A stretch of DNA of 64,000 nt from Pseudomonas helmanticensis (GTDB lineage: Bacteria; Pseudomonadota; Gammaproteobacteria; Pseudomonadales; Pseudomonadaceae). This document shows, piece after piece, positions 1-64,000 of the stretch; the first letter of the stretch is position 1, and every line of letters starts with the position of its first letter. The position numbers and the translations under genes were made by a program. The stretch lies in the NCBI RefSeq assembly GCF_900182985.1, contig NZ_FXUY01000001.1, positions 4,475,501-4,539,500 on the forward strand, read 5' to 3'. The notes under the pieces were generated by a model, which did not search any database, had not been told where the DNA came from, and saw only the letters and a list, made by a program, of their open reading frames with translations.

Positions 1-1
1 A

Positions 2-898
2 AAGTGCCTGCGTAATTACTTCCCGGGGATCCGCACCGAGGACGCCGTCAACGGTAAAAAGGCTCAGGCCATGCTGGCCAAAGAGGCGTTCGACCTGGTC
101 TTGTGCGACTGGGAAATGCCGGAAATGTCCGGTCTTGAACTGCTGACCTGGTGCCGCGAGCAAGACAATCTCAAGACTATGCCGTTTGTCATGGTCACCA
201 GCCGGGGCGACAAGGAAAACGTCGTGCAGGCGATTCAGGCCGGCGTTTCCGGCTACGTCAGCAAGCCGTTCACCAACGAGCAACTGCTGACCAAGGTCAA
301 GCAGGCGCTGAACAAGGTTGGCAAGCTCGACACCCTGATGAATAGCGCGCCGACCAAGATGAACTCGGCGTTCGGCAACGACTCTCTGAGCGCATTGACT
401 GGCGGCAAGCCTGCCGTGGTTGGTGGCGCGCCAGCAGCGGCAGCGGTCAACCCGTTTGCCAAGCCAGTTGCTGCGCCGCCAGCGCCAGCCGCTGCGGCAT
501 CGCGTGGTTTGCTCAACAGCCCACCGGTCAAGGCCCCCGTTGCATCGTCGGCTCCGGCAAGCGGTCGTGGCCAAGGCCAATTGCGTCTGCCAAGCGGTAC
601 GCAGCAATGCGTGATCAAGGCCCTGAGCATCAAGGAAGCGTTGCTGGTGGTGAAACGCACCGACACCCTGCCGCAGATCCTCGACAGTGCCGTGCTCGAT
701 CTGGAGCAGGGCGACAACGCCGAAATCGCCCGCCTCAACGGCTACCTGCATGCTGTTGTCGCGTTTGAACCGAAACCGGACAGCGACTGGTTGCAGCTGA
801 CGTTCCGTTTCGTCGACCAGGACGCGCAGAAACTCGACTACATTTCCCGCCTGATCGCTCGCGGCACGGCGCAGAAACACTTCGTTCCGGGCGCGTAA
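2..898 (+). CDS. Response regulator with C-terminal PilZ-like output domain (5' end outside window)
   Basis: The reading frame is open from base 2, so the gene starts upstream of the window; the first Met inside (base 71) lies within the receiver domain. The receiver shows the phospho-acceptor Asp in CDWEMP and the conserved Lys in SKPF. An Ala/Pro-rich linker (about 270-570) follows, then a C-terminal domain of about 100 residues beginning RGQGQLRLPSG that resembles a PilZ-type output, though I see no complete RxxxR motif. In P. aeruginosa a regulator of this type (PA5364) lies between phoU and the M23 peptidase gene, and the same peptidase, CNNM protein and phoR-phoB follow here. It is probably part of the phosphate locus neighbourhood; its signal and target are unknown. 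Confidence 0.85.
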   Translation, partial: KCLRNYFPGIRTEDAVNGKKAQAMLAKEAFDLVLCDWEMPEMSGLELLTWCREQDNLKTMPFVMVTSRGDKENVVQAIQAGVSGYVSKPFTNEQLLTKVKQALNKVGKLDTLMNSAPTKMNSAFGNDSLSALTGGKPAVVGGAPAAAAVNPFAKPVAAPPAPAAAASRGLLNSPPVKAPVASSAPASGRGQGQLRLPSGTQQCVIKALSIKEALLVVKRTDTLPQILDSAVLDLEQGDNAEIARLNGYLHAVVAFEPKPDSDWLQLTFRFVDQDAQKLDYISRLIARGTAQKHFVPGA

Positions 899-913
899 TC
901 ACAGCTTTACGCT

Positions 914-1023
914 GATCGTTCCCACGCTCTGCGTGGGAATGCCTCAACCGGACGCTCCGCGTCCTCTCGCATGGGACGCAGAGCGTACCGGGCTGCATCC
1001 CCACGCAGAGCGTGGGGACGATC
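914..1023. repeat. REPIN-like inverted repeat (GATCGTTCC family)
   Basis: Two copies of a REP unit lie in opposite orientation. The left arm reads GATCGTTCCCACGCTCTGCG and the right arm is its near reverse complement, ending in GGGGACGATC. Each arm is itself palindromic (CCCACGCTCTGCGTGGG). A shorter version of the same family occurs at 63345-63394. It sits in the gap between the response regulator and the M23 peptidase gene. Confidence 0.85.
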
Positions 1024-1104
1024 ATTTGAAACATTTGCCGACTACCCTGGTCTGTCTCAACTGCTAGGCTCTCTCTCAGGCCTTACTTCGACAGACTCTT
1101 GCCC

Positions 1105-2001
1105 ATGCTCGCGCGCCTGCTGTTTTTCTGTGGTCTCTTCATGGCCTCCACCTCGGCTGTGGCCATGACTATCTACAAATCCACCGATGCCAACGGCGTG
1201 GTCTCGTACAGCGACCGGCCGAGCAAAGGTGCGGCGGTGTTCGTCTTTCAAGACCGCATGGTCGAACGCCTTGATCGCCAGGTGTACCTCGACATCAAGA
1301 AGCAGAAGGGTACCGATGTGGTGTTTGTGCGCAACGATCTGTATGCGCCGGTCGAGATTGCACTGGCGTTTACCGGCATGAGCAATGTGAGTGGCGCGCC
1401 GACTCAGACGATTCGCCGGGTGTTGCCGGCGCGCAGCAATACGCGGTTGGCGCTGCTCACGGCGGTTTCCGGTGGCCAGCCGCTGGTGTATACGCCGCAG
1501 TTTCAGTATTCCCTCGGCGACCCCGCTGGCGCCGTGCAGGGCTATCGCTATCCGCTGCCATGGCGTGGCGGGCCGTTCCGCCTGAGTCAGGGCGCCAACG
1601 GCCAGTACAGTCACTACGGGCCGAAGAACAAGTACGCGATGGACATCGCCATGCCGGTGGGCACGCCGATCATTGCCGCGCGGGCGGGGGTGGTGGTCAA
1701 GACCGAGAACTCACAGAGCGGGCGCGGCAGCGATGCCTCCGGCAATTTCGTGCGGGTGCTGCATGACGACGGCACGATGGGCGTGTACCTGCACCTCAAG
1801 CAAGGTTCGGTGAGCGTACGCGAAGGGCAGCGAGTGGTGGTCGGCAGTCCGCTGGCGCTGTCCGGCAACACCGGCAACAGCAGCGGCCCGCACCTGCACT
1901 TTGTGGTGCAGCGCAACAGCGGGGCGGGGCTGGTGTCGATTCCCTACCAGTTCAACCAGCCGCTGGGGGCGTTGCCCAACTTTGCGCTGGGCAAGCAGTG
2001 A
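1105..2001 (+). CDS. M23 family metallopeptidase with N-terminal DUF4124-like domain
   Basis: 298 residues from ATG 1105; an in-frame TTG at 1099 is the alternative start and neither has a strong Shine-Dalgarno sequence. A signal peptide (about residues 1-22, ending SAVA) suggests export. The segment TIYKSTDANGVVSYSDRP is typical of the DUF4124 domain. The C-terminal half is an M23 (LytM) domain: the first zinc ligand pair is in SHYGPKNKYAMD, and HxH is in GPHLHF. All ligands appear intact, so this is probably an active peptidoglycan endopeptidase. It corresponds in position to PA5363. It is convergent with the CNNM/CBS gene. Confidence 0.9.
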   Translation: MLARLLFFCGLFMASTSAVAMTIYKSTDANGVVSYSDRPSKGAAVFVFQDRMVERLDRQVYLDIKKQKGTDVVFVRNDLYAPVEIALAFTGMSNVSGAPTQTIRRVLPARSNTRLALLTAVSGGQPLVYTPQFQYSLGDPAGAVQGYRYPLPWRGGPFRLSQGANGQYSHYGPKNKYAMDIAMPVGTPIIAARAGVVVKTENSQSGRGSDASGNFVRVLHDDGTMGVYLHLKQGSVSVREGQRVVVGSPLALSGNTGNSSGPHLHFVVQRNSGAGLVSIPYQFNQPLGALPNFALGKQ

Positions 2002-2012
2002 ACCTTAAAAGC

Positions 2013-2090
2013 AAAAGATCGCAGCCTGCGGCAGCTCCTACATTTGGAATGCGATCCCCTGTAGGAGCTGCCGCAGGCTGCGATCTTTTA
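2013..2090. repeat. REPIN (GTAGGAGCTGCCGCAGGCTG family)
   Basis: Two nearly perfect reverse-complementary arms, AAAAGATCGCAGCCTGCGGC... and its mirror ...GCAGGCTGCGATCTTTT, are separated by about 20 bases. It lies between the converging ends of the peptidase and CNNM genes, a usual place for Pseudomonas REPINs. It may also act as a hairpin at both transcript ends. Confidence 0.9.
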
Positions 2091-2119
2091 AGCAGGCAAC
2101 GCGGTTTCCCGCATTGCAT

Positions 2120-3460
2120 TCAATCCATCATCAACACCTTGGCCAGTACAATCTTCGGCCCTTTCATCTTCTTGATGATGATCCGCAGGCCTTCGACTTC
2201 CAGCACTTCTTCCTCTTCCGGCACCCGCTTCAGGGTTTCGTAGATCAGCCCGGCGAGGGTTTCCGCTTCGATGTGATCGAGGTCGATGCCCAGCAGGCGT
2301 TCAACCTTGAACAGCGGCGTGTCGCCCCGCACCAGCAGCTTGCCCGGCTGATAAGCGAGGATGCCGCGCTCAGCCTTGCGGTGTTCGTCCTGAATGTCAC
2401 CGACCAGCACTTCCAGCACGTCTTCCATGGTCAGGTAGCCGATGATGTTGCCGTCAGCTTCCTCGACCACGGCGAAGTGCGAGCCGCCCTTGCGGAACTG
2501 CTCGAGCAACTGCGACAGCGGCATGTGCCGGGACACGCGCTCCAGCGGACGGGTCAGTTCGGCCAGGTTGAACGACTCGGGAATGTGGTCCAGCGCGGCC
2601 AGTTCCAGCAGCAGATCCTTGATGTGCAGCAGGCCGACGAACTCCTGGCGCTCGCTGTCGTACACCGGATAACGGCTGAACTTGTGGCGACGGAACATCG
2701 CCAGGATTTCTTTCAGCGGCGCGTTGAATTCAAGCGTGATCAGGTCTTCGCGGGAGTTGGCCCAGTCGACCACTTCCAGTTCGCCCATTTCCACCGCCGA
2801 CGCCAGAACACGCATGCCCTGATCGCTCGGATCCTGGCCACGGCTGGAGTGCAGGATCAGTTTCAGTTCTTCGCGGCTGTAATGGTGTTCATGGTGCGGG
2901 CCTGGCTCACCTTGACCGGCGATACGCAGAATCGCGTTGGCGCTGGCGTTGAGCAGGTAGATCGCCGGGTACATCGCCCAGTAGAACAGGTACAGCGGCA
3001 CCGCCGTCCACAGCGACAGCAGCTCGGGTTTGCGGATCGCCCACGACTTCGGAGCCAGCTCGCCGACCACGATGTGCAGGTACGAAATGATGAAGAACGC
3101 GGTGAAGAACGACACGCCTTTGACGATCTCCGGCGACTGCACGCCGACCGCGCTCAGCAGCGGCTCGAGAATGTGCGCAAAGGCCGGCTCACCGACCCAG
3201 CCCAGGCCAAGGGAGGCAAGGGTGATACCGAGCTGACACGCCGAGAGGTACGCATCGAGCTGACTGTGTACGGTGCGCAGGATGTGCCCGCGCCAGCCGT
3301 TTTTGTCAGCGATGGCCTCGACCCGGGTCGAGCGCAGTTTGACCATGGCGAATTCCGCCGCAACGAAAAAGCCGTTGAGCAAAACCAGGATCAGAGCGAA
3401 AAGAATCATGCCGAAATCGGCGAATATTGTTGCGAGGGACAAGCCAGGGGAAGGGTCCAT
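2120..3460 (-). CDS. Hemolysin family / CNNM-CBS domain membrane protein (CorC/HlyC type)
   Basis: 446 residues. Order: DUF21/CNNM transmembrane domain (about 1-190; hydrophobic stretches such as MILFALILVLLNGFFVA), then two CBS domains (about 210-330, with YPVYDSER and GYLTMEDVLEVLVGD), then a C-terminal CorC_HlyC domain (about 350-430, with the GLIYETLKRVPEEEE segment). Members are inner membrane proteins linked to divalent cation transport; the hemolysin name is historical. The gene reads in the same direction as phoR and lies just downstream of it, as PA5362 does in P. aeruginosa. Substrate not assignable from sequence. Confidence 0.9.
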   Translation of the reverse strand: MDPSPGLSLATIFADFGMILFALILVLLNGFFVAAEFAMVKLRSTRVEAIADKNGWRGHILRTVHSQLDAYLSACQLGITLASLGLGWVGEPAFAHILEPLLSAVGVQSPEIVKGVSFFTAFFIISYLHIVVGELAPKSWAIRKPELLSLWTAVPLYLFYWAMYPAIYLLNASANAILRIAGQGEPGPHHEHHYSREELKLILHSSRGQDPSDQGMRVLASAVEMGELEVVDWANSREDLITLEFNAPLKEILAMFRRHKFSRYPVYDSERQEFVGLLHIKDLLLELAALDHIPESFNLAELTRPLERVSRHMPLSQLLEQFRKGGSHFAVVEEADGNIIGYLTMEDVLEVLVGDIQDEHRKAERGILAYQPGKLLVRGDTPLFKVERLLGIDLDHIEAETLAGLIYETLKRVPEEEEVLEVEGLRIIIKKMKGPKIVLAKVLMMD

Positions 3461-3570
3461 GATGGAGTTTTGCGGGTTCCGTGTGATTCAAAAGAGGTAA
3501 AAGTCGCGCCTGAAAGGCAGGCACAAGTCAGCCAATGTAGCGGCTGACCTGGCGATTGCCTAGTGCGACA

Positions 3571-4893
3571 TTACTCAGCGGCGCTGATTGCCCGTACGCT
3601 GGCCACTTGTGCCGGGGCAAAATGGCAGGTGAACGTGCTGCCGTGACCGGGCACGCTGCTGATCTCCATCCGCGCGCGGTGGCGCAGCAACACGTGTTTG
3701 ACGATGGCCAGACCGAGGCCGGTGCCACCGGTGTTGGAGTTACGGCTGGAGTCGACGCGATAGAAGCGTTCGGTGAGGCGCGGCAAGTGTTTGCTGTCGA
3801 TGCCGATTCCGGAATCCTGCACGCTGAGGTGTGCGCCCTGATCGTCGCCCCACCAGCGAATGCGGATGTTGCCCTCGGCCGGGGTGTACTTCACCGCATT
3901 GAACACCAGATTGGAAAATGCACTGCGCAACTCCGCCTCGCTGCCCTTGAGCAGTAGCCCGGCATCGGCTTCGAGGGTGATGCGCTGATTTTTCGAAGCG
4001 GACAATTGCTGCGCGTCGCTTTTGATCGATTGCAGCAACGTATCGACCTGCACTGGCTGGTTGTCCGACGGGTAATCGGTGGCTTCCAGTTTCGCCAGCA
4101 GCAAAAGGTCGTTGAGCAGCGTCTGCATGCGCCCGCCCTGTTGTTGCATCTGCTGCAGGGCGCGGCTCCAGCGTGGATTCACCTCTTCGACGTTGTCGAG
4201 CAGGGTTTCCAGATAGCCGCAAATCACCGTCAACGGCGTGCGCAATTCGTGGGAGACGTTGGCAATGAAGTCTTTGCGCATCTGTTCCAGTTGATGAATC
4301 CGCGTGACGTCACGCACCAGCATCAAGTGTTCGTTGTTGCCGTAGCGGGTCAGGTACAGCTGAATGCGCACGCGATCATTGGTCGGCGAAGGGATTTCCA
4401 GCGGCTCGGCGTAGCTGTCCTGCTCGAAGTATTCCTTGAAGCGTGGATGCCGCACCAGGTTGGTTACCGGTTGACCGCTGTCCTGCGGGGTCTTCAGACC
4501 GAGCAGGGTTTCGGCGGCGCGGTTCCACCATTCCAGATTGCCGTCGCTGTCGAGCATGATCACCGCGTCTTTCAGCGCAGCGGTGGATTCCTGCACCCGG
4601 TCGATCACTGCCTGCAGACGCCCGCGCACGCGTTGGTCGCGGCGTTGCAGGTGATAGATGCTGTCGAACACTTCGCCCCACAAGCCGTAGCCATCGGGCG
4701 GTGCTTCATCGGGTTTATGCAGGCGCAGCCATTCGTGCAGCCGCAGCAATTGCTTGAGCGTCCAGGCCAGATAAATGCCCAGGCCCGCCGCGAGGCTCCA
4801 GCCGTAATAGCCGGTGATCAGGCCGATCACCAGGCAAGCGGTGACCAGCAACAGCATGTGGCGAATCAGGGTGCCATGCCAGTTTTGATTCAC
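3571..4893 (-). CDS. phoR: Phosphate regulon sensor histidine kinase PhoR
   Basis: 440 residues. Two N-terminal transmembrane segments (about 9-28 and 31-50) with almost no periplasmic loop, as expected for PhoR, which senses phosphate through PstSCAB-PhoU. A PAS domain (about 95-200) precedes the dimerisation domain with the phospho-acceptor His215 in FIANVSHELRTP. The ATPase domain has the N box (FSNLVFNAVKY), DSGIGI and TGGTGLGLAIV boxes intact. It lies 38 bases downstream of phoB on the same strand and is very likely cotranscribed with it. Confidence 0.97.
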   Translation of the reverse strand: MNQNWHGTLIRHMLLLVTACLVIGLITGYYGWSLAAGLGIYLAWTLKQLLRLHEWLRLHKPDEAPPDGYGLWGEVFDSIYHLQRRDQRVRGRLQAVIDRVQESTAALKDAVIMLDSDGNLEWWNRAAETLLGLKTPQDSGQPVTNLVRHPRFKEYFEQDSYAEPLEIPSPTNDRVRIQLYLTRYGNNEHLMLVRDVTRIHQLEQMRKDFIANVSHELRTPLTVICGYLETLLDNVEEVNPRWSRALQQMQQQGGRMQTLLNDLLLLAKLEATDYPSDNQPVQVDTLLQSIKSDAQQLSASKNQRITLEADAGLLLKGSEAELRSAFSNLVFNAVKYTPAEGNIRIRWWGDDQGAHLSVQDSGIGIDSKHLPRLTERFYRVDSSRNSNTGGTGLGLAIVKHVLLRHRARMEISSVPGHGSTFTCHFAPAQVASVRAISAAE

Positions 4894-4931
4894 GGGAAAT
4901 ACGGTCCTTGTCTGCGAGTCTGGCGGTCGGA

Positions 4932-5621
4932 TCAGGCCTTGGTGGAAAACCGGTAGCCGGTGCCGCGCACGGTTTGTACCAGATTTTCGTAGGCGTCGCC
5001 GAGGGCCTTGCGCAGACGGCGGATGTGCACGTCGACGGTGCGCTCTTCCACATAGACGTTGCCGCCCCAGACCTGATCCAGCAACTGGCCGCGGGTGTAG
5101 GCGCGTTCCTGGTGGGTCATGAAGAATTGCAGCAGACGGTATTCGGTCGGGCCCATTTCGGCAGGTTTGCCGTCGATGGTCACGCGATGGCTGATCGGGT
5201 CGAGCAGCAGGCCACCGACTTCGATCGGCGCTTCGCCATCGGTCGGGCCGGCACGGCGCAGCACGGCTTTCAGGCGTGCGACCAGTTCGCGTGGGGAAAA
5301 CGGTTTGGTGATGTAGTCGTCGGCGCCGACTTCCAGCCCCTGGATCTTGTTGTCCTCTTCGCCCTTGGCGGTGAGCATGATGATCGGGATGTCCCCGGTC
5401 AGCTCATCGCGTTTCAGACGACGGGCCAGCTCGATGCCCGACGTGCCGGGCAGCATCCAGTCGAGCAGGATCAGGTCCGGCTTGCGGTCGACGATGATGG
5501 CGTGTGCCTGCTGCGAGTTCTCTGCCTCGAGGCAGTCATAGCCGGCCATTTCCAACGCAACGGCGATCATTTCGCGAATGGGCGCTTCGTCGTCGACGAT
5601 CAGAATGCTCCTGCCAACCAT
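4932..5621 (-). CDS. phoB: Phosphate regulon response regulator PhoB
   Basis: 229 residues, the family's normal length. The receiver has the acidic pocket (VDDE), phospho-acceptor Asp54 in [11 protein letters not shown] and Lys105 in ITKPF. The C-terminal winged helix of the OmpR/PhoB class ends in [14 protein letters not shown] and the hairpin VRGTGYRFS. Phosphorylated by PhoR, it activates the Pho regulon through Pho boxes. A Pho-box-like site with a -10-like hexamer lies upstream in the correct orientation (5675-5692), which predicts positive autoregulation. Confidence 0.98.
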
Positions 5622-5633
5622 GCCTTAATCCTC

Positions 5634-5666
5634 TTGTCATTTAACTGTCTTGCGCCGCATTAGATA
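5634..5666 (+). promoter_or_regulatory. Second Pho-box-like site, opposite orientation
   Basis: On the plus strand TTGTCAT (5634-5640), TTAA and CTGTCTT (5645-5651) form an 18-base site with both half-sites 6/7 to consensus. Nine bases on is TAGATA (5661-5666), the complement of the phoB -10-like hexamer. This could drive the COG4315 gene at 5773, or bind PhoB in the phoB leader. The match is visible; the function is inferred. Confidence 0.4.
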
Positions 5667-5692
5667 ACGGAATTATTGCAGTCGTGTGACAG
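5661..5692 (-). promoter_or_regulatory. Pho box and -10 of the phoB promoter
   Basis: On the minus strand CTGTCAC (6/7 to CTGTCAT), a 4-base spacer and CTGCAAT (5/7) form an 18-base Pho-box-like site at 5675-5692. Eight bases further downstream is the -10-like TATCTA (5666-5661). This is the spacing of PhoB class I promoters, where the box replaces the -35. The predicted start gives a leader of about 35 bases before phoB. Confidence 0.6.
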
Positions 5693-5772
5693 TATTTTAG
5701 TCCGGCGGCGATTGTGCAAATCCTGAACTAAGCTCTAAGTCCGAATCCTGACAACCACAAAAGAAGGTTTCC

Positions 5773-6156
5773 ATGACTCAAATGACTGTTTCCTTTAAAG
5801 CACTGCTGATGGCTGCTGCCCTGACTCTGCCCGGATTTGCCATGGCCGCCGAGCCGGCCATGATGAAAGACGGCATGATGGTCGATCACAAAGGCATGAC
5901 CGTTTACACGTTCGACAAGGACGCTGGCGGCAAGTCGATGTGCACCGGCGATTGCGCGAAAAACTGGCCGCCAATGATGGCGCCGGCGGGGGCCAAAGCT
6001 GAAGGCAAATGGACAGTGATCAAGCGCGATGACGGCATGATGCAATACGCCTACGACGGCAAGCCGCTGTACACCTTCATGAAAGATGAGAAGCCAGGAG
6101 AAATGAAGGGTGATGGCATGAAGGAAATGTGGCACGTGGTGCACGAGCACAAGTAA
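5773..6156 (+). CDS. Small secreted COG4315-type protein (lipoprotein_15 repeats)
   Basis: 127 residues. The signal peptide (about 1-25) ends in GFAMAA with no lipobox Cys. The mature part has two copies of the repeat typical of PF03640, seen as GMTVYTFDKD and GKPLYTFMKD, and two Cys in MCTGDCAKNWPP. The protein is Met-, Lys- and Asp-rich and probably periplasmic; no enzymatic role is established for the family. It is divergent from phoB and an equivalent gene (PA5359) lies there in P. aeruginosa. The Shine-Dalgarno AAGAAGG supports the ATG at 5773. Confidence 0.85.
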   Translation: MTQMTVSFKALLMAAALTLPGFAMAAEPAMMKDGMMVDHKGMTVYTFDKDAGGKSMCTGDCAKNWPPMMAPAGAKAEGKWTVIKRDDGMMQYAYDGKPLYTFMKDEKPGEMKGDGMKEMWHVVHEHK

Positions 6157-6168
6157 AGGCAAATCCCC

Positions 6169-6258
6169 TGTAGGAGTGAGCCTGCTCGCGATAGCGGTGT
6201 ATCAGTCGGCATTTTCGTTAACTGATACACCGCTATCGCGAGCAGGCTCACTCCTACA
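6169..6258. repeat. REPIN (TGTAGGAGTGAGCCTGCTCG family)
   Basis: A 37-base arm beginning TGTAGGAGTGAGCCTGCTCG is followed after a short loop by its exact reverse complement. It lies between the converging ends of the COG4315 gene and ubiA. A half copy of the same family occurs at about 63465-63492. Confidence 0.92.
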
Positions 6259-6269
6259 TTGATTTGTGT

Positions 6270-7160
6270 TTAGCGCAATGCGTAATCCAGCACGATCCCG
6301 ACGAAAATCGCCAACCCGGCCCAATGGTTGTGCAAAAACGCCTTGAAGCAACGCATGCGGTCGCGATCACGGGTGTACCAGAACTCCCACGCATAACAGC
6401 CAGCAGCCACCAGCAAGCCGAGGTGGAACCACGTTCCTAGCTCGAACTTCGACCCCGCCAGCAACAGGCAACCCAGCGACAGTGCCTGCAAACTCAGGAT
6501 GATCACCCGGTCCGTCTCGCCAAACAGAATCGCCGTCGACTTCACGCCGATCTTCAAATCGTCGTCACGGTCAGTCATCGCGTAATACGTGTCGTAACCC
6601 ACGGTCCACAGCAAATTGGCGATCCACAGCAGCCATGCTGCCGCCGGCAACTCGCCGGTCTCGGCGGTGAACGCCATCGGCATGCCCCAAGAGAATGCCG
6701 CGCCCAGCACCACTTGCGGGTAATAGGTGTAGCGCTTCATGAACGGATAGGTGAAGGCCAGCGCCAGACCGCCCAGCGACAACCAGATCGTCGGCGCATT
6801 GGTACACAGCACCAGCAGAAAACTCACGCCCATCAACAGCGCAAAAAACACCAGTGCTTCCTTTGAACTGATTCTGCCCGCAGCCAATGGCCGTTGCGCG
6901 GTGCGTTTGACGTGGCCGTCGACCTTGCGATCCGCCCAATCGTTGATCACGCAACCACCGGCGCGAGTCAGCACCACGCCGAGGACAAAAATCACCACGT
7001 TGGCCAGTGATGGCGAGCCCTTGCCGGCAATCCACAGCGCCCACAGCGTCGGCCAGAGCAGCAGGTAAATGCCGATCGGCTTGTCCATCCGGGTCAACTG
7101 AATGAAATCCCAGGCACGCGGGTTCAAGCGGTTCAGGGACTTGAGCAGGCTCTGATACAT
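6270..7160 (-). CDS. ubiA: 4-hydroxybenzoate octaprenyltransferase UbiA
   Basis: 296 residues from ATG 7160, the usual UbiA length; the longer open frame reading into ubiC is not used. Integral membrane prenyltransferase that attaches the polyprenyl chain to 4-hydroxybenzoate in ubiquinone synthesis. Both Mg-prenyl-diphosphate motifs are visible: NDWADRKVD (about residue 75) and the second Asp-rich motif DRDDDLKIG (about residue 200), with hydrophobic helices between. The start overlaps the ubiC stop by one base (TGATG), so translation is likely coupled to ubiC. Confidence 0.97.
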
Positions 7161-7720
7161 CAGCTGTTCTCCGGATGGGCGCGGGCGGCGCACCACAGAT
7201 TCGGCAGGAAAATTTCCGCGACCAATACGCTTAGCGCGCCACGGTCGAAGCGCGAGCGGCGGCCCCACAGTTCGGGCGCCTTTGCGGCAGGCGGCAGCCA
7301 TTGCTCAGGGTAGCGGCAGACTTCGATGGCGCGACGCTGGAAGGCCTGATCGCAAAACAACAATTCGCCCAACGAGCGGCTGCCCAGTTCATCCATGTGC
7401 AAGCCGTCGCCCTGCAAGGCGCTGCGTGAGGCGACGCTGCGGGCAAACACCCAGGCTTCGCCATGACCGCGCAAATACACCTCGCGCACCCAGCCTTCGC
7501 TGCCTTCAGCCAGTTTCAGCGCGGCGCATTCGTCGGCGCGCAGGGTGTCCCAGCCTTCGAACAACGGCGTCACACTAAAGCCATCATTGGACAAGCGGGT
7601 CAGTCGGCGAGTGAGCGAGCCTTCGTCGAACAACCAGTCGAGGGTCAACGAATCGGGGAGGGACGTCAGTTGGCTTTGGGCCAGCCAGAGCGGGGCCGGG
7701 GAGGGATTAGTCTGTTGCAC
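7160..7720 (-). CDS. ubiC: Chorismate--pyruvate lyase UbiC
   Basis: 186 residues, starting at GTG 7720. Makes 4-hydroxybenzoate from chorismate, the substrate of UbiA encoded next. Typical chorismate lyase segments are visible: [10 protein letters not shown], the strand [19 protein letters not shown] and LGELLF. An ATG 10 bases upstream is out of frame, which supports the GTG. ubiC-ubiA form an operon that runs convergent to the COG4315 gene. Confidence 0.95.
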
Positions 7721-7921
7721 AATGAGTCATTATTGGCCGCAAATGAGGCGGCGAGCTTACCATGGCAGGCTGCGATATTGATCGATCCCGGTGGCCATTG
7801 CGCCGAACAGGCTTGCATCTGCCCGGCTCCATCAGTACAAAACGCCCTGAGCCGGATGGCAGCGCACTACCCATCGACCGTCCGCGCCGGCAATAAGCCT
7901 GAACCCTGAGGAAGTACCTGA

Positions 7922-8089
7922 ATGAAAAAGTGGCAATGTGTGGTCTGCGGCCTGATCTACAACGAAGCCGACGGCTGGCCGGATGACGGCATTGCGCCGG
8001 GCACCCTGTGGCAGGACGTGCCGGAAGACTGGCTGTGCCCGGACTGCGGTGTCGGCAAGATGGACTTCGAAATGATCGAAATCAACTAA
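7922..8089 (+). CDS. Rubredoxin
   Basis: 55 residues. The two iron-binding loops are CVVCG (Cys6, Cys9) and CPDCG (Cys39, Cys42), and the aromatic core (Trp4, Tyr13, Trp37) is in place. It carries electrons from the reductase encoded 20 bases downstream to alkane hydroxylases or other acceptors. P. aeruginosa has two tandem rubredoxins (rubA1, rubA2) here; this window has one. The Shine-Dalgarno GAGGAAG at 7908-7914 supports the ATG. Confidence 0.97.
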
Positions 8090-8109
8090 GCAAAACAAAG
8101 GAGTAAGGC

Positions 8110-9258
8110 ATGAGCGCACCTGTCGTCATCATCGGCACTGGCCTTGCGGGCTATAACCTGGCCCGCGAGTTTCGCAAGCTCGACAGCGAAACCCCGCTGC
8201 TGTTGATTACCGCCGATGACGGTCGCTCTTACTCCAAGCCGATGCTCTCCACCGGTTTCGGCAAGAACAAGGACGCGGATGGCCTGAGCATGGCCGAACC
8301 CGGCGCGATGGCCGAGCAGTTGAAAGCCGAAGTGCGCACCCATACGCGCATCAGCGGCATCGATGCCGGCCACAAGCGTTTGTGGATCGGTGAAGAAGCG
8401 GTGGCCTACCGTGACCTGATTCTCGCCTGGGGCGCAGAAACCGTGCGCGTGCCCATCGAAGGCGATGGCGCGGATCTGGTCTTCCCGATCAACGATCTCG
8501 AAGACTACGCGCGTTTCCGTGTTGCAGTGGCCGGTAAACGCCGCGTTTTGCTGTTGGGTGCCGGCCTGATTGGTTGTGAATTCGCCAACGACCTGATCCT
8601 TGGTGGCTATGAAGTGCAACTGGTTGCGCCGTGCGAACAAGTGATGCCGACCCTGCTGCACCCGGCGGCTGCGGCAGCAGTGCAGGCTGGGCTGGAAGGC
8701 CTCGGGGCGAAATTCCACCTCGGCCCGGTACTGACCCGATTGCACAAAGTCGCCGATGGCCTGGAAGCGCATCTGTCCGACGGCCAGGTCATTGCCTGCG
8801 ATGTGGTGGTTTCCGCCATTGGCTTGCGCCCACGCATCGATCTGGCGGCGGCCGCCGGCGTACAGGTCAATCGCGGCGTCGTGGTCGATCGTCAGCTGCA
8901 AACTTCCCACGCCAATATCTACGCCCTGGGCGACTGCGCCGAGGTCGATGGGCTGAATCTGCTGTACGTGATGCCCCTCATGAGCTGTGCGCGAGCGCTG
9001 GCACAAACTTTGGCAGGAAACCCTACCGCAGTGAGCTACGGCCCGATGCCGATCACCGTGAAAACCCCGGTTTGCCCATTGGTGGTTTCGCCACCGCCAC
9101 GCGGCAGCGAAGGCAGCTGGACCGTTGAAGGGCAGGGCGCCGACATCAAGGCCCTGTGCCACGGCTCCGACGGTCAGTTGCTCGGCTATGCGCTGACGGG
9201 CGCCGCCGTCATGGAAAAACTCGCCCTGAACAAACAGCTTCCGGCCTTGCTGGCGTAA
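8110..9258 (+). CDS. Rubredoxin--NAD(+) reductase (FAD-dependent)
   Basis: 382 residues. N-terminal FAD fold with [12 protein letters not shown], central NAD fold with [15 protein letters not shown] (about residues 143-157) and the FAD motif [10 protein letters not shown] (about 275). Its place right after rubredoxin marks it as the rubredoxin reductase (PA5349/AlkT type) that passes electrons from NADH to rubredoxin. AAAGGAG upstream of ATG 8110 is a good ribosome binding site. Confidence 0.95.
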
Positions 9259-9448
9259 ATACCGGTCGTTCTGTCGGAATCACCCCGCTTTTGCCCCCAC
9301 AAAGGTCGTAGTGAGACTGGCGCAGGCCTTGTCCGCGTGCCATTCTCACTCCCGTCTGCCGCAGAGTAGAGCCTGCGGCGCCTTGGGCGCTGTTCCAACG
9401 AGAACAGCACGGACATAACAACAAAAAACCGTCAAAGGGGCTTCACTA

Positions 9449-9724
9449 ATGCGTAAACCAGAACTCGCCGCTGCAATCGCTGAAAAAGCAGATCTGACCA
9501 AAGAACAGGCCAACCGCGTACTCAACGCCGTTCTCGAAGAAATCACCGGCGCTCTGCACCGCAAGGACAGCGTGACGCTGGTAGGCTTCGGCACCTTCCT
9601 GCAACGCCACCGCGGCGCCCGCACCGGCAAAAACCCGCAAACCGGCGAGCCGGTGAAAATCAAGGCCAGCAACACCGTTGCGTTCAAGCCAGGCAAATCG
9701 TTGAAAGACAGCGTTAATCCATAA
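9449..9724 (+). CDS. HU family DNA-binding protein
   Basis: 91 residues. The helical N-terminal half (MRKPELAAAIAEKADLTKEQ) and the DNA-binding arm with GTFLQRHRGARTGKNPQTGE are typical of HU/IHF proteins. Nucleoid-associated, binds bent DNA with little sequence preference. It is the equivalent of PA5348 next to rubredoxin reductase. A leader of 190 bases precedes it with AAAGGGG as ribosome binding site. A hairpin terminator follows 40 bases after the stop. Confidence 0.95.
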   Translation: MRKPELAAAIAEKADLTKEQANRVLNAVLEEITGALHRKDSVTLVGFGTFLQRHRGARTGKNPQTGEPVKIKASNTVAFKPGKSLKDSVNP

Positions 9725-9763
9725 GTGCGGCGAACTCCCTGAATAGCGGGGAGCGTCGTAAAC

Positions 9764-9804
9764 AAAAATGGGCATATCGACTGCGGTCGGATGCCCATTT
9801 TTTT
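9764..9804. terminator. Bidirectional rho-independent terminator
   Basis: AAAAATGGGCAT, a 15-base loop and ATGCCCATTTTTTT form a stem flanked by an A run on one side and a T run on the other. It sits between the convergent hupA-like gene and the cdsA remnant and can serve both strands. Confidence 0.85.
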
Positions 9805-9826
9805 GTGGCTGACGAAACCGTCCGGG

Positions 9827-10105
9827 TCACGCCGAAAAGAAATACCGGGTGAGGTGGAAGAAGATCGGTGCCGCGAAGCAAATCGAATCCATTCGATCGA
9901 GCATGCCGCCGTGGCCCTTGATCATCGTGCCCCAGTCTTTGGCACTCAGGCTGCGTTTGATCGCGGACATGACCAGCCCGCCGAGAAAACCCATCACTAC
10001 AATCACCAGTGACATCAGCAACGATTGCCAAAAGTTGAACGGCGTCATCCAGAACATGCAGCCGCCAACCAGCGTGGCGGACAATCCGCCACCGACCAGG
10101 CCGCA
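9827..10105 (-). pseudogene. 3' fragment of a phosphatidate cytidylyltransferase (cdsA-like) gene
   Basis: About 92 residues of CdsA C-terminus remain. The family signature is intact: IKRSLSAKDWGTMIKGHGG followed by MLDRMDS, preceded by the hydrophobic segment LLMSLVIVVMGFLGGLV. The reading frame is homologous only back to GLVGGGLSATLVGG (about base 10102); a TAG codon then closes it and no N-terminal two thirds of CdsA is present. Full proteins are about 270-310 residues, so this cannot be an active enzyme. The break coincides with the edge of the type VI island. Confidence 0.8.
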
Positions 10106-10209
10106 GGGGGACTACGCATGACGGCTGCAGGGGCGCCTTTTTGTCTGTCGAATTCGCTTTTAGCCAGCTTACGGCAGTCATTGGGACTTAAGTGCCGGGC
10201 TGCACGCCG

Positions 10210-10830
10210 CTACTCGGTCATCCGAACCGTCAATCGCAATGGCTTATCCTGAAGCTGCTCAATTCGTAGCCTGCCTAAAATTTCATCGTTCGTACTCTGC
10301 CCTTTGCATACCAATTCATGTTTGAAGACTTTACTTAACCGGGAGTCCGCATATTTACACTCAACTGAAATCAAGTTCTCGTCCGACCCATGCGTTTCCA
10401 GTGGTTCATCTGCCAAGTCATTAATGTGTATCCAGACGGCGCTTAAGCCAAGCTTCTCTGGATCCTCAGTCATGTCCATGATCCAGATCTTGATTTCGCT
10501 GAGGAGCGTGAGACAGCCCCCAATGCTGGGAAGTAATTTGATGTTGAATTTGGAGGTCTGCGCAGTGGGTTGCCAAGGTTGATTAAATTTTTTGACTCCA
10601 AGGTTGGGGTCTCTCGCATAGTTTTCTGGTGCGTAACAGTAATACGGGGAAAACGGTTGATAGTACGCTTCTGCGGTGACGCTAAAATTCGCTGGGATGT
10701 CCATGTTCAGTATTGCCGAACTGGAGAACGAGTTGCATCCAGTTCCAAATATTATGAAGCTGGCCAATACCAGAGCGCGGATCGAATGCGTTGCATTCGC
10801 GAGGTATAACTTGGGGGACAACGAGAGCAT
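10210..10830 (-). CDS. Lipoprotein, candidate immunity protein for the adjacent lipase effector
   Basis: 206 residues. The signal sequence ends in a lipobox (FGTGC, Cys at about residue 32). No family recognised, but it shares a pattern with the lipoprotein at 13184-13981: an N-terminal aromatic strand followed by a Tyr/Cys/Pro segment, a Cys before a basic beta strand (CLTLLSEIKIWI versus CPLALNRVEIKI), an EC...LxCK pair, and a C-terminal LRLTVRM versus VRLRIKL strand. The two are probably diverged paralogues flanking the lipase gene. Lipid-anchored immunity proteins facing the periplasm are usual for type VI lipases. GC content is lower than in the core genes. Confidence 0.7.
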   Translation of the reverse strand: MLSLSPKLYLANATHSIRALVLASFIIFGTGCNSFSSSAILNMDIPANFSVTAEAYYQPFSPYYCYAPENYARDPNLGVKKFNQPWQPTAQTSKFNIKLLPSIGGCLTLLSEIKIWIMDMTEDPEKLGLSAVWIHINDLADEPLETHGSDENLISVECKYADSRLSKVFKHELVCKGQSTNDEILGRLRIEQLQDKPLRLTVRMTE

Positions 10831-10856
10831 CGGTACTTCCTTGTTGACTGATTAAG

Positions 10857-13187
10857 TTAAATGAACGAGTCAATATCCAGCTGAAACGGCGCGCCAACCG
10901 CATGCCCTCCGGTCATCGCGGCGATAGCGGCATCGTGGTCTTCGGCGGCGGGCGGGATCATCGCCAGTTGCTCCCGAACAAGGTTTTCCGTGTGGGCGTT
11001 CCAGCGCAGCAGACTTTCCTCAACCCATTCGGGCTGGTCGGCATAGCTGCCGTAAACGTCGACCTCGGTGACCCGCTGTCCGCGCAGGGCGACCAGACGC
11101 GCCTGGGTCATTTTGATCTTGTCTATTTCATTGTTGAGCGCTGCGGTCTTGTCGTTTCGTTCCTGGTGGCGCACATAGGCGCTGGGGTGAGCTCGAATCC
11201 CGCGCTCAACGGCACGCAGTTGCTTTTCAATATTGTCCAGGACGCCGCTGACCCATTCGAACTCTCGATGCGTCACCAGCGAGCGTTTGAGTTGCAGCGC
11301 CTCCTGCCAGCGGCGCAGGCTGGCCCAGCAGCCGGGAATGTAGCTGTTGACCATGAAGTGCTGACCAGCGGCAAGGAGTTGACGAAAAAACGAGACTCGG
11401 TCGGGCAAGCCATTGATCGCGCGCAATGCCTTGGCGCACCCGTGATCGTTGATCGTGCTGCAACCCGGTTTCCACAGAATCGACGACTTGTGACCTTCGC
11501 CAAATGTCACCGGCATGAAATGACGCAAGTCACCGTGATGCCCATAGTCGTCGCCCAGCAAGTTGATCATTCCCAAGATCAGAAATGCGAAACCGCCAAC
11601 TGGATGCAGGGCCAGTAGTCCCACGTTGGCCGCATACATTTCCTTCGGTTTCGAGAAAGTATTCATCCATGTGGCGGGGACGCTCGGGACCGGATCGTTC
11701 TGATTGACGATGCGGTGGTGGACCAATGCTTTGGCGCTTTCGATGAAAGTAGTGTCACCAGCGCGCGGGGCGCCGTAGGTGTAGAGGACGATGTCGGGGC
11801 TGAAGCGTTTATCACGGCGTAACATTTCCGCCAGTATCAATGCCACCGCTCCGCCCAGACTGTGCCCGGTGATCAGCAGCTTTTGTCCGCGGTAGAACTT
11901 GTCCAGATAGGTCTGGACAAAGGGGAACGCCGCCAAAGCTCCACCATAGAAACCGCGGTGCACTTTGCCTTCTCCCTCGGCAAAGGGAACCTGATAGGCG
12001 TCGCCATCACGGAGGCCGTCGGGCCGGATTTCACTGGTACCGCGCACGCTGATCAAGATCACATCGTCGTGGTGGCAGATGAAGGCTTGGGTGTCCGTGC
12101 TCGGAACCCGTTTACGATCATCAAAAAAGTGCAATCTGGCAGGGTGCTCCTGCTCATCGCCCAGTGCGGGGTCATTCACTTCGGGGTAGAGGTCTGGATC
12201 GAACGGCACCACTTCCAGACGTTTCGAGTACTGCACCTCCTCATAGAGCGGAAAATATTTCTTGCTCTGTGTAGCATCGACTTTCCACAGCTCATCAAAC
12301 TGCGGCAGGGCATGGCCGAACCAGTGACCAATGCTGGGTTCGACGGTGAAGTTCACGCTGTCACTCGTAACCGGTTGGGTGTTTGGCTTTTGGCCGAAAT
12401 CGGTGTAGCTCAGCGTGGCTATCAATGACAGTTGATAGAGATTGAGCGCGCAGAATTCGTCGCCGGTCGACAGCATGGGCCGAAGCGCTCTCATCGGGCG
12501 TACTTCCATCACATGATGTTTATTCGGCAACAGGGCGATGCCTTTCGGCGGTGGAGGGGAGAACCCGAGCTCGACGGTGGCCATCTCTGCCGGACTCAAG
12601 ATTGCGTGCATTCCGCAATCCGCAGCGGTTTTATCGAAAACGGTGAAGTTTCTGGATTTTGCCGCGGGGCGCATGAGCTTATGCACCGCCCTATTTGGTG
12701 GGTCGCGACGAGCAGCCAGCGGTGGCAGGTGTGCAATGTGTTTCACCAGTTCACTGACTTCGACCTGACAGTACGCATCGGTGTCGGCCTGCTCCTTGGC
12801 GGGATTGGCTTGAGTGCGAGCGCCTGTTTTGTGGAAGAAGCGGGTTTTTTCGGCGCTGACTTGGAGTTCAGTGATGGGAAGTGGGTAATGGGGTCTTTTT
12901 ATGAAGTCCTTATAGAGCGTGTCCGAACCCTCATATTGTCGGCTTACTTTGAGTACCAGCGGACCGCAATAATGATTGTCGACTTTAGCGAAGCCGTTGG
13001 CGTTGAGCTTTAGCGAATAAACGGTGTCTTCATAATCAATGATTTCGCACGTCAAACCGGCGTACGGTTTGCCGTCACCAAATTCATCAACTAGTTGAAA
13101 GCTTGTCGAATGAGTACGTCGAGGGCAGGCGTGAATATTGCCTGACATGAAAGCAGTGTCGCTGGCGGCTAAGGGTTCGATTTTCAT
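10857..13187 (-). CDS. Type VI secretion lipase effector (class 3 lipase, Tle type)
   Basis: 776 residues from ATG 13187. The N-terminal 80 residues (SGNIHACPRRTHSTSFQLVD, then a short beta domain) resemble loading regions of VgrG/adaptor-dependent effectors. The middle holds an alpha/beta hydrolase of the lipase_3 class: nucleophile Ser near residue 443 in the GHSLGG elbow, YTYGAPRAG, and a catalytic Asp near residue 498 in NQNDPVPSVP. The C-terminal third is helical and charged. The start overlaps the upstream lipoprotein stop (ATGA). The order vgrG-DUF4123-lipoprotein-lipase-lipoprotein implies a VgrG-carried phospholipase; the exact Tle subclass is not certain. Confidence 0.85.
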   Translation of the reverse strand: MKIEPLAASDTAFMSGNIHACPRRTHSTSFQLVDEFGDGKPYAGLTCEIIDYEDTVYSLKLNANGFAKVDNHYCGPLVLKVSRQYEGSDTLYKDFIKRPHYPLPITELQVSAEKTRFFHKTGARTQANPAKEQADTDAYCQVEVSELVKHIAHLPPLAARRDPPNRAVHKLMRPAAKSRNFTVFDKTAADCGMHAILSPAEMATVELGFSPPPPKGIALLPNKHHVMEVRPMRALRPMLSTGDEFCALNLYQLSLIATLSYTDFGQKPNTQPVTSDSVNFTVEPSIGHWFGHALPQFDELWKVDATQSKKYFPLYEEVQYSKRLEVVPFDPDLYPEVNDPALGDEQEHPARLHFFDDRKRVPSTDTQAFICHHDDVILISVRGTSEIRPDGLRDGDAYQVPFAEGEGKVHRGFYGGALAAFPFVQTYLDKFYRGQKLLITGHSLGGAVALILAEMLRRDKRFSPDIVLYTYGAPRAGDTTFIESAKALVHHRIVNQNDPVPSVPATWMNTFSKPKEMYAANVGLLALHPVGGFAFLILGMINLLGDDYGHHGDLRHFMPVTFGEGHKSSILWKPGCSTINDHGCAKALRAINGLPDRVSFFRQLLAAGQHFMVNSYIPGCWASLRRWQEALQLKRSLVTHREFEWVSGVLDNIEKQLRAVERGIRAHPSAYVRHQERNDKTAALNNEIDKIKMTQARLVALRGQRVTEVDVYGSYADQPEWVEESLLRWNAHTENLVREQLAMIPPAAEDHDAAIAAMTGGHAVGAPFQLDIDSFI

Positions 13188-13981
13188 GGGCGCGCATCCG
13201 TGTTTTCCGTGCATCCCGGGTAGATTGTGCAGACTCTGTCGTCAACCATTCGGAACGTGCTGAAATTTTCGTAGTTTCCGTTGCAGTAGGCGTGTTGATC
13301 TTCAAACCCCTTGCCCATGCATCGTTTCCAGCCGCCGGGAACTTGAACCCAGGTATCGCCCCAGCCCGGTAATTCCTCGGCTGCCAACTTGATTCTCAGC
13401 CTCACCGTTTTTCCCGATAACTGAGTCAGCGTGTAAGCCGTGAATGGACGACTTCTACCAACTGTTCCATGCGCATCCATTCTCTTGCAGGTCAGAATTT
13501 TGGTGATGTAGCGCTTCGGACCAACCGTGCGAAATAGCCACTGGCACTCCCCGAAAAACTCTCCCGCGCCGTCATCGCCGAAACTTCTCATCTGCCCCTC
13601 CAGCAACTGCGGTCGCACGGCAAACGACGCATAGTCGTAGCTTGAGTAAGTGCGGTTCTCGTCTCTGCCAATCACGCCGATAATCTTGATCTCCACTCGA
13701 TTCAGCGCCAAAGGGCAGCTACTCACGGTTCTGTAGAGCTCGATTACAGAAGTACTTTCATACTTCATATTGGTTTGATTGAATCCGACCTCTGTGCCCT
13801 TACCGCCTGGCACCGAACATGTTTCGCCTTTGGCAGGCACGTAGGCAGCCGTCAGGTCGTATGTAAAATCCGGCGGGAAATCCGGAACAAACGTAAAACT
13901 CTCGCGCTTCTCCACAGCCGTACAACCCACCAGCAACCCCAGGCAACCACTCAGCATCAACCCTCTTTTCAAGTCCCTCAT
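13184..13981 (-). CDS. Lipoprotein, candidate immunity protein for the lipase effector
   Basis: 265 residues from ATG 13981, which overlaps the DUF4123 stop (ATGA). Its own stop overlaps the lipase start in the same way. Signal peptide with lipobox LLVGC (Cys at about residue 20). No named family recognised; it is Cys-rich and shares a segment pattern with the lipoprotein at 10210-10830, with about 60 extra C-terminal residues. Position between adaptor and effector and lipid anchoring suggest that it blocks the lipase in the periplasm of the producing cell; that is inference. Confidence 0.7.
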   Translation of the reverse strand: MRDLKRGLMLSGCLGLLVGCTAVEKRESFTFVPDFPPDFTYDLTAAYVPAKGETCSVPGGKGTEVGFNQTNMKYESTSVIELYRTVSSCPLALNRVEIKIIGVIGRDENRTYSSYDYASFAVRPQLLEGQMRSFGDDGAGEFFGECQWLFRTVGPKRYITKILTCKRMDAHGTVGRSRPFTAYTLTQLSGKTVRLRIKLAAEELPGWGDTWVQVPGGWKRCMGKGFEDQHAYCNGNYENFSTFRMVDDRVCTIYPGCTENTDARP

Positions 13982-14826
13982 CCACCTACCTCTCCCTGCC
14001 AATAAAGCGCTTCCTGATACACCCGTTCAAAGTGCGCCGCCGGATCTTCACCGGGTTTGGGCAGCCATGATTTGGCTGGCCGATACCCCGGTAACTGCAA
14101 ACAGCGTGTCAGCAAAAAATGCACTTGCTCCGGTAGTTGCCAGCCCCACAAGTGCGTCAGTTGAATCAGGCCCCATAACCATTCATCAACGTCGAGTTGC
14201 TCCGCGAGCTTGGCCATCGCTTCAGTGTGCTCGCCCACCAGATAGCGGCGGGCGTTGTCGAACAGCACGTTTGCGTAAATCAGCTCCGGTATGGGCGTCT
14301 GCAGCCATGGCGGGTCGATGGGCAGCGGGTGTTCGCCGGGATCCGGGTTGTCGGCGACGTTCCATTGCCCCGCGTGCCAGTAACAGACGCTGCTGATCGG
14401 CCCGAGCAAAGCGGCGTATTGCTCGGGTTGCAGATGCGCCAGCGCGCGTCCGAGTACGCGGTTGTCATGCACGCGATACACCGCCAGATTGGGGCGTTCG
14501 CCGGCCACCACACGCTCGCGCCAATGGCTTGCCAGAACCTCCAGATCGACGTGCTCGACACTGGCCAGCCAACCCCAATGGCGGTCGGGGGTGGCGAGCA
14601 ATGTCTGGATGACGGGGTGGCGCGCCGTGTCGATTCGCAGCAGCAGCGGACCGGTTTGCGCCAATGATTCAGCTGCCGTGCCCACGTACAAATGACGAAA
14701 TTGGTCTGTACCCACGTCGGCGGCCAGAGCGGTGCGTGCTTCGCTCTGCCCGTCGGTATCGAGCATCAGAAATAGATTACGTCCTACTCGGCGCTGTTCG
14801 TGCAGCCATTGTTCGACCCGGTTCAT
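13978..14826 (-). CDS. DUF4123 type VI effector adaptor (chaperone)
   Basis: 282 residues from ATG 14826, which overlaps the vgrG stop (ATGA). The early LFLMLDTDGQ segment and RVLGRALAHLQPEQYAALLG fit the DUF4123 family. Such proteins (Tap-1/TEC) load a cognate effector onto the VgrG tip and are not secreted. It lies between its VgrG and the lipase, the usual adaptor position, and would load the lipase. A second DUF4123 protein at 43709 serves the other VgrG; the two are clearly divergent. Confidence 0.85.
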   Translation of the reverse strand: MNRVEQWLHEQRRVGRNLFLMLDTDGQSEARTALAADVGTDQFRHLYVGTAAESLAQTGPLLLRIDTARHPVIQTLLATPDRHWGWLASVEHVDLEVLASHWRERVVAGERPNLAVYRVHDNRVLGRALAHLQPEQYAALLGPISSVCYWHAGQWNVADNPDPGEHPLPIDPPWLQTPIPELIYANVLFDNARRYLVGEHTEAMAKLAEQLDVDEWLWGLIQLTHLWGWQLPEQVHFLLTRCLQLPGYRPAKSWLPKPGEDPAAHFERVYQEALYWQGEVGG

Positions 14827-16835
14827 GCGACTTCTCCCAGGCCGCACTGCCCAGCCGCACAGGCTTCGCACAGCGGGCAATAATCCGCCGCCTGCTGGTG
14901 AGCACTGTTGACGATCGACAGCGGTGTGGCACTGACCGGAGGGTCGATTGCGCCCACTGCCTGCAGCGGCTGTAGCGGCGCGATGCCCGCCAACGGCGCA
15001 CCGCCCTCGACGATGGGCACGCTGCTGAAGATCCCGCCGGCGTTGATGACGATGTGGTGTCCGCCCGCCGACAGCGTCAGGCTCATGCCAGCATCGATCA
15101 CCACGTTGCTCGCGGTGACATGCGCCTGCTGGCCGGCCTGAATCACCAGCGCTCCAACCGTTTGACTGCTGATGCCGCTGACGGTCAGCAGATCATCGGC
15201 GTTGATCTGAGTACTGCGCACACCTTGGTGGGTGCGCAACGTCTTGCCCTCGATCAGGCAGGTGCTGTCATTGCCCACTTGCTCGAAGTGGTCGCGGGTG
15301 ATCAGGCTGCGGCTGTCATTGAGGATCAGTTGTTCCAGATCACGTTGAGCCCGCAGGTAGATTTTCTCCTGGCCAGCACGGTCTTCGATCGACAGCTCGT
15401 TGTACCCGCCATTGCGCGGTGAGCTTTGAGTGCGCAAGACCGTTCTGGTCTCATTGGCCGGCAATGGATAGGCGGCGGATGTGACCTTGTTGGGTACGCA
15501 ACCGGTGATCAGCGGTTGATCCGGGTCACCCTCCTGAAAAGTCACGACCACTTCCATGTCGATGCGCGGAATGGTCATCGCCCCGAAACCTTCCCCGGCC
15601 CAGCTGGAGGCAACGCGTATCCAGCAGCTGCTCTTCTCGCTATTGAGCTCTGCCCGGTCCCATGGGAACTCGACGCGAACCCTGCCGTATTCGTCGCAGA
15701 ACGTCTCTCTTCCGGGCGGCCCGGTGACTCGCGCGGTCTGGCAAACCAGCACAGGTCTTGGCGCTGGCAGTGGCGGGCGGTAAAGCACGTCGGCCGGGAT
15801 GGCCTTGAAGGTGTTGCGATAACCCTGAGTGAAGCCATCAGCCGTTTTGTCATCGCTGCTGAAAGCCTCTTCCAGCACGTGGGGCTGCTTGCCTTCATGA
15901 GCGATGTTCAACAGCAACCACATCTCGTTGCAGTCCGGTCGCGGATGTTTGATCAAGTCGAAAAGATGACCGCTGCGCAACGCCGCTTGATTGCTCTTGC
16001 CCTCAATCCATTGATAGTCGCTGCGGTGTCGTTCCAGTACGTGACGGACTTGCTGTTTGCCGTGCTTCTCGGATGTCATCAGCAGCGGATAGCGATAGTC
16101 CTCGAGCTCGGGTGTGAACTCGGCGGTGAAGCGACTCTCCAGCAACAGGCTCGGGCGATTCAGGTCGTAGTCGCGACGGGTGATCGTGCTGGTGCGCGTA
16201 TTGAACCCCATGGTCAGATGGTTGACCACGGGGTGTTCTGCAACCATTCCACTGTCAGGCTGAAAGGAGGTCGGACCCAATTTGGGGAAGAACACCTGAC
16301 TGTCGCTGAACACCAGCAAATGCCTGTCGACCGAGTGCTGGTGATGCCATGCGATGCCGTCCTCGGCGCACAAGCGCTGAATAAAGAGGAAATCGTGCGT
16401 GCAGTACTCACGCACCGGACTGGTGGTGACATTGAAGGTGAAGTCATCGGGCTGAATGCCGTGCCGTTGCAGAACCTGCGCGACGATTTCCGGCACCGTC
16501 AGGTTCTGAAAAATCCGTTGGTCGCGACTGAATTGCAGATAGTGCAGCGCGGGCACCAGTGTGAGCTCATAACGAGTCAGCCGTTTGCCCGACTCCGCCA
16601 GCATTACATTTTCGATGCGCCCGTGAATGCCTTCCTGATTGGCGCCGAATTGCAGGAACGCAGGTCGGCCTAGCAACGCTTCCAGATCGACATCAGTCCG
16701 CTCGCTCACCAGTGCGACACGGATGGCATACAGCTGGCTGACGGCTTCAGCGCCGTTAAACGAAAGCACCTTGAAGTCATGACGAAAAGCAGGGATCTGC
16801 AGCGTAAACAGCGCGCAAGTGCCCTTACTGAACAT
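14823..16835 (-). CDS. vgrG: Type VI secretion spike protein VgrG (left module)
   Basis: 670 residues. ATG 16835 is preceded by AAGGACA at good spacing, so I prefer it over the upstream TTG. The gp27/gp5-like core is complete (residues about 1-480; typical segments YRNTFKAIPADVLYRP, WAGEGFGAMTIPRIDMEVVV, EGDPDQPLITGCVPN). A repetitive beta-helix needle follows. The tail ends in a Pro/Ala linker and a Cys-rich motif, CPLCEACAAGQCGLGE. It heads the left effector module and is divergent from the tss operon. Confidence 0.95.
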   Translation of the reverse strand: MFSKGTCALFTLQIPAFRHDFKVLSFNGAEAVSQLYAIRVALVSERTDVDLEALLGRPAFLQFGANQEGIHGRIENVMLAESGKRLTRYELTLVPALHYLQFSRDQRIFQNLTVPEIVAQVLQRHGIQPDDFTFNVTTSPVREYCTHDFLFIQRLCAEDGIAWHHQHSVDRHLLVFSDSQVFFPKLGPTSFQPDSGMVAEHPVVNHLTMGFNTRTSTITRRDYDLNRPSLLLESRFTAEFTPELEDYRYPLLMTSEKHGKQQVRHVLERHRSDYQWIEGKSNQAALRSGHLFDLIKHPRPDCNEMWLLLNIAHEGKQPHVLEEAFSSDDKTADGFTQGYRNTFKAIPADVLYRPPLPAPRPVLVCQTARVTGPPGRETFCDEYGRVRVEFPWDRAELNSEKSSCWIRVASSWAGEGFGAMTIPRIDMEVVVTFQEGDPDQPLITGCVPNKVTSAAYPLPANETRTVLRTQSSPRNGGYNELSIEDRAGQEKIYLRAQRDLEQLILNDSRSLITRDHFEQVGNDSTCLIEGKTLRTHQGVRSTQINADDLLTVSGISSQTVGALVIQAGQQAHVTASNVVIDAGMSLTLSAGGHHIVINAGGIFSSVPIVEGGAPLAGIAPLQPLQAVGAIDPPVSATPLSIVNSAHQQAADYCPLCEACAAGQCGLGEVA

Positions 16836-16911
16836 ACGCTTGTCCTTAAGCAAAATGAGTCGATGCGCGGTGTTCGATCGTCCCTGATCGCCACGCGTAA
16901 AAAATTTGCCA

Positions 16912-16926
16912 AGGCACGCTAGCTGC
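16912..16926 (+). promoter_or_regulatory. Possible sigma-54 promoter (GG-N10-GC)
   Basis: AGGCACGCTAGCTGC matches the -24/-12 pattern with GG and GC separated by exactly ten bases. It points towards tssA but lies about 620 bases upstream, so it would give a long leader. The activator encoded in the cluster makes sigma-54 control plausible; this particular site is unproven. Confidence 0.25.
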
Positions 16927-17096
16927 GGGGGAAATAAATTGATGTAAGAACCGTCTCTGACATTTGTCGGAGTCTTCCGGGTTGTAAGGTGTTGTATGAA
17001 TTGAAGGAAATGACTGTAGGAGGGAGAGTTCGATAACTATTGAATTAGCACGAATGTGCAGTGTTTCCGGCGTGCTGAAAGTTTCACAAAGTAATT

Positions 17097-17115
17097 TGCC
17101 ATCAAATTGATGGCA
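17097..17115. promoter_or_regulatory. Perfect 19-base palindrome in the divergent vgrG/tssA region
   Basis: TGCCATCAA, one base, then TTGATGGCA: perfect 9-base arms. It lies in the 715-base AT-richer gap between the divergent vgrG and tssA genes. It has the size of a dimeric regulator site, perhaps the upstream activating site for the sigma-54 activator at 30381 or an operator for another regulator. The rest of the gap (16836-17550) shows no convincing gene; two short open frames on the minus strand lack support. Confidence 0.45.
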
Positions 17116-17460
17116 CTTTTCCAATTTGTCATTGTCTTCGCCGAATTGTTCAAAGAAGCCGATGAATTTTAGGAAGAGTCCTACTTCTATTTTTTTCAGG
17201 AGTTGTCATGCTTGCCGCCGTGTATTGGGACGGGCGTCTGGCAAGATGCCTTGTCGGAGCAGCAGAGCGCTCTAGCTCAAGGTTTTGGCGGGGGAAAAGA
17301 AAATGCGGCGAATATAAATGACGCTCAGGGATTCCCTTGCGACATATAGGGCAATCTCCTACAGACCCCAATGAACACTTCGTCTTGTTGTTTAATCAGA
17401 TGCTTGCTAGTGGCCATCATTGTGATTACGATGCGCCCACTTGAAAGAGCACATCTCAAT

Positions 17461-17475
17461 TGGATGAGTCGCTGC
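17461..17475 (+). promoter_or_regulatory. Weak sigma-54-like site upstream of tssA
   Basis: TGGATGAGTCGCTGC has GG and GC ten bases apart and CTGC at -12, but the -24 element lacks the usual CAC. It lies 76 bases before the tssA start, a sensible distance. Confidence 0.25.
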
Positions 17476-17550
17476 ACCGCTCTTCGATACTGTCCCGCGC
17501 CGCCGCAACTCCAATAGGCGCCTGACTGTAATCCTTAATAAAGGCCATGG

Positions 17551-19113
17551 ATGTCCTACTCAAGCAAACTTTCCGCCCATTACCTCGAACTCGCTAAAGT
17601 CTCTGTTTCCAAAGAGAATTTCGCGGGCGAAGACGTACGCTTTTCGAGCGAATTCGAGGCCCTGGAAAGCGAGCTGGCCAAAGCCTCGTCGATGCACGAA
17701 AGCGGGCAGATCGACTGGCTGAAAATTCGCGAAAACAGCGAAAATCTTCTGCGTACCCAATCCAAGGATTTGCGTGTCGGCGCCTGGCTGACCTGGTCGC
17801 TGTACCAGCGTGAATCCTTCCCCGGGCTGCTTGCCGGCCTCGGGTTGCTGCACCATCTGTCGGAAAATCACTGGGCCGACGTTCACCCGCTCAAAGCCCG
17901 CACCCGTGCCGCCGCCATCGGCTGGCTGGTGCCGCGTCTTGAGCAGGTCATCACTGAAAACATCGCGATCAAAGAGCAGTTGCCGATGTTCCGGCAGCTC
18001 TCCGAGCACCTGTCCGGTCTCGAAGCGGCGTGCGCGGAACATCTGGGTGATGATTCGCCGCTGCTGCTGCCGATTTCCCGTCGCCTGAAAACCATGATCC
18101 AGCGCGCCGCCGACAATCAGCCGGCACCCGGTGTGGTGGGCGCAGCAGTGGCCCAGGTCAAACAGGCGGCGAGCCAGTTGCTCACCCCCGGCGCGCCGAT
18201 CGACAACGAACGCGAGGCGCACAAAGCCCTGCGTGCCCAGCAGGAAAGCGCGCGGCCACTGTGTGCCTGGTGGCTCAAGCAGAAAGCCACCGACCTGCGC
18301 GCCCTGCGCCTGAACCGCACGCTGCTGTGGATGACCATCGACGCGGTGCCCGAGCGTAACGCCGAGCAGATCACTGTGTTGCGCGGTCTGCCGCTGGAAA
18401 AACTCAAGCTCTATCAGGACCGTTTCGATCAGGGCAAATACGCCGACCTGCTGGTGGAACTGGAGGCGAGCCTGGCGAAGGCGCCGTTCTGGTTCGATGG
18501 CCAGAGGATGGTCTGGGAATGTCTCCAGAACCTCAACGCCGAGTTGGCAATGCGCGAAGTGGAAATCCACTTCGCGCTTTTGATTCAGCGCCTGCCCGGC
18601 ATCGTCGAGTTGCGCTTCCATGACGGCGCGCCGTTTGCCGATCCGTCCACCCGGGCGTGGATCGCCGCCAACGTCATGCCGCACCTGCAAAGCGCCAGTG
18701 CGCCGCGCAAGGTTGAAAGCGAAAACGTCGAAACCCAGCCGGCCTGGGAAAAGGCCCTCGAAGAAGTCCTGCCGCTGCTGCGCAAGGAAGGCCTGAAGCC
18801 TGCCGTGCAGACGCTCAAGCAGGGTTTGCAATCGGCCCACGGCGGTCGCGAACGCTTCTTCTGGCAGTTCGCCCTCGCCAGGCTGTGCTTCATGGCCAAG
18901 AAATACGAACTGGCCAAGAACCAGCTGGAAACCCTCGATCAGACATTACAGGACTCAGGCCTGCACGCCTGGGAGCCCGATCTTGCATTGGAAGTGCTGC
19001 ATTTACTGCATAGCTGCTGCGAGTTGTTGCCGCAGAACCATGCCGTACGTGAACGCAAGGAAGAGATTTATCGCAGGCTGTGCCACCTCGATCTCGAAGT
19101 GGTACTCGAATAG
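17551..19113 (+). CDS. tssA: Type VI secretion protein TssA
   Basis: 520 residues. The N-terminal ImpA_N domain is clear (RVGAWLTWSLYQRESFPGLL and LSENHWADVHPLK). The C-terminal half is helical (VasJ-like) with the conserved FFWQFALARLC segment. TssA proteins cap the growing sheath/tube and bind the baseplate. It is the first gene of the operon, as hsiA2 in the P. aeruginosa H2 cluster. The start at 17551 follows AAAGG by about seven bases; an ATG four bases upstream is out of frame. Confidence 0.93.
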   Translation: MSYSSKLSAHYLELAKVSVSKENFAGEDVRFSSEFEALESELAKASSMHESGQIDWLKIRENSENLLRTQSKDLRVGAWLTWSLYQRESFPGLLAGLGLLHHLSENHWADVHPLKARTRAAAIGWLVPRLEQVITENIAIKEQLPMFRQLSEHLSGLEAACAEHLGDDSPLLLPISRRLKTMIQRAADNQPAPGVVGAAVAQVKQAASQLLTPGAPIDNEREAHKALRAQQESARPLCAWWLKQKATDLRALRLNRTLLWMTIDAVPERNAEQITVLRGLPLEKLKLYQDRFDQGKYADLLVELEASLAKAPFWFDGQRMVWECLQNLNAELAMREVEIHFALLIQRLPGIVELRFHDGAPFADPSTRAWIAANVMPHLQSASAPRKVESENVETQPAWEKALEEVLPLLRKEGLKPAVQTLKQGLQSAHGGRERFFWQFALARLCFMAKKYELAKNQLETLDQTLQDSGLHAWEPDLALEVLHLLHSCCELLPQNHAVRERKEEIYRRLCHLDLEVVLE

Positions 19114-19145
19114 GCCCCAGGGCCACAACCGCAAGGAGAAAAGCC

Positions 19146-19649
19146 ATGGCCAAAGAAGGCTCGGTAGCCCCCAAGGAACGCATCAACGTCACCTTCAAAC
19201 CCGCCACCGGCGGTGCTCAGGAAGAGATTGAACTGCCGCTGAAGCTGCTGGCAATCGGTGACTACACCCACCGCAAGGACGATCGCAAAATCGAAGATCG
19301 CAAGCCGATCAGCATCGACAAGATGACCTTCGACGAAGTGTTGGCCAAGCAAGAACTGGGTCTGACGCTGAGCGTGCCGAACCGTCTGCAGGAAGATGGC
19401 GAGGCCGACGAGCTGGCTGTGCAACTGCGCGTCAATTCGATGAAGGACTTCAACCCGGCCAGCCTGGTCGAGCAAGTGCCTGAGCTGAAAAAACTGATGG
19501 AACTGCGCGATGCGCTGGTGGCCCTCAAAGGCCCGCTGGGTAACGCACCTGCGTTCCGTAAAGCCATCGAAGGCGTGCTCGCCGACGACGAATCCCGCGG
19601 TCGCGTACTCGGTGAGCTGGGCCTGAACGCCGCAGCCACGGACGCCTGA
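19146..19649 (+). CDS. tssB: Type VI secretion sheath small subunit TssB (VipA)
   Basis: 167 residues, normal for the family. MAKEGSVAPKERINVTFKP and the conserved central region (ELPLKLLAIGDYTHRKDDR, ERKPIS-like motif as EDRKPISIDKMTF) identify VipA/TssB. With TssC it forms the contractile sheath. AAGGAGAA upstream decides for ATG 19146 over the longer open frame. Confidence 0.97.
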   Translation: MAKEGSVAPKERINVTFKPATGGAQEEIELPLKLLAIGDYTHRKDDRKIEDRKPISIDKMTFDEVLAKQELGLTLSVPNRLQEDGEADELAVQLRVNSMKDFNPASLVEQVPELKKLMELRDALVALKGPLGNAPAFRKAIEGVLADDESRGRVLGELGLNAAATDA

Positions 19650-19674
19650 GACTCCAGCCAAGGAAGCCAACACA

Positions 19675-21150
19675 ATGAGCACTAGCGCAGCACAAGAGAA
19701 GAGCGCCGGCAACGGCGAGTACAGCATTCTCGACAGCATCATCGCCGAAACCCGTCTGACCCCGGACGACGAAGCCTACGACATCGCCAAGCGCGGTGTG
19801 TCGGCGTTCATCGAAGAACTGCTCAAGCCGCAGAACAACGGTGAGCCGGTCAAGAAAGCCATGGTTGACCGCATGATCGCCGAGATCGATGCCAAGCTCA
19901 GCCGTCAGATGGACGAGATCCTGCACCACCCGGAATTCCAGGCTCTGGAATCGTCGTGGCGTGGTCTGCAGTTGCTGGTCGACCGCACCAACTTCCGCGA
20001 AAACATCAAGATCGAAATCCTCAACGTCTCCAAAGAAGACCTGCTGGACGATTTCGAAGATTCGCCGGAAGTCATGCAGTCGGGCCTGTACAAGCACATC
20101 TACACCGCTGAATACGGCCAGTTCGGTGGTCAGCCTGTGGGCGCGATCATCGCTAACTACTACATGTCGCCGAGCTCGCCAGACGTCAAGCTGATGCAGT
20201 ACGTGGCCAGCGTTTCGTGCATGTCCCACGCGCCGTTCATCGCTGCTGCCGGTCCGAAGTTCTTCGGTCTGGAAAGCTTCACCGGCCTGCCGGATCTGAA
20301 AGATCTGAAAGACCACTTCGAAGGCCCGCAATTCGCCAAATGGCAGAGCTTCCGTACCTCGGAAGACTCCCGCTACGTTGGCCTGACCGTGCCGCGTTTC
20401 CTGCTTCGTAACCCGTACGATCCGGAAGAAAACCCGGTCAAATCGTTCGTGTACAAGGAAACCGTTGCCAACAGCCACGAGCATTACCTGTGGGGCAACA
20501 CTGCTTACGCGTTCGGCACCAAGCTGACCGACAGCTTCGCCAAATTCCGCTGGTGCCCGAACATTATCGGCCCGCAGAGTGGTGGCGCGGTTGAAGATCT
20601 GCCGTTGCACCACTTCGAAAGCATGGGCGAAATCGAAACCAAGATTCCTACTGAAGTTCTGGTTTCCGACCGTCGTGAATACGAACTGGCCGAGGAAGGC
20701 TTCATTTCCCTGACCATGCGTAAAGGCTCCGACAACGCGGCGTTCTTCTCCGCAAGCTCGGTGCAGAAGCCGAAGTTCTTCGGCATCAGCGCAGAAGGCA
20801 AGGCAGCAGAGCTGAACTACAAGCTCGGCACTCAACTGCCGTACATGATGATCGTCAACCGCCTGGCTCACTACTTGAAAGTGCTGCAGCGCGAGCAACT
20901 CGGTTCGTGGAAAGAACGTACCGACCTCGAGCTGGAACTGAACAAGTGGATCCGCCAGTACGTTGCCGACCAGGAAAACCCGAGCGCCGAAGTCCGTGGC
21001 CGTCGTCCGCTGCGCGCTGCGCAAGTGATCGTCAGCGACGTTGAAGGCGAGCCGGGCTGGTACCGCGTGAGCTTGAACGTGCGTCCGCACTTCAAGTACA
21101 TGGGTGCCGATTTCACCCTGTCGCTGGTTGGCAAGCTGGACAAAGAGTAA
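19675..21150 (+). CDS. tssC: Type VI secretion sheath large subunit TssC (VipB)
   Basis: 491 residues, the standard length. Conserved segments include LDSIIAETRLTPDDEAYDIA, the sheath core ESSWRGLQLLVDRTNF and the C-terminal GWYRVSLNVRPHFKYMGADF. Forms the sheath with TssB and is disassembled by the ClpV encoded downstream. GC and codon use are those of the core tss genes. Confidence 0.98.
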   Translation: MSTSAAQEKSAGNGEYSILDSIIAETRLTPDDEAYDIAKRGVSAFIEELLKPQNNGEPVKKAMVDRMIAEIDAKLSRQMDEILHHPEFQALESSWRGLQLLVDRTNFRENIKIEILNVSKEDLLDDFEDSPEVMQSGLYKHIYTAEYGQFGGQPVGAIIANYYMSPSSPDVKLMQYVASVSCMSHAPFIAAAGPKFFGLESFTGLPDLKDLKDHFEGPQFAKWQSFRTSEDSRYVGLTVPRFLLRNPYDPEENPVKSFVYKETVANSHEHYLWGNTAYAFGTKLTDSFAKFRWCPNIIGPQSGGAVEDLPLHHFESMGEIETKIPTEVLVSDRREYELAEEGFISLTMRKGSDNAAFFSASSVQKPKFFGISAEGKAAELNYKLGTQLPYMMIVNRLAHYLKVLQREQLGSWKERTDLELELNKWIRQYVADQENPSAEVRGRRPLRAAQVIVSDVEGEPGWYRVSLNVRPHFKYMGADFTLSLVGKLDKE

Positions 21151-21159
21151 GAGCGACTC

Positions 21160-21567
21160 ATGGACGGATACGGCAGTCTTTTCGAACGCCTCAATGGCGA
21201 CGCGGAACAGCGCAAGGGCAGGAGCCTCGAGGCTTCAGCCATGGCGTCTGTGGCTGCCCATCTGGCCAAAATGCTCAGCACCCGGGCCGGCAGCGTGCAA
21301 ACGCTGTCCGACTACGGGTTGCCCGATCTCAATGACATGCGCCTGAGCCTGCACGACTCCCTGAGTCAGGCCCGCCTGGCCATCGAAAGCTTCATCGAAG
21401 CCTACGAGCCGCGCCTGAGCAACGTGCGTGTCATTTCCCTGCCGCGTGACCACGATCAGCTTCGCCTCGCCTTCAGTATCGAGGGTCTGCTGGAAGTTGA
21501 AGGGTTCAAGCGTCAGGTCAGTTTTTCCGCGCGCCTGGATGGCAGCGGTCAAGTCAAGGTCACCTAA
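21160..21567 (+). CDS. tssE: Type VI baseplate protein TssE (gp25-like)
   Basis: 135 residues. Similar to the phage T4 gp25 wedge protein: SLFERL at the N-terminus, the SDYGLPDL segment and the C-terminal beta strands FSIEGLLEVEG and QVSFSARLDG. It is a baseplate wedge component that starts sheath assembly. It lies nine bases after tssC. In the related H2 order tssF would come next, but an effector cassette intervenes here. Confidence 0.93.
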   Translation: MDGYGSLFERLNGDAEQRKGRSLEASAMASVAAHLAKMLSTRAGSVQTLSDYGLPDLNDMRLSLHDSLSQARLAIESFIEAYEPRLSNVRVISLPRDHDQLRLAFSIEGLLEVEGFKRQVSFSARLDGSGQVKVT

Positions 21568-21578
21568 GGAGATCCCCG

Positions 21579-22079
21579 ATGTCTGGCAAACCCGCAGCAC
21601 GCGTATCCGACCCCACCGCTTGCCCGCTCCCCGGTCACGGCACCAACCCGATCGCCGCCGGTTCCGGCGACGTGTTCTTCGACGGCCTCGCGGCCGCCCG
21701 CCAAGGCGATGCCTCGGCGTGTGGTGGTGCGATGTCGGGAGGTTTGGCGACCACTGTGTTGATCAACGGCAAACCTGCCGCGACGGTTGATTCGGTGGGT
21801 ACGCATGGCAACAAGGTCACCGCCGGTTCTGGCACGGTGATTATCGGGAATTCGCATTCGCCTGTGGCGTTTGTGCCGCCAGTGCCTTTGATCATTCCGG
21901 GCTTCGATGCTCAGTTCCAGCTGAAAAACGGTCTGGGCAATCCGCTTGCGGATACTAAATACCTACTCCGTCGAGCGGATGGTTCTCTCGAAAGTGGAAT
22001 CACCAATGAGTTGGGCCTGACTCATCGCGTGAAGGCCCACGCAGCTTCCGAAAAAATCGAAGTTTTTATTGAGAGCTGA
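21579..22079 (+). CDS. PAAR-domain spike tip protein with short C-terminal beta domain
   Basis: 166 residues. The N-terminal PAAR domain (about 1-100) has KPAARVSDPTACPLPGHG, glycine-rich repeats and the usual TVLINGKPAATVDSVGTHG segment. The last 60 residues (PGFDAQFQLKNGLGNPLADT and on) form a transthyretin-like beta extension seen in T6SS loading proteins; the lipase effector has a similar N-terminal stretch. PAAR proteins sharpen the VgrG tip and carry effectors, here most likely the muramidase-like protein encoded next. AAGGAGATCC precedes the start. Confidence 0.93.
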   Translation: MSGKPAARVSDPTACPLPGHGTNPIAAGSGDVFFDGLAAARQGDASACGGAMSGGLATTVLINGKPAATVDSVGTHGNKVTAGSGTVIIGNSHSPVAFVPPVPLIIPGFDAQFQLKNGLGNPLADTKYLLRRADGSLESGITNELGLTHRVKAHAASEKIEVFIES

Positions 22080-22093
22080 GGGAGTACTCATTC

Positions 22094-22918
22094 ATGGCCG
22101 AGGCTGAAAAAATCAATAAGGACGGGCAGGAATATGTGCCAGCTGGCGCGGCCGCGAGCACAAAAACCTCTGAGGTTGCGCCGGTAGAGTTGCAGGTTTG
22201 CCGCTGTAACGGAAAAGAAGTCACAACGCTGGCTGGCTACGACAGCATCCCGAGCTATACCGGCGAGCTGCCTTCTCCGTTGCAAATTATGTGGTACGTG
22301 CCAAAAACCAAAGAAATGCTCAAGGCAAGTTTCTCTGATACAGAAATTCGTGTCTGGATAAAGCAGGCGGCTGAATATTATGGCGTCCCGCATATTTTGC
22401 TGGCGGTTATTCTGCAGCAGGAGAATGGACCTAAGGGCAGTAAATTTCTTCAAACCATGCAATTCGGCGAACGGTCGCTGACTACTCTGCTGGCAATTGT
22501 TGACAACTTGGCTTTCGATGCCGTCCCGGACAAGTTGGCCGGTGGCTCCAGCGGCTTTGCCAATATGAGTAGGGCAACATTGCAGAAGTCCGTTCAATAC
22601 ACAGAGAACTATTACTGCAAGAAACCTTTGCCCGAAGACGTTCAATACCGAATTTTTGGCTGGAACCAGGACACGCGAATCCCGGGCGATGATTGGAAGG
22701 CAGACCTCTACTATTGCGCCGGCCATCTACGTGAACTGGTTGACCGGGCTACCGGGACTCGCTGTCACTCCGGAGCGCTGACCGCCGACCAGCTGAAAAA
22801 GGTGATTGCTTCCTACAACGGTTCGGGGCCGCTTGCCGAAAAGTATTCAACCGATGCTATGACGTTGTTAGACGCAGCGAAAGCAGGTACGGCGTGGTTG
22901 TATTTTTATGAAAGGTAA
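22094..22918 (+). CDS. Putative type VI peptidoglycan hydrolase effector (lytic transglycosylase-like)
   Basis: 274 residues without a signal peptide. From residue 80 it resembles lysozyme/SLT-fold enzymes: helix EYYGVPHILLAVILQQENGP with a candidate catalytic Glu at about 110, then GGSSGFANMSRATLQ and a late VIASYNGSGPLAEKYS, the pattern of the goose-type lysozyme/SLT core. The fold call is by motif only. It lies 14 bases after the PAAR gene and overlaps the next membrane-protein gene, the arrangement of an effector with immunity. It probably cleaves glycan strands in the target periplasm. GC is lower than in tss genes. Confidence 0.72.
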   Translation: MAEAEKINKDGQEYVPAGAAASTKTSEVAPVELQVCRCNGKEVTTLAGYDSIPSYTGELPSPLQIMWYVPKTKEMLKASFSDTEIRVWIKQAAEYYGVPHILLAVILQQENGPKGSKFLQTMQFGERSLTTLLAIVDNLAFDAVPDKLAGGSSGFANMSRATLQKSVQYTENYYCKKPLPEDVQYRIFGWNQDTRIPGDDWKADLYYCAGHLRELVDRATGTRCHSGALTADQLKKVIASYNGSGPLAEKYSTDAMTLLDAAKAGTAWLYFYER

Positions 22919-23252
22919 ACTCTCGACGTCTACCACTCTTGCGCTTGCTGCCGGCATTTTGGCTGTGGGGGTTGTCGTGTGGACAAATATTTTCTCCAAT
23001 TCGCTGATGCTGTTAATGGACGGCGTTAATTTTATTCCTGCGGAATCCTCAATCCTCGCCTTTGAACCTTATGAGATAAATCAAGGGTCGTCTTCCTATT
23101 GGATCTACGGTCAGGATGGGGAAAATTATTATTATTTTTCTTATGACGCGGCTGCGCCTTACATTTTTATTTCCAAAGCAAATATTTGTCAGGGGTTTGA
23201 TCGCCTGAACTTCAAAACATGGTGCAGTGCGAAACAAGGTACGAAGAAATGA
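22908..23252 (+). CDS. Small membrane-anchored protein, candidate immunity to the muramidase effector
   Basis: 114 residues. A single N-terminal transmembrane segment or uncleaved signal (about 8-34) is followed by a Tyr-rich, acidic domain (SSYWIYGQDGENYYYFSYD) with Cys near residues 93 and 106 (ICQG, WCSA). No family recognised. It overlaps the effector gene by 11 bases, so translation is coupled. The periplasmic placement suits inhibition of a peptidoglycan enzyme. AT-rich compared with the tss genes. Confidence 0.6.
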   Translation: MKGKLSTSTTLALAAGILAVGVVVWTNIFSNSLMLLMDGVNFIPAESSILAFEPYEINQGSSSYWIYGQDGENYYYFSYDAAAPYIFISKANICQGFDRLNFKTWCSAKQGTKK

Positions 23253-23274
23253 TCAGCGAGGCATCGATCTGCTC

Positions 23275-23682
23275 ATGAAACAGTTAAGGATGATTTCGAT
23301 GTCGGGGTGGGCAGTGTTTTTCACGTTTTTCATCCCAGTGACTACCTACGCCGCTCAGCAGGTCTACAGCAATAATGTTTTCCTGCTGAACACCTGTGGC
23401 GTGCCTCTGGAATTGTCCGTGGTGCATGACTCCAACTATGACGATAAAGCCCGCCGCTTGGTGTTGGATCCAAATCAGCGCAGAACTATCGCCAACTACA
23501 GATCGTTCGGCGAGGACGTAGCCGGTCAGATCAGCGACCAGTACAGCCTGTCGATCAAGAGCCCGACGGCGACCAAAACCATCGACGCGCAGACGTTGCG
23601 AAAGGCTGTCGCAAGCACCGAAAGAACTGAACAAAAAGCTGTTCGTTCATGGGTCATTACTGATGGTTCTTTCTGCCCATGA
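23275..23682 (+). CDS. Exported protein of unknown function in the effector cassette
   Basis: 135 residues from ATG 23275; an upstream GTG in frame (23227) would overlap the preceding gene by 26 bases and add 16 non-signal residues, so I prefer the ATG. The signal peptide ends TTYAAQ. The mature domain has two Cys (LNTCGVP and the C-terminal GSFCP) that may pair. No family recognised. It may be a second periplasmic immunity protein; the stop overlaps the next start (ATGA). Confidence 0.55.
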   Translation: MKQLRMISMSGWAVFFTFFIPVTTYAAQQVYSNNVFLLNTCGVPLELSVVHDSNYDDKARRLVLDPNQRRTIANYRSFGEDVAGQISDQYSLSIKSPTATKTIDAQTLRKAVASTERTEQKAVRSWVITDGSFCP

Positions 23683-24083
23683 AGTTTTTTAGCGGGAACG
23701 GCTCAGTGAAATCAAGAGCGTGGCAATGCCTGGCCGCTTTCCTCTGCTCGGTCGGTTTGCTGACGATTCTGGTCGGCTTCGCGCTGCTGTTGCGAATGGA
23801 AAGCTCGACCAAACCAAAGCTGTTCGCTCATCCCAACGCGTTGTGGGTGGGCGCCGAGGATGGCGGGGTATTCGTTGAAGTTACCAGGAACGAGGCGCCG
23901 GACTACTACGTCGAGATTCGCCACGAGAGTGGCGGAATGTGGACTGAGGGCTGGGTTCGATACGGCACACGGGACAGCTATCCGTTGAGCGCTGCCGCCA
24001 TCGGCGGCTACGACGGCGTTGAACTCTATGTGTATTCGGCGATGGCGATCACGCCGAAAAAACAGGGAGTGGCGCAGCGATGA
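23679..24083 (+). CDS. Membrane-anchored protein of unknown function in the effector cassette
   Basis: 134 residues. One transmembrane helix (about 18-39, FLCSVGLLTILVGFALLL) and a periplasmic beta-rich domain with ESGGMWTEGWVRYG. No family recognised. Start and stop both overlap neighbours (ATGA at each end). Candidate accessory or immunity protein. Confidence 0.55.
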   Translation: MKFFSGNGSVKSRAWQCLAAFLCSVGLLTILVGFALLLRMESSTKPKLFAHPNALWVGAEDGGVFVEVTRNEAPDYYVEIRHESGGMWTEGWVRYGTRDSYPLSAAAIGGYDGVELYVYSAMAITPKKQGVAQR

Positions 24084-24496
24084 ATATCTACGCGCGTCTT
24101 GCACTCTGTCTGGCGATTCACGCGGCGGGATGCGTGGCCTACGTGTTTCTGAATAACGCAGTGGTGGTGGCCTACAAGGCCTTCAACGGCGGATTCACCA
24201 CCCGTGGCGTGGCGATTGGCATCGCCCACTACATGTTCATCTACATATTTTTTGGCATAAACGCGCTGGCCGCGATCATCCCGAACCAGTGGGCCAAGCT
24301 CGGTCTGCTCGCACTGATGGTTGCCTGGATTCTGTTCATGATGGTGCCGAACAACCCGCTACGTGCGCTGTTCTACACCGTGGCCCAAGGCGGAGTCACG
24401 TTGTTGGCGATTCTGCTCACGCAGGTGATTGAACTGCGTTGGGAAAGACTTGCGCTGATGCGGCAGACGTCGCCTGCGAGCCCTGCTCATGCTTAG
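24080..24496 (+). CDS. Polytopic inner membrane protein of unknown function
   Basis: 138 residues with about four transmembrane helices (roughly 5-30, 45-68, 72-90, 97-118). The final helix is followed by a basic cytoplasmic tail (RWERLALMRQ). No family recognised. It overlaps its neighbours by 4 and 8 bases, so it belongs to the same translationally coupled cassette between tssE and tssF. Confidence 0.55.
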   Translation: MNIYARLALCLAIHAAGCVAYVFLNNAVVVAYKAFNGGFTTRGVAIGIAHYMFIYIFFGINALAAIIPNQWAKLGLLALMVAWILFMMVPNNPLRALFYTVAQGGVTLLAILLTQVIELRWERLALMRQTSPASPAHA

Positions 24497-24914
24497 TCGT
24501 GCGCAACTGAGCTTCTTCATGGCGGCCTTGTGGTGGCCACTGCTGGCGGTGTTGGCGATCAGTTCCTATGACCTGTGGAATGGCGAGTATTTAACATCCG
24601 AGTCGACCGGGATTTATTGGCAGTACCTGTTGTGGTGGGGAATTCCCGGGCTTCTGGGTTTCTCGCTGTGGATGTCCCGATCGGCGCAGCGCCGCAACGA
24701 GCAGCAGGCATTGCGGATGGTTTGGTGGGCGCCGGTGAAGTTCATCCCGTTCTATGCCGTGCCATGGATGCTGTATGGCTTGCTCAGTCTGGCCGTCGGT
24801 CAGCTCAGTGATGCCTACATGGCGTACGGCTGGATCTCGATTGTGCCGTTTCTCCTGATTGGCGGTTACGTCTGTGCCGGCGTGACGGTCGCGGTCTACA
24901 GGATATTTTTTTAA
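24489..24914 (+). CDS. Polytopic inner membrane protein of unknown function
   Basis: 141 residues, about four transmembrane helices (7-27, 45-63, 80-102, 112-135), Trp-rich (WYQYLLWWGIP-like segments and RMVWWAPVKF). No family recognised. It overlaps the previous gene by 8 bases and ends 28 bases before tssF. It is the last gene of the inserted cassette. A role beside the preceding four-helix protein is likely, but what it does is not visible. Confidence 0.55.
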   Translation: MLSRAQLSFFMAALWWPLLAVLAISSYDLWNGEYLTSESTGIYWQYLLWWGIPGLLGFSLWMSRSAQRRNEQQALRMVWWAPVKFIPFYAVPWMLYGLLSLAVGQLSDAYMAYGWISIVPFLLIGGYVCAGVTVAVYRIFF

Positions 24915-24942
24915 ATGAGTTCCACTTCCAGGCAGGTAACCC

Positions 24943-26730
24943 GTGTCCTTTAACCACTACTACCAAAGCGAACTCACCGCACTGCGCCAACTCGGTCGCC
25001 GTTTCGCCGAGCGTAGTCCGGCGTTGGCGCCGTATCTGGGGCAGGCCGGGCGGGATCCGGATGTGGAGCGGTTGCTCGAAGGCTTTGCGTTTCTCACCGG
25101 GCGGCTGCGCCAGAAGCTCGATGACGAGCTGCCGGAACTCAGCCATTCGTTGATGCAATTGCTGTGGCCGAACTACATGCGCCCGCTGCCGGCGTTCAGC
25201 ATTTTGCAGTTCGATCCGCTCAAGCGTTCCGGGCCGGCGTTGCGCGTCGAGCGTGATACGCCGATTGAAAGCAAACCGATCGAAGACGTGCGTTGCCGCT
25301 TCCGCACCTGCTACCCAACTGAAGTGTTGCCGCTGGATCTGGCGGCGCTGAATTACTCGGTGAAGGGCGACGGCTCGCTGCTCAGTCTGCGTCTGGAAAT
25401 GAGCGCCGACGGTCACCTCGGTGAGCTGGAACTGAGCAAGCTGCGTTTGCACTTTGCCGGCGAGCGCTACATCAGTCAGATGCTTTACCTGAGCCTGCTG
25501 CGCAACCTCGAAGGTATCGAGCTGATCCCGCTCGACGGCGCCGGCAAGCCCATCGATGGCGTCAGCGGCAAGCCGATGGCGTTCAAGATTCCCGGTGATC
25601 GGGTCAAACCGGTGGGCTTCGCCGAAGAAGAAGCGTTGATCCCGTATCCGCTGAACACCTTCCGTGGCTATCGCTACCTGCAGGAATACTTCGCCTTCCA
25701 GGACAAATTCCTGTTCGTCGACGTCAACGGTCTGGACATCATCAACGCGCTGCCGGAAGACACGCTCAAGCAGATGCGCGGCCTCGAATTGCGCTTCGAC
25801 ATTCGCAAGAGTGGCATCATGCGCATGCGTCCGACGCTGGATAACGTGAAGCTATTCTGCACACCGATTGCCAACCTGTTCGCCCACGACGCACTGCCGA
25901 TTCGCCTCGACGGTAAGCAGGACGAATACCTGCTACTGCCGGCGGAATTCGATCTGGAAAACTGCGGCGTGTTCTCGGTGGAAACCGTGACTGGCTGGAA
26001 GCCCGGCGGCCTCGGTTATCAGGAATACGTGCCGTTCGAATCCTTCGAGCACGACCCGAGTTTCGACGTGCCCAACAGCCGTCCGCATTACAGCATCCGC
26101 CAGCGTTCGTCCCTGCTGCACGACGGCCTCGACACGTACCTGAGCTTCGGTATTCGCCACACCGAAGCCCACGAAACCCTGTCGATCGAGCTGATGTGCA
26201 CCAACCAGAACCTGCCGCGCAAGCTCAAGCTCGGCGACATCTGCATGGCCTGCGAAGAGACGCCGGAGTTCTTGAGCTTCCGCAACATCACCCCGGCGAC
26301 TTCCAGCTTCGCACCGCCGCTGAACCGTGACTTCCTGTGGAAGCTGATCAGCAACATGTCGCTTAACTATTTGTCGCTGGCCGACGTCAATGCGTTGAAG
26401 GTGATTCTCGAAACCTACGACTTGCCGCGCTACTACGACCAGCACGCGGAGAAGGTCAGCAAACGCCTGCTCGGCGGCCTCAAGCACATCAAGCATCACC
26501 ACGTCGACCGCTTGCACCGCGGTTTGCCGGTGCGCGGTTTGCGCACCGAACTGACCATCGACCCGGAAGGGTATATCGGCGAGGGCGACCTGTTCGTTTT
26601 CGCTTCGGTTCTTAACGAGTTTTTCGCGCTTTACGCCAGTCTCAATTCATTCCATGAGCTGCGGGTAAAAAGCACACAGGGAGAGGTGTACCAATGGACA
26701 CCACGTATGGGCCTGCAGCCCCTGCTTTAA
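24943..26730 (+). CDS. tssF: Type VI baseplate protein TssF
   Basis: 595 residues from GTG 24943. The N-terminus (FNHYYQSELTALRQLGRRFA, then DPDVERLLEGFAFLTGRLRQ) is the hallmark of TssF. A late SLNYLSLADVNALKVILETY and EGDLFVFASVLNEFFALYAS segment also fit. It forms the baseplate wedge with TssG, TssE and TssK. It overlaps tssG by 37 bases. Confidence 0.96.
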   Translation: MSFNHYYQSELTALRQLGRRFAERSPALAPYLGQAGRDPDVERLLEGFAFLTGRLRQKLDDELPELSHSLMQLLWPNYMRPLPAFSILQFDPLKRSGPALRVERDTPIESKPIEDVRCRFRTCYPTEVLPLDLAALNYSVKGDGSLLSLRLEMSADGHLGELELSKLRLHFAGERYISQMLYLSLLRNLEGIELIPLDGAGKPIDGVSGKPMAFKIPGDRVKPVGFAEEEALIPYPLNTFRGYRYLQEYFAFQDKFLFVDVNGLDIINALPEDTLKQMRGLELRFDIRKSGIMRMRPTLDNVKLFCTPIANLFAHDALPIRLDGKQDEYLLLPAEFDLENCGVFSVETVTGWKPGGLGYQEYVPFESFEHDPSFDVPNSRPHYSIRQRSSLLHDGLDTYLSFGIRHTEAHETLSIELMCTNQNLPRKLKLGDICMACEETPEFLSFRNITPATSSFAPPLNRDFLWKLISNMSLNYLSLADVNALKVILETYDLPRYYDQHAEKVSKRLLGGLKHIKHHHVDRLHRGLPVRGLRTELTIDPEGYIGEGDLFVFASVLNEFFALYASLNSFHELRVKSTQGEVYQWTPRMGLQPLL

Positions 26731-27701
26731 GCGGGCTGACGAAGGTAATACGCGAGTACTCGCTGTTTCAGGCCGTGCTGCTGGTGATCGACCGGCTGCG
26801 CGAAGCACACCCGCATCTGAGCGAAGACGATCTGTACGATCAGGTCGAGTTCCAGGCCAACCCGAGCCTCGGTTTTCCACGCAGTGATGTTGATCGCGTG
26901 GAGTTCTTCGAAGAGCACGGGCAGATGCGCGCGCGCATGCGTTTCAACCTGATCGGCCTGGTCGGCTCGGGTTCGCCGTTGCCGGCGTTCTACGGCGAAC
27001 AGGCTCTGGGCGACAGCGAGGACGGCAACCCCACGCGCAACTTCCTCGACCTGTTCCACCATCGCCTGCAACGGCTGATGCTGCCGATCTGGCGCAAGTA
27101 TCGCTACCGCGCAAGCTTCCAGAGCGGCGCGCTCGACCCGTTTTCGTCGCAGCTGTTTGCGCTGATCGGTCTGGGCGGTGAAGAGATCCGCAAGGCCAAG
27201 GAACTCAACTGGAAACGCCTGCTGCCGTACCTCGGTTTGCTCAGCTTGCGGGCGCACTCGGCGGCGTTGATCGAAGCCGTGCTGCGTTACTACTTCAAGC
27301 ACGAAGACCTGGTCATCGAGCAGTGCATCGAGCGCCGCGTGGAAATCCTCGAAGAGCAGCGCAATCGTTTGGGCCGCGCCAACAGCCTGCTCGGTGAAGA
27401 CCTGGTGCTCGGCGAGCACGTGCGCGACCGCAGCGGCAAATTCCGCATTCACATTACTGAACTCGACTGGCAGCGATTCCATGAATTCCTGCCGATCGGT
27501 TTCGGTTACCAGCCGCTCTGCGCGCTGGTGCGGTTCACTTTGCGTGACCCGCTCGATTACGACATCCGCCTGGTCTTGCGCCAGGAAGAAATCCGCGAAC
27601 TGCGCATCGGTGAGCAGAACGCCTGTCGCCTCGGTTGGACCAGTTGGCTGGGCCGCGAAAAAGCGGACGGCGTGGTGACCCTGGGCAGCAAAATTCATTA
27701 A
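26694..27701 (+). CDS. tssG: Type VI baseplate protein TssG
   Basis: 335 residues. VEFQANPSLGFPRSDV, FNLIGLVGSGSPLPAFY and ERRVEILEEQRNRLG are family features. Wedge partner of TssF. The 37-base overlap with tssF implies a fixed stoichiometry through coupled translation. The next gene, tssH, starts 11 bases after the stop. Confidence 0.95.
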   Translation: MDTTYGPAAPALSGLTKVIREYSLFQAVLLVIDRLREAHPHLSEDDLYDQVEFQANPSLGFPRSDVDRVEFFEEHGQMRARMRFNLIGLVGSGSPLPAFYGEQALGDSEDGNPTRNFLDLFHHRLQRLMLPIWRKYRYRASFQSGALDPFSSQLFALIGLGGEEIRKAKELNWKRLLPYLGLLSLRAHSAALIEAVLRYYFKHEDLVIEQCIERRVEILEEQRNRLGRANSLLGEDLVLGEHVRDRSGKFRIHITELDWQRFHEFLPIGFGYQPLCALVRFTLRDPLDYDIRLVLRQEEIRELRIGEQNACRLGWTSWLGREKADGVVTLGSKIH

Positions 27702-27712
27702 GGACGTGAGCC

Positions 27713-30370
27713 ATGATCAACGTAGACCTGCAACAACTCATCCAGGCGCTGGACGCCGAAACCCGTCGTGATCTGGAACGTTCGGCCGAGCGTTGCGTGG
27801 CCCGTGGCGGCAGCAAGATCCTCGTCGAAGACTTGATGCTGGGCCTGCTGGAGCGTCCAAACGGCTTGCTCGCGCGCGCGCTGCAAGATGCCGATGTCGA
27901 TGCCGGCGAACTCAGCGCCGCGCTGCAATCGCGCGTTGAGCACAGCGCCTCGCGCAACCCGGTGTTTGCCCCGGAACTGGTGCAGTGGCTGCAAGACGCG
28001 CTGCTGGTGGCCAATCTCGAACTGGGCCAGACCCAGGTTGAAGATGCGGCGCTGATCCTTGCGCTGCTGCGCAATCCGATGCGCTACGCCGGCAGCCGTT
28101 ATCAGCCGCTGCTCGCCAAGCTGAATATCGATCGCCTGAAAGAATTTGCCCTGTCGCAACAGGAGCAACCGGCGGCCAACGGCAAGCCGGCCGCGCAGGG
28201 CGAATCGCTGTTGCAGCGCTTCACCCACAACCTGACCCAACAGGCCCGCGACGGCAAACTCGACCCGGTGCTGTGCCGTGATGGCGCGATCCGCCAGATG
28301 GTCGACATCCTCGCGCGTCGCCGCAAGAACAACCCAATCGTCGTCGGTGAGGCCGGTGTCGGCAAGACCGCCATCGTTGAAGGCCTGGCTTCACGCATCG
28401 CTGCCGGTGAAGTGCCGCAAGTGCTCAAAGGCGTTGAGCTGCTGTCGCTGGACATGGGCCTGTTGCAGGCCGGCGCCAGCGTCAAAGGTGAATTCGAGCG
28501 TCGCCTCAAAGGCGTGATCGACGAAGTCAAAGCTTCGCCGAAACCGATCATTCTGTTCATCGACGAAGCCCACACCCTGATCGGTGCGGGCGGCAATGCG
28601 GGTGGCTCCGACGCAGCCAACCTGCTGAAACCGGCACTGGCGCGTGGCGAACTGCGCACCATCGCCGCGACCACCTGGGCCGAGTACAAGAAATACTTCG
28701 AGAAAGACCCGGCCCTGGCCCGTCGTTTCCAGCCGGTGCAATTGCACGAACCGACCGTCAGCGAAGCGGTGACCATCCTTCGTGGTCTGGCCCAGGTTTA
28801 CGAGAAAAGCCACGGCATCTACCTGCGCGATGACGCGGTGGTTTCGGCGGCTGAGTTGTCCGCACGTTATCTGGCCGGTCGGCAACTGCCGGACAAAGCC
28901 GTCGACGTCCTCGACACCGCGTGTGCCCGCGTGCGCATCAGCCTCGCCGCCGCGCCGGAAAGCCTTGAGCGTCTGCGTGGCGAACTGGCCGAAGGTGGCC
29001 GTCAGCGTCAGGCGCTGCGTCGCGATGCCGAAGCCGGTCTGCTGATCGACCACGAAGCACTGGACGCGCTGGAAGTTCGTCTTGAAGAAGCCGAAAGCGA
29101 AATGGTTGCGCTGGAAACCCAGTGGACTGAGCAGAAAGCTTTGGCCGAACGCCTGCTGGATCTGCGTCAACAACTGGCCAAGGCTCGCGAAGCCGCAGCA
29201 GTCGAGCCCTTGGTCACCGTTGAAGAAGACGCCGAAGGCACTGTCATCGAAACCGTTGTTGCCGAAGTCGAAGAAGGCCAAAGCGTCGAGGCTCTGGAAG
29301 CCCTGCTCAACGAAACTCACAGCGCCCTGACTGCCGCTCAGGTCAAAGAGCGTCTGGTCAGCTTCGAGGTGTGCCCGCGTCTGGTTGCCGAAGTGATCAG
29401 CGCCTGGACCGGCGTGCCGCTGGCGCAACTGGCTCGCGAACACAACGCCAAGGTCGCCAGTTTCGCCACTGACCTGCGCACACGCATCCGTGGTCAGGAA
29501 CAAGCCGTGCACGCACTGGATCGCTCGATGCGCGCCACCGCTGCCGGGCTGAACAAACCTGATGCACCGGTCGGCGTATTCCTGTTGGTTGGTCCGAGCG
29601 GCGTCGGCAAGACCGAAACCGCATTGGCCTTGGCTGACTTGCTGTATGGCGGTGATCGTTTCATCACCACCATCAACATGTCCGAGTTTCAGGAGAAGCA
29701 CACCGTTTCCCGCCTGATCGGTGCACCGCCAGGCTACGTCGGTTACGGCGAGGGCGGCATGCTCACCGAAGCCGTGCGCCAGAAGCCGTATTCGGTGGTG
29801 CTGCTCGATGAAGTCGAAAAAGCTGATCCGGATGTGCTCAACCTGTTCTATCAAATCTTCGACAAAGGCGTGGCCAACGACGGCGAAGGTCGCGAGATCG
29901 ACTTCCGCAACACGTTGATCCTGATGACCTCGAACCTCGGTAGCGACAAGATCAGCGACCTCTGCGAAAACGGCGCGCGCCCGACGGCGGAAGTGCTCGA
30001 AGAAACCATTCGCCCGGTACTCAGCAAGCACTTCAAACCCGCGCTGTTGGCGCGGATGAAAGTGGTGCCGTACTACCCGGTTGGTGGCCCGGTGCTGCGC
30101 GAGCTGATCGAGATCAAACTCGGTCGTCTCGGCGAGCGTCTCAACCGTCGTCAGCTGGATTTCAGCTGGTGCCAGAACCTCGTCGATCACCTGTCCGAGC
30201 GTTGCACGCAGAGCGACAGCGGCGCGCGCCTGATCGACCATCTGCTCGACCAACACGTGCTGCCGTTGGTGGCCGATCGTCTGCTCGATGCCATGGCCAC
30301 CGGTGAAAGCCTCAAGCGTGTGCATGCCACGCTCGACGGCGAATCCAGCGTGACGTGCGAGTTCGCCTGA
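27713..30370 (+). CDS. tssH: Type VI AAA+ ATPase TssH (ClpV)
   Basis: 885 residues. N-domain (1-160), first AAA+ module with Walker A VVGEAGVGKTAIVEG (about residue 208), a coiled-coil middle domain (about 410-530), second AAA+ module with LLVGPSGVGKTETALAL (about 622), Walker B VVLLDEVEKADP and the C-terminal D2-small domain. ClpV recycles contracted TssB/TssC sheaths. The length and the short middle domain separate it from housekeeping ClpB. Confidence 0.97.
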   Translation: MINVDLQQLIQALDAETRRDLERSAERCVARGGSKILVEDLMLGLLERPNGLLARALQDADVDAGELSAALQSRVEHSASRNPVFAPELVQWLQDALLVANLELGQTQVEDAALILALLRNPMRYAGSRYQPLLAKLNIDRLKEFALSQQEQPAANGKPAAQGESLLQRFTHNLTQQARDGKLDPVLCRDGAIRQMVDILARRRKNNPIVVGEAGVGKTAIVEGLASRIAAGEVPQVLKGVELLSLDMGLLQAGASVKGEFERRLKGVIDEVKASPKPIILFIDEAHTLIGAGGNAGGSDAANLLKPALARGELRTIAATTWAEYKKYFEKDPALARRFQPVQLHEPTVSEAVTILRGLAQVYEKSHGIYLRDDAVVSAAELSARYLAGRQLPDKAVDVLDTACARVRISLAAAPESLERLRGELAEGGRQRQALRRDAEAGLLIDHEALDALEVRLEEAESEMVALETQWTEQKALAERLLDLRQQLAKAREAAAVEPLVTVEEDAEGTVIETVVAEVEEGQSVEALEALLNETHSALTAAQVKERLVSFEVCPRLVAEVISAWTGVPLAQLAREHNAKVASFATDLRTRIRGQEQAVHALDRSMRATAAGLNKPDAPVGVFLLVGPSGVGKTETALALADLLYGGDRFITTINMSEFQEKHTVSRLIGAPPGYVGYGEGGMLTEAVRQKPYSVVLLDEVEKADPDVLNLFYQIFDKGVANDGEGREIDFRNTLILMTSNLGSDKISDLCENGARPTAEVLEETIRPVLSKHFKPALLARMKVVPYYPVGGPVLRELIEIKLGRLGERLNRRQLDFSWCQNLVDHLSERCTQSDSGARLIDHLLDQHVLPLVADRLLDAMATGESLKRVHATLDGESSVTCEFA

Positions 30371-30380
30371 GGTGGGTGTG

Positions 30381-31901
30381 ATGTTCACTCAAGTGCCGCA
30401 GCCGCTGGTCTATGCCGAAGCGTTGCTGGCGCAATTCGCCAGTCTGTCGCGGGCGGCGGACGGTGCTGCGTTGCTGGGTGACTTTGTGCGCGGGCTGGCC
30501 GAGTTGAGTGGTTGCGAGTTGACTCAGTTGTATCTGCTCGACGCCACTCACACGTGCCTGGGGATGAACGCCGAGTGCCTCGACGGCGCCCTGCAACCGC
30601 GCGAAGCGGCGAGCCTGCCAGCGGATTACAACGGTGAACAACTGCTGCAATTTGCCCTCTGCCAGAACCGCGTCGTGTGCCTCGACGACTTGAGCGGCAG
30701 CCTGCACGAAACCAGTTTCCTGCCAGCGACGACCTCGCCGTGGCAGTCGCTGTTGTGTGTGCCGCTGGTCAATCAGCACAAGGCTGTCGAAGGCCTGCTG
30801 CTGTGTGCCAGCCGGCGTCGCACCAACCTGCAAGGCTTTGCCGATTCGCTCGGTCAGCTCGGCTCGTTCGTGCTTGGCCAGTTGCATTTGCTGCAACGTC
30901 TGCGTCAGCCGCTGGCGCAATCGGCCATGGCTGCGCTCAGTGTGCCGAGCATCAGTGGTTATGGCCTGATCGGCAAAAGCGCGGCGATGCGCCAGACCCA
31001 CTCGCTGATCAGCAAAGTGCTGCACAGCCCGTACACCGTGCTGCTGCGTGGCGAAACCGGCACCGGCAAGGAAGTCGTCGCCCGCGCGATTCACGATTGC
31101 GGCCCGCGTCGCTCCCAGGCATTCATCGTGCAGAACTGCGCGGCCGTGCCGGAAAATCTGCTGGAAAGTGAGCTGTTCGGCTATCGCAAAGGCGCCTTCA
31201 CCGGTGCCGACCGCGACCGCGCCGGGCTGTTCGATGCGGCCAATGGCGGCACGCTGTTGCTCGACGAGATCGGCGACATGCCGCTGTCGTTGCAGGCAAA
31301 GATTCTGCGCGTGTTGCAGGAAGGCGAGATTCGTCCGCTGGGTTCCAACGACACGCACAAGATCGATGTGCGCATCATCGCTGCGACGCACCGCGATCTG
31401 TCGACGCTGGTCAGCGAGGGCAAATTCCGCGAAGACTTGTACTACCGCCTCGCGCAATTCCCGATCGAGCTGCCCGCTCTGCGTCAGCGCGAAGGCGACA
31501 TCCTTGAATTGGCCCAGCACTTTGCCGAGAAGACGTGCACGTACTTGCAGCGCGATCCGGTGCGCTGGTCGGACGCAGCGCTGGAGCATCTGGGCGGTTA
31601 CACCTTCCCCGGCAACGTGCGGGAACTCAAGGCCTTGGTCGAGCGCGCGGTGCTGTTGTGCGAAGGCGGCGAGTTGCTCGCCGAGCATTTCTCCCTGCGC
31701 ATGGAGCCGGCACCGGAAGACAACAGCCACCTGAATCTGCGCGAACGCCTGGAGCAGGTCGAACGCACCTTGTTGCTCGATTGCCTGCGCAAAAACGATG
31801 GCAACCAGACCCTCGCCGCCCGCGAACTGGGCTTGCCTCGGCGCACGCTGCTGTACCGCCTCGGCCGTTTGAATATCAACCTGGGTGACTTCGATGGTTG
31901 A
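30381..31901 (+). CDS. Sigma-54-dependent activator of the T6SS cluster (Sfa/VasH type)
   Basis: 506 residues from ATG 30381, with GAGGTG upstream. A GAF-like N-terminal sensor domain (about 25-170) is followed by the AAA+ domain: Walker A GETGTGKE (about 224-231), the sigma-54 contact loop GAFTGA (271-276), and LLLDEIGDMPLSLQAKILRV. A Fis-type helix-turn-helix closes it (NQTLAARELGLPRRTLLYRL). There is no receiver domain. The order clpV2-sfa2 in the P. aeruginosa H2 cluster is the same. It likely activates tss, vgrG or hcp promoters with RpoN. Confidence 0.92.
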   Translation: MFTQVPQPLVYAEALLAQFASLSRAADGAALLGDFVRGLAELSGCELTQLYLLDATHTCLGMNAECLDGALQPREAASLPADYNGEQLLQFALCQNRVVCLDDLSGSLHETSFLPATTSPWQSLLCVPLVNQHKAVEGLLLCASRRRTNLQGFADSLGQLGSFVLGQLHLLQRLRQPLAQSAMAALSVPSISGYGLIGKSAAMRQTHSLISKVLHSPYTVLLRGETGTGKEVVARAIHDCGPRRSQAFIVQNCAAVPENLLESELFGYRKGAFTGADRDRAGLFDAANGGTLLLDEIGDMPLSLQAKILRVLQEGEIRPLGSNDTHKIDVRIIAATHRDLSTLVSEGKFREDLYYRLAQFPIELPALRQREGDILELAQHFAEKTCTYLQRDPVRWSDAALEHLGGYTFPGNVRELKALVERAVLLCEGGELLAEHFSLRMEPAPEDNSHLNLRERLEQVERTLLLDCLRKNDGNQTLAARELGLPRRTLLYRLGRLNINLGDFDG

Positions 31902-31967
31902 TCTGAAGTTGCCTTCTGCACCCAGCAGATTCCCTGTAGGCCAAAGATCTCCTGTCGCAGGCAAACT

Positions 31968-32106
31968 CCTTGTGGCGAGGGGACTTGTCCCCGTTCGGCT
32001 GCGTAGCAGTCGCCATTCGGTAAACGCAGGTTTCCTGAAAAAACCGGAAATCAGGTTTTGGGGGCGCTGCGCACCCCAGCGGGGACAAGTCCCCTCGCTA
32101 CAGGAG
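31968..32106. repeat. REPIN-like inverted repeat (GGCGAGGGGACTTGTCCCCG family)
   Basis: The arm CCTTGTGGCGAGGGGACTTG... is mirrored by ...CAAGTCCCCTCGCTACAGG at the other end, enclosing smaller hairpins (TTTCCTGAAAAAACCGGAAA). It belongs to a different repeat family from the other REPs of this window. It separates the regulator gene from the second half of the tss operon. Confidence 0.85.
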
Positions 32107-32178
32107 ATTGTCGTACCTCCTTGGATTGGCTCAAGGCCCCGGTTTAGAGCCTTCCAAAACAACGAATTCGCTTATAAC

Positions 32179-32204
32179 AGCGCCGCCCGCAAGGGTCGGC
32201 GCTT
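32179..32204 (+). terminator. Hairpin before the small lipoprotein gene; weak terminator or attenuator
   Basis: AGCGCCGCCC, loop GCAA and GGGTCGGCGCT form a ten-pair stem with one bulge. It is followed by TTTGTGCTTTGT rather than a clean T run. With the REPIN it forms the only real break inside the tss operon, 31 bases before the next gene. Confidence 0.4.
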
Positions 32205-32234
32205 TGTGCTTTGTCTACCCCTGGAGACCCTCTG

Positions 32235-32375
32235 ATGTCTGTTCGTCACTGGCACGCTGTCCTGCTGACCCTCGTCGTTCTATGCGGCCTTGGCGGCTGT
32301 AGCGGCAATTACAAATTCAACGACAACGACTATCGCCCGTTGGGTGATCCGCAAGCGGTCAATCGCGGCAAGTGA
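32235..32375 (+). CDS. Small type VI-associated lipoprotein (orfX-like)
   Basis: 46 residues. Signal peptide with lipobox LGGCS (Cys at about residue 22) and a short mature tail, NYKFNDNDYRPLGDPQAVNR. A small gene occupies this place between sfa2 and fha2 in the P. aeruginosa H2 cluster. The function is unknown. It ends 18 bases before tagH. Confidence 0.8.
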   Translation: MSVRHWHAVLLTLVVLCGLGGCSGNYKFNDNDYRPLGDPQAVNRGK

Positions 32376-32393
32376 CCGCAAGGAGCATCAAAC

Positions 32394-33590
32394 ATGGAAT
32401 TGGTTTTCGAAATGCTGAACACCAAGCAGTTCGTGCCCACCGAGTTGTGCCAGAGGACCTTCAAACAGGCCGGTGGCGTGATCGGGCGGGGCGAGGACTG
32501 CGACTGGATCATTCCTGACCGCAAGCGTCACCTGTCCAATCACCACGCGATTGTCAGTTACCGCGAAGGCACGTTCTTCCTCACCGACACCAGCAGCAAC
32601 GGTGTCCAGGACGGCAGCAGCGGCGCACGCCTGAACAAAGGCGAGCCGGTGCGCATCGAGCATGGCAGCACTTACGTGCTCGGTGACTTCGAAATCCGCG
32701 CGCGACTGGTACGCGACCCGGCGACCTTCGACGGTGAAGTCGGGCGCCCGCGTGCGGCCGGCAGCATCATCCCGGACGACGCGTTCCTCGATCTCGACCC
32801 GCTCAATGCCCTCGAACAGCAAGAGCGCGTGTACTCGGAAATCGACGAACTGCTGGCGCCGAACACCAAGCCGGACGACTCCCGTCAGCGCGCCGACTAC
32901 GCGCGCATCGACATGGAAAGCCTGATGGTGCCAGAGCTGATTGCCGCGCCCGCCGAACCTGAGCCCGCTCCGGCACCGAAAGCCGTCGAGCGCCAGAGCG
33001 AAGGTTTCTGGGAGCACTTTGGCGCTGCGCTGGGTGTGGACGTCAAAGGCCTCGGTCACGACGAACGCGAAGCCCTGGCGTTGAACGCCGCGCGTCTGTT
33101 GCGCCAAAGCATCGGCGGTTTGCAGCAGAGCCTGCGTACCCGTTCCGAGCTGAAAAACGAGCTGCGTCTGGCCCAGACCACCGTGCAAGGCACCAACAAG
33201 AACCCGCTGAAATTCGCCGTCGACCCGAGCGAAGCGCTGCAGATTCTGTTGCAGCCAAGCAAGCCTGGGCATCTGCCGGCCGAGCAAGCGATCTCCCGTG
33301 CATTCCGCGATTTGCAGGCGCATCAGGTGGCGCTGCTGACCGCCAGCCGCGCCGCTGTGCGCGGCACGCTGGAGCATTTCTCGCCGGAGCAACTGACCCT
33401 GCGTTTCGAGCGCGACAGCAAGCCGTTGATCGCGACATCGGGCGGGCGCTGGAGAGCGTTCGGTCGTTATCACCAGGCACTGCGTCAGGACGATGACTGG
33501 AGCGAGCGCCTGCTGGCCCGCGACTTCGCCCAGGCCTACGAAGAACAGATCCGCCTGATTTCCACCCTTCACACCGACCACCAAGGATGA
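32394..33590 (+). CDS. tagH: FHA-domain type VI protein TagH (Fha2-like)
   Basis: 398 residues. N-terminal FHA domain (about 20-100) with IGRGEDCDWIIPD, the strand SNHHAIVSYREG and TSSNGVQ, the pThr-binding set. A linker rich in Pro/Ala/Glu leads to a C-terminal helical region (about 200-390) seen in TagH/VasC proteins, with FEEQIRLISTL-like end. It reads out phosphorylation set by the kinase and phosphatase encoded at the end of this operon. The stop overlaps the tssJ frame. Confidence 0.93.
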   Translation: MELVFEMLNTKQFVPTELCQRTFKQAGGVIGRGEDCDWIIPDRKRHLSNHHAIVSYREGTFFLTDTSSNGVQDGSSGARLNKGEPVRIEHGSTYVLGDFEIRARLVRDPATFDGEVGRPRAAGSIIPDDAFLDLDPLNALEQQERVYSEIDELLAPNTKPDDSRQRADYARIDMESLMVPELIAAPAEPEPAPAPKAVERQSEGFWEHFGAALGVDVKGLGHDEREALALNAARLLRQSIGGLQQSLRTRSELKNELRLAQTTVQGTNKNPLKFAVDPSEALQILLQPSKPGHLPAEQAISRAFRDLQAHQVALLTASRAAVRGTLEHFSPEQLTLRFERDSKPLIATSGGRWRAFGRYHQALRQDDDWSERLLARDFAQAYEEQIRLISTLHTDHQG

Positions 33591-33595
33591 TGCGC

Positions 33596-34096
33596 ATGTC
33601 TCGCCGCTCGACCGCTTTTTTCAAGACGCTGACTGCGCTCACCGTGCTGGTGCTGCTCGCCGGTTGCTCGTCGCTGTCGCCGTACTCGAAAGTGACCAAG
33701 ATCAACCTGAAGCTCACCGGCAGCGATCAGTTGAATCTGGACCTCAATGGCCGCCCATCGCCGGTGGTGGTACGCCTGTTCGAACTCAAACACCCGGTGA
33801 CCTTCGAGAACGCTGATTTCTTCAGCCTCTACGAACGCGCCAAGGAATCCCTCAACCCGGATCTGGTGGCCAGTGAAGAACTCGAACTGCGCCCGGGCGA
33901 AACCGTGGAACTGAAGCTCAAGGTGGAAGAGGGCAGCCGTTATGTTGGCGTTCTTGCCGCTTACCGCGACTTGCCGGAAACCCAATGGCGCCACACGGTG
34001 CAGATCACTCCGTTGGAAGTTACCGAAGTCGATCTGACTCTGGACCAGACCGGCATCCGTAACACTAATCAAGTGCTCGCCAAGGCGGATGACTGA
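33596..34096 (+). CDS. tssJ: Type VI outer membrane lipoprotein TssJ
   Basis: 166 residues from ATG 33596; ATGs at 33587 and 33590 are in frame, but AAGGA at 33583-33587 is best spaced for 33596. Lipobox LLAGCS. Mature part is a TTR-like beta sandwich (NLDLNGRPSPVVVRLFELK, FFSLYERA, YVGVLAAYRDL). TssJ anchors the TssL-TssM membrane complex to the outer membrane. Confidence 0.95.
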   Translation: MSRRSTAFFKTLTALTVLVLLAGCSSLSPYSKVTKINLKLTGSDQLNLDLNGRPSPVVVRLFELKHPVTFENADFFSLYERAKESLNPDLVASEELELRPGETVELKLKVEEGSRYVGVLAAYRDLPETQWRHTVQITPLEVTEVDLTLDQTGIRNTNQVLAKADD

Positions 34097-34098
34097 CC

Positions 34099-35430
34099 AT
34101 GAATACCCATAAAGTCATTTGGCAGGAAGGCATGCTGCTGCGTCCGCAGCACTTCCAGCATAACGATCGCTATTACGATCACCAGATGAAAACCCGCACC
34201 CAATTGCTCGGTGGCTACACCTGGGGGTTTCTCAATCTGGAGATCGACTTGCAGTTCCTCAACATGGGCAAACTGGTGATCAGTGAAGCCTCGGGGATTC
34301 TGCCGGACGGCAGCCTGTTCGAACTCGGTGGCAACACTGAGCCGCTGGCGCTGGACGTGCCGCCGAACACGGGCAACACGCCGATCTACCTGGCGCTGCC
34401 GCTGGTCACCGGCAACCACATCGAAGCACGCCGTCCGGAGCAATCCGACGTGCTTGCGCGTTACACCGCGTATGACGCCGAAGTGGCCGACTCCAACGCC
34501 GGCGACGATTCCGCCAGCCAGGTCAGCTGCGGTCGTCCGGACTTCAAACTGTTGCTCGGCGAGCAGCAGAGCGATCAGGCCTACGTGAAGCTGAAGATTT
34601 GCGACGTGCTCGACACCACGCCCGACGGCGTGATCAGCCTCGACCCGGATTTCGTCCCGACCTACATTCAGGCCCACGCCTCCAGCTACCTGCTGTCGTG
34701 CCTGAAAGAAGTCATCAGCATGCTCAGCCACCGTGGCGACACCATTGCCGAGCGGATTCGCTCGAACGGTAAGGTCGGCGGCGCGGAAGTCGGCGACTTC
34801 ATGATGCTGCAACTGATCAACCGTACCGAACTGCTGCTGCGTCACTACCTCGGCCTGGAGCAAGTGCATCCGGAAGAGTTGTATCGCACGCTGTTGACCA
34901 TGCTCGGCGATCTGGCGACGTTCTCCGGCGAAAGCAAACGCCCGCGTCTGGACAGCCGCTACTCCCACGCCGATCAGGGCGCGAGCTTCCGCAAACTGAT
35001 GGAAGCGATTCGTCAGGTGCTGTCGATGGTGCTCGAACAGCACGCCATCGAACTGATCCTGCAAGCGCGTCAGTACGGCATCATCGTCTCGCCGTTGCAT
35101 GACCACAAACTGCTCGGCTCGGCCTCGTTCGTGCTGGCGGCCAGTGCCAACTGCGACTCCGAAGAACTGCGCCATCGCTTGCCGGCGCACCTCAAGGTTG
35201 GCCCGGTGGAGCGCATCCGCCAACTGGTCAACCTGCACTTGCCGGGGATCAAGGTCAAACCGTTGCCGGTGGCCCCGCGGCAGATCGCGTTCCACTCGAA
35301 CAAAACCTATTTCATCCTCGAACTCAGTTCCGAAGACCTGGCACAACTCGAGCGCTCCGGCGGTTTCGCGTTCCACGTGTCCGGCGAATTTGCCGAGCTT
35401 GAACTGAAATTCTGGGCCATCAGGAACTGA
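34099..35430 (+). CDS. tssK: Type VI baseplate protein TssK
   Basis: 443 residues. The opening KVIWQEGMLLRPQHFQ is diagnostic. The middle helical part (RTELLLRHYLGLEQVHPEELY) and the C-terminal receptor-binding-like domain with HLPGIKVKPLPVAPRQI complete it. TssK links the baseplate to TssL/TssM. Two bases separate it from tssJ. Confidence 0.97.
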   Translation: MNTHKVIWQEGMLLRPQHFQHNDRYYDHQMKTRTQLLGGYTWGFLNLEIDLQFLNMGKLVISEASGILPDGSLFELGGNTEPLALDVPPNTGNTPIYLALPLVTGNHIEARRPEQSDVLARYTAYDAEVADSNAGDDSASQVSCGRPDFKLLLGEQQSDQAYVKLKICDVLDTTPDGVISLDPDFVPTYIQAHASSYLLSCLKEVISMLSHRGDTIAERIRSNGKVGGAEVGDFMMLQLINRTELLLRHYLGLEQVHPEELYRTLLTMLGDLATFSGESKRPRLDSRYSHADQGASFRKLMEAIRQVLSMVLEQHAIELILQARQYGIIVSPLHDHKLLGSASFVLAASANCDSEELRHRLPAHLKVGPVERIRQLVNLHLPGIKVKPLPVAPRQIAFHSNKTYFILELSSEDLAQLERSGGFAFHVSGEFAELELKFWAIRN

Positions 35431-35435
35431 CCGAC

Positions 35436-36311
35436 ATGATCAAGGAAACGGATTACAACCAGGACGACAAAACCGTCCTGCTCGATCGTCAAGGCCACGG
35501 ACCGGCGTCGAGTCCGCTGACCGACTTCGCTGCGCCGCCGCGCTTCGAGCAACTGGAAGAACGGATGATCTACGCCGCGCGCCTGCGTCCGGCGGAAGCG
35601 TTCAACATCAGCCTCAATTCGCTGGTGGCGGCATCCTCCGAACTGCTCTCGGAAGTGGTGCGCCTCAAGCACAGCGAAACCCGCGAAGACATGTACGCGC
35701 TGAATGAGCGCCTGACCGCCGGGCTCAAGCTGTTTGAAGTGCGCGCCCTGCACAACGGCGCCGAAAGCAGCCAGGTCATGGCCGCGCGTTACGTGCTCTG
35801 CACCGTGGTCGACGAAGCTGTCGTGACTACGCCGTGGGGCAACGAAAGCGAGTGGTCGCAGATGAGCCTGCTGAGCAGCTTCCACAACGAAACCTTCGGT
35901 GGCGAGAAGTTCTTCCAGTTGCTTGATCGGCTGTCGAAGAACCCGGTCAAGCACTTGCCGATGCTGGAGTTGATGTACCTGTGCCTGTCCCTCGGTTTCG
36001 AGGGCAAGTACCGTGTGCAGGCACGCGGCATGCTCGAACTCGAAGGCATCCGCGACGCCCTGTACCGGCAGATCCGTCAGTTGCGTGGCGACGTGCCACG
36101 CGAGTTGTCGCCGCACTGGGAAGGCCTGGATGATCAGCGCCGTAACCTGGTGCGCATCGTGCCGGCATGGATGGTGGTGTTGTTCACTGTCGTTTGTCTG
36201 GTGGTGATGTATTCGGGCTTCGCCTGGGTCTTGGGCGAGCAGCGCGACACCGTTCTGCAACCTTATCAGCCGCTTGATCCAGCCGCGGTCCAACCGCAGT
36301 CGCAGCCGTAA
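35436..36311 (+). CDS. tssL: Type VI inner membrane protein TssL (DotU family)
   Basis: 291 residues. The cytoplasmic DotU domain (about 40-240) shows ALCTVVDEAV-like helices (RYVLCTVVDEAVVTTPWG) and SLLSSFHNETFGGEKFF. A single transmembrane helix lies at about 246-268 (WMVVLFTVVCLVVMYSGFAW). Only a short periplasmic tail follows, so this TssL has no fused OmpA-like peptidoglycan-binding domain. Confidence 0.95.
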   Translation: MIKETDYNQDDKTVLLDRQGHGPASSPLTDFAAPPRFEQLEERMIYAARLRPAEAFNISLNSLVAASSELLSEVVRLKHSETREDMYALNERLTAGLKLFEVRALHNGAESSQVMAARYVLCTVVDEAVVTTPWGNESEWSQMSLLSSFHNETFGGEKFFQLLDRLSKNPVKHLPMLELMYLCLSLGFEGKYRVQARGMLELEGIRDALYRQIRQLRGDVPRELSPHWEGLDDQRRNLVRIVPAWMVVLFTVVCLVVMYSGFAWVLGEQRDTVLQPYQPLDPAAVQPQSQP

Positions 36312-36324
36312 ACAGGGACGTGTG

Positions 36325-39300
36325 ATGAAAAAGTTTTTCAAGAAAGTCGGCGCCTTCCTGCGCCAGACCTGGGTCTGGACCTTGCTGCTGGTGCTCTTTG
36401 TAGCGCTGCTGGTGTGGTTCGTCGGCCCGTTGTTGGCAGTCGATGATTACAAGTTCTGGGAAGGTTCGACCGCCCGCCTGCTGACCATCGCCGTGCTGTT
36501 CCTGATCTGGGGCCTGACCATGGTCTTCGTCAGCTGGCGCGCCGGTATCCGCAAGAAAGCCGTCGAGGAATCCGAAGACGGCCAGGATCGCATCCGCCGC
36601 GAAGAGCTGATCGACGACGAGCAGAAAGAGTTGAAAGCGCGCTTCAAGGACGCGCTGAAAACCCTCAAGACGTCGAGTCTGTATCGCGGCCGCAGCGAGC
36701 GCTGGCGCAGTGACTTGCCGTGGTATCTGCTGATCGGTCCGCAGGCCTCGGGCAAGACCAGCCTGCTGGACTTTTCCGGTCTGGAATTCCCGATCAACAA
36801 GATCGACCGCAAGCTGACCCGCGACACCCTCGGCACCCGTCATTGCGACTGGTACTTCGCCGACCACGGTGTGCTGATCGACACCGCCGGGCGTTACACC
36901 ACGCAACCGGATGTGGAAGTCGACGGCAGCGCCTGGACGACCTTGCTGGAGCTGCTGCGCAAGCGTCGTCGCGGCCGTCCGCTGAACGGCGTGCTGGTGA
37001 CCATTCCTGTGGAAACCCTGCTCGGCGGCAGCGAGCAGGACATTGATACCCTGGCGCGCCAAGTACGCGGTCGTCTGCAAGATGTGCATCAGAAACTGCA
37101 CGTCGATGTGCCGGTGTATCTGGTCTTGAGCAAGGCTGACAAGCTGCTCGGCTTCGACGAGTTCTTCGATCAACTGACCCGCGAAGAAAGCGATCAGGTG
37201 CTCGGCACCAGTTTCCGCAAGGATCAGGTCGGCACCGACGTGGCTGTGCTGCGCAACGAGTTCGAAGAACTGCTGCGTCGCCTCAACAGCCAAGTGATCA
37301 TGCGCATGCACTCCGAGCGCGATACTCAGCGCCGTGGCCGCATCCTCGACTTCCCGCATCAGCTGGGGCAGATCGGCGAGCGCCTGTGCCTGTTCGTCGA
37401 CATGGCGTTCACCGGCAACCGTTATCAGCGTGCCACGCAACTGCGTGGTTTCTACCTGACCAGTGCACCGCACCTGACCCAGGAAATGGATTCGACCACC
37501 GCCGGCATCGGCGCCAGCCTCGGCATGAACGCCGGTGTGCTGCCGACCCTGCGCAGCGGTCGTTCGCGTTTCATCCATCACCTGCTCAGCCGGGTGATTT
37601 TCCCCGAGGCCGATCTGGCCGGTCTGGACAAGCGCGAGCGCAGCCGCATTCATTGGGGCCAGCGTGCGCTGTACGTCGGCGCACTGGCGGCACTGGCGCT
37701 GTTCGGCATGCTGTGGGCGGGCGGTTTCTCGGCCAACTACGAGCGTCTGGAAAACCTGCGCAATCTGGCGCAGAACTGGACGCAGCAGCGCAGCGCATTG
37801 ACGACGCGCGATGATGCGATGGGCGTGCTGAAAACCCTCGACACCAGCTACGCCGCGACGCAGGCGTTCCCGAAAAAGGGCGACGTTTCCTATCACGAAC
37901 GTGGCGGCCTGTATCAGGGCGAAGACGTCAATCCAGTGGTCAAAGAGGCTTACGAGCGCGAGCTTGAAAAGCAACTGCTGCCACGGGTTGCAACCATGCT
38001 CGAAGGGCAGATCCGCGCCAACATGAAGGACCGCGAAAAGCTGCTCAACAGCCTGCGCGCGTACCTGATGTTGAACATGAAAGACCGTCGCGATGCCGTC
38101 TGGCTCAAAGACTGGGTCGCCACTGACTGGTCGCAGCGCTACACCGGCAACACCGCAGTGCAGAACGGTCTGAACGCGCACCTCGAACGCCTGCTGAAGC
38201 AGCCATTTATCTACCCGCTGAACGACCAGTTGGTCACCCAGGCGCGTCAGGTATTGCGCAGCGAATCGCTGGCCACCGTGGTGTACCGCATGCTCCGCGA
38301 GCAGGCGCGCAACCTGCCGGAATACCGCTTCAGCCAACACCTCGGCCCGCAAGGTTCGCTGTTTATCGGCACCGAGTACGTGATTCCGGGCTTCTACACC
38401 CAATCCGGTTATCAGCAGTATTTCTCGGTACAGGGCGCAACGCTGGTCACCGACATCCTGCGTGACAACTGGGTGCTGGGCGAAGGTGCGGGCATCAGCG
38501 ACATGGACTTGCGTCGCCTGATGGTCGAGCTGGAGCAACTGTACTTCCGCGACTACGCCAACTACTGGAGCGAAGCCGTTGGCCAGGTTGCACTGCCGCC
38601 GATCAGCGACGCCGGTGAAGGCGCCGAGCAACTGGCGGGCCTGACTTCGGCCAACTCGCCGGTGCTGGCGCTGTTGACCGAAGTACGCGAAAACACCCGC
38701 TTCCCGGCAGCCGCCGATCCGGTGGATGAAGCCGGCGATGCAGCCGATGCGTTGGCTGGGCAGAAAGGCAAACTGGGTAAAGTCGGCAAACTGGCGTCGG
38801 CCGTGGCGGACAAGGCTTCGGCCCTGAGCGTGGCGAAGAGCCTGCCGGACACCGCGAAGAAGTCGCTGCAGCGTCGCTTCGAACCGCTGCATCGTCTGCT
38901 CGATGACAACAACGGCCCGGGCGCTGACCTGACGCCAGCGTTCAACGCGCTCAACGACCTGCAACTGCAACTGTCCGGCCTGGCCCGTTCCAGCACGCCG
39001 GAACAAGCCGCGTTCGAAATGGCGAAAACCCGCATGAGCGGCCAGCGTGATGCGCTGACCAACCTGCGCGCGGCTTCGGGTCGCCTGCCGCGTCCACTGA
39101 GCGTTTGGTTCAACGTGCTGGCCGAAGACTCGTGGCGTCTGGTGCTCAACGATGCCTACCAATACCTGAACGGCCGTTATCAGAACGAGCTGTACAGCGT
39201 GTATGGCAAAACCATCAGCAAGCGTTATCCGTTCAGCGCCAGCAGCACCAGCGACGTGGCGATCAGCGACTTCCGCGAGTTCTTCAAGGCTCAAGGCATC

Positions 39301-39864
39301 GTCGACCGCTTCTTCGACAGCTACATGCGTCCGTTCGTCAGCGGCGATCCGGGCAACTACCGCATGCGCAGCGTCGACGGCCACAGCTTGCCGGTATCGA
39401 AGGTCTACCTCGATCAGATGGCAGCGGCGCTGACGATTCGTCAGAGCTTCTTCTCGATCAACCCGGCCGAACCGACCGTGCAGTTCAAGCTTGAGCCGTA
39501 CACCCTCGATCCGGCGGTCAGCCGTTCCGAGTTCAAGTTCGGCGACAAGACCATGGAATACCGCCACGGTCCAATCCTGCCAATGACCTTCAAATGGCCG
39601 ACCGATGCAGAAGACGGTCGCACCAGTCTGGTCATGGACAAAATGGCCGGGCGCCCGATCGGTATCGAGAAGAACTCCGGCCCATGGTCGCTGTTCCGTC
39701 TGTTCGACTTGATGCAGACCGAGTACCTGACCGGTCGCGACGTGCTGGTGCTGAAGGCTGACGTAGGTGGCCTGCGCGCCAACTACCTGCTGAGCAGCCA
39801 GCGCACGCCGAACCCGTTCGACATGGGCGTGCTGCGCACCTTCCGTATGCCGGTGCAGCTCTGA
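36325..39864 (+). CDS. tssM: Type VI inner membrane protein TssM (IcmF family)
   Basis: 1179 residues. Two N-terminal transmembrane helices (about 14-37 and 50-70), a cytoplasmic NTPase-like domain with Walker A LIGPQASGKTSLLDF (about residue 136), a third helix (about 447-467), and a long periplasmic part ending in the TssJ-binding C-terminal beta domain (FRMPVQL end). TssM forms the periplasmic channel with TssJ and TssL. ATG 36325 replaces a longer TTG frame. The last base is shared with the next start (TGATG). Confidence 0.97.
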   Translation: MKKFFKKVGAFLRQTWVWTLLLVLFVALLVWFVGPLLAVDDYKFWEGSTARLLTIAVLFLIWGLTMVFVSWRAGIRKKAVEESEDGQDRIRREELIDDEQKELKARFKDALKTLKTSSLYRGRSERWRSDLPWYLLIGPQASGKTSLLDFSGLEFPINKIDRKLTRDTLGTRHCDWYFADHGVLIDTAGRYTTQPDVEVDGSAWTTLLELLRKRRRGRPLNGVLVTIPVETLLGGSEQDIDTLARQVRGRLQDVHQKLHVDVPVYLVLSKADKLLGFDEFFDQLTREESDQVLGTSFRKDQVGTDVAVLRNEFEELLRRLNSQVIMRMHSERDTQRRGRILDFPHQLGQIGERLCLFVDMAFTGNRYQRATQLRGFYLTSAPHLTQEMDSTTAGIGASLGMNAGVLPTLRSGRSRFIHHLLSRVIFPEADLAGLDKRERSRIHWGQRALYVGALAALALFGMLWAGGFSANYERLENLRNLAQNWTQQRSALTTRDDAMGVLKTLDTSYAATQAFPKKGDVSYHERGGLYQGEDVNPVVKEAYERELEKQLLPRVATMLEGQIRANMKDREKLLNSLRAYLMLNMKDRRDAVWLKDWVATDWSQRYTGNTAVQNGLNAHLERLLKQPFIYPLNDQLVTQARQVLRSESLATVVYRMLREQARNLPEYRFSQHLGPQGSLFIGTEYVIPGFYTQSGYQQYFSVQGATLVTDILRDNWVLGEGAGISDMDLRRLMVELEQLYFRDYANYWSEAVGQVALPPISDAGEGAEQLAGLTSANSPVLALLTEVRENTRFPAAADPVDEAGDAADALAGQKGKLGKVGKLASAVADKASALSVAKSLPDTAKKSLQRRFEPLHRLLDDNNGPGADLTPAFNALNDLQLQLSGLARSSTPEQAAFEMAKTRMSGQRDALTNLRAASGRLPRPLSVWFNVLAEDSWRLVLNDAYQYLNGRYQNELYSVYGKTISKRYPFSASSTSDVAISDFREFFKAQGIVDRFFDSYMRPFVSGDPGNYRMRSVDGHSLPVSKVYLDQMAAALTIRQSFFSINPAEPTVQFKLEPYTLDPAVSRSEFKFGDKTMEYRHGPILPMTFKWPTDAEDGRTSLVMDKMAGRPIGIEKNSGPWSLFRLFDLMQTEYLTGRDVLVLKADVGGLRANYLLSSQRTPNPFDMGVLRTFRMPVQL

Positions 39865-40592
39865 TGCTGGTGGCCAGTGCCTGGCGCAGCGCGGCGCGTA
39901 CCGACCCGGGCAAGGTGCGGGCGCGCAACGAAGATGCCTTCCTCGACAATCCGCAGCAGGGGCTGTGGGTGGTCGCGGACGGCATGGGCGGTCATCAGGG
40001 TGGCGACATCGCCAGCCAGTTGATCGTCGCCAGCCTGGCTGAACTGCCGCAACACGAGGACTTCGACGAACGCCTCAAAGCCATCCGCCAGTGCCTGCAC
40101 TGGTTGAACCGGCGTTTGGGCCAAGAGTTGACGGTCACCGCCGGGCGTCACGACAGCATCATGGGCAGCACCGTCGTGGCGCTGCTGGTGGAAGGCAATC
40201 GCGCGGCCTGCATCTGGGCCGGCGACAGCCGCTGCTATATGTGGCGCGGGCAGCGTTTGTATCAGCTGTCCAAAGACCATTCGCTGCAACAGCAACTGAT
40301 CGACGAGCAGCAAATGAGCGTCGAACAAGCGGCAGCACACCCGGCGGCTCAAGCCTTGACCCGAGCCGTCGGTGCTGCCGACACACTGACCCTGGATGTG
40401 CTGGAACTCGAAGTCTATCCGGGCGATGCGTTTTTGCTCTGCAGCGATGGTTTGTATCAGGGTCTGAGCAGCGATGCCCTCGGCAACGCCCTCAGCCTCA
40501 GCGCGCCGCATGTGGCGCTGGAACGTTTGTTCGACGGCGCCCTGCGTGGCGCCGCGCGCGACAACCTGACTGCCGTGGTGATCCGCCAATGA
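39864..40592 (+). CDS. PP2C-type Ser/Thr phosphatase (Stp1/PppA)
   Basis: 242 residues. Metal-binding motifs are complete: RNEDAFLDNP, VADGMGGHQGGDIAS, GDSRCYMWR with the preceding AACIWAGDS, and C-terminal LCSDGLYQGL and RDNLTAVVIR. It removes phosphates placed by the kinase encoded next and so opposes it in posttranslational control of the secretion machine through the FHA protein. It overlaps tssM by one base and the kinase by four. Confidence 0.94.
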   Translation: MLVASAWRSAARTDPGKVRARNEDAFLDNPQQGLWVVADGMGGHQGGDIASQLIVASLAELPQHEDFDERLKAIRQCLHWLNRRLGQELTVTAGRHDSIMGSTVVALLVEGNRAACIWAGDSRCYMWRGQRLYQLSKDHSLQQQLIDEQQMSVEQAAAHPAAQALTRAVGAADTLTLDVLELEVYPGDAFLLCSDGLYQGLSSDALGNALSLSAPHVALERLFDGALRGAARDNLTAVVIRQ

Positions 40593-41590
40593 CTGAAATC
40601 GAATCCTCAGTCGATGACTTGCTGATGAGCGAAGAGCAGGCCAACAACCTGACCTACTTCGCCTTCGCCAAGGCCAATAAAGCAGAACCGTTGCTGGCGC
40701 CAACCAAGGCCAGCATCGGTGTTTTGCCAGATGTACTCGCCGGTCGCTACCACCTCGAGCGTCTGCTCGGGGCCGGTGGCATGGGCGCCGTTTACCGGGC
40801 GCGGGATCTGCTGCACGAACAGTTCGGTGATCCCGATCCTTACATCGCGCTGAAAATCCTCAGCGAAGAATTTGCCGAATCGCCGGACGCCAGTGCCTTG
40901 CTCTACAGCGAGTTCGCCCTGACCCGACGCCTGCGCCACGACAACGTCGTGCGTGCGCACACCTTTGAAGTCGACACCGATTGCCAGCGGGCCTTCATCA
41001 CCATGGAATACATGCGTGGCCTGACCCTGGACAAATTGCTCTGCGAGCGGCCCCTCGGCCTGCCGTGGCAAGAACTGCGCGACATCGTCCTGCCGCTGCT
41101 CGACACGCTGGCCTACGCCCACGGTCGCGGCGTGCTGCACGGTGACATGAAACCGAGCAACGTCATGCTCAGCGAAGATGGCCTGCGCCTGTTCGACTTC
41201 GGCCTCGGCCAGGCAGAGGAGGGCGTGATGCCCGGCCTGCCGCATCTGAGCCGCGAACGCTTCAACGCCTGGACCCCAGGCTACGCCGCCCCCGAACTGC
41301 TTGAGGGCCAACCGTTGTCGGCCAGCGCGGACGTGTACGGCGTGGCCTGCGTGATCTATGAATTGGCGGGCGGCAAACACCCGTTTCGCCGCTTGCCCTC
41401 GACCCAGGCTCGCGACGAGCACCTGGAGCGCGAGCTGCAAGCGCCGCAGAATCTACCGAAACACTGTTGGCCAGCGCTGCAAACGGCGCTGAGCTTCGAC
41501 CCGGCAGCACGCACCATCACTGCCCAACAATTGCGTGACGCCTTGGGCGCCACTTCGTCCTGGCTGCAACGTCTGCGACTTCGGGCGTAA
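40589..41590 (+). CDS. Type VI-associated Ser/Thr protein kinase (Stk1/PpkA type)
   Basis: 333 residues from ATG 40589, which overlaps the phosphatase stop (ATGA). A kinase domain of Hanks type starts at about residue 50: glycine loop LLGAGGMGAVYRARD, Lys in IALKIL, catalytic loop HGDMKPSNVML (HGD in place of HRD), DFG as FDFGLG, and APE as YAAPELL. There is no C-terminal transmembrane or periplasmic sensor domain, unlike PpkA of the H1 system but like Stk1 of the H2 system. Last gene of the core tss operon. Confidence 0.93.
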   Translation: MTEIESSVDDLLMSEEQANNLTYFAFAKANKAEPLLAPTKASIGVLPDVLAGRYHLERLLGAGGMGAVYRARDLLHEQFGDPDPYIALKILSEEFAESPDASALLYSEFALTRRLRHDNVVRAHTFEVDTDCQRAFITMEYMRGLTLDKLLCERPLGLPWQELRDIVLPLLDTLAYAHGRGVLHGDMKPSNVMLSEDGLRLFDFGLGQAEEGVMPGLPHLSRERFNAWTPGYAAPELLEGQPLSASADVYGVACVIYELAGGKHPFRRLPSTQARDEHLERELQAPQNLPKHCWPALQTALSFDPAARTITAQQLRDALGATSSWLQRLRLRA

Positions 41591-41618
41591 CGGATGACAT
41601 TCGAACAGGGAGCACTTT

Positions 41619-43697
41619 ATGTTCAACCCAGCTAACGAAACCCACTTCAGCCTCAAGGTCGAAGACTACGTCGGCGACCTGCAAGTGCTGTCGTTCACCG
41701 GCACCGAAGGCATCAGCCAGCCGTTTCGTTTCGACCTGGAATTGGTCAGCGAAAACCCTGATCTGGACCTCGAACAACTGCTGCACAAGCAGGCGTTTCT
41801 CGCATTCGATCCGCAAGGCTCTGGCATCCACGGGCAGATCTACCGCGTCGCCCAAGGTGATGCCGGCAAGCGCCTGACCCGCTACAAAGTGTCGATGGTG
41901 CCGCAACTGCAATACCTGCATCACCGCACCAACCAGCGCATCTACCAGCAGATGTCGGCGCCGAAAATCATCGCGCTGATCCTCGACGAACACGGTATCA
42001 AAGGCAATGCGTATAGCTTCCAGCTCAGCCAACCGTGCCCGGATCGCGACTACTGCGTGCAGTACGACGAAACCGACCTGCACTTCGTCCAGCGCCTGTG
42101 CGAAGAGGAAGGCATTCACTACCACTTCCAGCACAGCGAAAAAGCCCACCTGCTGGTGTTCGGCGACGACCAGACCATATTCCCCGACCTCGGCCAGCCG
42201 ACCGCGTACGTGCAAGGCAGCGGCATGGTCGCCGAAGAACCGGTGATCAAAGGCTTCAAACTGCGCCTGGAAACCCGTACCAGCCGCACCACGCGCCGCG
42301 ACTACGACTTCGAAAAACCGCGCCTGCAAATGGAAGCGGCTTACAGACCCGACGGCGCTGCCGACAGCGAAAACAGCGAACCGGATCTCGAAGACTACGA
42401 TTACCCGGGCCGCTTCATCGACCGCGCGCGCGGCAAATTCCTCAGCCAGCGCGCCCTCGAACGCCACCGTGCCGACTACCGCCAGGCCGAGGGTCGTGGC
42501 GACCAGACCAAACTGGTCAGCGGCCACTTCATGGAAATGTCCGACCACCCGCGCAGCGAGTGGAACGCCCTGTGGCTGCTCACCGAAATCTTCCACGAAG
42601 GCAAGCAGCCGCAAGTCCTCGAAGAAGGCGTGACCAGCGACACCACCGACAACAAGGACGATTTCCATCAGGGCTACCGCAACACCTTCCTCGCCACCCC
42701 GTGGGACGTGTTCTACCGCCCGGCCCTCGAACACCCGAAACCGCGCGTGCTCGGTAGCCAGACCGCCATGGTCACCGGCCCCAAAGGCGAAGAAATCCAC
42801 TGCGACCAATACGGCCGCATCAAAGTCCAGTTCCACTGGGACCGCGAAGGCCTCGCCGACGACAAAACCAGCTGCTGGCTGCGCGTCTCCAGCTCCTGGG
42901 CCGGCGACCGCTACGGCGCCATCAGCATCCCCCGCATCGGCATGGAAGTCCTCGTCACCTTCCTCGAAGGCGACCCCGACCAACCCCTCGTCACCGGCTG
43001 CCTGTACCACAAAGAAAACCCGGTGCCGTATGCACTGCCGGCGAACAAGACGCGCAGCGTGTTCAAAACCCTCAGCTCCCCGGGTGGCGGCGGTTACAAC
43101 GAACTGCGCATCGAAGACAAGAAAGGTGCAGAGCAGATCTACATCCACGCCCAGCGCGATTGGGATGAAAACGTTGAGCATGACCAGAAGATTCGGGTCG
43201 GCAATGAACGTCACGACACGGTGGTGAAAAACACCTACACCGAGCTGAAAGCTGAAGAACACCGCACCACGATTGCTGATCGCAAGGTTGAAGCGAAGCT
43301 GGATGACCACCTGACGATTGGGCAGAACCAGCATGTGAAGCTGGGGACTGCGCAACTGACCAGCGTGGGGAAAGAGATACACCTCAAGGCTGGGGACAAG
43401 ATTGTTATTGAGGCGGGGACGGAGCTGACCATCTTGGGTGGTGGGAGCTTTATCAAGCTCGATGGCGGTGGGGTGACGGTGGTTGGGCCGGTGATCAAGA
43501 TCAATGCTGGCGGTTCGGCCGGGTCGGGTACTGGCATTGGCATCAAGCCGCCGATATTGCCGGGCGCTGCCGACAAGGACATCGCCGGCGCCGTACCGCC
43601 GCAGGCGCTGCCGAACGCACCGCTGCCGCCACCACCGGTGTGCAAGGAATGTCTGGCCCGGGCCAAACGTAACGCTCAAGCCCTGGCCGCACGATAA
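41619..43697 (+). CDS. vgrG: Type VI secretion spike protein VgrG (right module)
   Basis: 692 residues. gp27/gp5 core (FNPANETHFSLKVEDYVGDL start, GYRNTFLATPWDVFYRP, SSWAGDRYGAISIPRIGMEV, EGDPDQPLVTGCLYHKENP) followed by a repetitive needle. The tail is a Pro-rich linker (ALPNAPLPPPP) and a Cys pair, VCKECLARAKRN. Same architecture as the left VgrG but with clearly different needle and tail sequence. It starts 28 bases after the kinase and heads the Tle1 module. Confidence 0.96.
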   Translation: MFNPANETHFSLKVEDYVGDLQVLSFTGTEGISQPFRFDLELVSENPDLDLEQLLHKQAFLAFDPQGSGIHGQIYRVAQGDAGKRLTRYKVSMVPQLQYLHHRTNQRIYQQMSAPKIIALILDEHGIKGNAYSFQLSQPCPDRDYCVQYDETDLHFVQRLCEEEGIHYHFQHSEKAHLLVFGDDQTIFPDLGQPTAYVQGSGMVAEEPVIKGFKLRLETRTSRTTRRDYDFEKPRLQMEAAYRPDGAADSENSEPDLEDYDYPGRFIDRARGKFLSQRALERHRADYRQAEGRGDQTKLVSGHFMEMSDHPRSEWNALWLLTEIFHEGKQPQVLEEGVTSDTTDNKDDFHQGYRNTFLATPWDVFYRPALEHPKPRVLGSQTAMVTGPKGEEIHCDQYGRIKVQFHWDREGLADDKTSCWLRVSSSWAGDRYGAISIPRIGMEVLVTFLEGDPDQPLVTGCLYHKENPVPYALPANKTRSVFKTLSSPGGGGYNELRIEDKKGAEQIYIHAQRDWDENVEHDQKIRVGNERHDTVVKNTYTELKAEEHRTTIADRKVEAKLDDHLTIGQNQHVKLGTAQLTSVGKEIHLKAGDKIVIEAGTELTILGGGSFIKLDGGGVTVVGPVIKINAGGSAGSGTGIGIKPPILPGAADKDIAGAVPPQALPNAPLPPPPVCKECLARAKRNAQALAAR

Positions 43698-43708
43698 AGG
43701 ACGACTTC

Positions 43709-44515
43709 ATGAACACAAGCAATGCGCGCTGGCTCGACGAGTTATGGGTCAACGCCCAACAACTCAAACAGCAGCACCTCGACGTGCTGGTCGACGCCAC
43801 CAGCCTCGACTACCCGCTGCTGCAACAGCTCGCCGAACAACCCGAAGCGGCGAAACTGGCCAAGCTGTTTGAAAACACTCCCGAAGTCGCCATCGCCGAC
43901 TTCGGCCCGTTGCTGCTGCGCGTCGACATTGGCCAACGCGACTGGCTGAAAACCTTCATCAACGCCGTCGACTGCAATAAACATGTCGTTGTTGTATTCA
44001 GCCCATGGCAATTCGAAGCGCTCGCCGATCACCTGCGCGGCTTCCTTCAAGCCCAATGGAACCAAGGCCGCTCCGAAGGCGTGCTGCGCTACTACGACCC
44101 GCGCATGCTGCTGCCGGTCACCGAAACCCTGACCCCGGTACAAAGCAACGCCTTCCACGCCGCCGTCATCTCCTGGCACTGGCTCGACCGCGACCAACAA
44201 CCGCAAAGCCTGCCCGGCAACTACGTCCGCCACGCCCAAGTACCCGCCGCCGGCCCGGTGATGTTCGATCACCCCCAAGTGGCCAACCTGCTCGCGTGGA
44301 CAGAAGCAGATGCCTACCGGGTCGATCGCTGCGCAGTGCCCCAGAACTATGGCTTGAGTCGTAACGAGAGTTTGATTCGGCACTTGTATCGCAGCCAATT
44401 GGCGGCGAATCAGAAGGGATTGAAAGAGCCGGAGGAGCGCGAGCCGTTTATTGAACAGTGGTTGGTGGAGAACTCGTCGTTTGTGATCGATGAGCCGCCG
44501 AAGGCGTTGATTTGA
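43709..44515 (+). CDS. DUF4123 type VI effector adaptor (chaperone)
   Basis: 268 residues. DUF4123 features: LLLRVDIGQRDWLKTFI, VVVVFSPWQFEALADHLRGF, VLRYYDPRMLLPVTETL. It probably loads the DUF2235 effector encoded five genes on onto the VgrG just upstream. The last base of the stop is shared with the first immunity start (TGATG). Confidence 0.87.
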   Translation: MNTSNARWLDELWVNAQQLKQQHLDVLVDATSLDYPLLQQLAEQPEAAKLAKLFENTPEVAIADFGPLLLRVDIGQRDWLKTFINAVDCNKHVVVVFSPWQFEALADHLRGFLQAQWNQGRSEGVLRYYDPRMLLPVTETLTPVQSNAFHAAVISWHWLDRDQQPQSLPGNYVRHAQVPAAGPVMFDHPQVANLLAWTEADAYRVDRCAVPQNYGLSRNESLIRHLYRSQLAANQKGLKEPEEREPFIEQWLVENSSFVIDEPPKALI

Positions 44516-45078
44516 TGAATGCGATTGCGCGTGGGTCGGTGCGGGGGGCGATGTCTTCCGGGCTGGTCTGTGTGTGGGTTTTACTGGGGGTGTTGGCGTT
44601 GAGTGGGTGTCGTGGTGGGCCTGAGATGGTGAGTGCTCCGGTTACTGGCTATAACCATACCTCTGCTGCTATTAATCGATTTGCTGTTAATGGTGCTAGC
44701 GGGCCGAATCTTGGCCCATATTTAGGTGGTGGAGCTGAAGTTTGTTGTGGGGTTCTTCCTCGAACGTGGTCGCCCCGCGTTAAGGTTGTAGTGGAGTGGC
44801 AGACAGATCCTGATCCTCACGCGTCTGCTACTTGGACTGAGCGCCAGTACTCTGACGCATGGCGTAAGCGAATGAGGGAAAAAAAACTAAACTACTTAAA
44901 TCATAAAGCCGTAGTTGAAGTTCCGAAATATGGCAAGAAAGTTTGTGCGTTGCAAGTGCATTTTCTAAACTGCGACCAAGTCAAAGTTTCTACTACTTGT
45001 TTTATTCCTGAGCATCCGAATTACCCCGATAAAGCCTATTTCGAAGTCAAGGAGGCGGACGAATGCCCGGTTTCTTGA
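44515..45078 (+). CDS. DUF3304 lipoprotein 1, candidate Tli1-type immunity
   Basis: 187 residues. Signal peptide with lipobox LSGC (Cys about residue 32). DUF3304 signature: EMVSAPVTGYNHTSAAINRF, a glycine patch, EVCCGVLP, W-P, a Cys pair in CALQVHFLNCDQVKVS and STTCF. The most divergent of the four tandem copies. DUF3304 lipoproteins accompany DUF2235 (Tle1) phospholipases and protect the periplasmic face. AT-rich compared with the upstream adaptor. Confidence 0.85.
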   Translation: MNAIARGSVRGAMSSGLVCVWVLLGVLALSGCRGGPEMVSAPVTGYNHTSAAINRFAVNGASGPNLGPYLGGGAEVCCGVLPRTWSPRVKVVVEWQTDPDPHASATWTERQYSDAWRKRMREKKLNYLNHKAVVEVPKYGKKVCALQVHFLNCDQVKVSTTCFIPEHPNYPDKAYFEVKEADECPVS

Positions 45079-45620
45079 ACATCTTAGAGAGCTACCTTGG
45101 AACTTTGCGAAGTATCAGATTTTTACTGTGTGTGAGCTTGGTAAGTTTATACGGTTGCCATACAGTTCCCGAGTTGGTGTCTGCGCCCGTTACCGGCTAT
45201 AACCATACTTCCGCACAAATAACTCGCTTTAGTATTAATGGCGCGGGTGGCCCCAGCATTCCGCCAAATTCTGGCGGAGGCGCTGAAGTTTGCTGTGGTG
45301 TCCTGCCTGTTCAGTGGAATCCGAAAGTAAGAGCAATCATTGAGTGGGAAAAAGATCCGAACCCCGATGGTCCGATCGAGCGTGACCAGTATGGACAAAT
45401 AAAAAAAGAGGCACTGGTTCGGCACAAGGCTGGTTACTCTCATCATACTGAAACGGTTGAAATTCCCAAGTATGCGGAGAAACTTTGTGCGTTGCAGATA
45501 CACTTTTTACCGTGCGATCAGGTGAGAGTTTCCACGACTTGTTTTGTTCCGGGTCATTCCAAGTATCCAGATAAAGACTACTTCCAAGTCGAGGAGGCGG
45601 ATAAATGCCCGGCCTCCTGA
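45063..45620 (+). CDS. DUF3304 lipoprotein 2, candidate Tli1-type immunity
   Basis: 185 residues. Overlaps copy 1 by 16 bases. Lipobox LYGC (about residue 32). It has PVTGYNHTSAQITRFSINGA, EVCCGVLP, CALQIHFLPCDQVRVS and STTCF. It shares the GPIERDQYGQIKKEA segment with copy 4, so the two are the closest pair. Each extra copy may widen protection against variant effectors or buffer dose; that is inference. Confidence 0.87.
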   Translation: MPGFLNILESYLGTLRSIRFLLCVSLVSLYGCHTVPELVSAPVTGYNHTSAQITRFSINGAGGPSIPPNSGGGAEVCCGVLPVQWNPKVRAIIEWEKDPNPDGPIERDQYGQIKKEALVRHKAGYSHHTETVEIPKYAEKLCALQIHFLPCDQVRVSTTCFVPGHSKYPDKDYFQVEEADKCPAS

Positions 45621-46162
45621 GCTTCTTTGAAAGCTGCGTTGCAGTTTTTCGAGTGATTAGATTCTTAGTGTTCGTGAGCTTGGTAAGTCTATACGGTTGC
45701 CATACCGCTCCGGAGATGGTGTCAACGCCTGTAACAGGTTTCAACCATACTTCAGCTGCTATCAATCGATTCAGTGTGAACGGAGCCGGGGGGCACCCTG
45801 TGTCAGCCTTTCAAGGTGGTGCAACTCAAGTTTGCTGCGGCATGCTTCCTGCTCAATGGAATCCAGACCTTCGAGCCACCATCGAGTGGGAGAAAGATCC
45901 TAATCCGCGAGAAATGATAAAGCGCGATAAATATGGGCAGTTTGATAAGGAAGACTATCAGCGGCATGTTGCCCATTACTCTCATCATGAGGCGACTGTT
46001 GAAATACCAAAATACGGTAGCGATTTCTGTGCAATACAGGTTCATTTTCTACCTTGCGATCAGGTGAAGGTTTCTACGACCTGTTTTATACCCAGGCACC
46101 CAAATTATCCAGATCGAAAGTATTTCGACATCAAGGAGACAATGAAGTGCTCTCATTTTTGA
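45605..46162 (+). CDS. DUF3304 lipoprotein 3, candidate Tli1-type immunity
   Basis: 185 residues. Overlaps copy 2 by 16 bases. Lipobox LYGC. N-terminus MPGLLSFFESCVAVF is similar to copy 2, but the glycine patch differs (GHPVSAFQGGATQVCCG replaces GPSIPPNSGGGAEVCCG) and the charged stretch reads EMIKRDKYGQFDKED. Cys framework intact (FCAIQVHFLPCDQVKVS). Confidence 0.87.
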   Translation: MPGLLSFFESCVAVFRVIRFLVFVSLVSLYGCHTAPEMVSTPVTGFNHTSAAINRFSVNGAGGHPVSAFQGGATQVCCGMLPAQWNPDLRATIEWEKDPNPREMIKRDKYGQFDKEDYQRHVAHYSHHEATVEIPKYGSDFCAIQVHFLPCDQVKVSTTCFIPRHPNYPDRKYFDIKETMKCSHF

Positions 46163-46220
46163 GTGAATATAGTTTATTTTTCTCTGCAAAACACCAGATG
46201 AAAATGGAGGCGACAAAGGT

Positions 46221-46844
46221 ATGTCAATATTAAATTATTTGTTTGAGAAAATAGGCTTGTGTGCTGATATGTCTTTACCTGGATTTCTGCAGGCTCGATG
46301 TTCTCTGCTAAATAAAAATAGCTTAAAAATGACAGCGAAATCTTTAGTCATTATGTCGAGCGTGTTTGGATTCAGTGCCTGTAATGCTGGTCCCGAAATG
46401 GTCTCCACGTCAGTTACTGGCTATAATCATACATCTTCGGAAATCATACGATTTAGCATCAATGGCGCGGGTGGTCCTCGTATTCCGCCAAACTCCGGCG
46501 GAGGCGCAGAAGTATGCTGTAGTACACTGCCTTTAAAATGGAGTCCGAGCCTTAGTGCAGATATAGAGTGGGATAAGGATCCGAATCCCCGCGGACCGAT
46601 TGAGCGTGACCAATACGGACAGATCAAGAAAGAAGCAGCTATTCGCCACGCTACTGGTTATTCTCACCACACTGCAACAGTTGATATCCCAAAATACGTT
46701 GATGAATTTTGCGCACTGCAGGTCCACTTTTTACCATGCGATCAAGTAAAAGTGTCGACGACCTGTTTTACTCCAGAAAATCCAAATTATCCTGATAAGG
46801 CGTATTTTAAAGCCAAGGAGTCGGCTACATGCTCGAATCATTAA
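46221..46844 (+). CDS. DUF3304 lipoprotein 4, candidate Tli1-type immunity
   Basis: 207 residues with an unusually long N-terminus; the lipobox FSAC lies at about residue 55, and a later in-frame ATG (46329, MTAKSLVIMSS) would give a normal signal peptide. The DUF3304 core is complete (EMVSTSVTGYNHTSSEIIRF, EVCCSTLP, FCALQVHFLPCDQVKVS). It overlaps the effector start by 16 bases. Unlike the others, it does not overlap the copy before it: 58 bases lie between. Confidence 0.82.
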   Translation: MSILNYLFEKIGLCADMSLPGFLQARCSLLNKNSLKMTAKSLVIMSSVFGFSACNAGPEMVSTSVTGYNHTSSEIIRFSINGAGGPRIPPNSGGGAEVCCSTLPLKWSPSLSADIEWDKDPNPRGPIERDQYGQIKKEAAIRHATGYSHHTATVDIPKYVDEFCALQVHFLPCDQVKVSTTCFTPENPNYPDKAYFKAKESATCSNH

Positions 46845-49447
46845 TAGGGCAGGATTCCTCTCCGCCAGATAGTGCTTTAGTTGCCCCGATGTTCCCTCCA
46901 TCGCGTCGGTTGCCAAATGACCCAGGGCAATTATCGAAAAATATAAACCTGCAAAAACAAGACGAGCGTGCGTTTGGCATTAGACAGCGTAAGCTTCTTC
47001 AGGCCAAGGGAGAGGCGGACAGTGGAACAGCCTGCTGTAAAACGCTACATATAACATTGGCCTTTGATGGTACTAATAACAATGATCAGGCGGATGGTTC
47101 CTCAACGCCCAACTCCCGGAGTAATGTTGCGAGACTTTTTCATACTAGCTTAGGTGCCGAACCCGACATGGTATTGGGAGGGTTCATGAAATATTATTGT
47201 CCGGGTGTTGGTACGGTTTTTCCTGATGTTGAAGAATTTGTTCCTGACAGCAGTGGGTTGGTTGGTGCGAGCGGGGGTGAGAATCGTATTAATTGGGCGC
47301 TGACACGGTTGCTTGATGCATTACAGCAAGCTTTGGATGGTAAAAGGTTTCCTGCCGAAAAAACCAAACTAATGCTTAAAGACATGGCAACCAATGGTTA
47401 CGCAAACACGTTTGGCTTGGGTTTGTTCGAGAGCGGAGAGAAAAAACGCGAAAAAATCATGAGAAAGGAGATACAGGATCTCCAGGATAAACTGAAAATA
47501 CGTGATGATTCTGAAGAAAAACCGCATATTTTGGCAATGCGCCTATATGTTTATGGATTCTCTCGAGGAGCTGCAGAAGCTCGTACTTTTGTTAATTGGT
47601 TACAAGCGCTGACTCGTTGCGAAAGCACAAATGGTGGTGTTGACTACCGATTTGCGGGGCTGCCCATATCGATCAACTTTCTAGGTGTGTTCGACACCGT
47701 TGCTGCTGTGGGGCTTGCCGACAGTGTTCCATTTGCCGCAGGGCATATGGACTGGGCTGACGGCACCATGCGCCTTCCTGATGAAGCAACTTCTGCCTGT
47801 GAGAGTACAGCTCTTCCTGATGATTGCACTTATTTAAAACGTTGCGTTCATTTGGTTTCTGGCCATGAGCAGCGAGCGAGCTTTCCATTGGACTCAATAC
47901 GTCGCCGTCCAAAGAGTGCGGATGGTACTCGTGATAAAACCAAAGGATCAAGCTATAGACAAGGCACAGTTGAGTATATTTATCCCGGAGTTCATTCGGA
48001 TGTCGGTGGCGGATACGCGCCTAATGATCAAGGTAAGGCGACGGCTGGGTCAGACCATGTCCTATCCCAAATTGCTCTGCAACATATGTATGCGGAAGCG
48101 TTCATGGCGGGCGCTCCATTACTGGTTCCAGGGCCGGTGGTGCAAAAAGGGATCCACGATGATTGGAGGGGGATGACAACAGATCTTGAGACAGAGTTTT
48201 CAATTTCTGAAACGCTCATCAAACGTTTTAATGCATGGCAGGCACAAGGCCAGAGCGGTCCGCTAGAGGACATGATGAAACGTGAGCACGCCTTGATTAC
48301 TGCTTGGCGGATTGATCGCTATGCAGGTGGAGTGGAAAAACAATCTTTCTTTAAAAATGCTGCTCCGGACATGCCGGAAGCCCAAATTTATGCTTGGAAG
48401 GCAATTGAAGATCGTAATACCGCTAAAACCAATGCGAAAACTAAAGGGCTTCCTCCTCCGGTTTACACTGAGGCTCAAGAGAAAGAGCATCAGCTGAATA
48501 TACAAATTGTGGGCGGGCAGGAAAAAGCAGACAAGTTACGGGCTGAGAAGATCTTTGAACCGCCCCTGGATCATAGGCAACTGAGCGGCGCCGCAGCTGA
48601 GTTTCGACATGACTACCGGCAAGAATGGGGTATGGTCGACGACGGACTCACACTTGGTGGTGTTGCCGATATGTTGCTGGGTGGTACGGTTTACCTCATC
48701 AACGAAGAAGATGAGGCCGAGGAGTATTCGTACCTTTATACCGAAGGGACTAAGCGCTACAAAAAAATGTTCAGTGCACCGAATACGCCAAGCCGCGGCG
48801 AGGAGGATTTGGTGGCGTTATTTGATGACCAAGTCCACGATTCTCGTGCATGGTTTATGAACTTCTCGAAGGCCGGTCCTCGCGAGCCTTTCACCGATTA
48901 TTTCCGCATTCGACTTGTCCATTTCGATAATGAATCGAACAAGCAATTGTCGCTTTTGGCGACTGCTGGGCGCGTCGTCGGCGTTGGTATTGCTTTGGCA
49001 AGCGTCGGCCTCAGTATCAAGAAAAAAGATCCTCGCATGCTGCTGGGTTTGTTCTTGCCGTCCTTGGCTCGTCCTGTCCTGAGCGGCAAAGTAGGCCTGC
49101 CAGAAATCAGCGCATTCGACCCGCTTACCGGTATCGCGATTCCGGTGGCAAGCAATCTGGATGCCCTGAGGTCGTTCACTAAAGCGCCGGGCGATATGGT
49201 CGCCAAGGTCGCAGCCTTGCCTCCGCTAAAACCGTTGAGCGAAGCCACTGCCAACACGCCTGCGCTACAGAAAATCCTGGTTGCCCATCAAGCGGTTGAA
49301 GCAGCCGAAGCTGCCCGTAAGAAGGACTTCGGTTCATTGGCCGGTATGGTGGCGAAAGCCTCTAATGATGAAGACAAGCCCGGTGGCTGGATGGACTTGG
49401 TGGCCGAACAGGCCAGCAATTTGAAGTCGTCTGAGAAGAAGGTGTAA
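46829..49447 (+). CDS. Type VI phospholipase effector, DUF2235/Tle1 family
   Basis: 872 residues, no signal peptide. The DUF2235 domain (about 70-480) starts with LHITLAFDGTNNNDQ. Catalytic set: Ser at about 245 in YGFSRG, Asp at about 289 in LGVFDTVAAVG, His at about 389 in YPGVHSDVGGGY. The C-terminal part (about 560-872) is a membrane-interaction region with a hydrophobic stretch (GRVVGVGIALASVGLSI). Tle1 enzymes are phospholipases A2 delivered by VgrG. It follows its candidate immunity array with a 16-base overlap and precedes a terminator. Confidence 0.92.
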   Translation: MLESLIGQDSSPPDSALVAPMFPPSRRLPNDPGQLSKNINLQKQDERAFGIRQRKLLQAKGEADSGTACCKTLHITLAFDGTNNNDQADGSSTPNSRSNVARLFHTSLGAEPDMVLGGFMKYYCPGVGTVFPDVEEFVPDSSGLVGASGGENRINWALTRLLDALQQALDGKRFPAEKTKLMLKDMATNGYANTFGLGLFESGEKKREKIMRKEIQDLQDKLKIRDDSEEKPHILAMRLYVYGFSRGAAEARTFVNWLQALTRCESTNGGVDYRFAGLPISINFLGVFDTVAAVGLADSVPFAAGHMDWADGTMRLPDEATSACESTALPDDCTYLKRCVHLVSGHEQRASFPLDSIRRRPKSADGTRDKTKGSSYRQGTVEYIYPGVHSDVGGGYAPNDQGKATAGSDHVLSQIALQHMYAEAFMAGAPLLVPGPVVQKGIHDDWRGMTTDLETEFSISETLIKRFNAWQAQGQSGPLEDMMKREHALITAWRIDRYAGGVEKQSFFKNAAPDMPEAQIYAWKAIEDRNTAKTNAKTKGLPPPVYTEAQEKEHQLNIQIVGGQEKADKLRAEKIFEPPLDHRQLSGAAAEFRHDYRQEWGMVDDGLTLGGVADMLLGGTVYLINEEDEAEEYSYLYTEGTKRYKKMFSAPNTPSRGEEDLVALFDDQVHDSRAWFMNFSKAGPREPFTDYFRIRLVHFDNESNKQLSLLATAGRVVGVGIALASVGLSIKKKDPRMLLGLFLPSLARPVLSGKVGLPEISAFDPLTGIAIPVASNLDALRSFTKAPGDMVAKVAALPPLKPLSEATANTPALQKILVAHQAVEAAEAARKKDFGSLAGMVAKASNDEDKPGGWMDLVAEQASNLKSSEKKV

Positions 49448-49458
49448 TTGCGAAGTGC

Positions 49459-49489
49459 AAAAAAACGGCTCTGTATGAGCCGTTTTTTG
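49459..49489 (+). terminator. Rho-independent terminator of the Tle1 module
   Basis: AAAAAACGGCTC, a 5-base loop and GAGCCGTTTTTT, 12 bases after the effector stop. It marks the right end of the secretion gene cluster. The following 220 bases up to 49709 hold no gene that I can support. Confidence 0.9.
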
Positions 49490-49709
49490 CGTTTGTGCTT
49501 TGAAGCCTTCCAAAAAGAAGCGGACTTATTTTTTACTGTTGGATAGCTATGCCTCAGATTTAGCGGCGTGGGTGTGGAGTGAGGAGATGTATTGGAATGG
49601 TGAGTTTGTTGGGTAAAGCGGACCGATTTGTCCAATGGTTTTATCGTTAATCTCAAATAAATCTGTCCCCTTTGTTTCTTGTTCTTAAAATTTTTCTGAG
49701 GTCATTTGA

Positions 49710-50321
49710 ATGATTCGCCTAATGGTGTTTTTGTTGTCCATTTATAGTGGCGCTGCTTATTCGGCTTCAACTGAGCATAGCCTGATATGTAAAGAATCTG
49801 ATCAGAATGCCGATCAAACTAGCTTGACTCTTTCTTTTGAAGGGGAAGTCTTCTCTCTTGATAATGCTGATCGCGGATGTCGGTCAGATTATGTTGCTAG
49901 AGAAGTGGCAGGGACCGAAAATATAGCAATTATATTTTCTTATCCAACCAGTGATGATATGGGTATAAACGCTCAGGTTATGATTTTTTCTGCTGTAGCT
50001 AAAGGTGGAAAGGCCACATATATCGGAGACATCCCTGCCAGTGCTTCGGAGTTGGAGGATGGTACCTATAAAAATATTCAACAGTCCGGTGATTCAATTT
50101 ACGAGAACGTTTACCGTATTGAAGGCACAAAAGTTGTGACTTTCATTCCAGGTAAAGAGTTGATCATTTCTGGCGAGCAATGTGTTTATAAGGAAGCGGG
50201 TAGCACTGTCTGTCAAAAGATGAAAGGCACCTTAAAAAAACCTGTGTGCGTCCTCAATAATGGTGAGCGCAAAGTCCTCGCGGATGCGAGGGAGTGCATG
50301 GACATGAGAGAAAATCTTTGA
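49710..50321 (+). CDS. Exported protein of unknown function
   Basis: 203 residues. Signal peptide of about 19 residues (SGAAYSAS), then a beta-rich acidic domain with Cys near 27, 57, 155, 164, 177 and 192, which suggests disulphides in the periplasm. No family recognised. AT-rich relative to the core genome, as are the DUF3304 genes just upstream. Only a weak GAGG precedes the start. Confidence 0.6.
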   Translation: MIRLMVFLLSIYSGAAYSASTEHSLICKESDQNADQTSLTLSFEGEVFSLDNADRGCRSDYVAREVAGTENIAIIFSYPTSDDMGINAQVMIFSAVAKGGKATYIGDIPASASELEDGTYKNIQQSGDSIYENVYRIEGTKVVTFIPGKELIISGEQCVYKEAGSTVCQKMKGTLKKPVCVLNNGERKVLADARECMDMRENL

Positions 50322-50477
50322 GAAAAACGGGACGGATTCATTTGTTACGCTCGACCGCTTTGAATTTGGTTGAGAACTTAAATAGATCTGGGCCGTTTGT
50401 CGGTTCTGAATCTATTTCCTGTCGCAGGCCCGTTCAGAATTGAACGGATCACTGATTTTTTTTAAGGACGCCAAGGA

Positions 50478-51227
50478 ATGCAGATTTTCAGATTCAGCCT
50501 CATTTTTTTACTTTCAATACTGTCGCCTGTGGTCATGGCTGAGGGCACGATGATTGCCACCATCCTTCAGGCCGACTTTTCCAAGGACCCGGAAGTCCGG
50601 TTGCTTGTCAGAGTCGTTGATGTGGGTGGCGGTTCGGATACCCCTTCAATGGTGGTTCGTAATCAATGCCTGGAGAGAAAGGCGTCCGCAGAACGTCCTG
50701 GGCCGGATCCGTGCTTTTCGATAGAGATCACTGAGAGCAATAAGCAACGGGCCATTGTTCGGCAAACGCTATTGAATGATCCTCAGCGCACAACCGACCC
50801 TATCTATTTGGAAATTGTTTATCGCTCGGAGGTCAGCGAAAGCGATCCGACGAATCACCATCAGCGATCCGCCACACTGAAGATCGAAGAAAACGGCCTC
50901 TACAATTGGAACAATGAGAGCGAACAGGCATTGGCGGACGTAGAGTGGTTTCCCTCGGGAAATGGTGTTCTTGATCTGATGGTTCCTGACGCGGATGCAT
51001 TGTTGAATTCTGTATTTCGGGATCGTATGAGCCGGCTGGACGAAAGCGGCCAGAAAGCACTGAGGGAAACTCAAAGAGCCTGGATGAAATTTCGAGATGC
51101 GGAGTGCCAGGCCGACCCGAAATTGCATAAATCAGTTTTCGGTGAGTGGTCCGATGCCTGCCTGATTCGCGCGACGATAGAGCGTGCTCGCCAATTGGCT
51201 TTGGCACCGGACAAGAACAGACGTTGA
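50478..51227 (+). CDS. Exported LprI-type (DUF1311) protein
   Basis: 249 residues. Signal peptide ends VVMAEG. The first 170 residues are a beta-rich part not recognised. The C-terminal 75 residues carry the DUF1311/LprI pattern: DESGQKALRETQRAWMKFRD followed by AECQ and a Cys in SDACLIRATIERAR. LprI-like domains are linked to lysozyme inhibition. First of three genes of this type in 11 kb. Confidence 0.7.
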   Translation: MQIFRFSLIFLLSILSPVVMAEGTMIATILQADFSKDPEVRLLVRVVDVGGGSDTPSMVVRNQCLERKASAERPGPDPCFSIEITESNKQRAIVRQTLLNDPQRTTDPIYLEIVYRSEVSESDPTNHHQRSATLKIEENGLYNWNNESEQALADVEWFPSGNGVLDLMVPDADALLNSVFRDRMSRLDESGQKALRETQRAWMKFRDAECQADPKLHKSVFGEWSDACLIRATIERARQLALAPDKNRR

Positions 51228-51274
51228 AACGGACAAGTCAGAGCATTGGCGCGAAAGCGTCTACTTGGATGAGC

Positions 51275-51700
51275 ATGAACAAACTTTTCTTTCTCTTTTT
51301 TGCGCTATTTCCTTTAGGCGCTCAAAGCGCAGTCACCACCGAATCACTTTGCTTCGAACTATCCCAATCGAGCCCGGTAAAGTTCGAACTCAGGACCTAC
51401 TACGACGAAGCCAGCAAATGGTCCGGTGGCTTCGTCAAGTACGCCAAGTCCAGCGAACCCATTTCCATTGTGCTGACGGATTACGAGGACGAAATGCTCG
51501 GTCCCGATGCGCCTTGGCAGAGCACCACGACCTGGTCTGAAGTCATCAACGGCAACGTAACGGGAACCTATAAGTTCGTGTCTCAAGGGACGCACATCGT
51601 TTCGATGTCTTACACGAAGAAGTCCAACGGCAAGGTTTTTCATTTCGGAAATAACACCAGCATCGACTCCTCTCTCGAGTCCGGATGCAAGTGGGAGTAG
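51275..51700 (+). CDS. Exported protein of unknown function
   Basis: 141 residues from ATG 51275. Signal peptide ends GAQSAV. Two Cys (ESLCFEL and SGCKWE) could join the ends of a small beta domain with GGFVKYAKSSEP and HIVSMSYTKKSNGK. No family recognised. Alternative start at 51269 adds two residues. The end overlaps the possible upstream frame of the next gene but not its likely start. Confidence 0.6.
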   Translation: MNKLFFLFFALFPLGAQSAVTTESLCFELSQSSPVKFELRTYYDEASKWSGGFVKYAKSSEPISIVLTDYEDEMLGPDAPWQSTTTWSEVINGNVTGTYKFVSQGTHIVSMSYTKKSNGKVFHFGNNTSIDSSLESGCKWE

Positions 51701-51708
51701 GGCAGTAC

Positions 51709-52170
51709 ATGCAATTCAAAACTCTAGCGGTATCGCTGCTCGGCCTGATGTGGACGATCCCGGCGTTGGCCGAAACCACCACGTTCAGCCCAACCAAAGG
51801 CGTCGACGTGACGCTGATTCTCGAAGGCTCCAAACTGAACATCGCGGTTAAAAGCGAAGCGCACAGCGAGTCGCGAACAATCGATTTTGAAGCCGAAAAC
51901 GAACTCCACATGCAGGTCGACGATTTCAATTTCGACGGCGCCAAGGATTTCGCGATCTGGCAGCTTGATGACGGCATGGGCACTTACCACTACTACCGAG
52001 TGTTCGTTTACCAAGCCAAAACCGGCATGTTCGAAGAGTTGCAGCCGGACTGCGGCGATGGCTTCGTTAACCTGCGCGTCGACAAAAAACGTAAAGCGTT
52101 GCTCAGCACTTACTGGGAAATGAACATACCCAAGCAATGCATCACCCGATTCACCAAACGCAAAGCCTGA
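51709..52170 (+). CDS. Exported XAC2610-like protein with FG-GAP/EF-like motif
   Basis: 153 residues from ATG 51709. Signal peptide ends PALAET. The DDFNFDGAKDFAIWQLD segment is a calcium-loop-like motif found in XAC2610-type exported proteins, and Cys occurs near the C-terminus (LQPDCGDG, PKQCIT). XAC2610-type and LprI-type proteins have both been discussed as inhibitors of bacteriolytic enzymes, which fits the flanking LprI genes; the assignment here is by motif only. Confidence 0.6.
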   Translation: MQFKTLAVSLLGLMWTIPALAETTTFSPTKGVDVTLILEGSKLNIAVKSEAHSESRTIDFEAENELHMQVDDFNFDGAKDFAIWQLDDGMGTYHYYRVFVYQAKTGMFEELQPDCGDGFVNLRVDKKRKALLSTYWEMNIPKQCITRFTKRKA

Positions 52171-52181
52171 ATGACTCAAGG

Positions 52182-53555
52182 ATGAACACCGTGAAACGTT
52201 TTGTTTTTACCCTGCTGGCCGTGCTACTGCCGGCTTCAGCTGCCTATGCGCAGGACGACTGCAGCCATGTCACCTCAAGCCTGGAAATGGTGCCCTGCTC
52301 GGAGGCGTCGAAGAAGGCTGCCGATGCGCAGTTGAATGTCAGCTACAAGCAGTTAATGACGCGGCTTGAATCTGACTATCGAGCAGATCCGGCGTTAGGC
52401 GCGTAGTACGCGGCGAAGGTCAAGGAGTCGCAACGTGCTTGGTTGAAATTGCGCGATGCGAACTGCCCCTTGGAGGCGTTCGAGATCGAGGCGGGGATGC
52501 CGGCGCATGTGTTCGCTGTCAACTCGTGCATCGCCAGAATGAGTCGTGAGCGCTCGGCGTATCTGGACAAGATTGTCCCTGCTCTTGCATCCGACAAGAG
52601 CACTTCGACGGCACCCACCAGCGACGCTTGCCCCTCGGAGGAGTTCGCGCCTTTCCTGACAGCATTTTCCGCCAACAGCGAATCACAGCGCCGTCTGACT
52701 GCGATGACGGTCAAGTCGCTGGTGTTGAAGCCGGTAGCGGGAAAGGAACGTAGCACCTTTGAGCCTTCGACCTCGGGTGTTAGTGGAGCTACTTTCACCT
52801 ACCCGCTGATGGCCGCTATCACACCCGGCAAAACACCTGGCGTCGAGATCGAAGAGGTCGATGACAGTCACGTCAACGTTGTGGATAAGAGGGCAGGCAA
52901 CAGCAATGTGAAAATCTTCAACTTCTCTCGTCAGGCATGCTGGGTGCTTGAGGGGATTGAGGATTGGTCGATCAGTGAGAAAGATCTTGTCGCAACAGAC
53001 AACCCGGGAATGAGCCGCGCCGAGAACTTTTGTTATCAGCGTGCCGAAGCGTTAGGTGGGCTGGGTTTTCTTGAGCAATACCCTCTGACGGTGGAGTTGA
53101 TTGAAGCGTCGCTGGAAAATTATTTATGTGCTGCTGAGTCGGGTGATGCACAGGCGAGCCTGTCGGCGGCAAGTCTTAGCCTTTCGCAAATGGCCTCTCA
53201 GTTGGAAACCCCGAGGGTTGAAGCTCTGTTCAAAGCGGCTTCGAAAATACCGAGTGGCGCGTTGGCCTATGCCACGTTTTTCTGTTTAGGAAATTCCACC
53301 GACTACGGCGGCCCTTGCCTTCATCCCAAGCAGGCTGAAGAGCAAGTCATTCGAGCGGTAAAGATGGATTCCACCGAAGCGATGAATTATCTGGCTTCTA
53401 CGTTCGAGGGTGGAAAGTTGGGCACAAAAGACGTGTCTCGCGCATTGGCTTGCTACCAGATGGCTGCTGACAAAGGTGACCCCCGGGCGATGGAGCACTT
53501 GAAACGTTTGAGTTCGCAAGGCAAAGAGCCGATCAAGGCCAGTCACTGCATTTGA
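52182..53555 (+). pseudogene. LprI-type/Sel1-repeat gene interrupted by an in-frame TAG
   Basis: One reading frame is continuous from 52182 to 53555 except for TAG at 52404-52406. Before it: signal peptide (PASAAYAQ) and LprI start (MVPCSEASKKAADAQLNVSY). Immediately after it, in the same frame: AAKVKESQRAWLKLRDANC, the second half of the LprI domain. The rest has Cys pairs and ends in Sel1-like repeats (VSRALACYQMAADKGDPRAM). A CAG to TAG change would explain it. GTG 52191 has a better spaced AAGGA than ATG 52182. The downstream part alone (from 52443) would lack a signal peptide, so I call it broken unless read through. Confidence 0.8.
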
Positions 53556-53684
53556 AGTTCGGGGACATGTTTGATGCGCTTTCGCACGCGTAGAGTCTCG
53601 CTAAAACGTTTAATGCTTGAGCATCTGACCACCACCATTTTCCTTTAAACTCCCCACCCCCAAGGAATGCGCTCAGGACACGGA

Positions 53685-55079
53685 ATGCCAGCCCCCTCGA
53701 TCTCCCTTCGCTCAGCGTTAGTGCTCTGGCTATACGCCGCCGCAATCGTGCACATTCTCGCCGGCCTCACCCTGACTTGGGCCGGGCATTCCGGTTTACT
53801 CGACGGCTACCTGCACACCCTCGAACTCGCATTCTGGGGCGCCGACGCAGTACCCGTCGCCGGCCACGAACAACAGGTCTGGTGGCTCGCGCTGTTCGGC
53901 GCGACGCTGCAAAGTTATTCGCTGTACATGCTCGCGCTGGTGCACTTGGGCAATCGCTTGAAAGCCCCGGCAGTGTGGGGCTGGTTGAGCGCCGGCATCC
54001 TGTTATGGGCGCCGCAGGACATGTGGCTCTCGGCGCAACAGCAGGTCTGGTCGCACCTGTGGCTCGACGGTTTTGCGTTGCTGGTGTTGTTGCCTCCGTT
54101 GTTCTGGCTGTATCGGCATGACCGCCGGAAGTCTCCTGCAGCAAAGACACCGAGCCAATCCAACCCGTTTGCCGATGGCGCCTACAAGCGAGTGCTAATC
54201 ACCGGCGGCACCGGGTTTATCGGCGAAGCCTTGGTCAATCAATTACTCGATGCCGGCCATTCAGTTAGCGTACTGACGCGCGATCCGTTGAGCGCAGCCA
54301 ATCTATTCAACGGTCGCATCCGCTGCGTACATTCGCACAGCGAACTCAGCCACGACGAAGCCTTCGACGTAGTGATCAATCTCGCCGGCGCTCCCGTCGC
54401 CGGCCCACGCTGGACTCCCAAGCGTCAGGCGCAACTGCTCGCCAGTCGAGTCGGCACCACCGAAGCGTTGATGACCTGGCTGAAAAACACCAAGCACGAA
54501 CCAACGCTATGGATTCAAGCCTCGGCCATCGGCTTCTACGGCGTACGCGATGCCAGTGAAAACCTCGACGAACACGCCAGCAAGGGCGATGGCTTCACGG
54601 CCGAACTCTGCGCACGTTGGGAAGCCGCCGCGCAACCGGCCGCTGAGTTTGGCGTGCGTCAGGTAGTGCTTCGTCTCGGCGTGGTGTTCGGCCCCGGCGG
54701 TGCGTTGACGCCGTTGCTGCTGCCATTCCGCTTGGGTTTCGGCGGGCGCATGGGCGACGGTCGGCAGATCATGAGTTGGGTGCATCGCGACGATGTGCTT
54801 CAGGTGATCGCGCGGGCTTTCAACGACGACACTCTGCGTGGCACCTACAACATGGTCGCGCCCGAAACGGTCAGTCAGGCCGCGTTCGCCGAGCAGGCCG
54901 GCAAGGTCCTCAAGCGTCCGGTGTGGTTGCACATTCCCGCCGCGCCAGTGCGTGCAATGGCGGGGGAGATGGCGCAATTGTTCTTCGACGGTCAGCGCGT
55001 GGTGCCGCAGCGTTTGACCGAGGCCGGCTACACGTTCCGCTATCCAACCCTCGACGCCGCTCTGCGCGATCTGACCTGA
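53685..55079 (+). CDS. TIGR01777-type epimerase/oxidoreductase with N-terminal membrane domain
   Basis: 464 residues from ATG 53685 (AGGA seven bases upstream; ATG 53667 is the alternative). The N-terminal 150 residues are four hydrophobic helices with LALFGATLQSYSLYMLALVH. From about residue 165 comes a Rossmann-type SDR of the TIGR01777 (YfcH) family: VLITGGTGFIGEALVNQLL, NLAGAPV, the WIQASAIGFYG active-site segment and WVHRDDV. The reaction is unknown for this family. It is ten bases upstream of the fusion gene and probably cotranscribed. Confidence 0.9.
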   Translation: MPAPSISLRSALVLWLYAAAIVHILAGLTLTWAGHSGLLDGYLHTLELAFWGADAVPVAGHEQQVWWLALFGATLQSYSLYMLALVHLGNRLKAPAVWGWLSAGILLWAPQDMWLSAQQQVWSHLWLDGFALLVLLPPLFWLYRHDRRKSPAAKTPSQSNPFADGAYKRVLITGGTGFIGEALVNQLLDAGHSVSVLTRDPLSAANLFNGRIRCVHSHSELSHDEAFDVVINLAGAPVAGPRWTPKRQAQLLASRVGTTEALMTWLKNTKHEPTLWIQASAIGFYGVRDASENLDEHASKGDGFTAELCARWEAAAQPAAEFGVRQVVLRLGVVFGPGGALTPLLLPFRLGFGGRMGDGRQIMSWVHRDDVLQVIARAFNDDTLRGTYNMVAPETVSQAAFAEQAGKVLKRPVWLHIPAAPVRAMAGEMAQLFFDGQRVVPQRLTEAGYTFRYPTLDAALRDLT

Positions 55080-55088
55080 GGATCGCTC

Positions 55089-57539
55089 ATGAGCAAGCCG
55101 TTGATGTACCTGCTGGCCGGCAACGGCAGCGCCGCCGACTGGTGGGATGACGCACTGCCGCACTTCCAGCGCTACGACGTGGTGCCGCTGGAGTTGCCGG
55201 GCTTCGGCGCGAATCCGCAGCCGCCTTGCGAGGATCTGGCGGACTACGCGCAATCCTTGCTGGCGATGACACAGCAGGGCAGCGCGATCATGGCGGTCGG
55301 GGTCAATGCGTTGCTGGTGTTGCATGCGTTGCAACGTCGGCCCGGACACTTTTCCCGCAGCGTTTTGTTGGCGCCAGTGGGGGCGTTTCTCTGGCAGCGG
55401 CGGTTGCCGGCGCTGATGTCGCCACTGCCGATCCGCAAGACCATTCACTGGCTGCTGTCGAACAAACCCACGCTGTTCGCGCGCAAGTTTTCCAACCAGA
55501 CTTGGACGCCCGAGCAGTACCAGCGCATGGGCGGCGGCTATGCGCGCTGCCGTGCGTTTGTGCCGCACTGGGATCTGATTCGCGCCGACACTGCGCTGCC
55601 GCTGCTGGAGTGGATCAGCGATCCGGTCGAGCTGGTGTGGGGCGATCAGGACGCCGTGCTCGGCATCGAGCAAGCGGCGGCATGGTCGGCGATTCTCGCC
55701 CGCGCCGATCTGACCATCAGCCTCAAATCTGGTTGGGGTCATTACCCGTGGATCGACTCGCCCGCCGAATTCGCACAGTGGCTGGAGTCGGGCGAGCGCG
55801 GGTTTGTCGCGCACACCAAGGGCGGGCGTTTGCGCCTGGCTGAACTGGCCCGGAAAGCGGTGCCGGCGGCACTGACGCTCAACGATTGCACCGATCCGCG
55901 TCTGCCGGCATTTCTCGCCGCCCAACCTGATGTGACATGGGCGGTGCGCTCCTCCAGTTATGGCGAGGATCAGGCTGATTCGGCGAATGCCGGTTTGAGC
56001 ACAACCTATCTGCGCGAGCCGACCGCCAATGTGCCGAAACGCATCGCCGAACTGACGGCCGAAGGCGTCGAGGAAGTGGTGGTGCAGCGCTTCATCACTC
56101 CGGTGGTTTCCGGGATCGCGTTTGTGCGGCATCTGTCGGTAGAGCTCGAATGGGTTGAAGGCCATCTGGAGTTGCTGGCCGATGGTCACGTCAGTCCTGA
56201 GCGCGCGACGCTTTCGCGGGTTGGCGATGCCTGGCGAAGCGGCACGTTCACGCCATCTCACGGCTTGACCGAAGAGCGGCTCTGGCAGTTTCTGCAGGGT
56301 GTTTTACGAGTGTTCCACTACGTCCCCGGCGATGTCGAATGGGCCTGGGACGGCTCACAACTGTGGCTGCTGCAATACCGGCCGATCAGCGATTACGGCT
56401 GGCGCAGACACCTGACCGCCGCGAATATCGCCGAGATCCTGCCGCCGCAACCGAGCGTACTGGTGGAGTACGCCCAGCGCCGCGCCGCCGTAAGTATCCC
56501 GGCGATCATGGCGCGTTGGGATGCGCGGGTGCTGCAGGACAACGAGCCGTTCACCGCCGTGTTCGGCGGCGCGTCCTATATCAACAATGATCTGTTTCTC
56601 GCCCGGCTGGCCGACTGGGGCATCAGCGCCGATAACTACGCTGGTGAAGTCGGTGGTGCGACGCCGCATTTGCCGTGGCAGCCACTGAAGATGTTGCGTT
56701 CGTTGCCGCTGTTTTTGCGCATGCAACGCAAGGCTCGCAGCCATTTGCTGAGCCTTGAAAATGGCTTGCAGCGCTTCGATCAGGAACTCGCCGAACTCGT
56801 CGCCCAAGGTGCCGATGGCCAACAACTCGCGGACTGGTTCACTCGGTTTTACGTGTTCGTGGTGCAAGGCAATCTGTGCATCGCCACAGCGTTGGCAAGC
56901 AGTGGCGGCGATTGGCTGGGCCGCCCGCCGACCGCTTACGACAATCTGGAAAACAGTCCACATCGATTGCCGTGGGAGACCGATCCTGCTACGCCTCGGC
57001 CGGCGGCGACTGAACTGCTGCTTCAGCCATTCCCGCAATGGTTAGGGCTGATTCGCCTCGCGCATTCGACCGGCCTGCCGGGCCTGCGCGGTTACTACCT
57101 GCAAGTGCGCGAGTGGTATCGCGACAACCTCATGCGCATCTTCTTCCGCTTGCACCACGCCATGCCGCTGGCGGATCGCGAACACTGGTTTGCGCCGCAT
57201 CCGGACGTGCGCACCCGCGACGGCAGCTTCTGGCAGGACGGTCGCGAAGGTACGGAGCAGGCCACCGGGTTCATGATTTATCCGGGGCAGGTGCAGGGCA
57301 TCCTCGGCGCCGACATCCTGCTCGAAGACACCCTTGATCCGGGGCGTCACGCGCATTACCAGGCGGCGCGGGCGGTGATTGCGCGGATGGGCGGGAGGTT
57401 GTCGCATGGCTCGACGTTGTTGCGCGAATTGCGCAAACCGTCGGCGGTGATGCCGCAGGTGGATCCGGAGTGGGTGGGGTGTGAGGTGTGGTATCGCGAT
57501 GGTGAGTTGGAATTGATCAATTCGAAGGATATGAAGTGA
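55089..57539 (+). CDS. Fusion of a degenerate alpha/beta hydrolase and a PEP-synthase-like enzyme
   Basis: 816 residues. Residues 1-240 have alpha/beta hydrolase order: YLLAGNGSAADWWD, then VGVNALLVLHAL where the nucleophile elbow GxSxG should be (Ser replaced by Asn), acid in WGDQDAVLG, and His in GWGHYPWIDSP. Residues about 255-425 resemble the PEP/pyruvate-binding ATP-grasp part (WAVRSSSYGEDQADSANAGL, LWLLQYRPIS). A central region of unknown type follows. The last 90 residues resemble the swivelling phosphohistidine domain (MGGRLSHGSTLLRELRKPSA). The domain order behind the hydrolase is like rifampin phosphotransferase. Substrate unknown. Confidence 0.8.
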   Translation: MSKPLMYLLAGNGSAADWWDDALPHFQRYDVVPLELPGFGANPQPPCEDLADYAQSLLAMTQQGSAIMAVGVNALLVLHALQRRPGHFSRSVLLAPVGAFLWQRRLPALMSPLPIRKTIHWLLSNKPTLFARKFSNQTWTPEQYQRMGGGYARCRAFVPHWDLIRADTALPLLEWISDPVELVWGDQDAVLGIEQAAAWSAILARADLTISLKSGWGHYPWIDSPAEFAQWLESGERGFVAHTKGGRLRLAELARKAVPAALTLNDCTDPRLPAFLAAQPDVTWAVRSSSYGEDQADSANAGLSTTYLREPTANVPKRIAELTAEGVEEVVVQRFITPVVSGIAFVRHLSVELEWVEGHLELLADGHVSPERATLSRVGDAWRSGTFTPSHGLTEERLWQFLQGVLRVFHYVPGDVEWAWDGSQLWLLQYRPISDYGWRRHLTAANIAEILPPQPSVLVEYAQRRAAVSIPAIMARWDARVLQDNEPFTAVFGGASYINNDLFLARLADWGISADNYAGEVGGATPHLPWQPLKMLRSLPLFLRMQRKARSHLLSLENGLQRFDQELAELVAQGADGQQLADWFTRFYVFVVQGNLCIATALASSGGDWLGRPPTAYDNLENSPHRLPWETDPATPRPAATELLLQPFPQWLGLIRLAHSTGLPGLRGYYLQVREWYRDNLMRIFFRLHHAMPLADREHWFAPHPDVRTRDGSFWQDGREGTEQATGFMIYPGQVQGILGADILLEDTLDPGRHAHYQAARAVIARMGGRLSHGSTLLRELRKPSAVMPQVDPEWVGCEVWYRDGELELINSKDMK

Positions 57540-58045
57540 AACGATTGCTGGTGTTATGTGTGAGCTGGTTGCCGATAGCAGTTATGGCGGCAGATGTTTG
57601 CAATCAGGAAGCTGACTCAAAATATTTCTTATCGCAATGGTCGCAGAGCAGTGAACATCCGGAAGACATACTTTCCAGTCTCGATGGAAAAGAGTTTTCT
57701 ATCGATCCGGGCCACGTGGTTTTTAGCGGCGATCTAAATGGCGATGGCATCCAAGACTTCATCTTCAATTCCCTCGTCGGCATTGGCTCATCAATGGATA
57801 GCACATTCGCCTTCCTGATCCAGTGCCGTGGTTATTTGAGGTATTCGGGCGGCGGTTATTTCGCCGGGGTCAAAGTTCTGGACGGCCCAGCCAAGGGGGG
57901 AGGTGAGTTCAAGGACATCGAGATCTACTCCTACATCAGGGACAAGCGCGGGCGGATTCGCTACAAGGGTGAAAAGGCCATGACCCGGCCACATCTGTGG
58001 CAATTCGACCCGCAGACACAGCGTTACGAAGGGCAGGCTGAGTAA
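57536..58045 (+). CDS. Exported protein with calcium-loop-like motif
   Basis: 169 residues from GTG 57536, overlapping the fusion gene stop (GTGA). Signal peptide ends AVMAAD. FSGDLNGDGIQDFIFNS is a dockerin/FG-GAP-like Asp-rich loop. Cys at about 22 and 98. The C-terminus ends in ...RPHLWQFDPQTQRYEG, as in proteins that report on a growing data set of VCBS-like secreted domains, but no family can be assigned with confidence. Confidence 0.6.
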   Translation: MKRLLVLCVSWLPIAVMAADVCNQEADSKYFLSQWSQSSEHPEDILSSLDGKEFSIDPGHVVFSGDLNGDGIQDFIFNSLVGIGSSMDSTFAFLIQCRGYLRYSGGGYFAGVKVLDGPAKGGGEFKDIEIYSYIRDKRGRIRYKGEKAMTRPHLWQFDPQTQRYEGQAE

Positions 58046-58080
58046 GCCGACGGTCCCCACGGCATTTACGGAGTTACTAC

Positions 58081-58587
58081 GTGAAAGGATTTTCGATTGT
58101 TCTCGGCAGCTTGATATTGGCTGCCGCGACCATGGCATTCGCTGCCGATCCAACCTTCAAGGATTACACCGTCACGCCAGTTTTCACCGGCCCCAACCAT
58201 AAGCTGGTGCTGCAAGAAAACAGCAGCCCAATGATGGATCAGGCACGGGTGCAAGCCCTGAAAGGCAAGGTCAACTTCGCCGGCCATTACATCCTGCACA
58301 GGCTCGGCTGTGGCGGCAGCGCCATTTGCGGCGAAGTGCTGGACGCTCAGACTGGGGAAGTCGTTGGCGGTCTGCCGAATGCTTACGACGGCAGCACCTT
58401 CGGCATGGTTTACCAGCCCGACAGCCGCTTGATCATCGTGTCCGGCATCACGCTCGACGGCGAAGAAGATGCCCAAGGGAATGCTTTGGAAAGTGGTAAC
58501 CGGGACCGTTACTACGAATTTGTGAACAATGAATTCCGGCTGCTGAGCATGACCGACGTGGAATCGTCGCCGATAGATGAGGAGTGA
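58081..58587 (+). CDS. Exported protein of unknown function
   Basis: 168 residues, GTG start. Signal peptide ends MAFAAD. A conserved-looking core HYILHRLGCGGSAICGEVLD has two Cys that may pair, and an FGMVYQPDSRLIIVSGITLD segment reads like a beta-propeller blade. No family recognised. Short spacing (35 bases) from the preceding gene suggests a common transcript. Confidence 0.6.
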   Translation: MKGFSIVLGSLILAAATMAFAADPTFKDYTVTPVFTGPNHKLVLQENSSPMMDQARVQALKGKVNFAGHYILHRLGCGGSAICGEVLDAQTGEVVGGLPNAYDGSTFGMVYQPDSRLIIVSGITLDGEEDAQGNALESGNRDRYYEFVNNEFRLLSMTDVESSPIDEE

Positions 58588-58591
58588 GTGG

Positions 58592-59137
58592 ATGAATCGT
58601 CTTCTCGCGGGCAGCCTTTCGCTGCTGCTCTCTCTGCCAGCCTTCTCCGCGCCTTCGGACGCCTTTACCCAACGCGATGTCATGCAGTGCGGCGGTGTTG
58701 AAGTGGTGTTGGTGTCGTCCTGCCGATCGGTAACGGTGGATGGTGCGCAAACCCACGTCATCCCGGTCTGCTCCGACCAGACCATCAACATCGGCGGCAA
58801 AGTGCTTCGACGCGATATCAGCAAAGTTTCACAACTCACTTCCGACGGTGCGAAGACGAAGATGTTGAGCAATGTTGTTGTGGCGATGGATTGCGTGGAC
58901 GGCACCAAGGGCAGTCTTGTTTCGATAGGCGGCTATGGCGGTTGCGGTGCCTGCGCGGAGTGGCACGGTTATTACTCGACAGCAGGGCGATTGGAGCAAT
59001 ACAGCTTCGATAATAACCAGCGCTCGTTTGGCTCGAAGGGATCTCGGGACGAGCTGATCAAGGCCTATGGTGTTACGAAGAGACAGCTAATGTCAGAAAG
59101 CCCGGCGGTGAAGAGGATCGTCTATGGCCAGCCTTAA
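58592..59137 (+). CDS. Exported Cys-rich protein of unknown function
   Basis: 181 residues from ATG 58592, preceded by GAGGAG; the in-frame ATG 58577 lies inside the previous gene. Signal peptide ends PAFSAP. GGYGGCGACAEWHGYYS and further Cys (MQCGG, SSCRS, VCSDQ, MDCVDG) suggest disulphides. No family recognised. Confidence 0.6.
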   Translation: MNRLLAGSLSLLLSLPAFSAPSDAFTQRDVMQCGGVEVVLVSSCRSVTVDGAQTHVIPVCSDQTINIGGKVLRRDISKVSQLTSDGAKTKMLSNVVVAMDCVDGTKGSLVSIGGYGGCGACAEWHGYYSTAGRLEQYSFDNNQRSFGSKGSRDELIKAYGVTKRQLMSESPAVKRIVYGQP

Positions 59138-59970
59138 GTGGGTGTTGATGATCGGCAGCTTGTTCAGCGCTACCAATGTCTTTGCCGTTGACCCGCCAAT
59201 AGTGGGAGCCGCCGGAAACACAGTGACGTTCCAGGCAAAAAAATGGACATCACCCGTCGTGGAATCTACCACTGCCTAGTTCACCGCGAATGGAAAAACG
59301 TTCCCGTTGTTTCATGCCGGCATTGGTGCCCAGGCTTATCTTGAATGGCTCAGCCCTGACAAAAAATTTCTACTGGCGACTGCGGTGGAGTACGGTGTAG
59401 TCATAGGTGAGAACGGTGAGGAAATAGCGACATCACAAGGGCATTGCGATGTGATCTCGATGGAAACCGGTTGCGTGCTTGCTGAGAGTTACGAGCGGTT
59501 TTGTGAAGGTAAATGGGTAGGCAATCAATGGTTTCCGAGGAGGGCGGGGTGCTCAATCCTGTCTTGGAGACTAAGTCACCCAAGGACCTGCTGAAATATG
59601 CTTCGAGTATCGAGCCGGTACAGTCCCGCGCAGAGTCCATCGAATGGAGCCTGAGCTTTTTAAGCCCGGAATCCTACATGGCGGTCATCCCCCGGCGCAA
59701 AGTGTTCAGACTTACAACGACCTCGGTTTCTACTTGGCCGAGGGCGGCAATGATGAGTTGGCGCTGAAGTTTTATCGAGGCGTTGAAGCTGTCGGCAAAC
59801 GCACAGTGCTGATGCTGAACATGGCTGATTCGCTATGGCGACTTGATCGCCAAGAGGAAGCGCAACGTTATTACCGCGAGTACCGCGACGCGATGAGTGC
59901 CGCCGGTAAAGCGCAGAAGATTCCGCAACGCGTCGTTGAGCGATCCGAAATTCAGGGACTGAAAGAGTGA
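59124..59970 (+). pseudogene. Degraded paralogue of the following TPR-like gene (amber plus two frameshifts)
   Basis: The start ATG 59124 with signal peptide (IGSLFSATNVFAV) overlaps the previous gene by 14 bases. TAG at 59277-59279 stops the frame, which continues after it in the same phase (TANGKTFPLFHAG). Near 59513-59535 the homologous reading changes phase to SEEGGVLNPVLETKSPKDLL, and near 59685-59700 again to VQTYNDLGFYLAEGGNDELA. The last 80 residues match the downstream gene: NDLGF, LNMADS versus LNLADS, AAGKAQKIPQRVVERS versus EAGKASKIPARVAERS. Clearly a decayed gene copy. Confidence 0.85.
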
Positions 59971-61046
59971 ATATGTTCTTCCGCTTTATCGTGTTGAGCC
60001 TTGGGCTTCTATCCACTTCCTACGCATTTTCTGCCCCGCAAGTCCTCAAGGAAATTCCGGCTAGCTTGCTGGGTGATGCATCACGGCAAAAGGTGTTTGT
60101 GCTGGCGAGCGATGCGGACGAAGTTTCTAACCGATTGTTGATTGCGCCGGAACAAGCGCGTGACGAGGACATATTGCTCGATACGTCGAAGGCGCTGCCT
60201 CTGATCAAGAGTCAGTACTCGTCCGCTCTTCAGGGAGTCTTCAGCGTCCATGTACTCAAAGGTCGCCATGGCGTCATGACCGTCATTGATCCACAGGCTG
60301 AGGAAGCTGTGGTCAAACAGCCGTTCGTTGAGGCTGGGGATTACATCGCGCTGGTAACTAGCGAAGAAGATAACGCGGTTTACAACTTCAACCTGTTGTT
60401 CGCCTTCAATAGAAGCTCAAAGCAGTTTGAGCTGAAAACTCTGCTGGAAGTGGCGAATAACGACTCCTGTGATCGGTCGCTTGTCAGCGTAGTGGAGTTG
60501 CCGGTGCAGACATTGGGCCCGATCACTCTCGCCTCTTTCGATGGGCGTGAGGCGCTGCAGAAGCTGCAGGTTGCTCATACTGGCAGTATTGAGGGCGTGA
60601 GAAAGAAATTGATGACAGTCGATTCGGCTGATTTGCTGAATATGGCGCTGGCAGCCTACCGAAAGGGTGATGACTTTTCCTTCAAGAATACGATGAGCTA
60701 CGCGTTAATGGGCGGTGGCTCGCATGACACTTGTCCCCCGGATAGCTATATCGTCGCAAAGTACTACTACCCGCAGCATCCCGGCTGGTCCAACGACCTC
60801 GGTTTTCTGCTCGGCGAGGCGGGTTACTACGCTGAGTCCATTGAACTGTTGAATGCGGTAATTGCACACAATCCAGAGCGGACGGTGGCCTACCTGAATC
60901 TCGCAGATAGCTATTGGGCTATGAACGATAAAGAGCGAGCGGTGCCGGCGTACAAGCAATACGCATCGCGTATGTCGGAAGCGGGAAAGGCGTCGAAGAT
61001 TCCTGCGCGGGTAGCTGAGCGCAGTGTTGGCGGATCCGGATCATGA
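59967..61046 (+). CDS. Exported TPR-like protein of unknown function
   Basis: 359 residues from GTG 59967, overlapping the pseudogene end (GTGA); ATG 59973 is the alternative. Signal peptide ends YAFSAP. The middle has a beta-rich part (VSVVELPVQTLGPITLASFD). The C-terminal 110 residues form TPR-like helices (NDLGFLLGEAGYYAESIELL, VAYLNLADSYWAMNDKERAV). No named family beyond that. It is the intact relative of the pseudogene upstream and overlaps the LprI gene downstream by four bases. Confidence 0.7.
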   Translation: MNMFFRFIVLSLGLLSTSYAFSAPQVLKEIPASLLGDASRQKVFVLASDADEVSNRLLIAPEQARDEDILLDTSKALPLIKSQYSSALQGVFSVHVLKGRHGVMTVIDPQAEEAVVKQPFVEAGDYIALVTSEEDNAVYNFNLLFAFNRSSKQFELKTLLEVANNDSCDRSLVSVVELPVQTLGPITLASFDGREALQKLQVAHTGSIEGVRKKLMTVDSADLLNMALAAYRKGDDFSFKNTMSYALMGGGSHDTCPPDSYIVAKYYYPQHPGWSNDLGFLLGEAGYYAESIELLNAVIAHNPERTVAYLNLADSYWAMNDKERAVPAYKQYASRMSEAGKASKIPARVAERSVGGSGS

Positions 61047-61642
61047 TCAAACTCAAGACGTTCTTTGAGCTGATCGCGGGTGTTTTTTTGGCTGCTTCGC
61101 TGGTTCCAGCGCATGCGCAGGAAGCCTGCAATCCTGACAGCTTTACCAATCGCGATTTGATCATCTGCGGTCAGCAGACTTTCGAGAAAGTCGATGCAAT
61201 GCTGAATGAGCAATATAAGAAAGCGCTGGTCAGTTTGGCGCCCGCGGAAAAGATGCAACTCAAAGACGTGCAGAAGAAATGGGTGCGCTTCAAAGAAGGG
61301 TTTTGCGAGGAGATCTATCAAGGCACGTTCCCGGGTGCTGAAGCGCCGATTGATAGGCTTGGGTGTCTGGTGCAAACAACCAACGCACGTTTGGGAGAGT
61401 TGATTGCTCTGCAAACCGGGTTACCGCTGGACGGTTTTTACAAAGCCGCCACGGCCATGGCTGGGCAGGACCGGGAAAAAGGACTGGCGACTTCGATGGA
61501 GCGATTGGGGGGAGCAGCCTTCGACGATCCGTTTTGGAAACAATACGCTGATGGGCACTGCGAAATGGCTGGTCGGCTGTTTCGTGAAGACTTTGCTTAT
61601 TGCATTGTTCGTATGCGTTTTCAGTTGCCTATGAATCGTTGA
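61043..61642 (+). CDS. Exported LprI-type (DUF1311) protein
   Basis: 199 residues. Signal peptide ends PAHAQE. The LprI pattern is complete: Cys in EACNPDSFTNRDLIICGQQ, EKVDAMLNEQYKKALVSL, QKKWVRFKEGFC and LGCLVQTTNARLGEL. The last 70 residues are an extension with HCEMAG and DFAYCIVRMR. LprI proteins of mycobacteria inhibit lysozyme; here the role is inferred only from the family. Overlaps the TPR-like gene (ATGA). Confidence 0.78.
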   Translation: MIKLKTFFELIAGVFLAASLVPAHAQEACNPDSFTNRDLIICGQQTFEKVDAMLNEQYKKALVSLAPAEKMQLKDVQKKWVRFKEGFCEEIYQGTFPGAEAPIDRLGCLVQTTNARLGELIALQTGLPLDGFYKAATAMAGQDREKGLATSMERLGGAAFDDPFWKQYADGHCEMAGRLFREDFAYCIVRMRFQLPMNR

Positions 61643-61788
61643 TGCAATGATTGGTTTAAAAGCGTTTCCTGCGTTTTGTTTACCTGTCCGCTGACAGAAG
61701 AGGACTCAATATTCCATTGTAGTTGACTTGTTATTGGGGGAGCCGCGCCTCTAATATCCGCTCAAATCGCGATACCCGCAGGGTCTCT

Positions 61789-61950
61789 ATGAAAAAGTCC
61801 AAACATGAACCAAAGCCTATGATGGCTGCCCGGTTCCAGGCTGAAGCTCGTGAAGTTTTGGCTAAGCGTTCCGGTAAGCGCAGCCGTTTTCTGGATGTTG
61901 CGTTGGCCAAAGGTTCTGATTTTGAGCCCGTCGGTCGACTGGCCGGCTGA
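61789..61950 (+). CDS. Small basic protein of unknown function
   Basis: 53 residues, MKKSKHEPKPMMAARFQAEA start, Lys/Arg-rich, ends FEPVGRLAG. The longer frame from 61723 has no supporting ribosome binding site; ATG 61789 follows AGGGTCTCT weakly. A strong terminator right after the stop supports it being a real transcription unit. No domain recognised. Confidence 0.6.
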   Translation: MKKSKHEPKPMMAARFQAEAREVLAKRSGKRSRFLDVALAKGSDFEPVGRLAG

Positions 61951-61964
61951 CGGTTTCGGATTCT

Positions 61965-61998
61965 CAAAAAAAGCTGCCGTGATTGGCAGCTTTTTTTC
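61965..61998 (+). terminator. Rho-independent terminator
   Basis: AAAAAAAGCTGCC, loop and GGCAGCTTTTTTT, 15 bases after the small basic gene. The A run on the other side also lets it act on minus-strand transcripts from the DUF6124 gene. Confidence 0.9.
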
Positions 61999-62065
61999 GT
62001 CTGGATTTCTACAGACAGTTGCAGAAAGGGGACTTAACGTCCCCTTTTTTCATCCGCAAATCTCG

Positions 62066-62437
62066 CTACGGCTTGGCCGCCACGCTTCGCACTTCAATCT
62101 GGTCGAGCGTCCCTTCCACCATCAATCTCACCCCGTCCGCCATTCTGCTCAGGGCCAGTGCCACCGAGCGGCGGGAGCCGTGGAGGTCGTCGGCGAGGTC
62201 GCAGGCGATGACGCTGATGGACAGAAGGTCTTCGGAGGCGTTGGCCATGAGGGCTTCGGCGTCGGTGCCGGGGGAGAGGCTGAAGAGGCCGGTTTCGCGT
62301 TTGGGGTGCGGTTCGATGGGCGGTTTGAAGTGGTGGTCGAGGGCGCGTTCGGCGGCTTCGTGGAATTTCTTTGATTCCAGGGATTCGTAGGGCGATATGT
62401 CTGGGGTTTCGGGGGGATTGGGTGTTGGTTTGATCAT
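62066..62437 (-). CDS. DUF6124 family protein
   Basis: 123 residues from ATG 62437. MIKPTPNPPETP start, YESLESKKFHEAAERALDHH, and a helical C-terminal part with LANASEDLLSISVIACDLAD-type segment (residues about 64-85) and ALALSRMADGVRLMVEGTLD. This matches small Pseudomonas proteins annotated DUF6124, related to DUF3077 proteins, of unknown function. The open frame continues 231 bases upstream into a strongly folded leader; I take that as untranslated, but a longer protein cannot be excluded from the frame alone. Confidence 0.8.
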   Translation of the reverse strand: MIKPTPNPPETPDISPYESLESKKFHEAAERALDHHFKPPIEPHPKRETGLFSLSPGTDAEALMANASEDLLSISVIACDLADDLHGSRRSVALALSRMADGVRLMVEGTLDQIEVRSVAAKP

Positions 62438-62468
62438 AGGTATTTTCCGAGTTATGGAGCCAACACCG

Positions 62469-62562
62469 TTTCGCTTGCTTCGAAAGGGTGGCAGCTGTGT
62501 ATAGGTGTGCAAGACCGGACTCGGAAACCGGCAGACCCGAAGGCCTCCCATACACAGCCGCC
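62469..62562 (-). ncRNA. Structured 5' leader RNA of the DUF6124 gene (predicted three-way junction)
   Basis: Read on the minus strand, 62562-62547 (GGCGGCTGTGTATGGG) pairs along all 16 positions with 62505-62490 (CCTATACACAGCTGCC), with two G-U pairs. Inside are two hairpins: AGGCC-TTCG-GGTCT at 62546-62533, with the extra stable C(UUCG)G loop directly next to the long stem, and CCGG-9 bases-CCGG at 62531-62515. A fourth hairpin, TTTCG-7-CGAAA, follows at 62485-62469, and the gene starts 32 bases later. A cis-regulatory element is the likely role. Confidence 0.6.
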
Positions 62563-62756
62563 ATAACAGTTCGCGAGCATAGGAAAACACTCGGCGAATA
62601 GCCATAACTGAATGCATGACGAGTCTGGACTTGCACGTCCGTATCACCGATTTTGCGGCGACCCACAAAGCCTATCCCCACCGTACCAACCCGCCTAGTT
62701 CATGGACAGCACCGCACTTTGCAGGAAATTTCCCATAGATTCGCGGGGCGGAAGAT

Positions 62757-62834
62757 CAAAAGATCGCAGGCTTCGCCAGCTCCTACAGGGATGTGTTTCA
62801 ACAGGTGTAGGACGTTGCCTGCGGAATCGTGACT
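62757..62834. repeat. Degenerate REP element
   Basis: AAAAGATCGCAGGCTTCGCC and AGCTCCTACAGGG match the arm of the REPIN at 2013-2090. A poorly matching reverse arm (TGTAGGACGTTGCCTGCGG) follows. It lies in the 515-base gap between the divergent DUF6124 and SCP2-like genes; apart from the leader RNA and this repeat I see nothing else there. Confidence 0.65.
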
Positions 62835-62952
62835 TGGCGGTCATCGTGCGGGAAATGGTCTGCATCCTCTTCCAACAGTGTCAGATACTGGCGTTATCGT
62901 CCGAATCCCTTACACTGCCTCGGCCGTTCATTTTCCTTTTGAGGCTGTGCGC

Positions 62953-63336
62953 ATGAAATTTCGTTTTCTTCTGTGGATGATGGGTTTGTTGATGGGTAAG
63001 GCCAGCCGGACAAATCCTGCGTTCCAACAGCAGTTGGGTGACAAGGATCTGGTGTTTCAGCTGCAGACGCTGGATGGGAAAGTGGCGCGGCATTTCGTGG
63101 TCAAGGATCAGCGCATCACCAGCAAGTCTGGCGTGGTGGCGGAGCCGGCGTTTGCGATTGCGTTTAAAGATGCCGGTTATGGCTTTGCCACGATGCAGGC
63201 GAAGAACAAGCAGTTGGCGTTTATGCAGGGGATTCAGGACAAGTCGATCCAGCTCAAGGGCAATCCGGCGCTGGTGATGTGGTTTCAAGGGTTGATGAAG
63301 TATTTGGTGCCGAGGAAGGCTAAGCCTAAGGTTTGA
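62953..63336 (+). CDS. Small SCP2-like protein
   Basis: 127 residues from ATG 62953, GAGG upstream. The N-terminal hydrophobic stretch (FRFLLWMMGLLMG) may be a membrane anchor. The rest resembles SCP2-type lipid-binding domains: VVKDQRITSKSGVVAEPAFA, a repeated strand/helix pattern and the IQLKGNPALVMWFQGLMKYL ending, where a KxxGN near the end is typical. Role unknown; the assignment is by pattern. Confidence 0.65.
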   Translation: MKFRFLLWMMGLLMGKASRTNPAFQQQLGDKDLVFQLQTLDGKVARHFVVKDQRITSKSGVVAEPAFAIAFKDAGYGFATMQAKNKQLAFMQGIQDKSIQLKGNPALVMWFQGLMKYLVPRKAKPKV

Positions 63337-63344
63337 GCCTTTGG

Positions 63345-63394
63345 TGACGCGGAGCGTCACGGGATGCATTCCCACGCGGAGCGTGGGAACGATC
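63345..63394. repeat. REP element (GATCGTTCC family)
   Basis: TGACGCGGAGCGTCACGGGA followed by a palindromic CCCACGCGGAGCGTGGG and ACGATC, the same family as 914-1023 but a shorter copy. Confidence 0.8.
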
Positions 63395-63421
63395 AGGGGC
63401 GGTCTGGTAGACCGAGCTGGA

Positions 63422-63492
63422 TTCTTCGCGAGCAAGCTCGCTCCCACAGGAGGTCACCTAAACCTTGTAGGAGTGAGCCTGTTCGCGATTGC
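63422..63492. repeat. Two short REP arms of different families
   Basis: TTCGCGAGCAAGCTCGCTCC (reverse of the GGAGCGAGCTTGCTCG family) is followed by TGTAGGAGTGAGCCTGTTCG, the arm found at 6169-6258. Both lie between the converging SCP2-like and HDOD genes. Confidence 0.75.
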
Positions 63493-63494
63493 GT

Positions 63495-64000
63495 TTAGGC
63501 CTGGCTGAATTGCGAGGCCAGTTCGCGTAGCAGGACTTCGGCTTCGAGGACTTTGCTGACGACGTCGTTGGCTTTGTCGCGGCTCAGGCCGACGCGGTCG
63601 AGCAGGGCGTCGGGGATGTCTTCGTCGGGGCCGGAGCCGATGCCGCGGCTGCGCAGCAGGCGTACGGCCAGGCAGACGAGGTTCGGGTATTCGGCGTAGG
63701 CGCCGTCGTAGCTTGGGTCGTGCTGGAAGCGCAGGGCGGTGGCCAGCTCGTCCGGCATGTCCCAGTAGCGCATCAGCCACGAGCCGATCTGTTCGCGGCT
63801 GATACCCAGCAGGTGTTGCTCGATGTAGCTGTGGCACAGGTGCGGGTTGACCTCCAGGTGGCGGCAGATCAGCGAGAAGTGCGGCGGGAACACGTGGGCC
63901 AGCAGCAGATAACCAAAGTTGTGCAGCAGACCGGCCAAGTAAGTCAGGCCGGCTTCCGGGCGCTGAGCGCGTGGCATGGCGCGGGTCAGGCCTTCGATGA
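63495..64000 (-). CDS. HDOD domain protein (5' end outside window)
   Basis: The frame is open at the window edge; the C-terminal 168 or so residues are visible. Features: LTYLAGLLHNFGYLLLAHVF and YIEQHLLGISREQIGSWLMR, the core of the HDOD domain, plus YAEYPNLVCLAVRLLR and a C-terminal acidic helix EVLLRELASQFSQA. HDOD proteins are HD-GYP relatives without the full metal site, used in signalling. The Met at 63977 is internal. Confidence 0.88.
   Translation of the reverse strand, partial: IEGLTRAMPRAQRPEAGLTYLAGLLHNFGYLLLAHVFPPHFSLICRHLEVNPHLCHSYIEQHLLGISREQIGSWLMRYWDMPDELATALRFQHDPSYDGAYAEYPNLVCLAVRLLRSRGIGSGPDEDIPDALLDRVGLSRDKANDVVSKVLEAEVLLRELASQFSQA

Follow-up and report, generated by a model that had tools for sequence, protein, structure and literature searches.

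What kind of element precedes the DUF6124 gene near the end of a 64,000-nucleotide stretch of the Pseudomonas helmanticensis genome (hereafter the window), and what does it do there? The first-pass annotation proposed an unnamed riboswitch-like or protein-bound RNA leader, which it could assign to no known Rfam family. A cmscan search of the whole window identified it instead as a C4 antisense RNA (RF01695) on the minus strand at 62568-62484, scoring 72 bits against a cut-off of 45 and spanning the full model (positions 1-87 of 87). The RNA is thus a member of a known family. C4 and the sRNA P10 (RF01668, 90.8 bits, plus strand, 21602-21673) are the only families that reach their cut-offs in the window, and no riboswitch or leader family was matched in it by cmscan. 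The minus-strand RNA 62568-62484 has a folding energy of -42.9 kcal/mol (z = -4.35), and none of 200 shuffled sequences folds equally low. The plus strand of 62469-62562 shows no excess fold stability (z = -0.31), and the plus-strand fold was dropped as a structured element on that ground. All features of the locus described below lie on the minus strand.

The architecture had largely been anticipated. The P1 closing stem (62563-62547 paired with 62505-62489) contains 17 base pairs, not the 16 first counted, and includes the two G-U pairs that had been noted. The two inner hairpins are also present: P2, with its UUCG loop (62546-62533), and P3 (62532-62514) together fill the interior of P1. 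The extra hairpin before the gene corresponds to a small palindromic hairpin 3′ of C4 (62485-62469), which is seen in the plus-strand fold and carries the a2 site GCAAG (62478-62474), a weak site here with a 5-nucleotide run of complementarity to the a′ site of C4.

The stems of C4 covary. In an alignment of 28 of the 29 C4 copies found in this genome (L044 was left out as nearly identical to L042), 95.0% of 756 stem cells are paired and 13 of 27 stem pairs show two-sided changes (shuffled mean, 8.0). None of 500 shuffles reaches the observed value for any of five measures. For P3 alone, two-sided change is seen in just one of five pairs, in an alignment that sets P3 off by one column in a few rows, including the window’s copy. 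A covariation check had been recommended across many Pseudomonas genomes, and the result from the copies of this genome agrees with the proposal that selection acts on RNA structure in the DUF6124 leader. Codon conservation through the leader, raised at the same time as a possible refutation, does not apply, since the 29 copies vary in length from 84 to 91 nucleotides and therefore keep no reading frame through C4, and since the stem covaries.

The window’s C4 carries two putative antisense sites. The b′ site in the P3 loop (TTTCCGAGT, 62519-62527) is complementary at nine of nine nucleotides to the leader of the next gene, and the matching b2 site (ACTCGGAAA, 62444-62452) lies over the DUF6124 Shine-Dalgarno sequence. 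A b′/b2 run of at least 9 nucleotides arose in 10 of 20,000 mononucleotide shuffles of the window’s leader. The a′ site (CTTGCAC, 62507-62513) is located in the strand joining P3 to P1 and matches a1 over 7 nucleotides and a2 over 5. A candidate c4-a1b1 element lies where it would be expected, 5′ of C4 (62622-62675); it was found in a permissive scan of 62400-62700 and scores 29.5 bits with RF03163, under the cut-off of 46.7 (E = 8.7e-06 in this 301-base scan). Complementary runs of 7 nucleotides at a1 (GTGCAAG, 62636-62630) and 6 nucleotides at b1 (GACTCG, 62625-62620) are present. The target gene (62066-62437) starts 46 nucleotides past C4 and encodes a DUF6124 protein of 123 amino acids (PF19619, 74.9 bits for a query stretch with one extra upstream codon; cut-off, 27). 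The order a1-b1-C4-a2-b2-gene is that of the c4-icd region of phage P1, whose record annotates a1, b1, c4, a2, b2, and icd in that order. No promoter- or terminator-like consensus was found in 61950-62960.

The window’s C4 is one of 29 in the P. helmanticensis genome, which share one scaffold and have 27 distinct loop sequences. The genome also contains 28 a1b1 matches, of which 10 exceed the cut-off, and an a1b1 match (E ≤ 0.001) is located 26-65 nucleotides upstream of 26 of the 29 C4 copies. On the same strand, 23 copies are followed by a match to DUF6124 (21 copies) or DUF3077 (2 copies), as expected from the suggestion that genes of both families share this type of leader. Of the other six, L012 precedes a Bro-N protein and L031 a ParD antitoxin gene; L032 is followed by a DUF6124 start whose frame is short, and L034, L057, and L058 by small proteins lacking a Pfam match. 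When a script took the longest frame, the start codon lay 45-56 nucleotides past C4 in 28 of the 29 copies, L031 being the exception. Short or shifted frames follow C4 in L032, L038, L039, and L053. Seen from the side of the genes, DUF6124 is matched 25 times above the cut-off and once below it, and DUF3077 three times, once in overlap with DUF6124. A C4 lies no more than 1.2 kb upstream of 24 of the 25 DUF6124 matches above the cut-off, three of them being the second gene of a tandem DUF6124 pair behind a C4; the remaining one has no C4 within that distance.

We then asked whether each C4 matches its own neighbor better than the neighbors of other copies. Every C4 was compared with every leader of the 29 copies. 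The score is the number of Watson-Crick matches in the longest antisense run that the P3-loop region can form with the 54-nucleotide leader (G-U pairs being allowed inside the run), and we placed both regions at set positions from the ends of C4. Swapping leaders in this way controls for plain complementarity to any Shine-Dalgarno sequence. For b′/b2, own pairs have a mean of 8.17 matches and swapped pairs 4.93; the own sum of 237 compares with a maximum of 171 in 20,000 permutations, and the own leader is best or tied in 25 of the 29 copies. When ranked by duplex energy, the own leader comes first in only 12 of 29. Among the 27 copies with distinct loops, a′/a2 is best or tied with its own leader in 21 (sum 192 vs. 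a permutation maximum of 152). The sums for a1 and b1 also exceed all permutations, by a smaller margin (199 vs. 175 and 188 vs. 171), and the own site leads or ties in only 8 and 9 of the 27 copies, respectively. The window’s b′ finds its best match of the 29 leaders in its own (9 nucleotides vs. 8 for the next-best leader), and its a′ matches its own leader over 5 nucleotides and another leader over 6.

When the a and b scores are added, the cognate leader is highest or tied for 28 of the 29 copies and strictly highest for 23. Only 4 of 812 noncognate pairs reach at least 8 matches for b′ and at least 7 for a′, all of them between the members of two same-loop pairs of copies, and 10 of 812 reach at least 7 and at least 6. 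By sequence complementarity, little crosstalk is predicted within this genome, and most copies would address mainly their own neighbor. At 45 distinct loops among 58 loci, b′/b2 is again best or tied with its own leader in 37 (sum 380 vs. 262); the proportions are lower for a′/a2 (only 19 of 45; sum 319 vs. 247) and for b′/b1 (only 17 of 45, yet with a sum greater than in all permutations). Two loci that lack the usual target act as natural controls, since both have lost the match of b′ to the leader. With ParD replacing the target at L031, the leader of that copy comes 17th among the 29 for its b′, and the b1 match is still 8 nucleotides long; in L141, where no DUF6124 frame follows C4, the longest b′ match to the leader is 4 nucleotides.

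The same relationship can be followed at a single chromosomal position. The gene neighboring the window’s C4 is present in 59 of 59 genomes. When the best 30 of these 59 loci (our own included) were scanned, C4 was found above the cut-off at this position in 14 of the 29 other genomes, and a DUF6124-like frame follows it in 13 of the 14. Among the 12 distinct loops at this position (12 of 15 copies, identical loops and L141 being omitted), the own leader is best or tied for b′/b2 in 11, and the own sum of 85 exceeds that of every one of 20,000 permutations (maximum 77). Pairing is therefore kept across species at this position while the loop sequence changes. The a′ site is nearly invariant there, and 2755 of 20,000 permutations reach the own sum. 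The 14 DUF6124 frames have a median dN/dS of 0.38 (range 0.04-0.60 over 91 pairs). A crude pattern search for C4 remnants at 10 of the 15 loci without C4 was uninformative. The suggestion that the leader is mobile holds only in part: the window’s copy occupies a shared position, while elsewhere in the genome the near-identical codes of L042 and L044 and of L050 and L053 point to some recent duplication.

Taken together, the chromosomal C4 copies belong to a known family and have covarying stems, and most are complementary, each in its own way, to the gene next to them. We consider it very probable that a chromosomal C4-type antisense RNA switch controls the adjacent DUF6124 gene. A single transcript would carry a1-b1-C4-a2-b2-DUF6124, and C4 would be excised from it, presumably by RNase P as in phages P1 and P7, so that the window’s C4 is expected to work as a separate processed RNA. 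The excised C4 would pair through a′-a2 and b′-b2 with mRNA of the same operon, and the b′-b2 duplex would cover the Shine-Dalgarno sequence and block translation of DUF6124; the upstream a1-b1 pair may contribute feedback. Translation of DUF6124 would occur when there is little C4 or when C4 stays unprocessed or is sequestered. Because C4 sits in its own target operon, the operon would make its own repressor. We infer the transcription, RNase P cleavage, repressing action, and releasing signal of the window’s C4 from phages P1 and P7 and from Acinetobacter baumannii (PMC12197685); RNase P processing of the P1 and P7 C4 RNAs is cited in PMC5320573.

The closest known counterpart is the C4 RNA of phages P1 and P7 (RF01695, together with RF03163, in the icd-ant operon), which has the same fold and the same a1-b1-C4-a2-b2-gene order as the window. 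Phage P1 has its a2 complement on the joining strand between P3 and the closing stem and its b2 complement in the P3 loop, which is where a′ and b′ are placed in the window, and in both cases b2 adjoins the start of the following gene. The setting differs: here C4 is chromosomal with 29 copies in one genome, and the targets are mainly DUF6124 and DUF3077 rather than icd-ant, with one copy of the 29 (L012) preceding a Bro-N protein. The antirepressor target of a P1-type immunity operon is not found behind the window’s C4, whose target is DUF6124. The Pseudomonas set also resembles the multicopy C4-like “Group 1” sRNAs of A. baumannii, which likewise have many chromosomal copies with variable antisense sites in the account excerpted from PMC5320573. 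Those RNAs were seen by RNA-seq, whereas the Pseudomonas C4 RNAs are known here from sequence. The same excerpt does not settle what they pair with, suggesting either phage RNA or mRNAs of other bacterial genes, whereas the sequences here designate the next gene as the target. Two further phage RNAs show partial likeness. IsrK (RF01394) of the Salmonella prophage Gifsy-1 belongs to an operon leading to an anti-repressor gene, and it activates translation in trans, whereas C4 represses (PMC4825925, in part). Of three Pseudomonas phage loci, two have an IsrK match in the interval from a1b1 to C4; in the window, cmscan found none. The CI RNA of phage P4, as described in PMC4825925, is, like C4, an antisense RNA that undergoes processing and is complementary to sites on either side of itself, seqA upstream and seqC downstream. 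Unlike C4, it acts through transcription termination; the likeness is drawn from that description. Both C4 and c4-a1b1 are listed for Proteobacteria and phages in the relevant entries of PMC2864571.

Other explanations of the locus can be weighed against a C4 switch. A structured leader acting only in cis (a riboswitch, protein-binding leader, or attenuator), in which DUF6124 would be controlled by refolding of its own leader, would account for a stable fold immediately 5′ of the gene, and at 15 of 58 loci competing hairpins and a T run between b1 and C4 fit such a device. We regard it as very improbable, since the C4 match is full-length and the P3 loop and the joining strand covary with the leader of the next gene, which is not predicted for a ligand pocket; the window’s copy, moreover, has no such T run and no terminator-like site in 61950-62960. 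A run of at least six T nucleotides occurs in the 75 nucleotides 5′ of C4 at 20 of the 58 loci, and 15 of these 20 (e.g., L002, L004, and L018) have three competing GGCGC-type arms by a pattern that we wrote ourselves. As b1 overlaps the first arm in 13 of the 15, C4 might also control termination at these loci. In two phage loci this interval between b1 and C4 is occupied by the IsrK family match. A decaying phage relic without present function would explain the broken units with short or shifted frames (L032, L038, L039, and L053) and the absence of a target at L031; the covariation of stems and loops, the dN/dS of 0.38, and a position common to 14 of 29 other genomes speak against it, and we give it hardly any credence.

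It is more conceivable, and still unlikely, that C4 is a trans-acting sRNA with its main targets elsewhere, either in other bacterial mRNAs or in incoming phage RNA, and that pairing with the neighbor is secondary. Related C4 sequences in three Pseudomonas phage records mean that phage RNA could meet a chromosomal C4, and the 10 of 812 noncognate pairs noted above would allow some pairing at a distance; against this, the neighbor’s leader gives the top or tied a + b total in 28 of the 29 copies, and the match has been kept by compensatory change at one locus. A special case of the C4 switch, to which we assign a low but not negligible probability, is a toxin-antitoxin-like pair in which C4 would serve as RNA antitoxin to a harmful DUF6124 protein. 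Many copies of a small protein with an antisense RNA directed at its ribosome-binding site would suit this idea, as would the P1 target icd, annotated as an inhibitor of cell division. Against it, C4 and its target stand in tandem on one strand, a layout different from that of antisense toxin genes that overlap their RNA; three C4 copies are followed by a tandem pair of DUF6124 genes; and the predicted helical hairpin of DUF6124 gave no informative match. In the AlphaFold2 model of the protein (mean pLDDT 78.6, pTM 0.52), the helices at 61-83 and 88-121 are well predicted and the N-terminus poorly. A Foldseek search with this fold returned no match at E ≤ 0.001 in the PDB or in a viral library, and no function follows from it.

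How widespread is the C4 switch proposed here? With stricter filters for C4 counts, C4 is found in 110 of 119 sampled Pseudomonas genomes and DUF6124 in 95, and all 95 genomes with DUF6124 also hold C4. The median is 13 C4 copies per genome, with at least 20 copies in 46 genomes and at least 33 in 16; the copy numbers of C4 and DUF6124 are correlated (Spearman 0.886 over the 119 genomes, with the C4 counts of 16 genomes entered as at least 33). Among 30 DUF6124 loci in other genomes, chosen as the best match in each of 30 genomes and hence not a random sample, 19 have a C4 above the cut-off upstream on the same strand and 11 have none within ∼1.5 kb. Again with stricter filters for C4, 11 of 228 other sampled genomes of the class were found to carry it, with one to four copies each, and DUF6124 occurs in none of the 228. 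The expansion of C4 thus looks special to the genus Pseudomonas. Cognate pairing is nevertheless seen outside the genus: among 16 of the 17 C4 matches listed there (one of these, L161, sits at a contig end), the own leader is best or tied for b′ in 13 (sum 129 vs. a maximum of 106) and for a′ in 11 (111 vs. 100). Related C4 sequences also occur in three Pseudomonas phage records (L167-L169), two of them with a1b1 and IsrK matches. The annotation of all three records places a protein gene in overlap with the C4 RNA; these may be overcalled or wrongly started frames.

The RNA family itself is already known. What is new, within the open-access literature that we searched, is the scale and the target of the Pseudomonas set: we found no report there of this set, of DUF6124 or DUF3077 as C4 targets, or of compensatory change between a C4 loop and a ribosome-binding site. 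Two common and unexplained Pseudomonas protein families, DUF6124 and DUF3077, thereby gain a testable mode of control, and for multicopy chromosomal C4 RNAs the suggested partner is the ribosome-binding site of their own next gene. The pairing rule suggests a direct test on the A. baumannii RNAs, and this one genome is itself a natural collection of antisense pairs for which little crosstalk is predicted. A bolder idea, which we think improbable but worth stating, is that Pseudomonas has converted a phage immunity switch into about 30 antisense channels, spread over the genome and almost isolated from one another, every channel combining a private code with a private copy from one protein family. 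DUF6124 and DUF3077 would then be effectors that C4 silences and that escape, one by one or jointly, once phage or stress upsets the C4 supply. If so, a1b1 or C4 RNA of an invading phage could, for example, compete with the matching channel, and the changes of code at a single locus would be the mark of an arms race or of copies becoming insulated from one another.

Some individual units deserve mention. In other genomes, several C4 copies (L001-L004, L015, L018, L022, L026, and L029) are followed by a short frame of the type MHALNPSKIRAAAHR and then by a second frame of the type LPEDLLCV ∼200 nucleotides past C4; two tested examples of such frames had no Pfam match. In P. helmanticensis, L012 (C1:4617008-4617094) stands ahead of a Bro-N protein of phage antirepressor type, as C4 precedes ant in P1, and several other genomes have close relatives of it among their top C4 matches. 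At L031 (C1:1212260-1212346) C4 is followed by a ParD antitoxin gene; in a relative, L025, an almost identical C4 precedes DUF6124 instead. L042 and L044 (on C1 near 1.606-1.609 Mb) form, with the nearby L037, a cluster of three C4-DUF6124 units within ∼6 kb. Two of these units have the same loop, which suggests recent local duplication.
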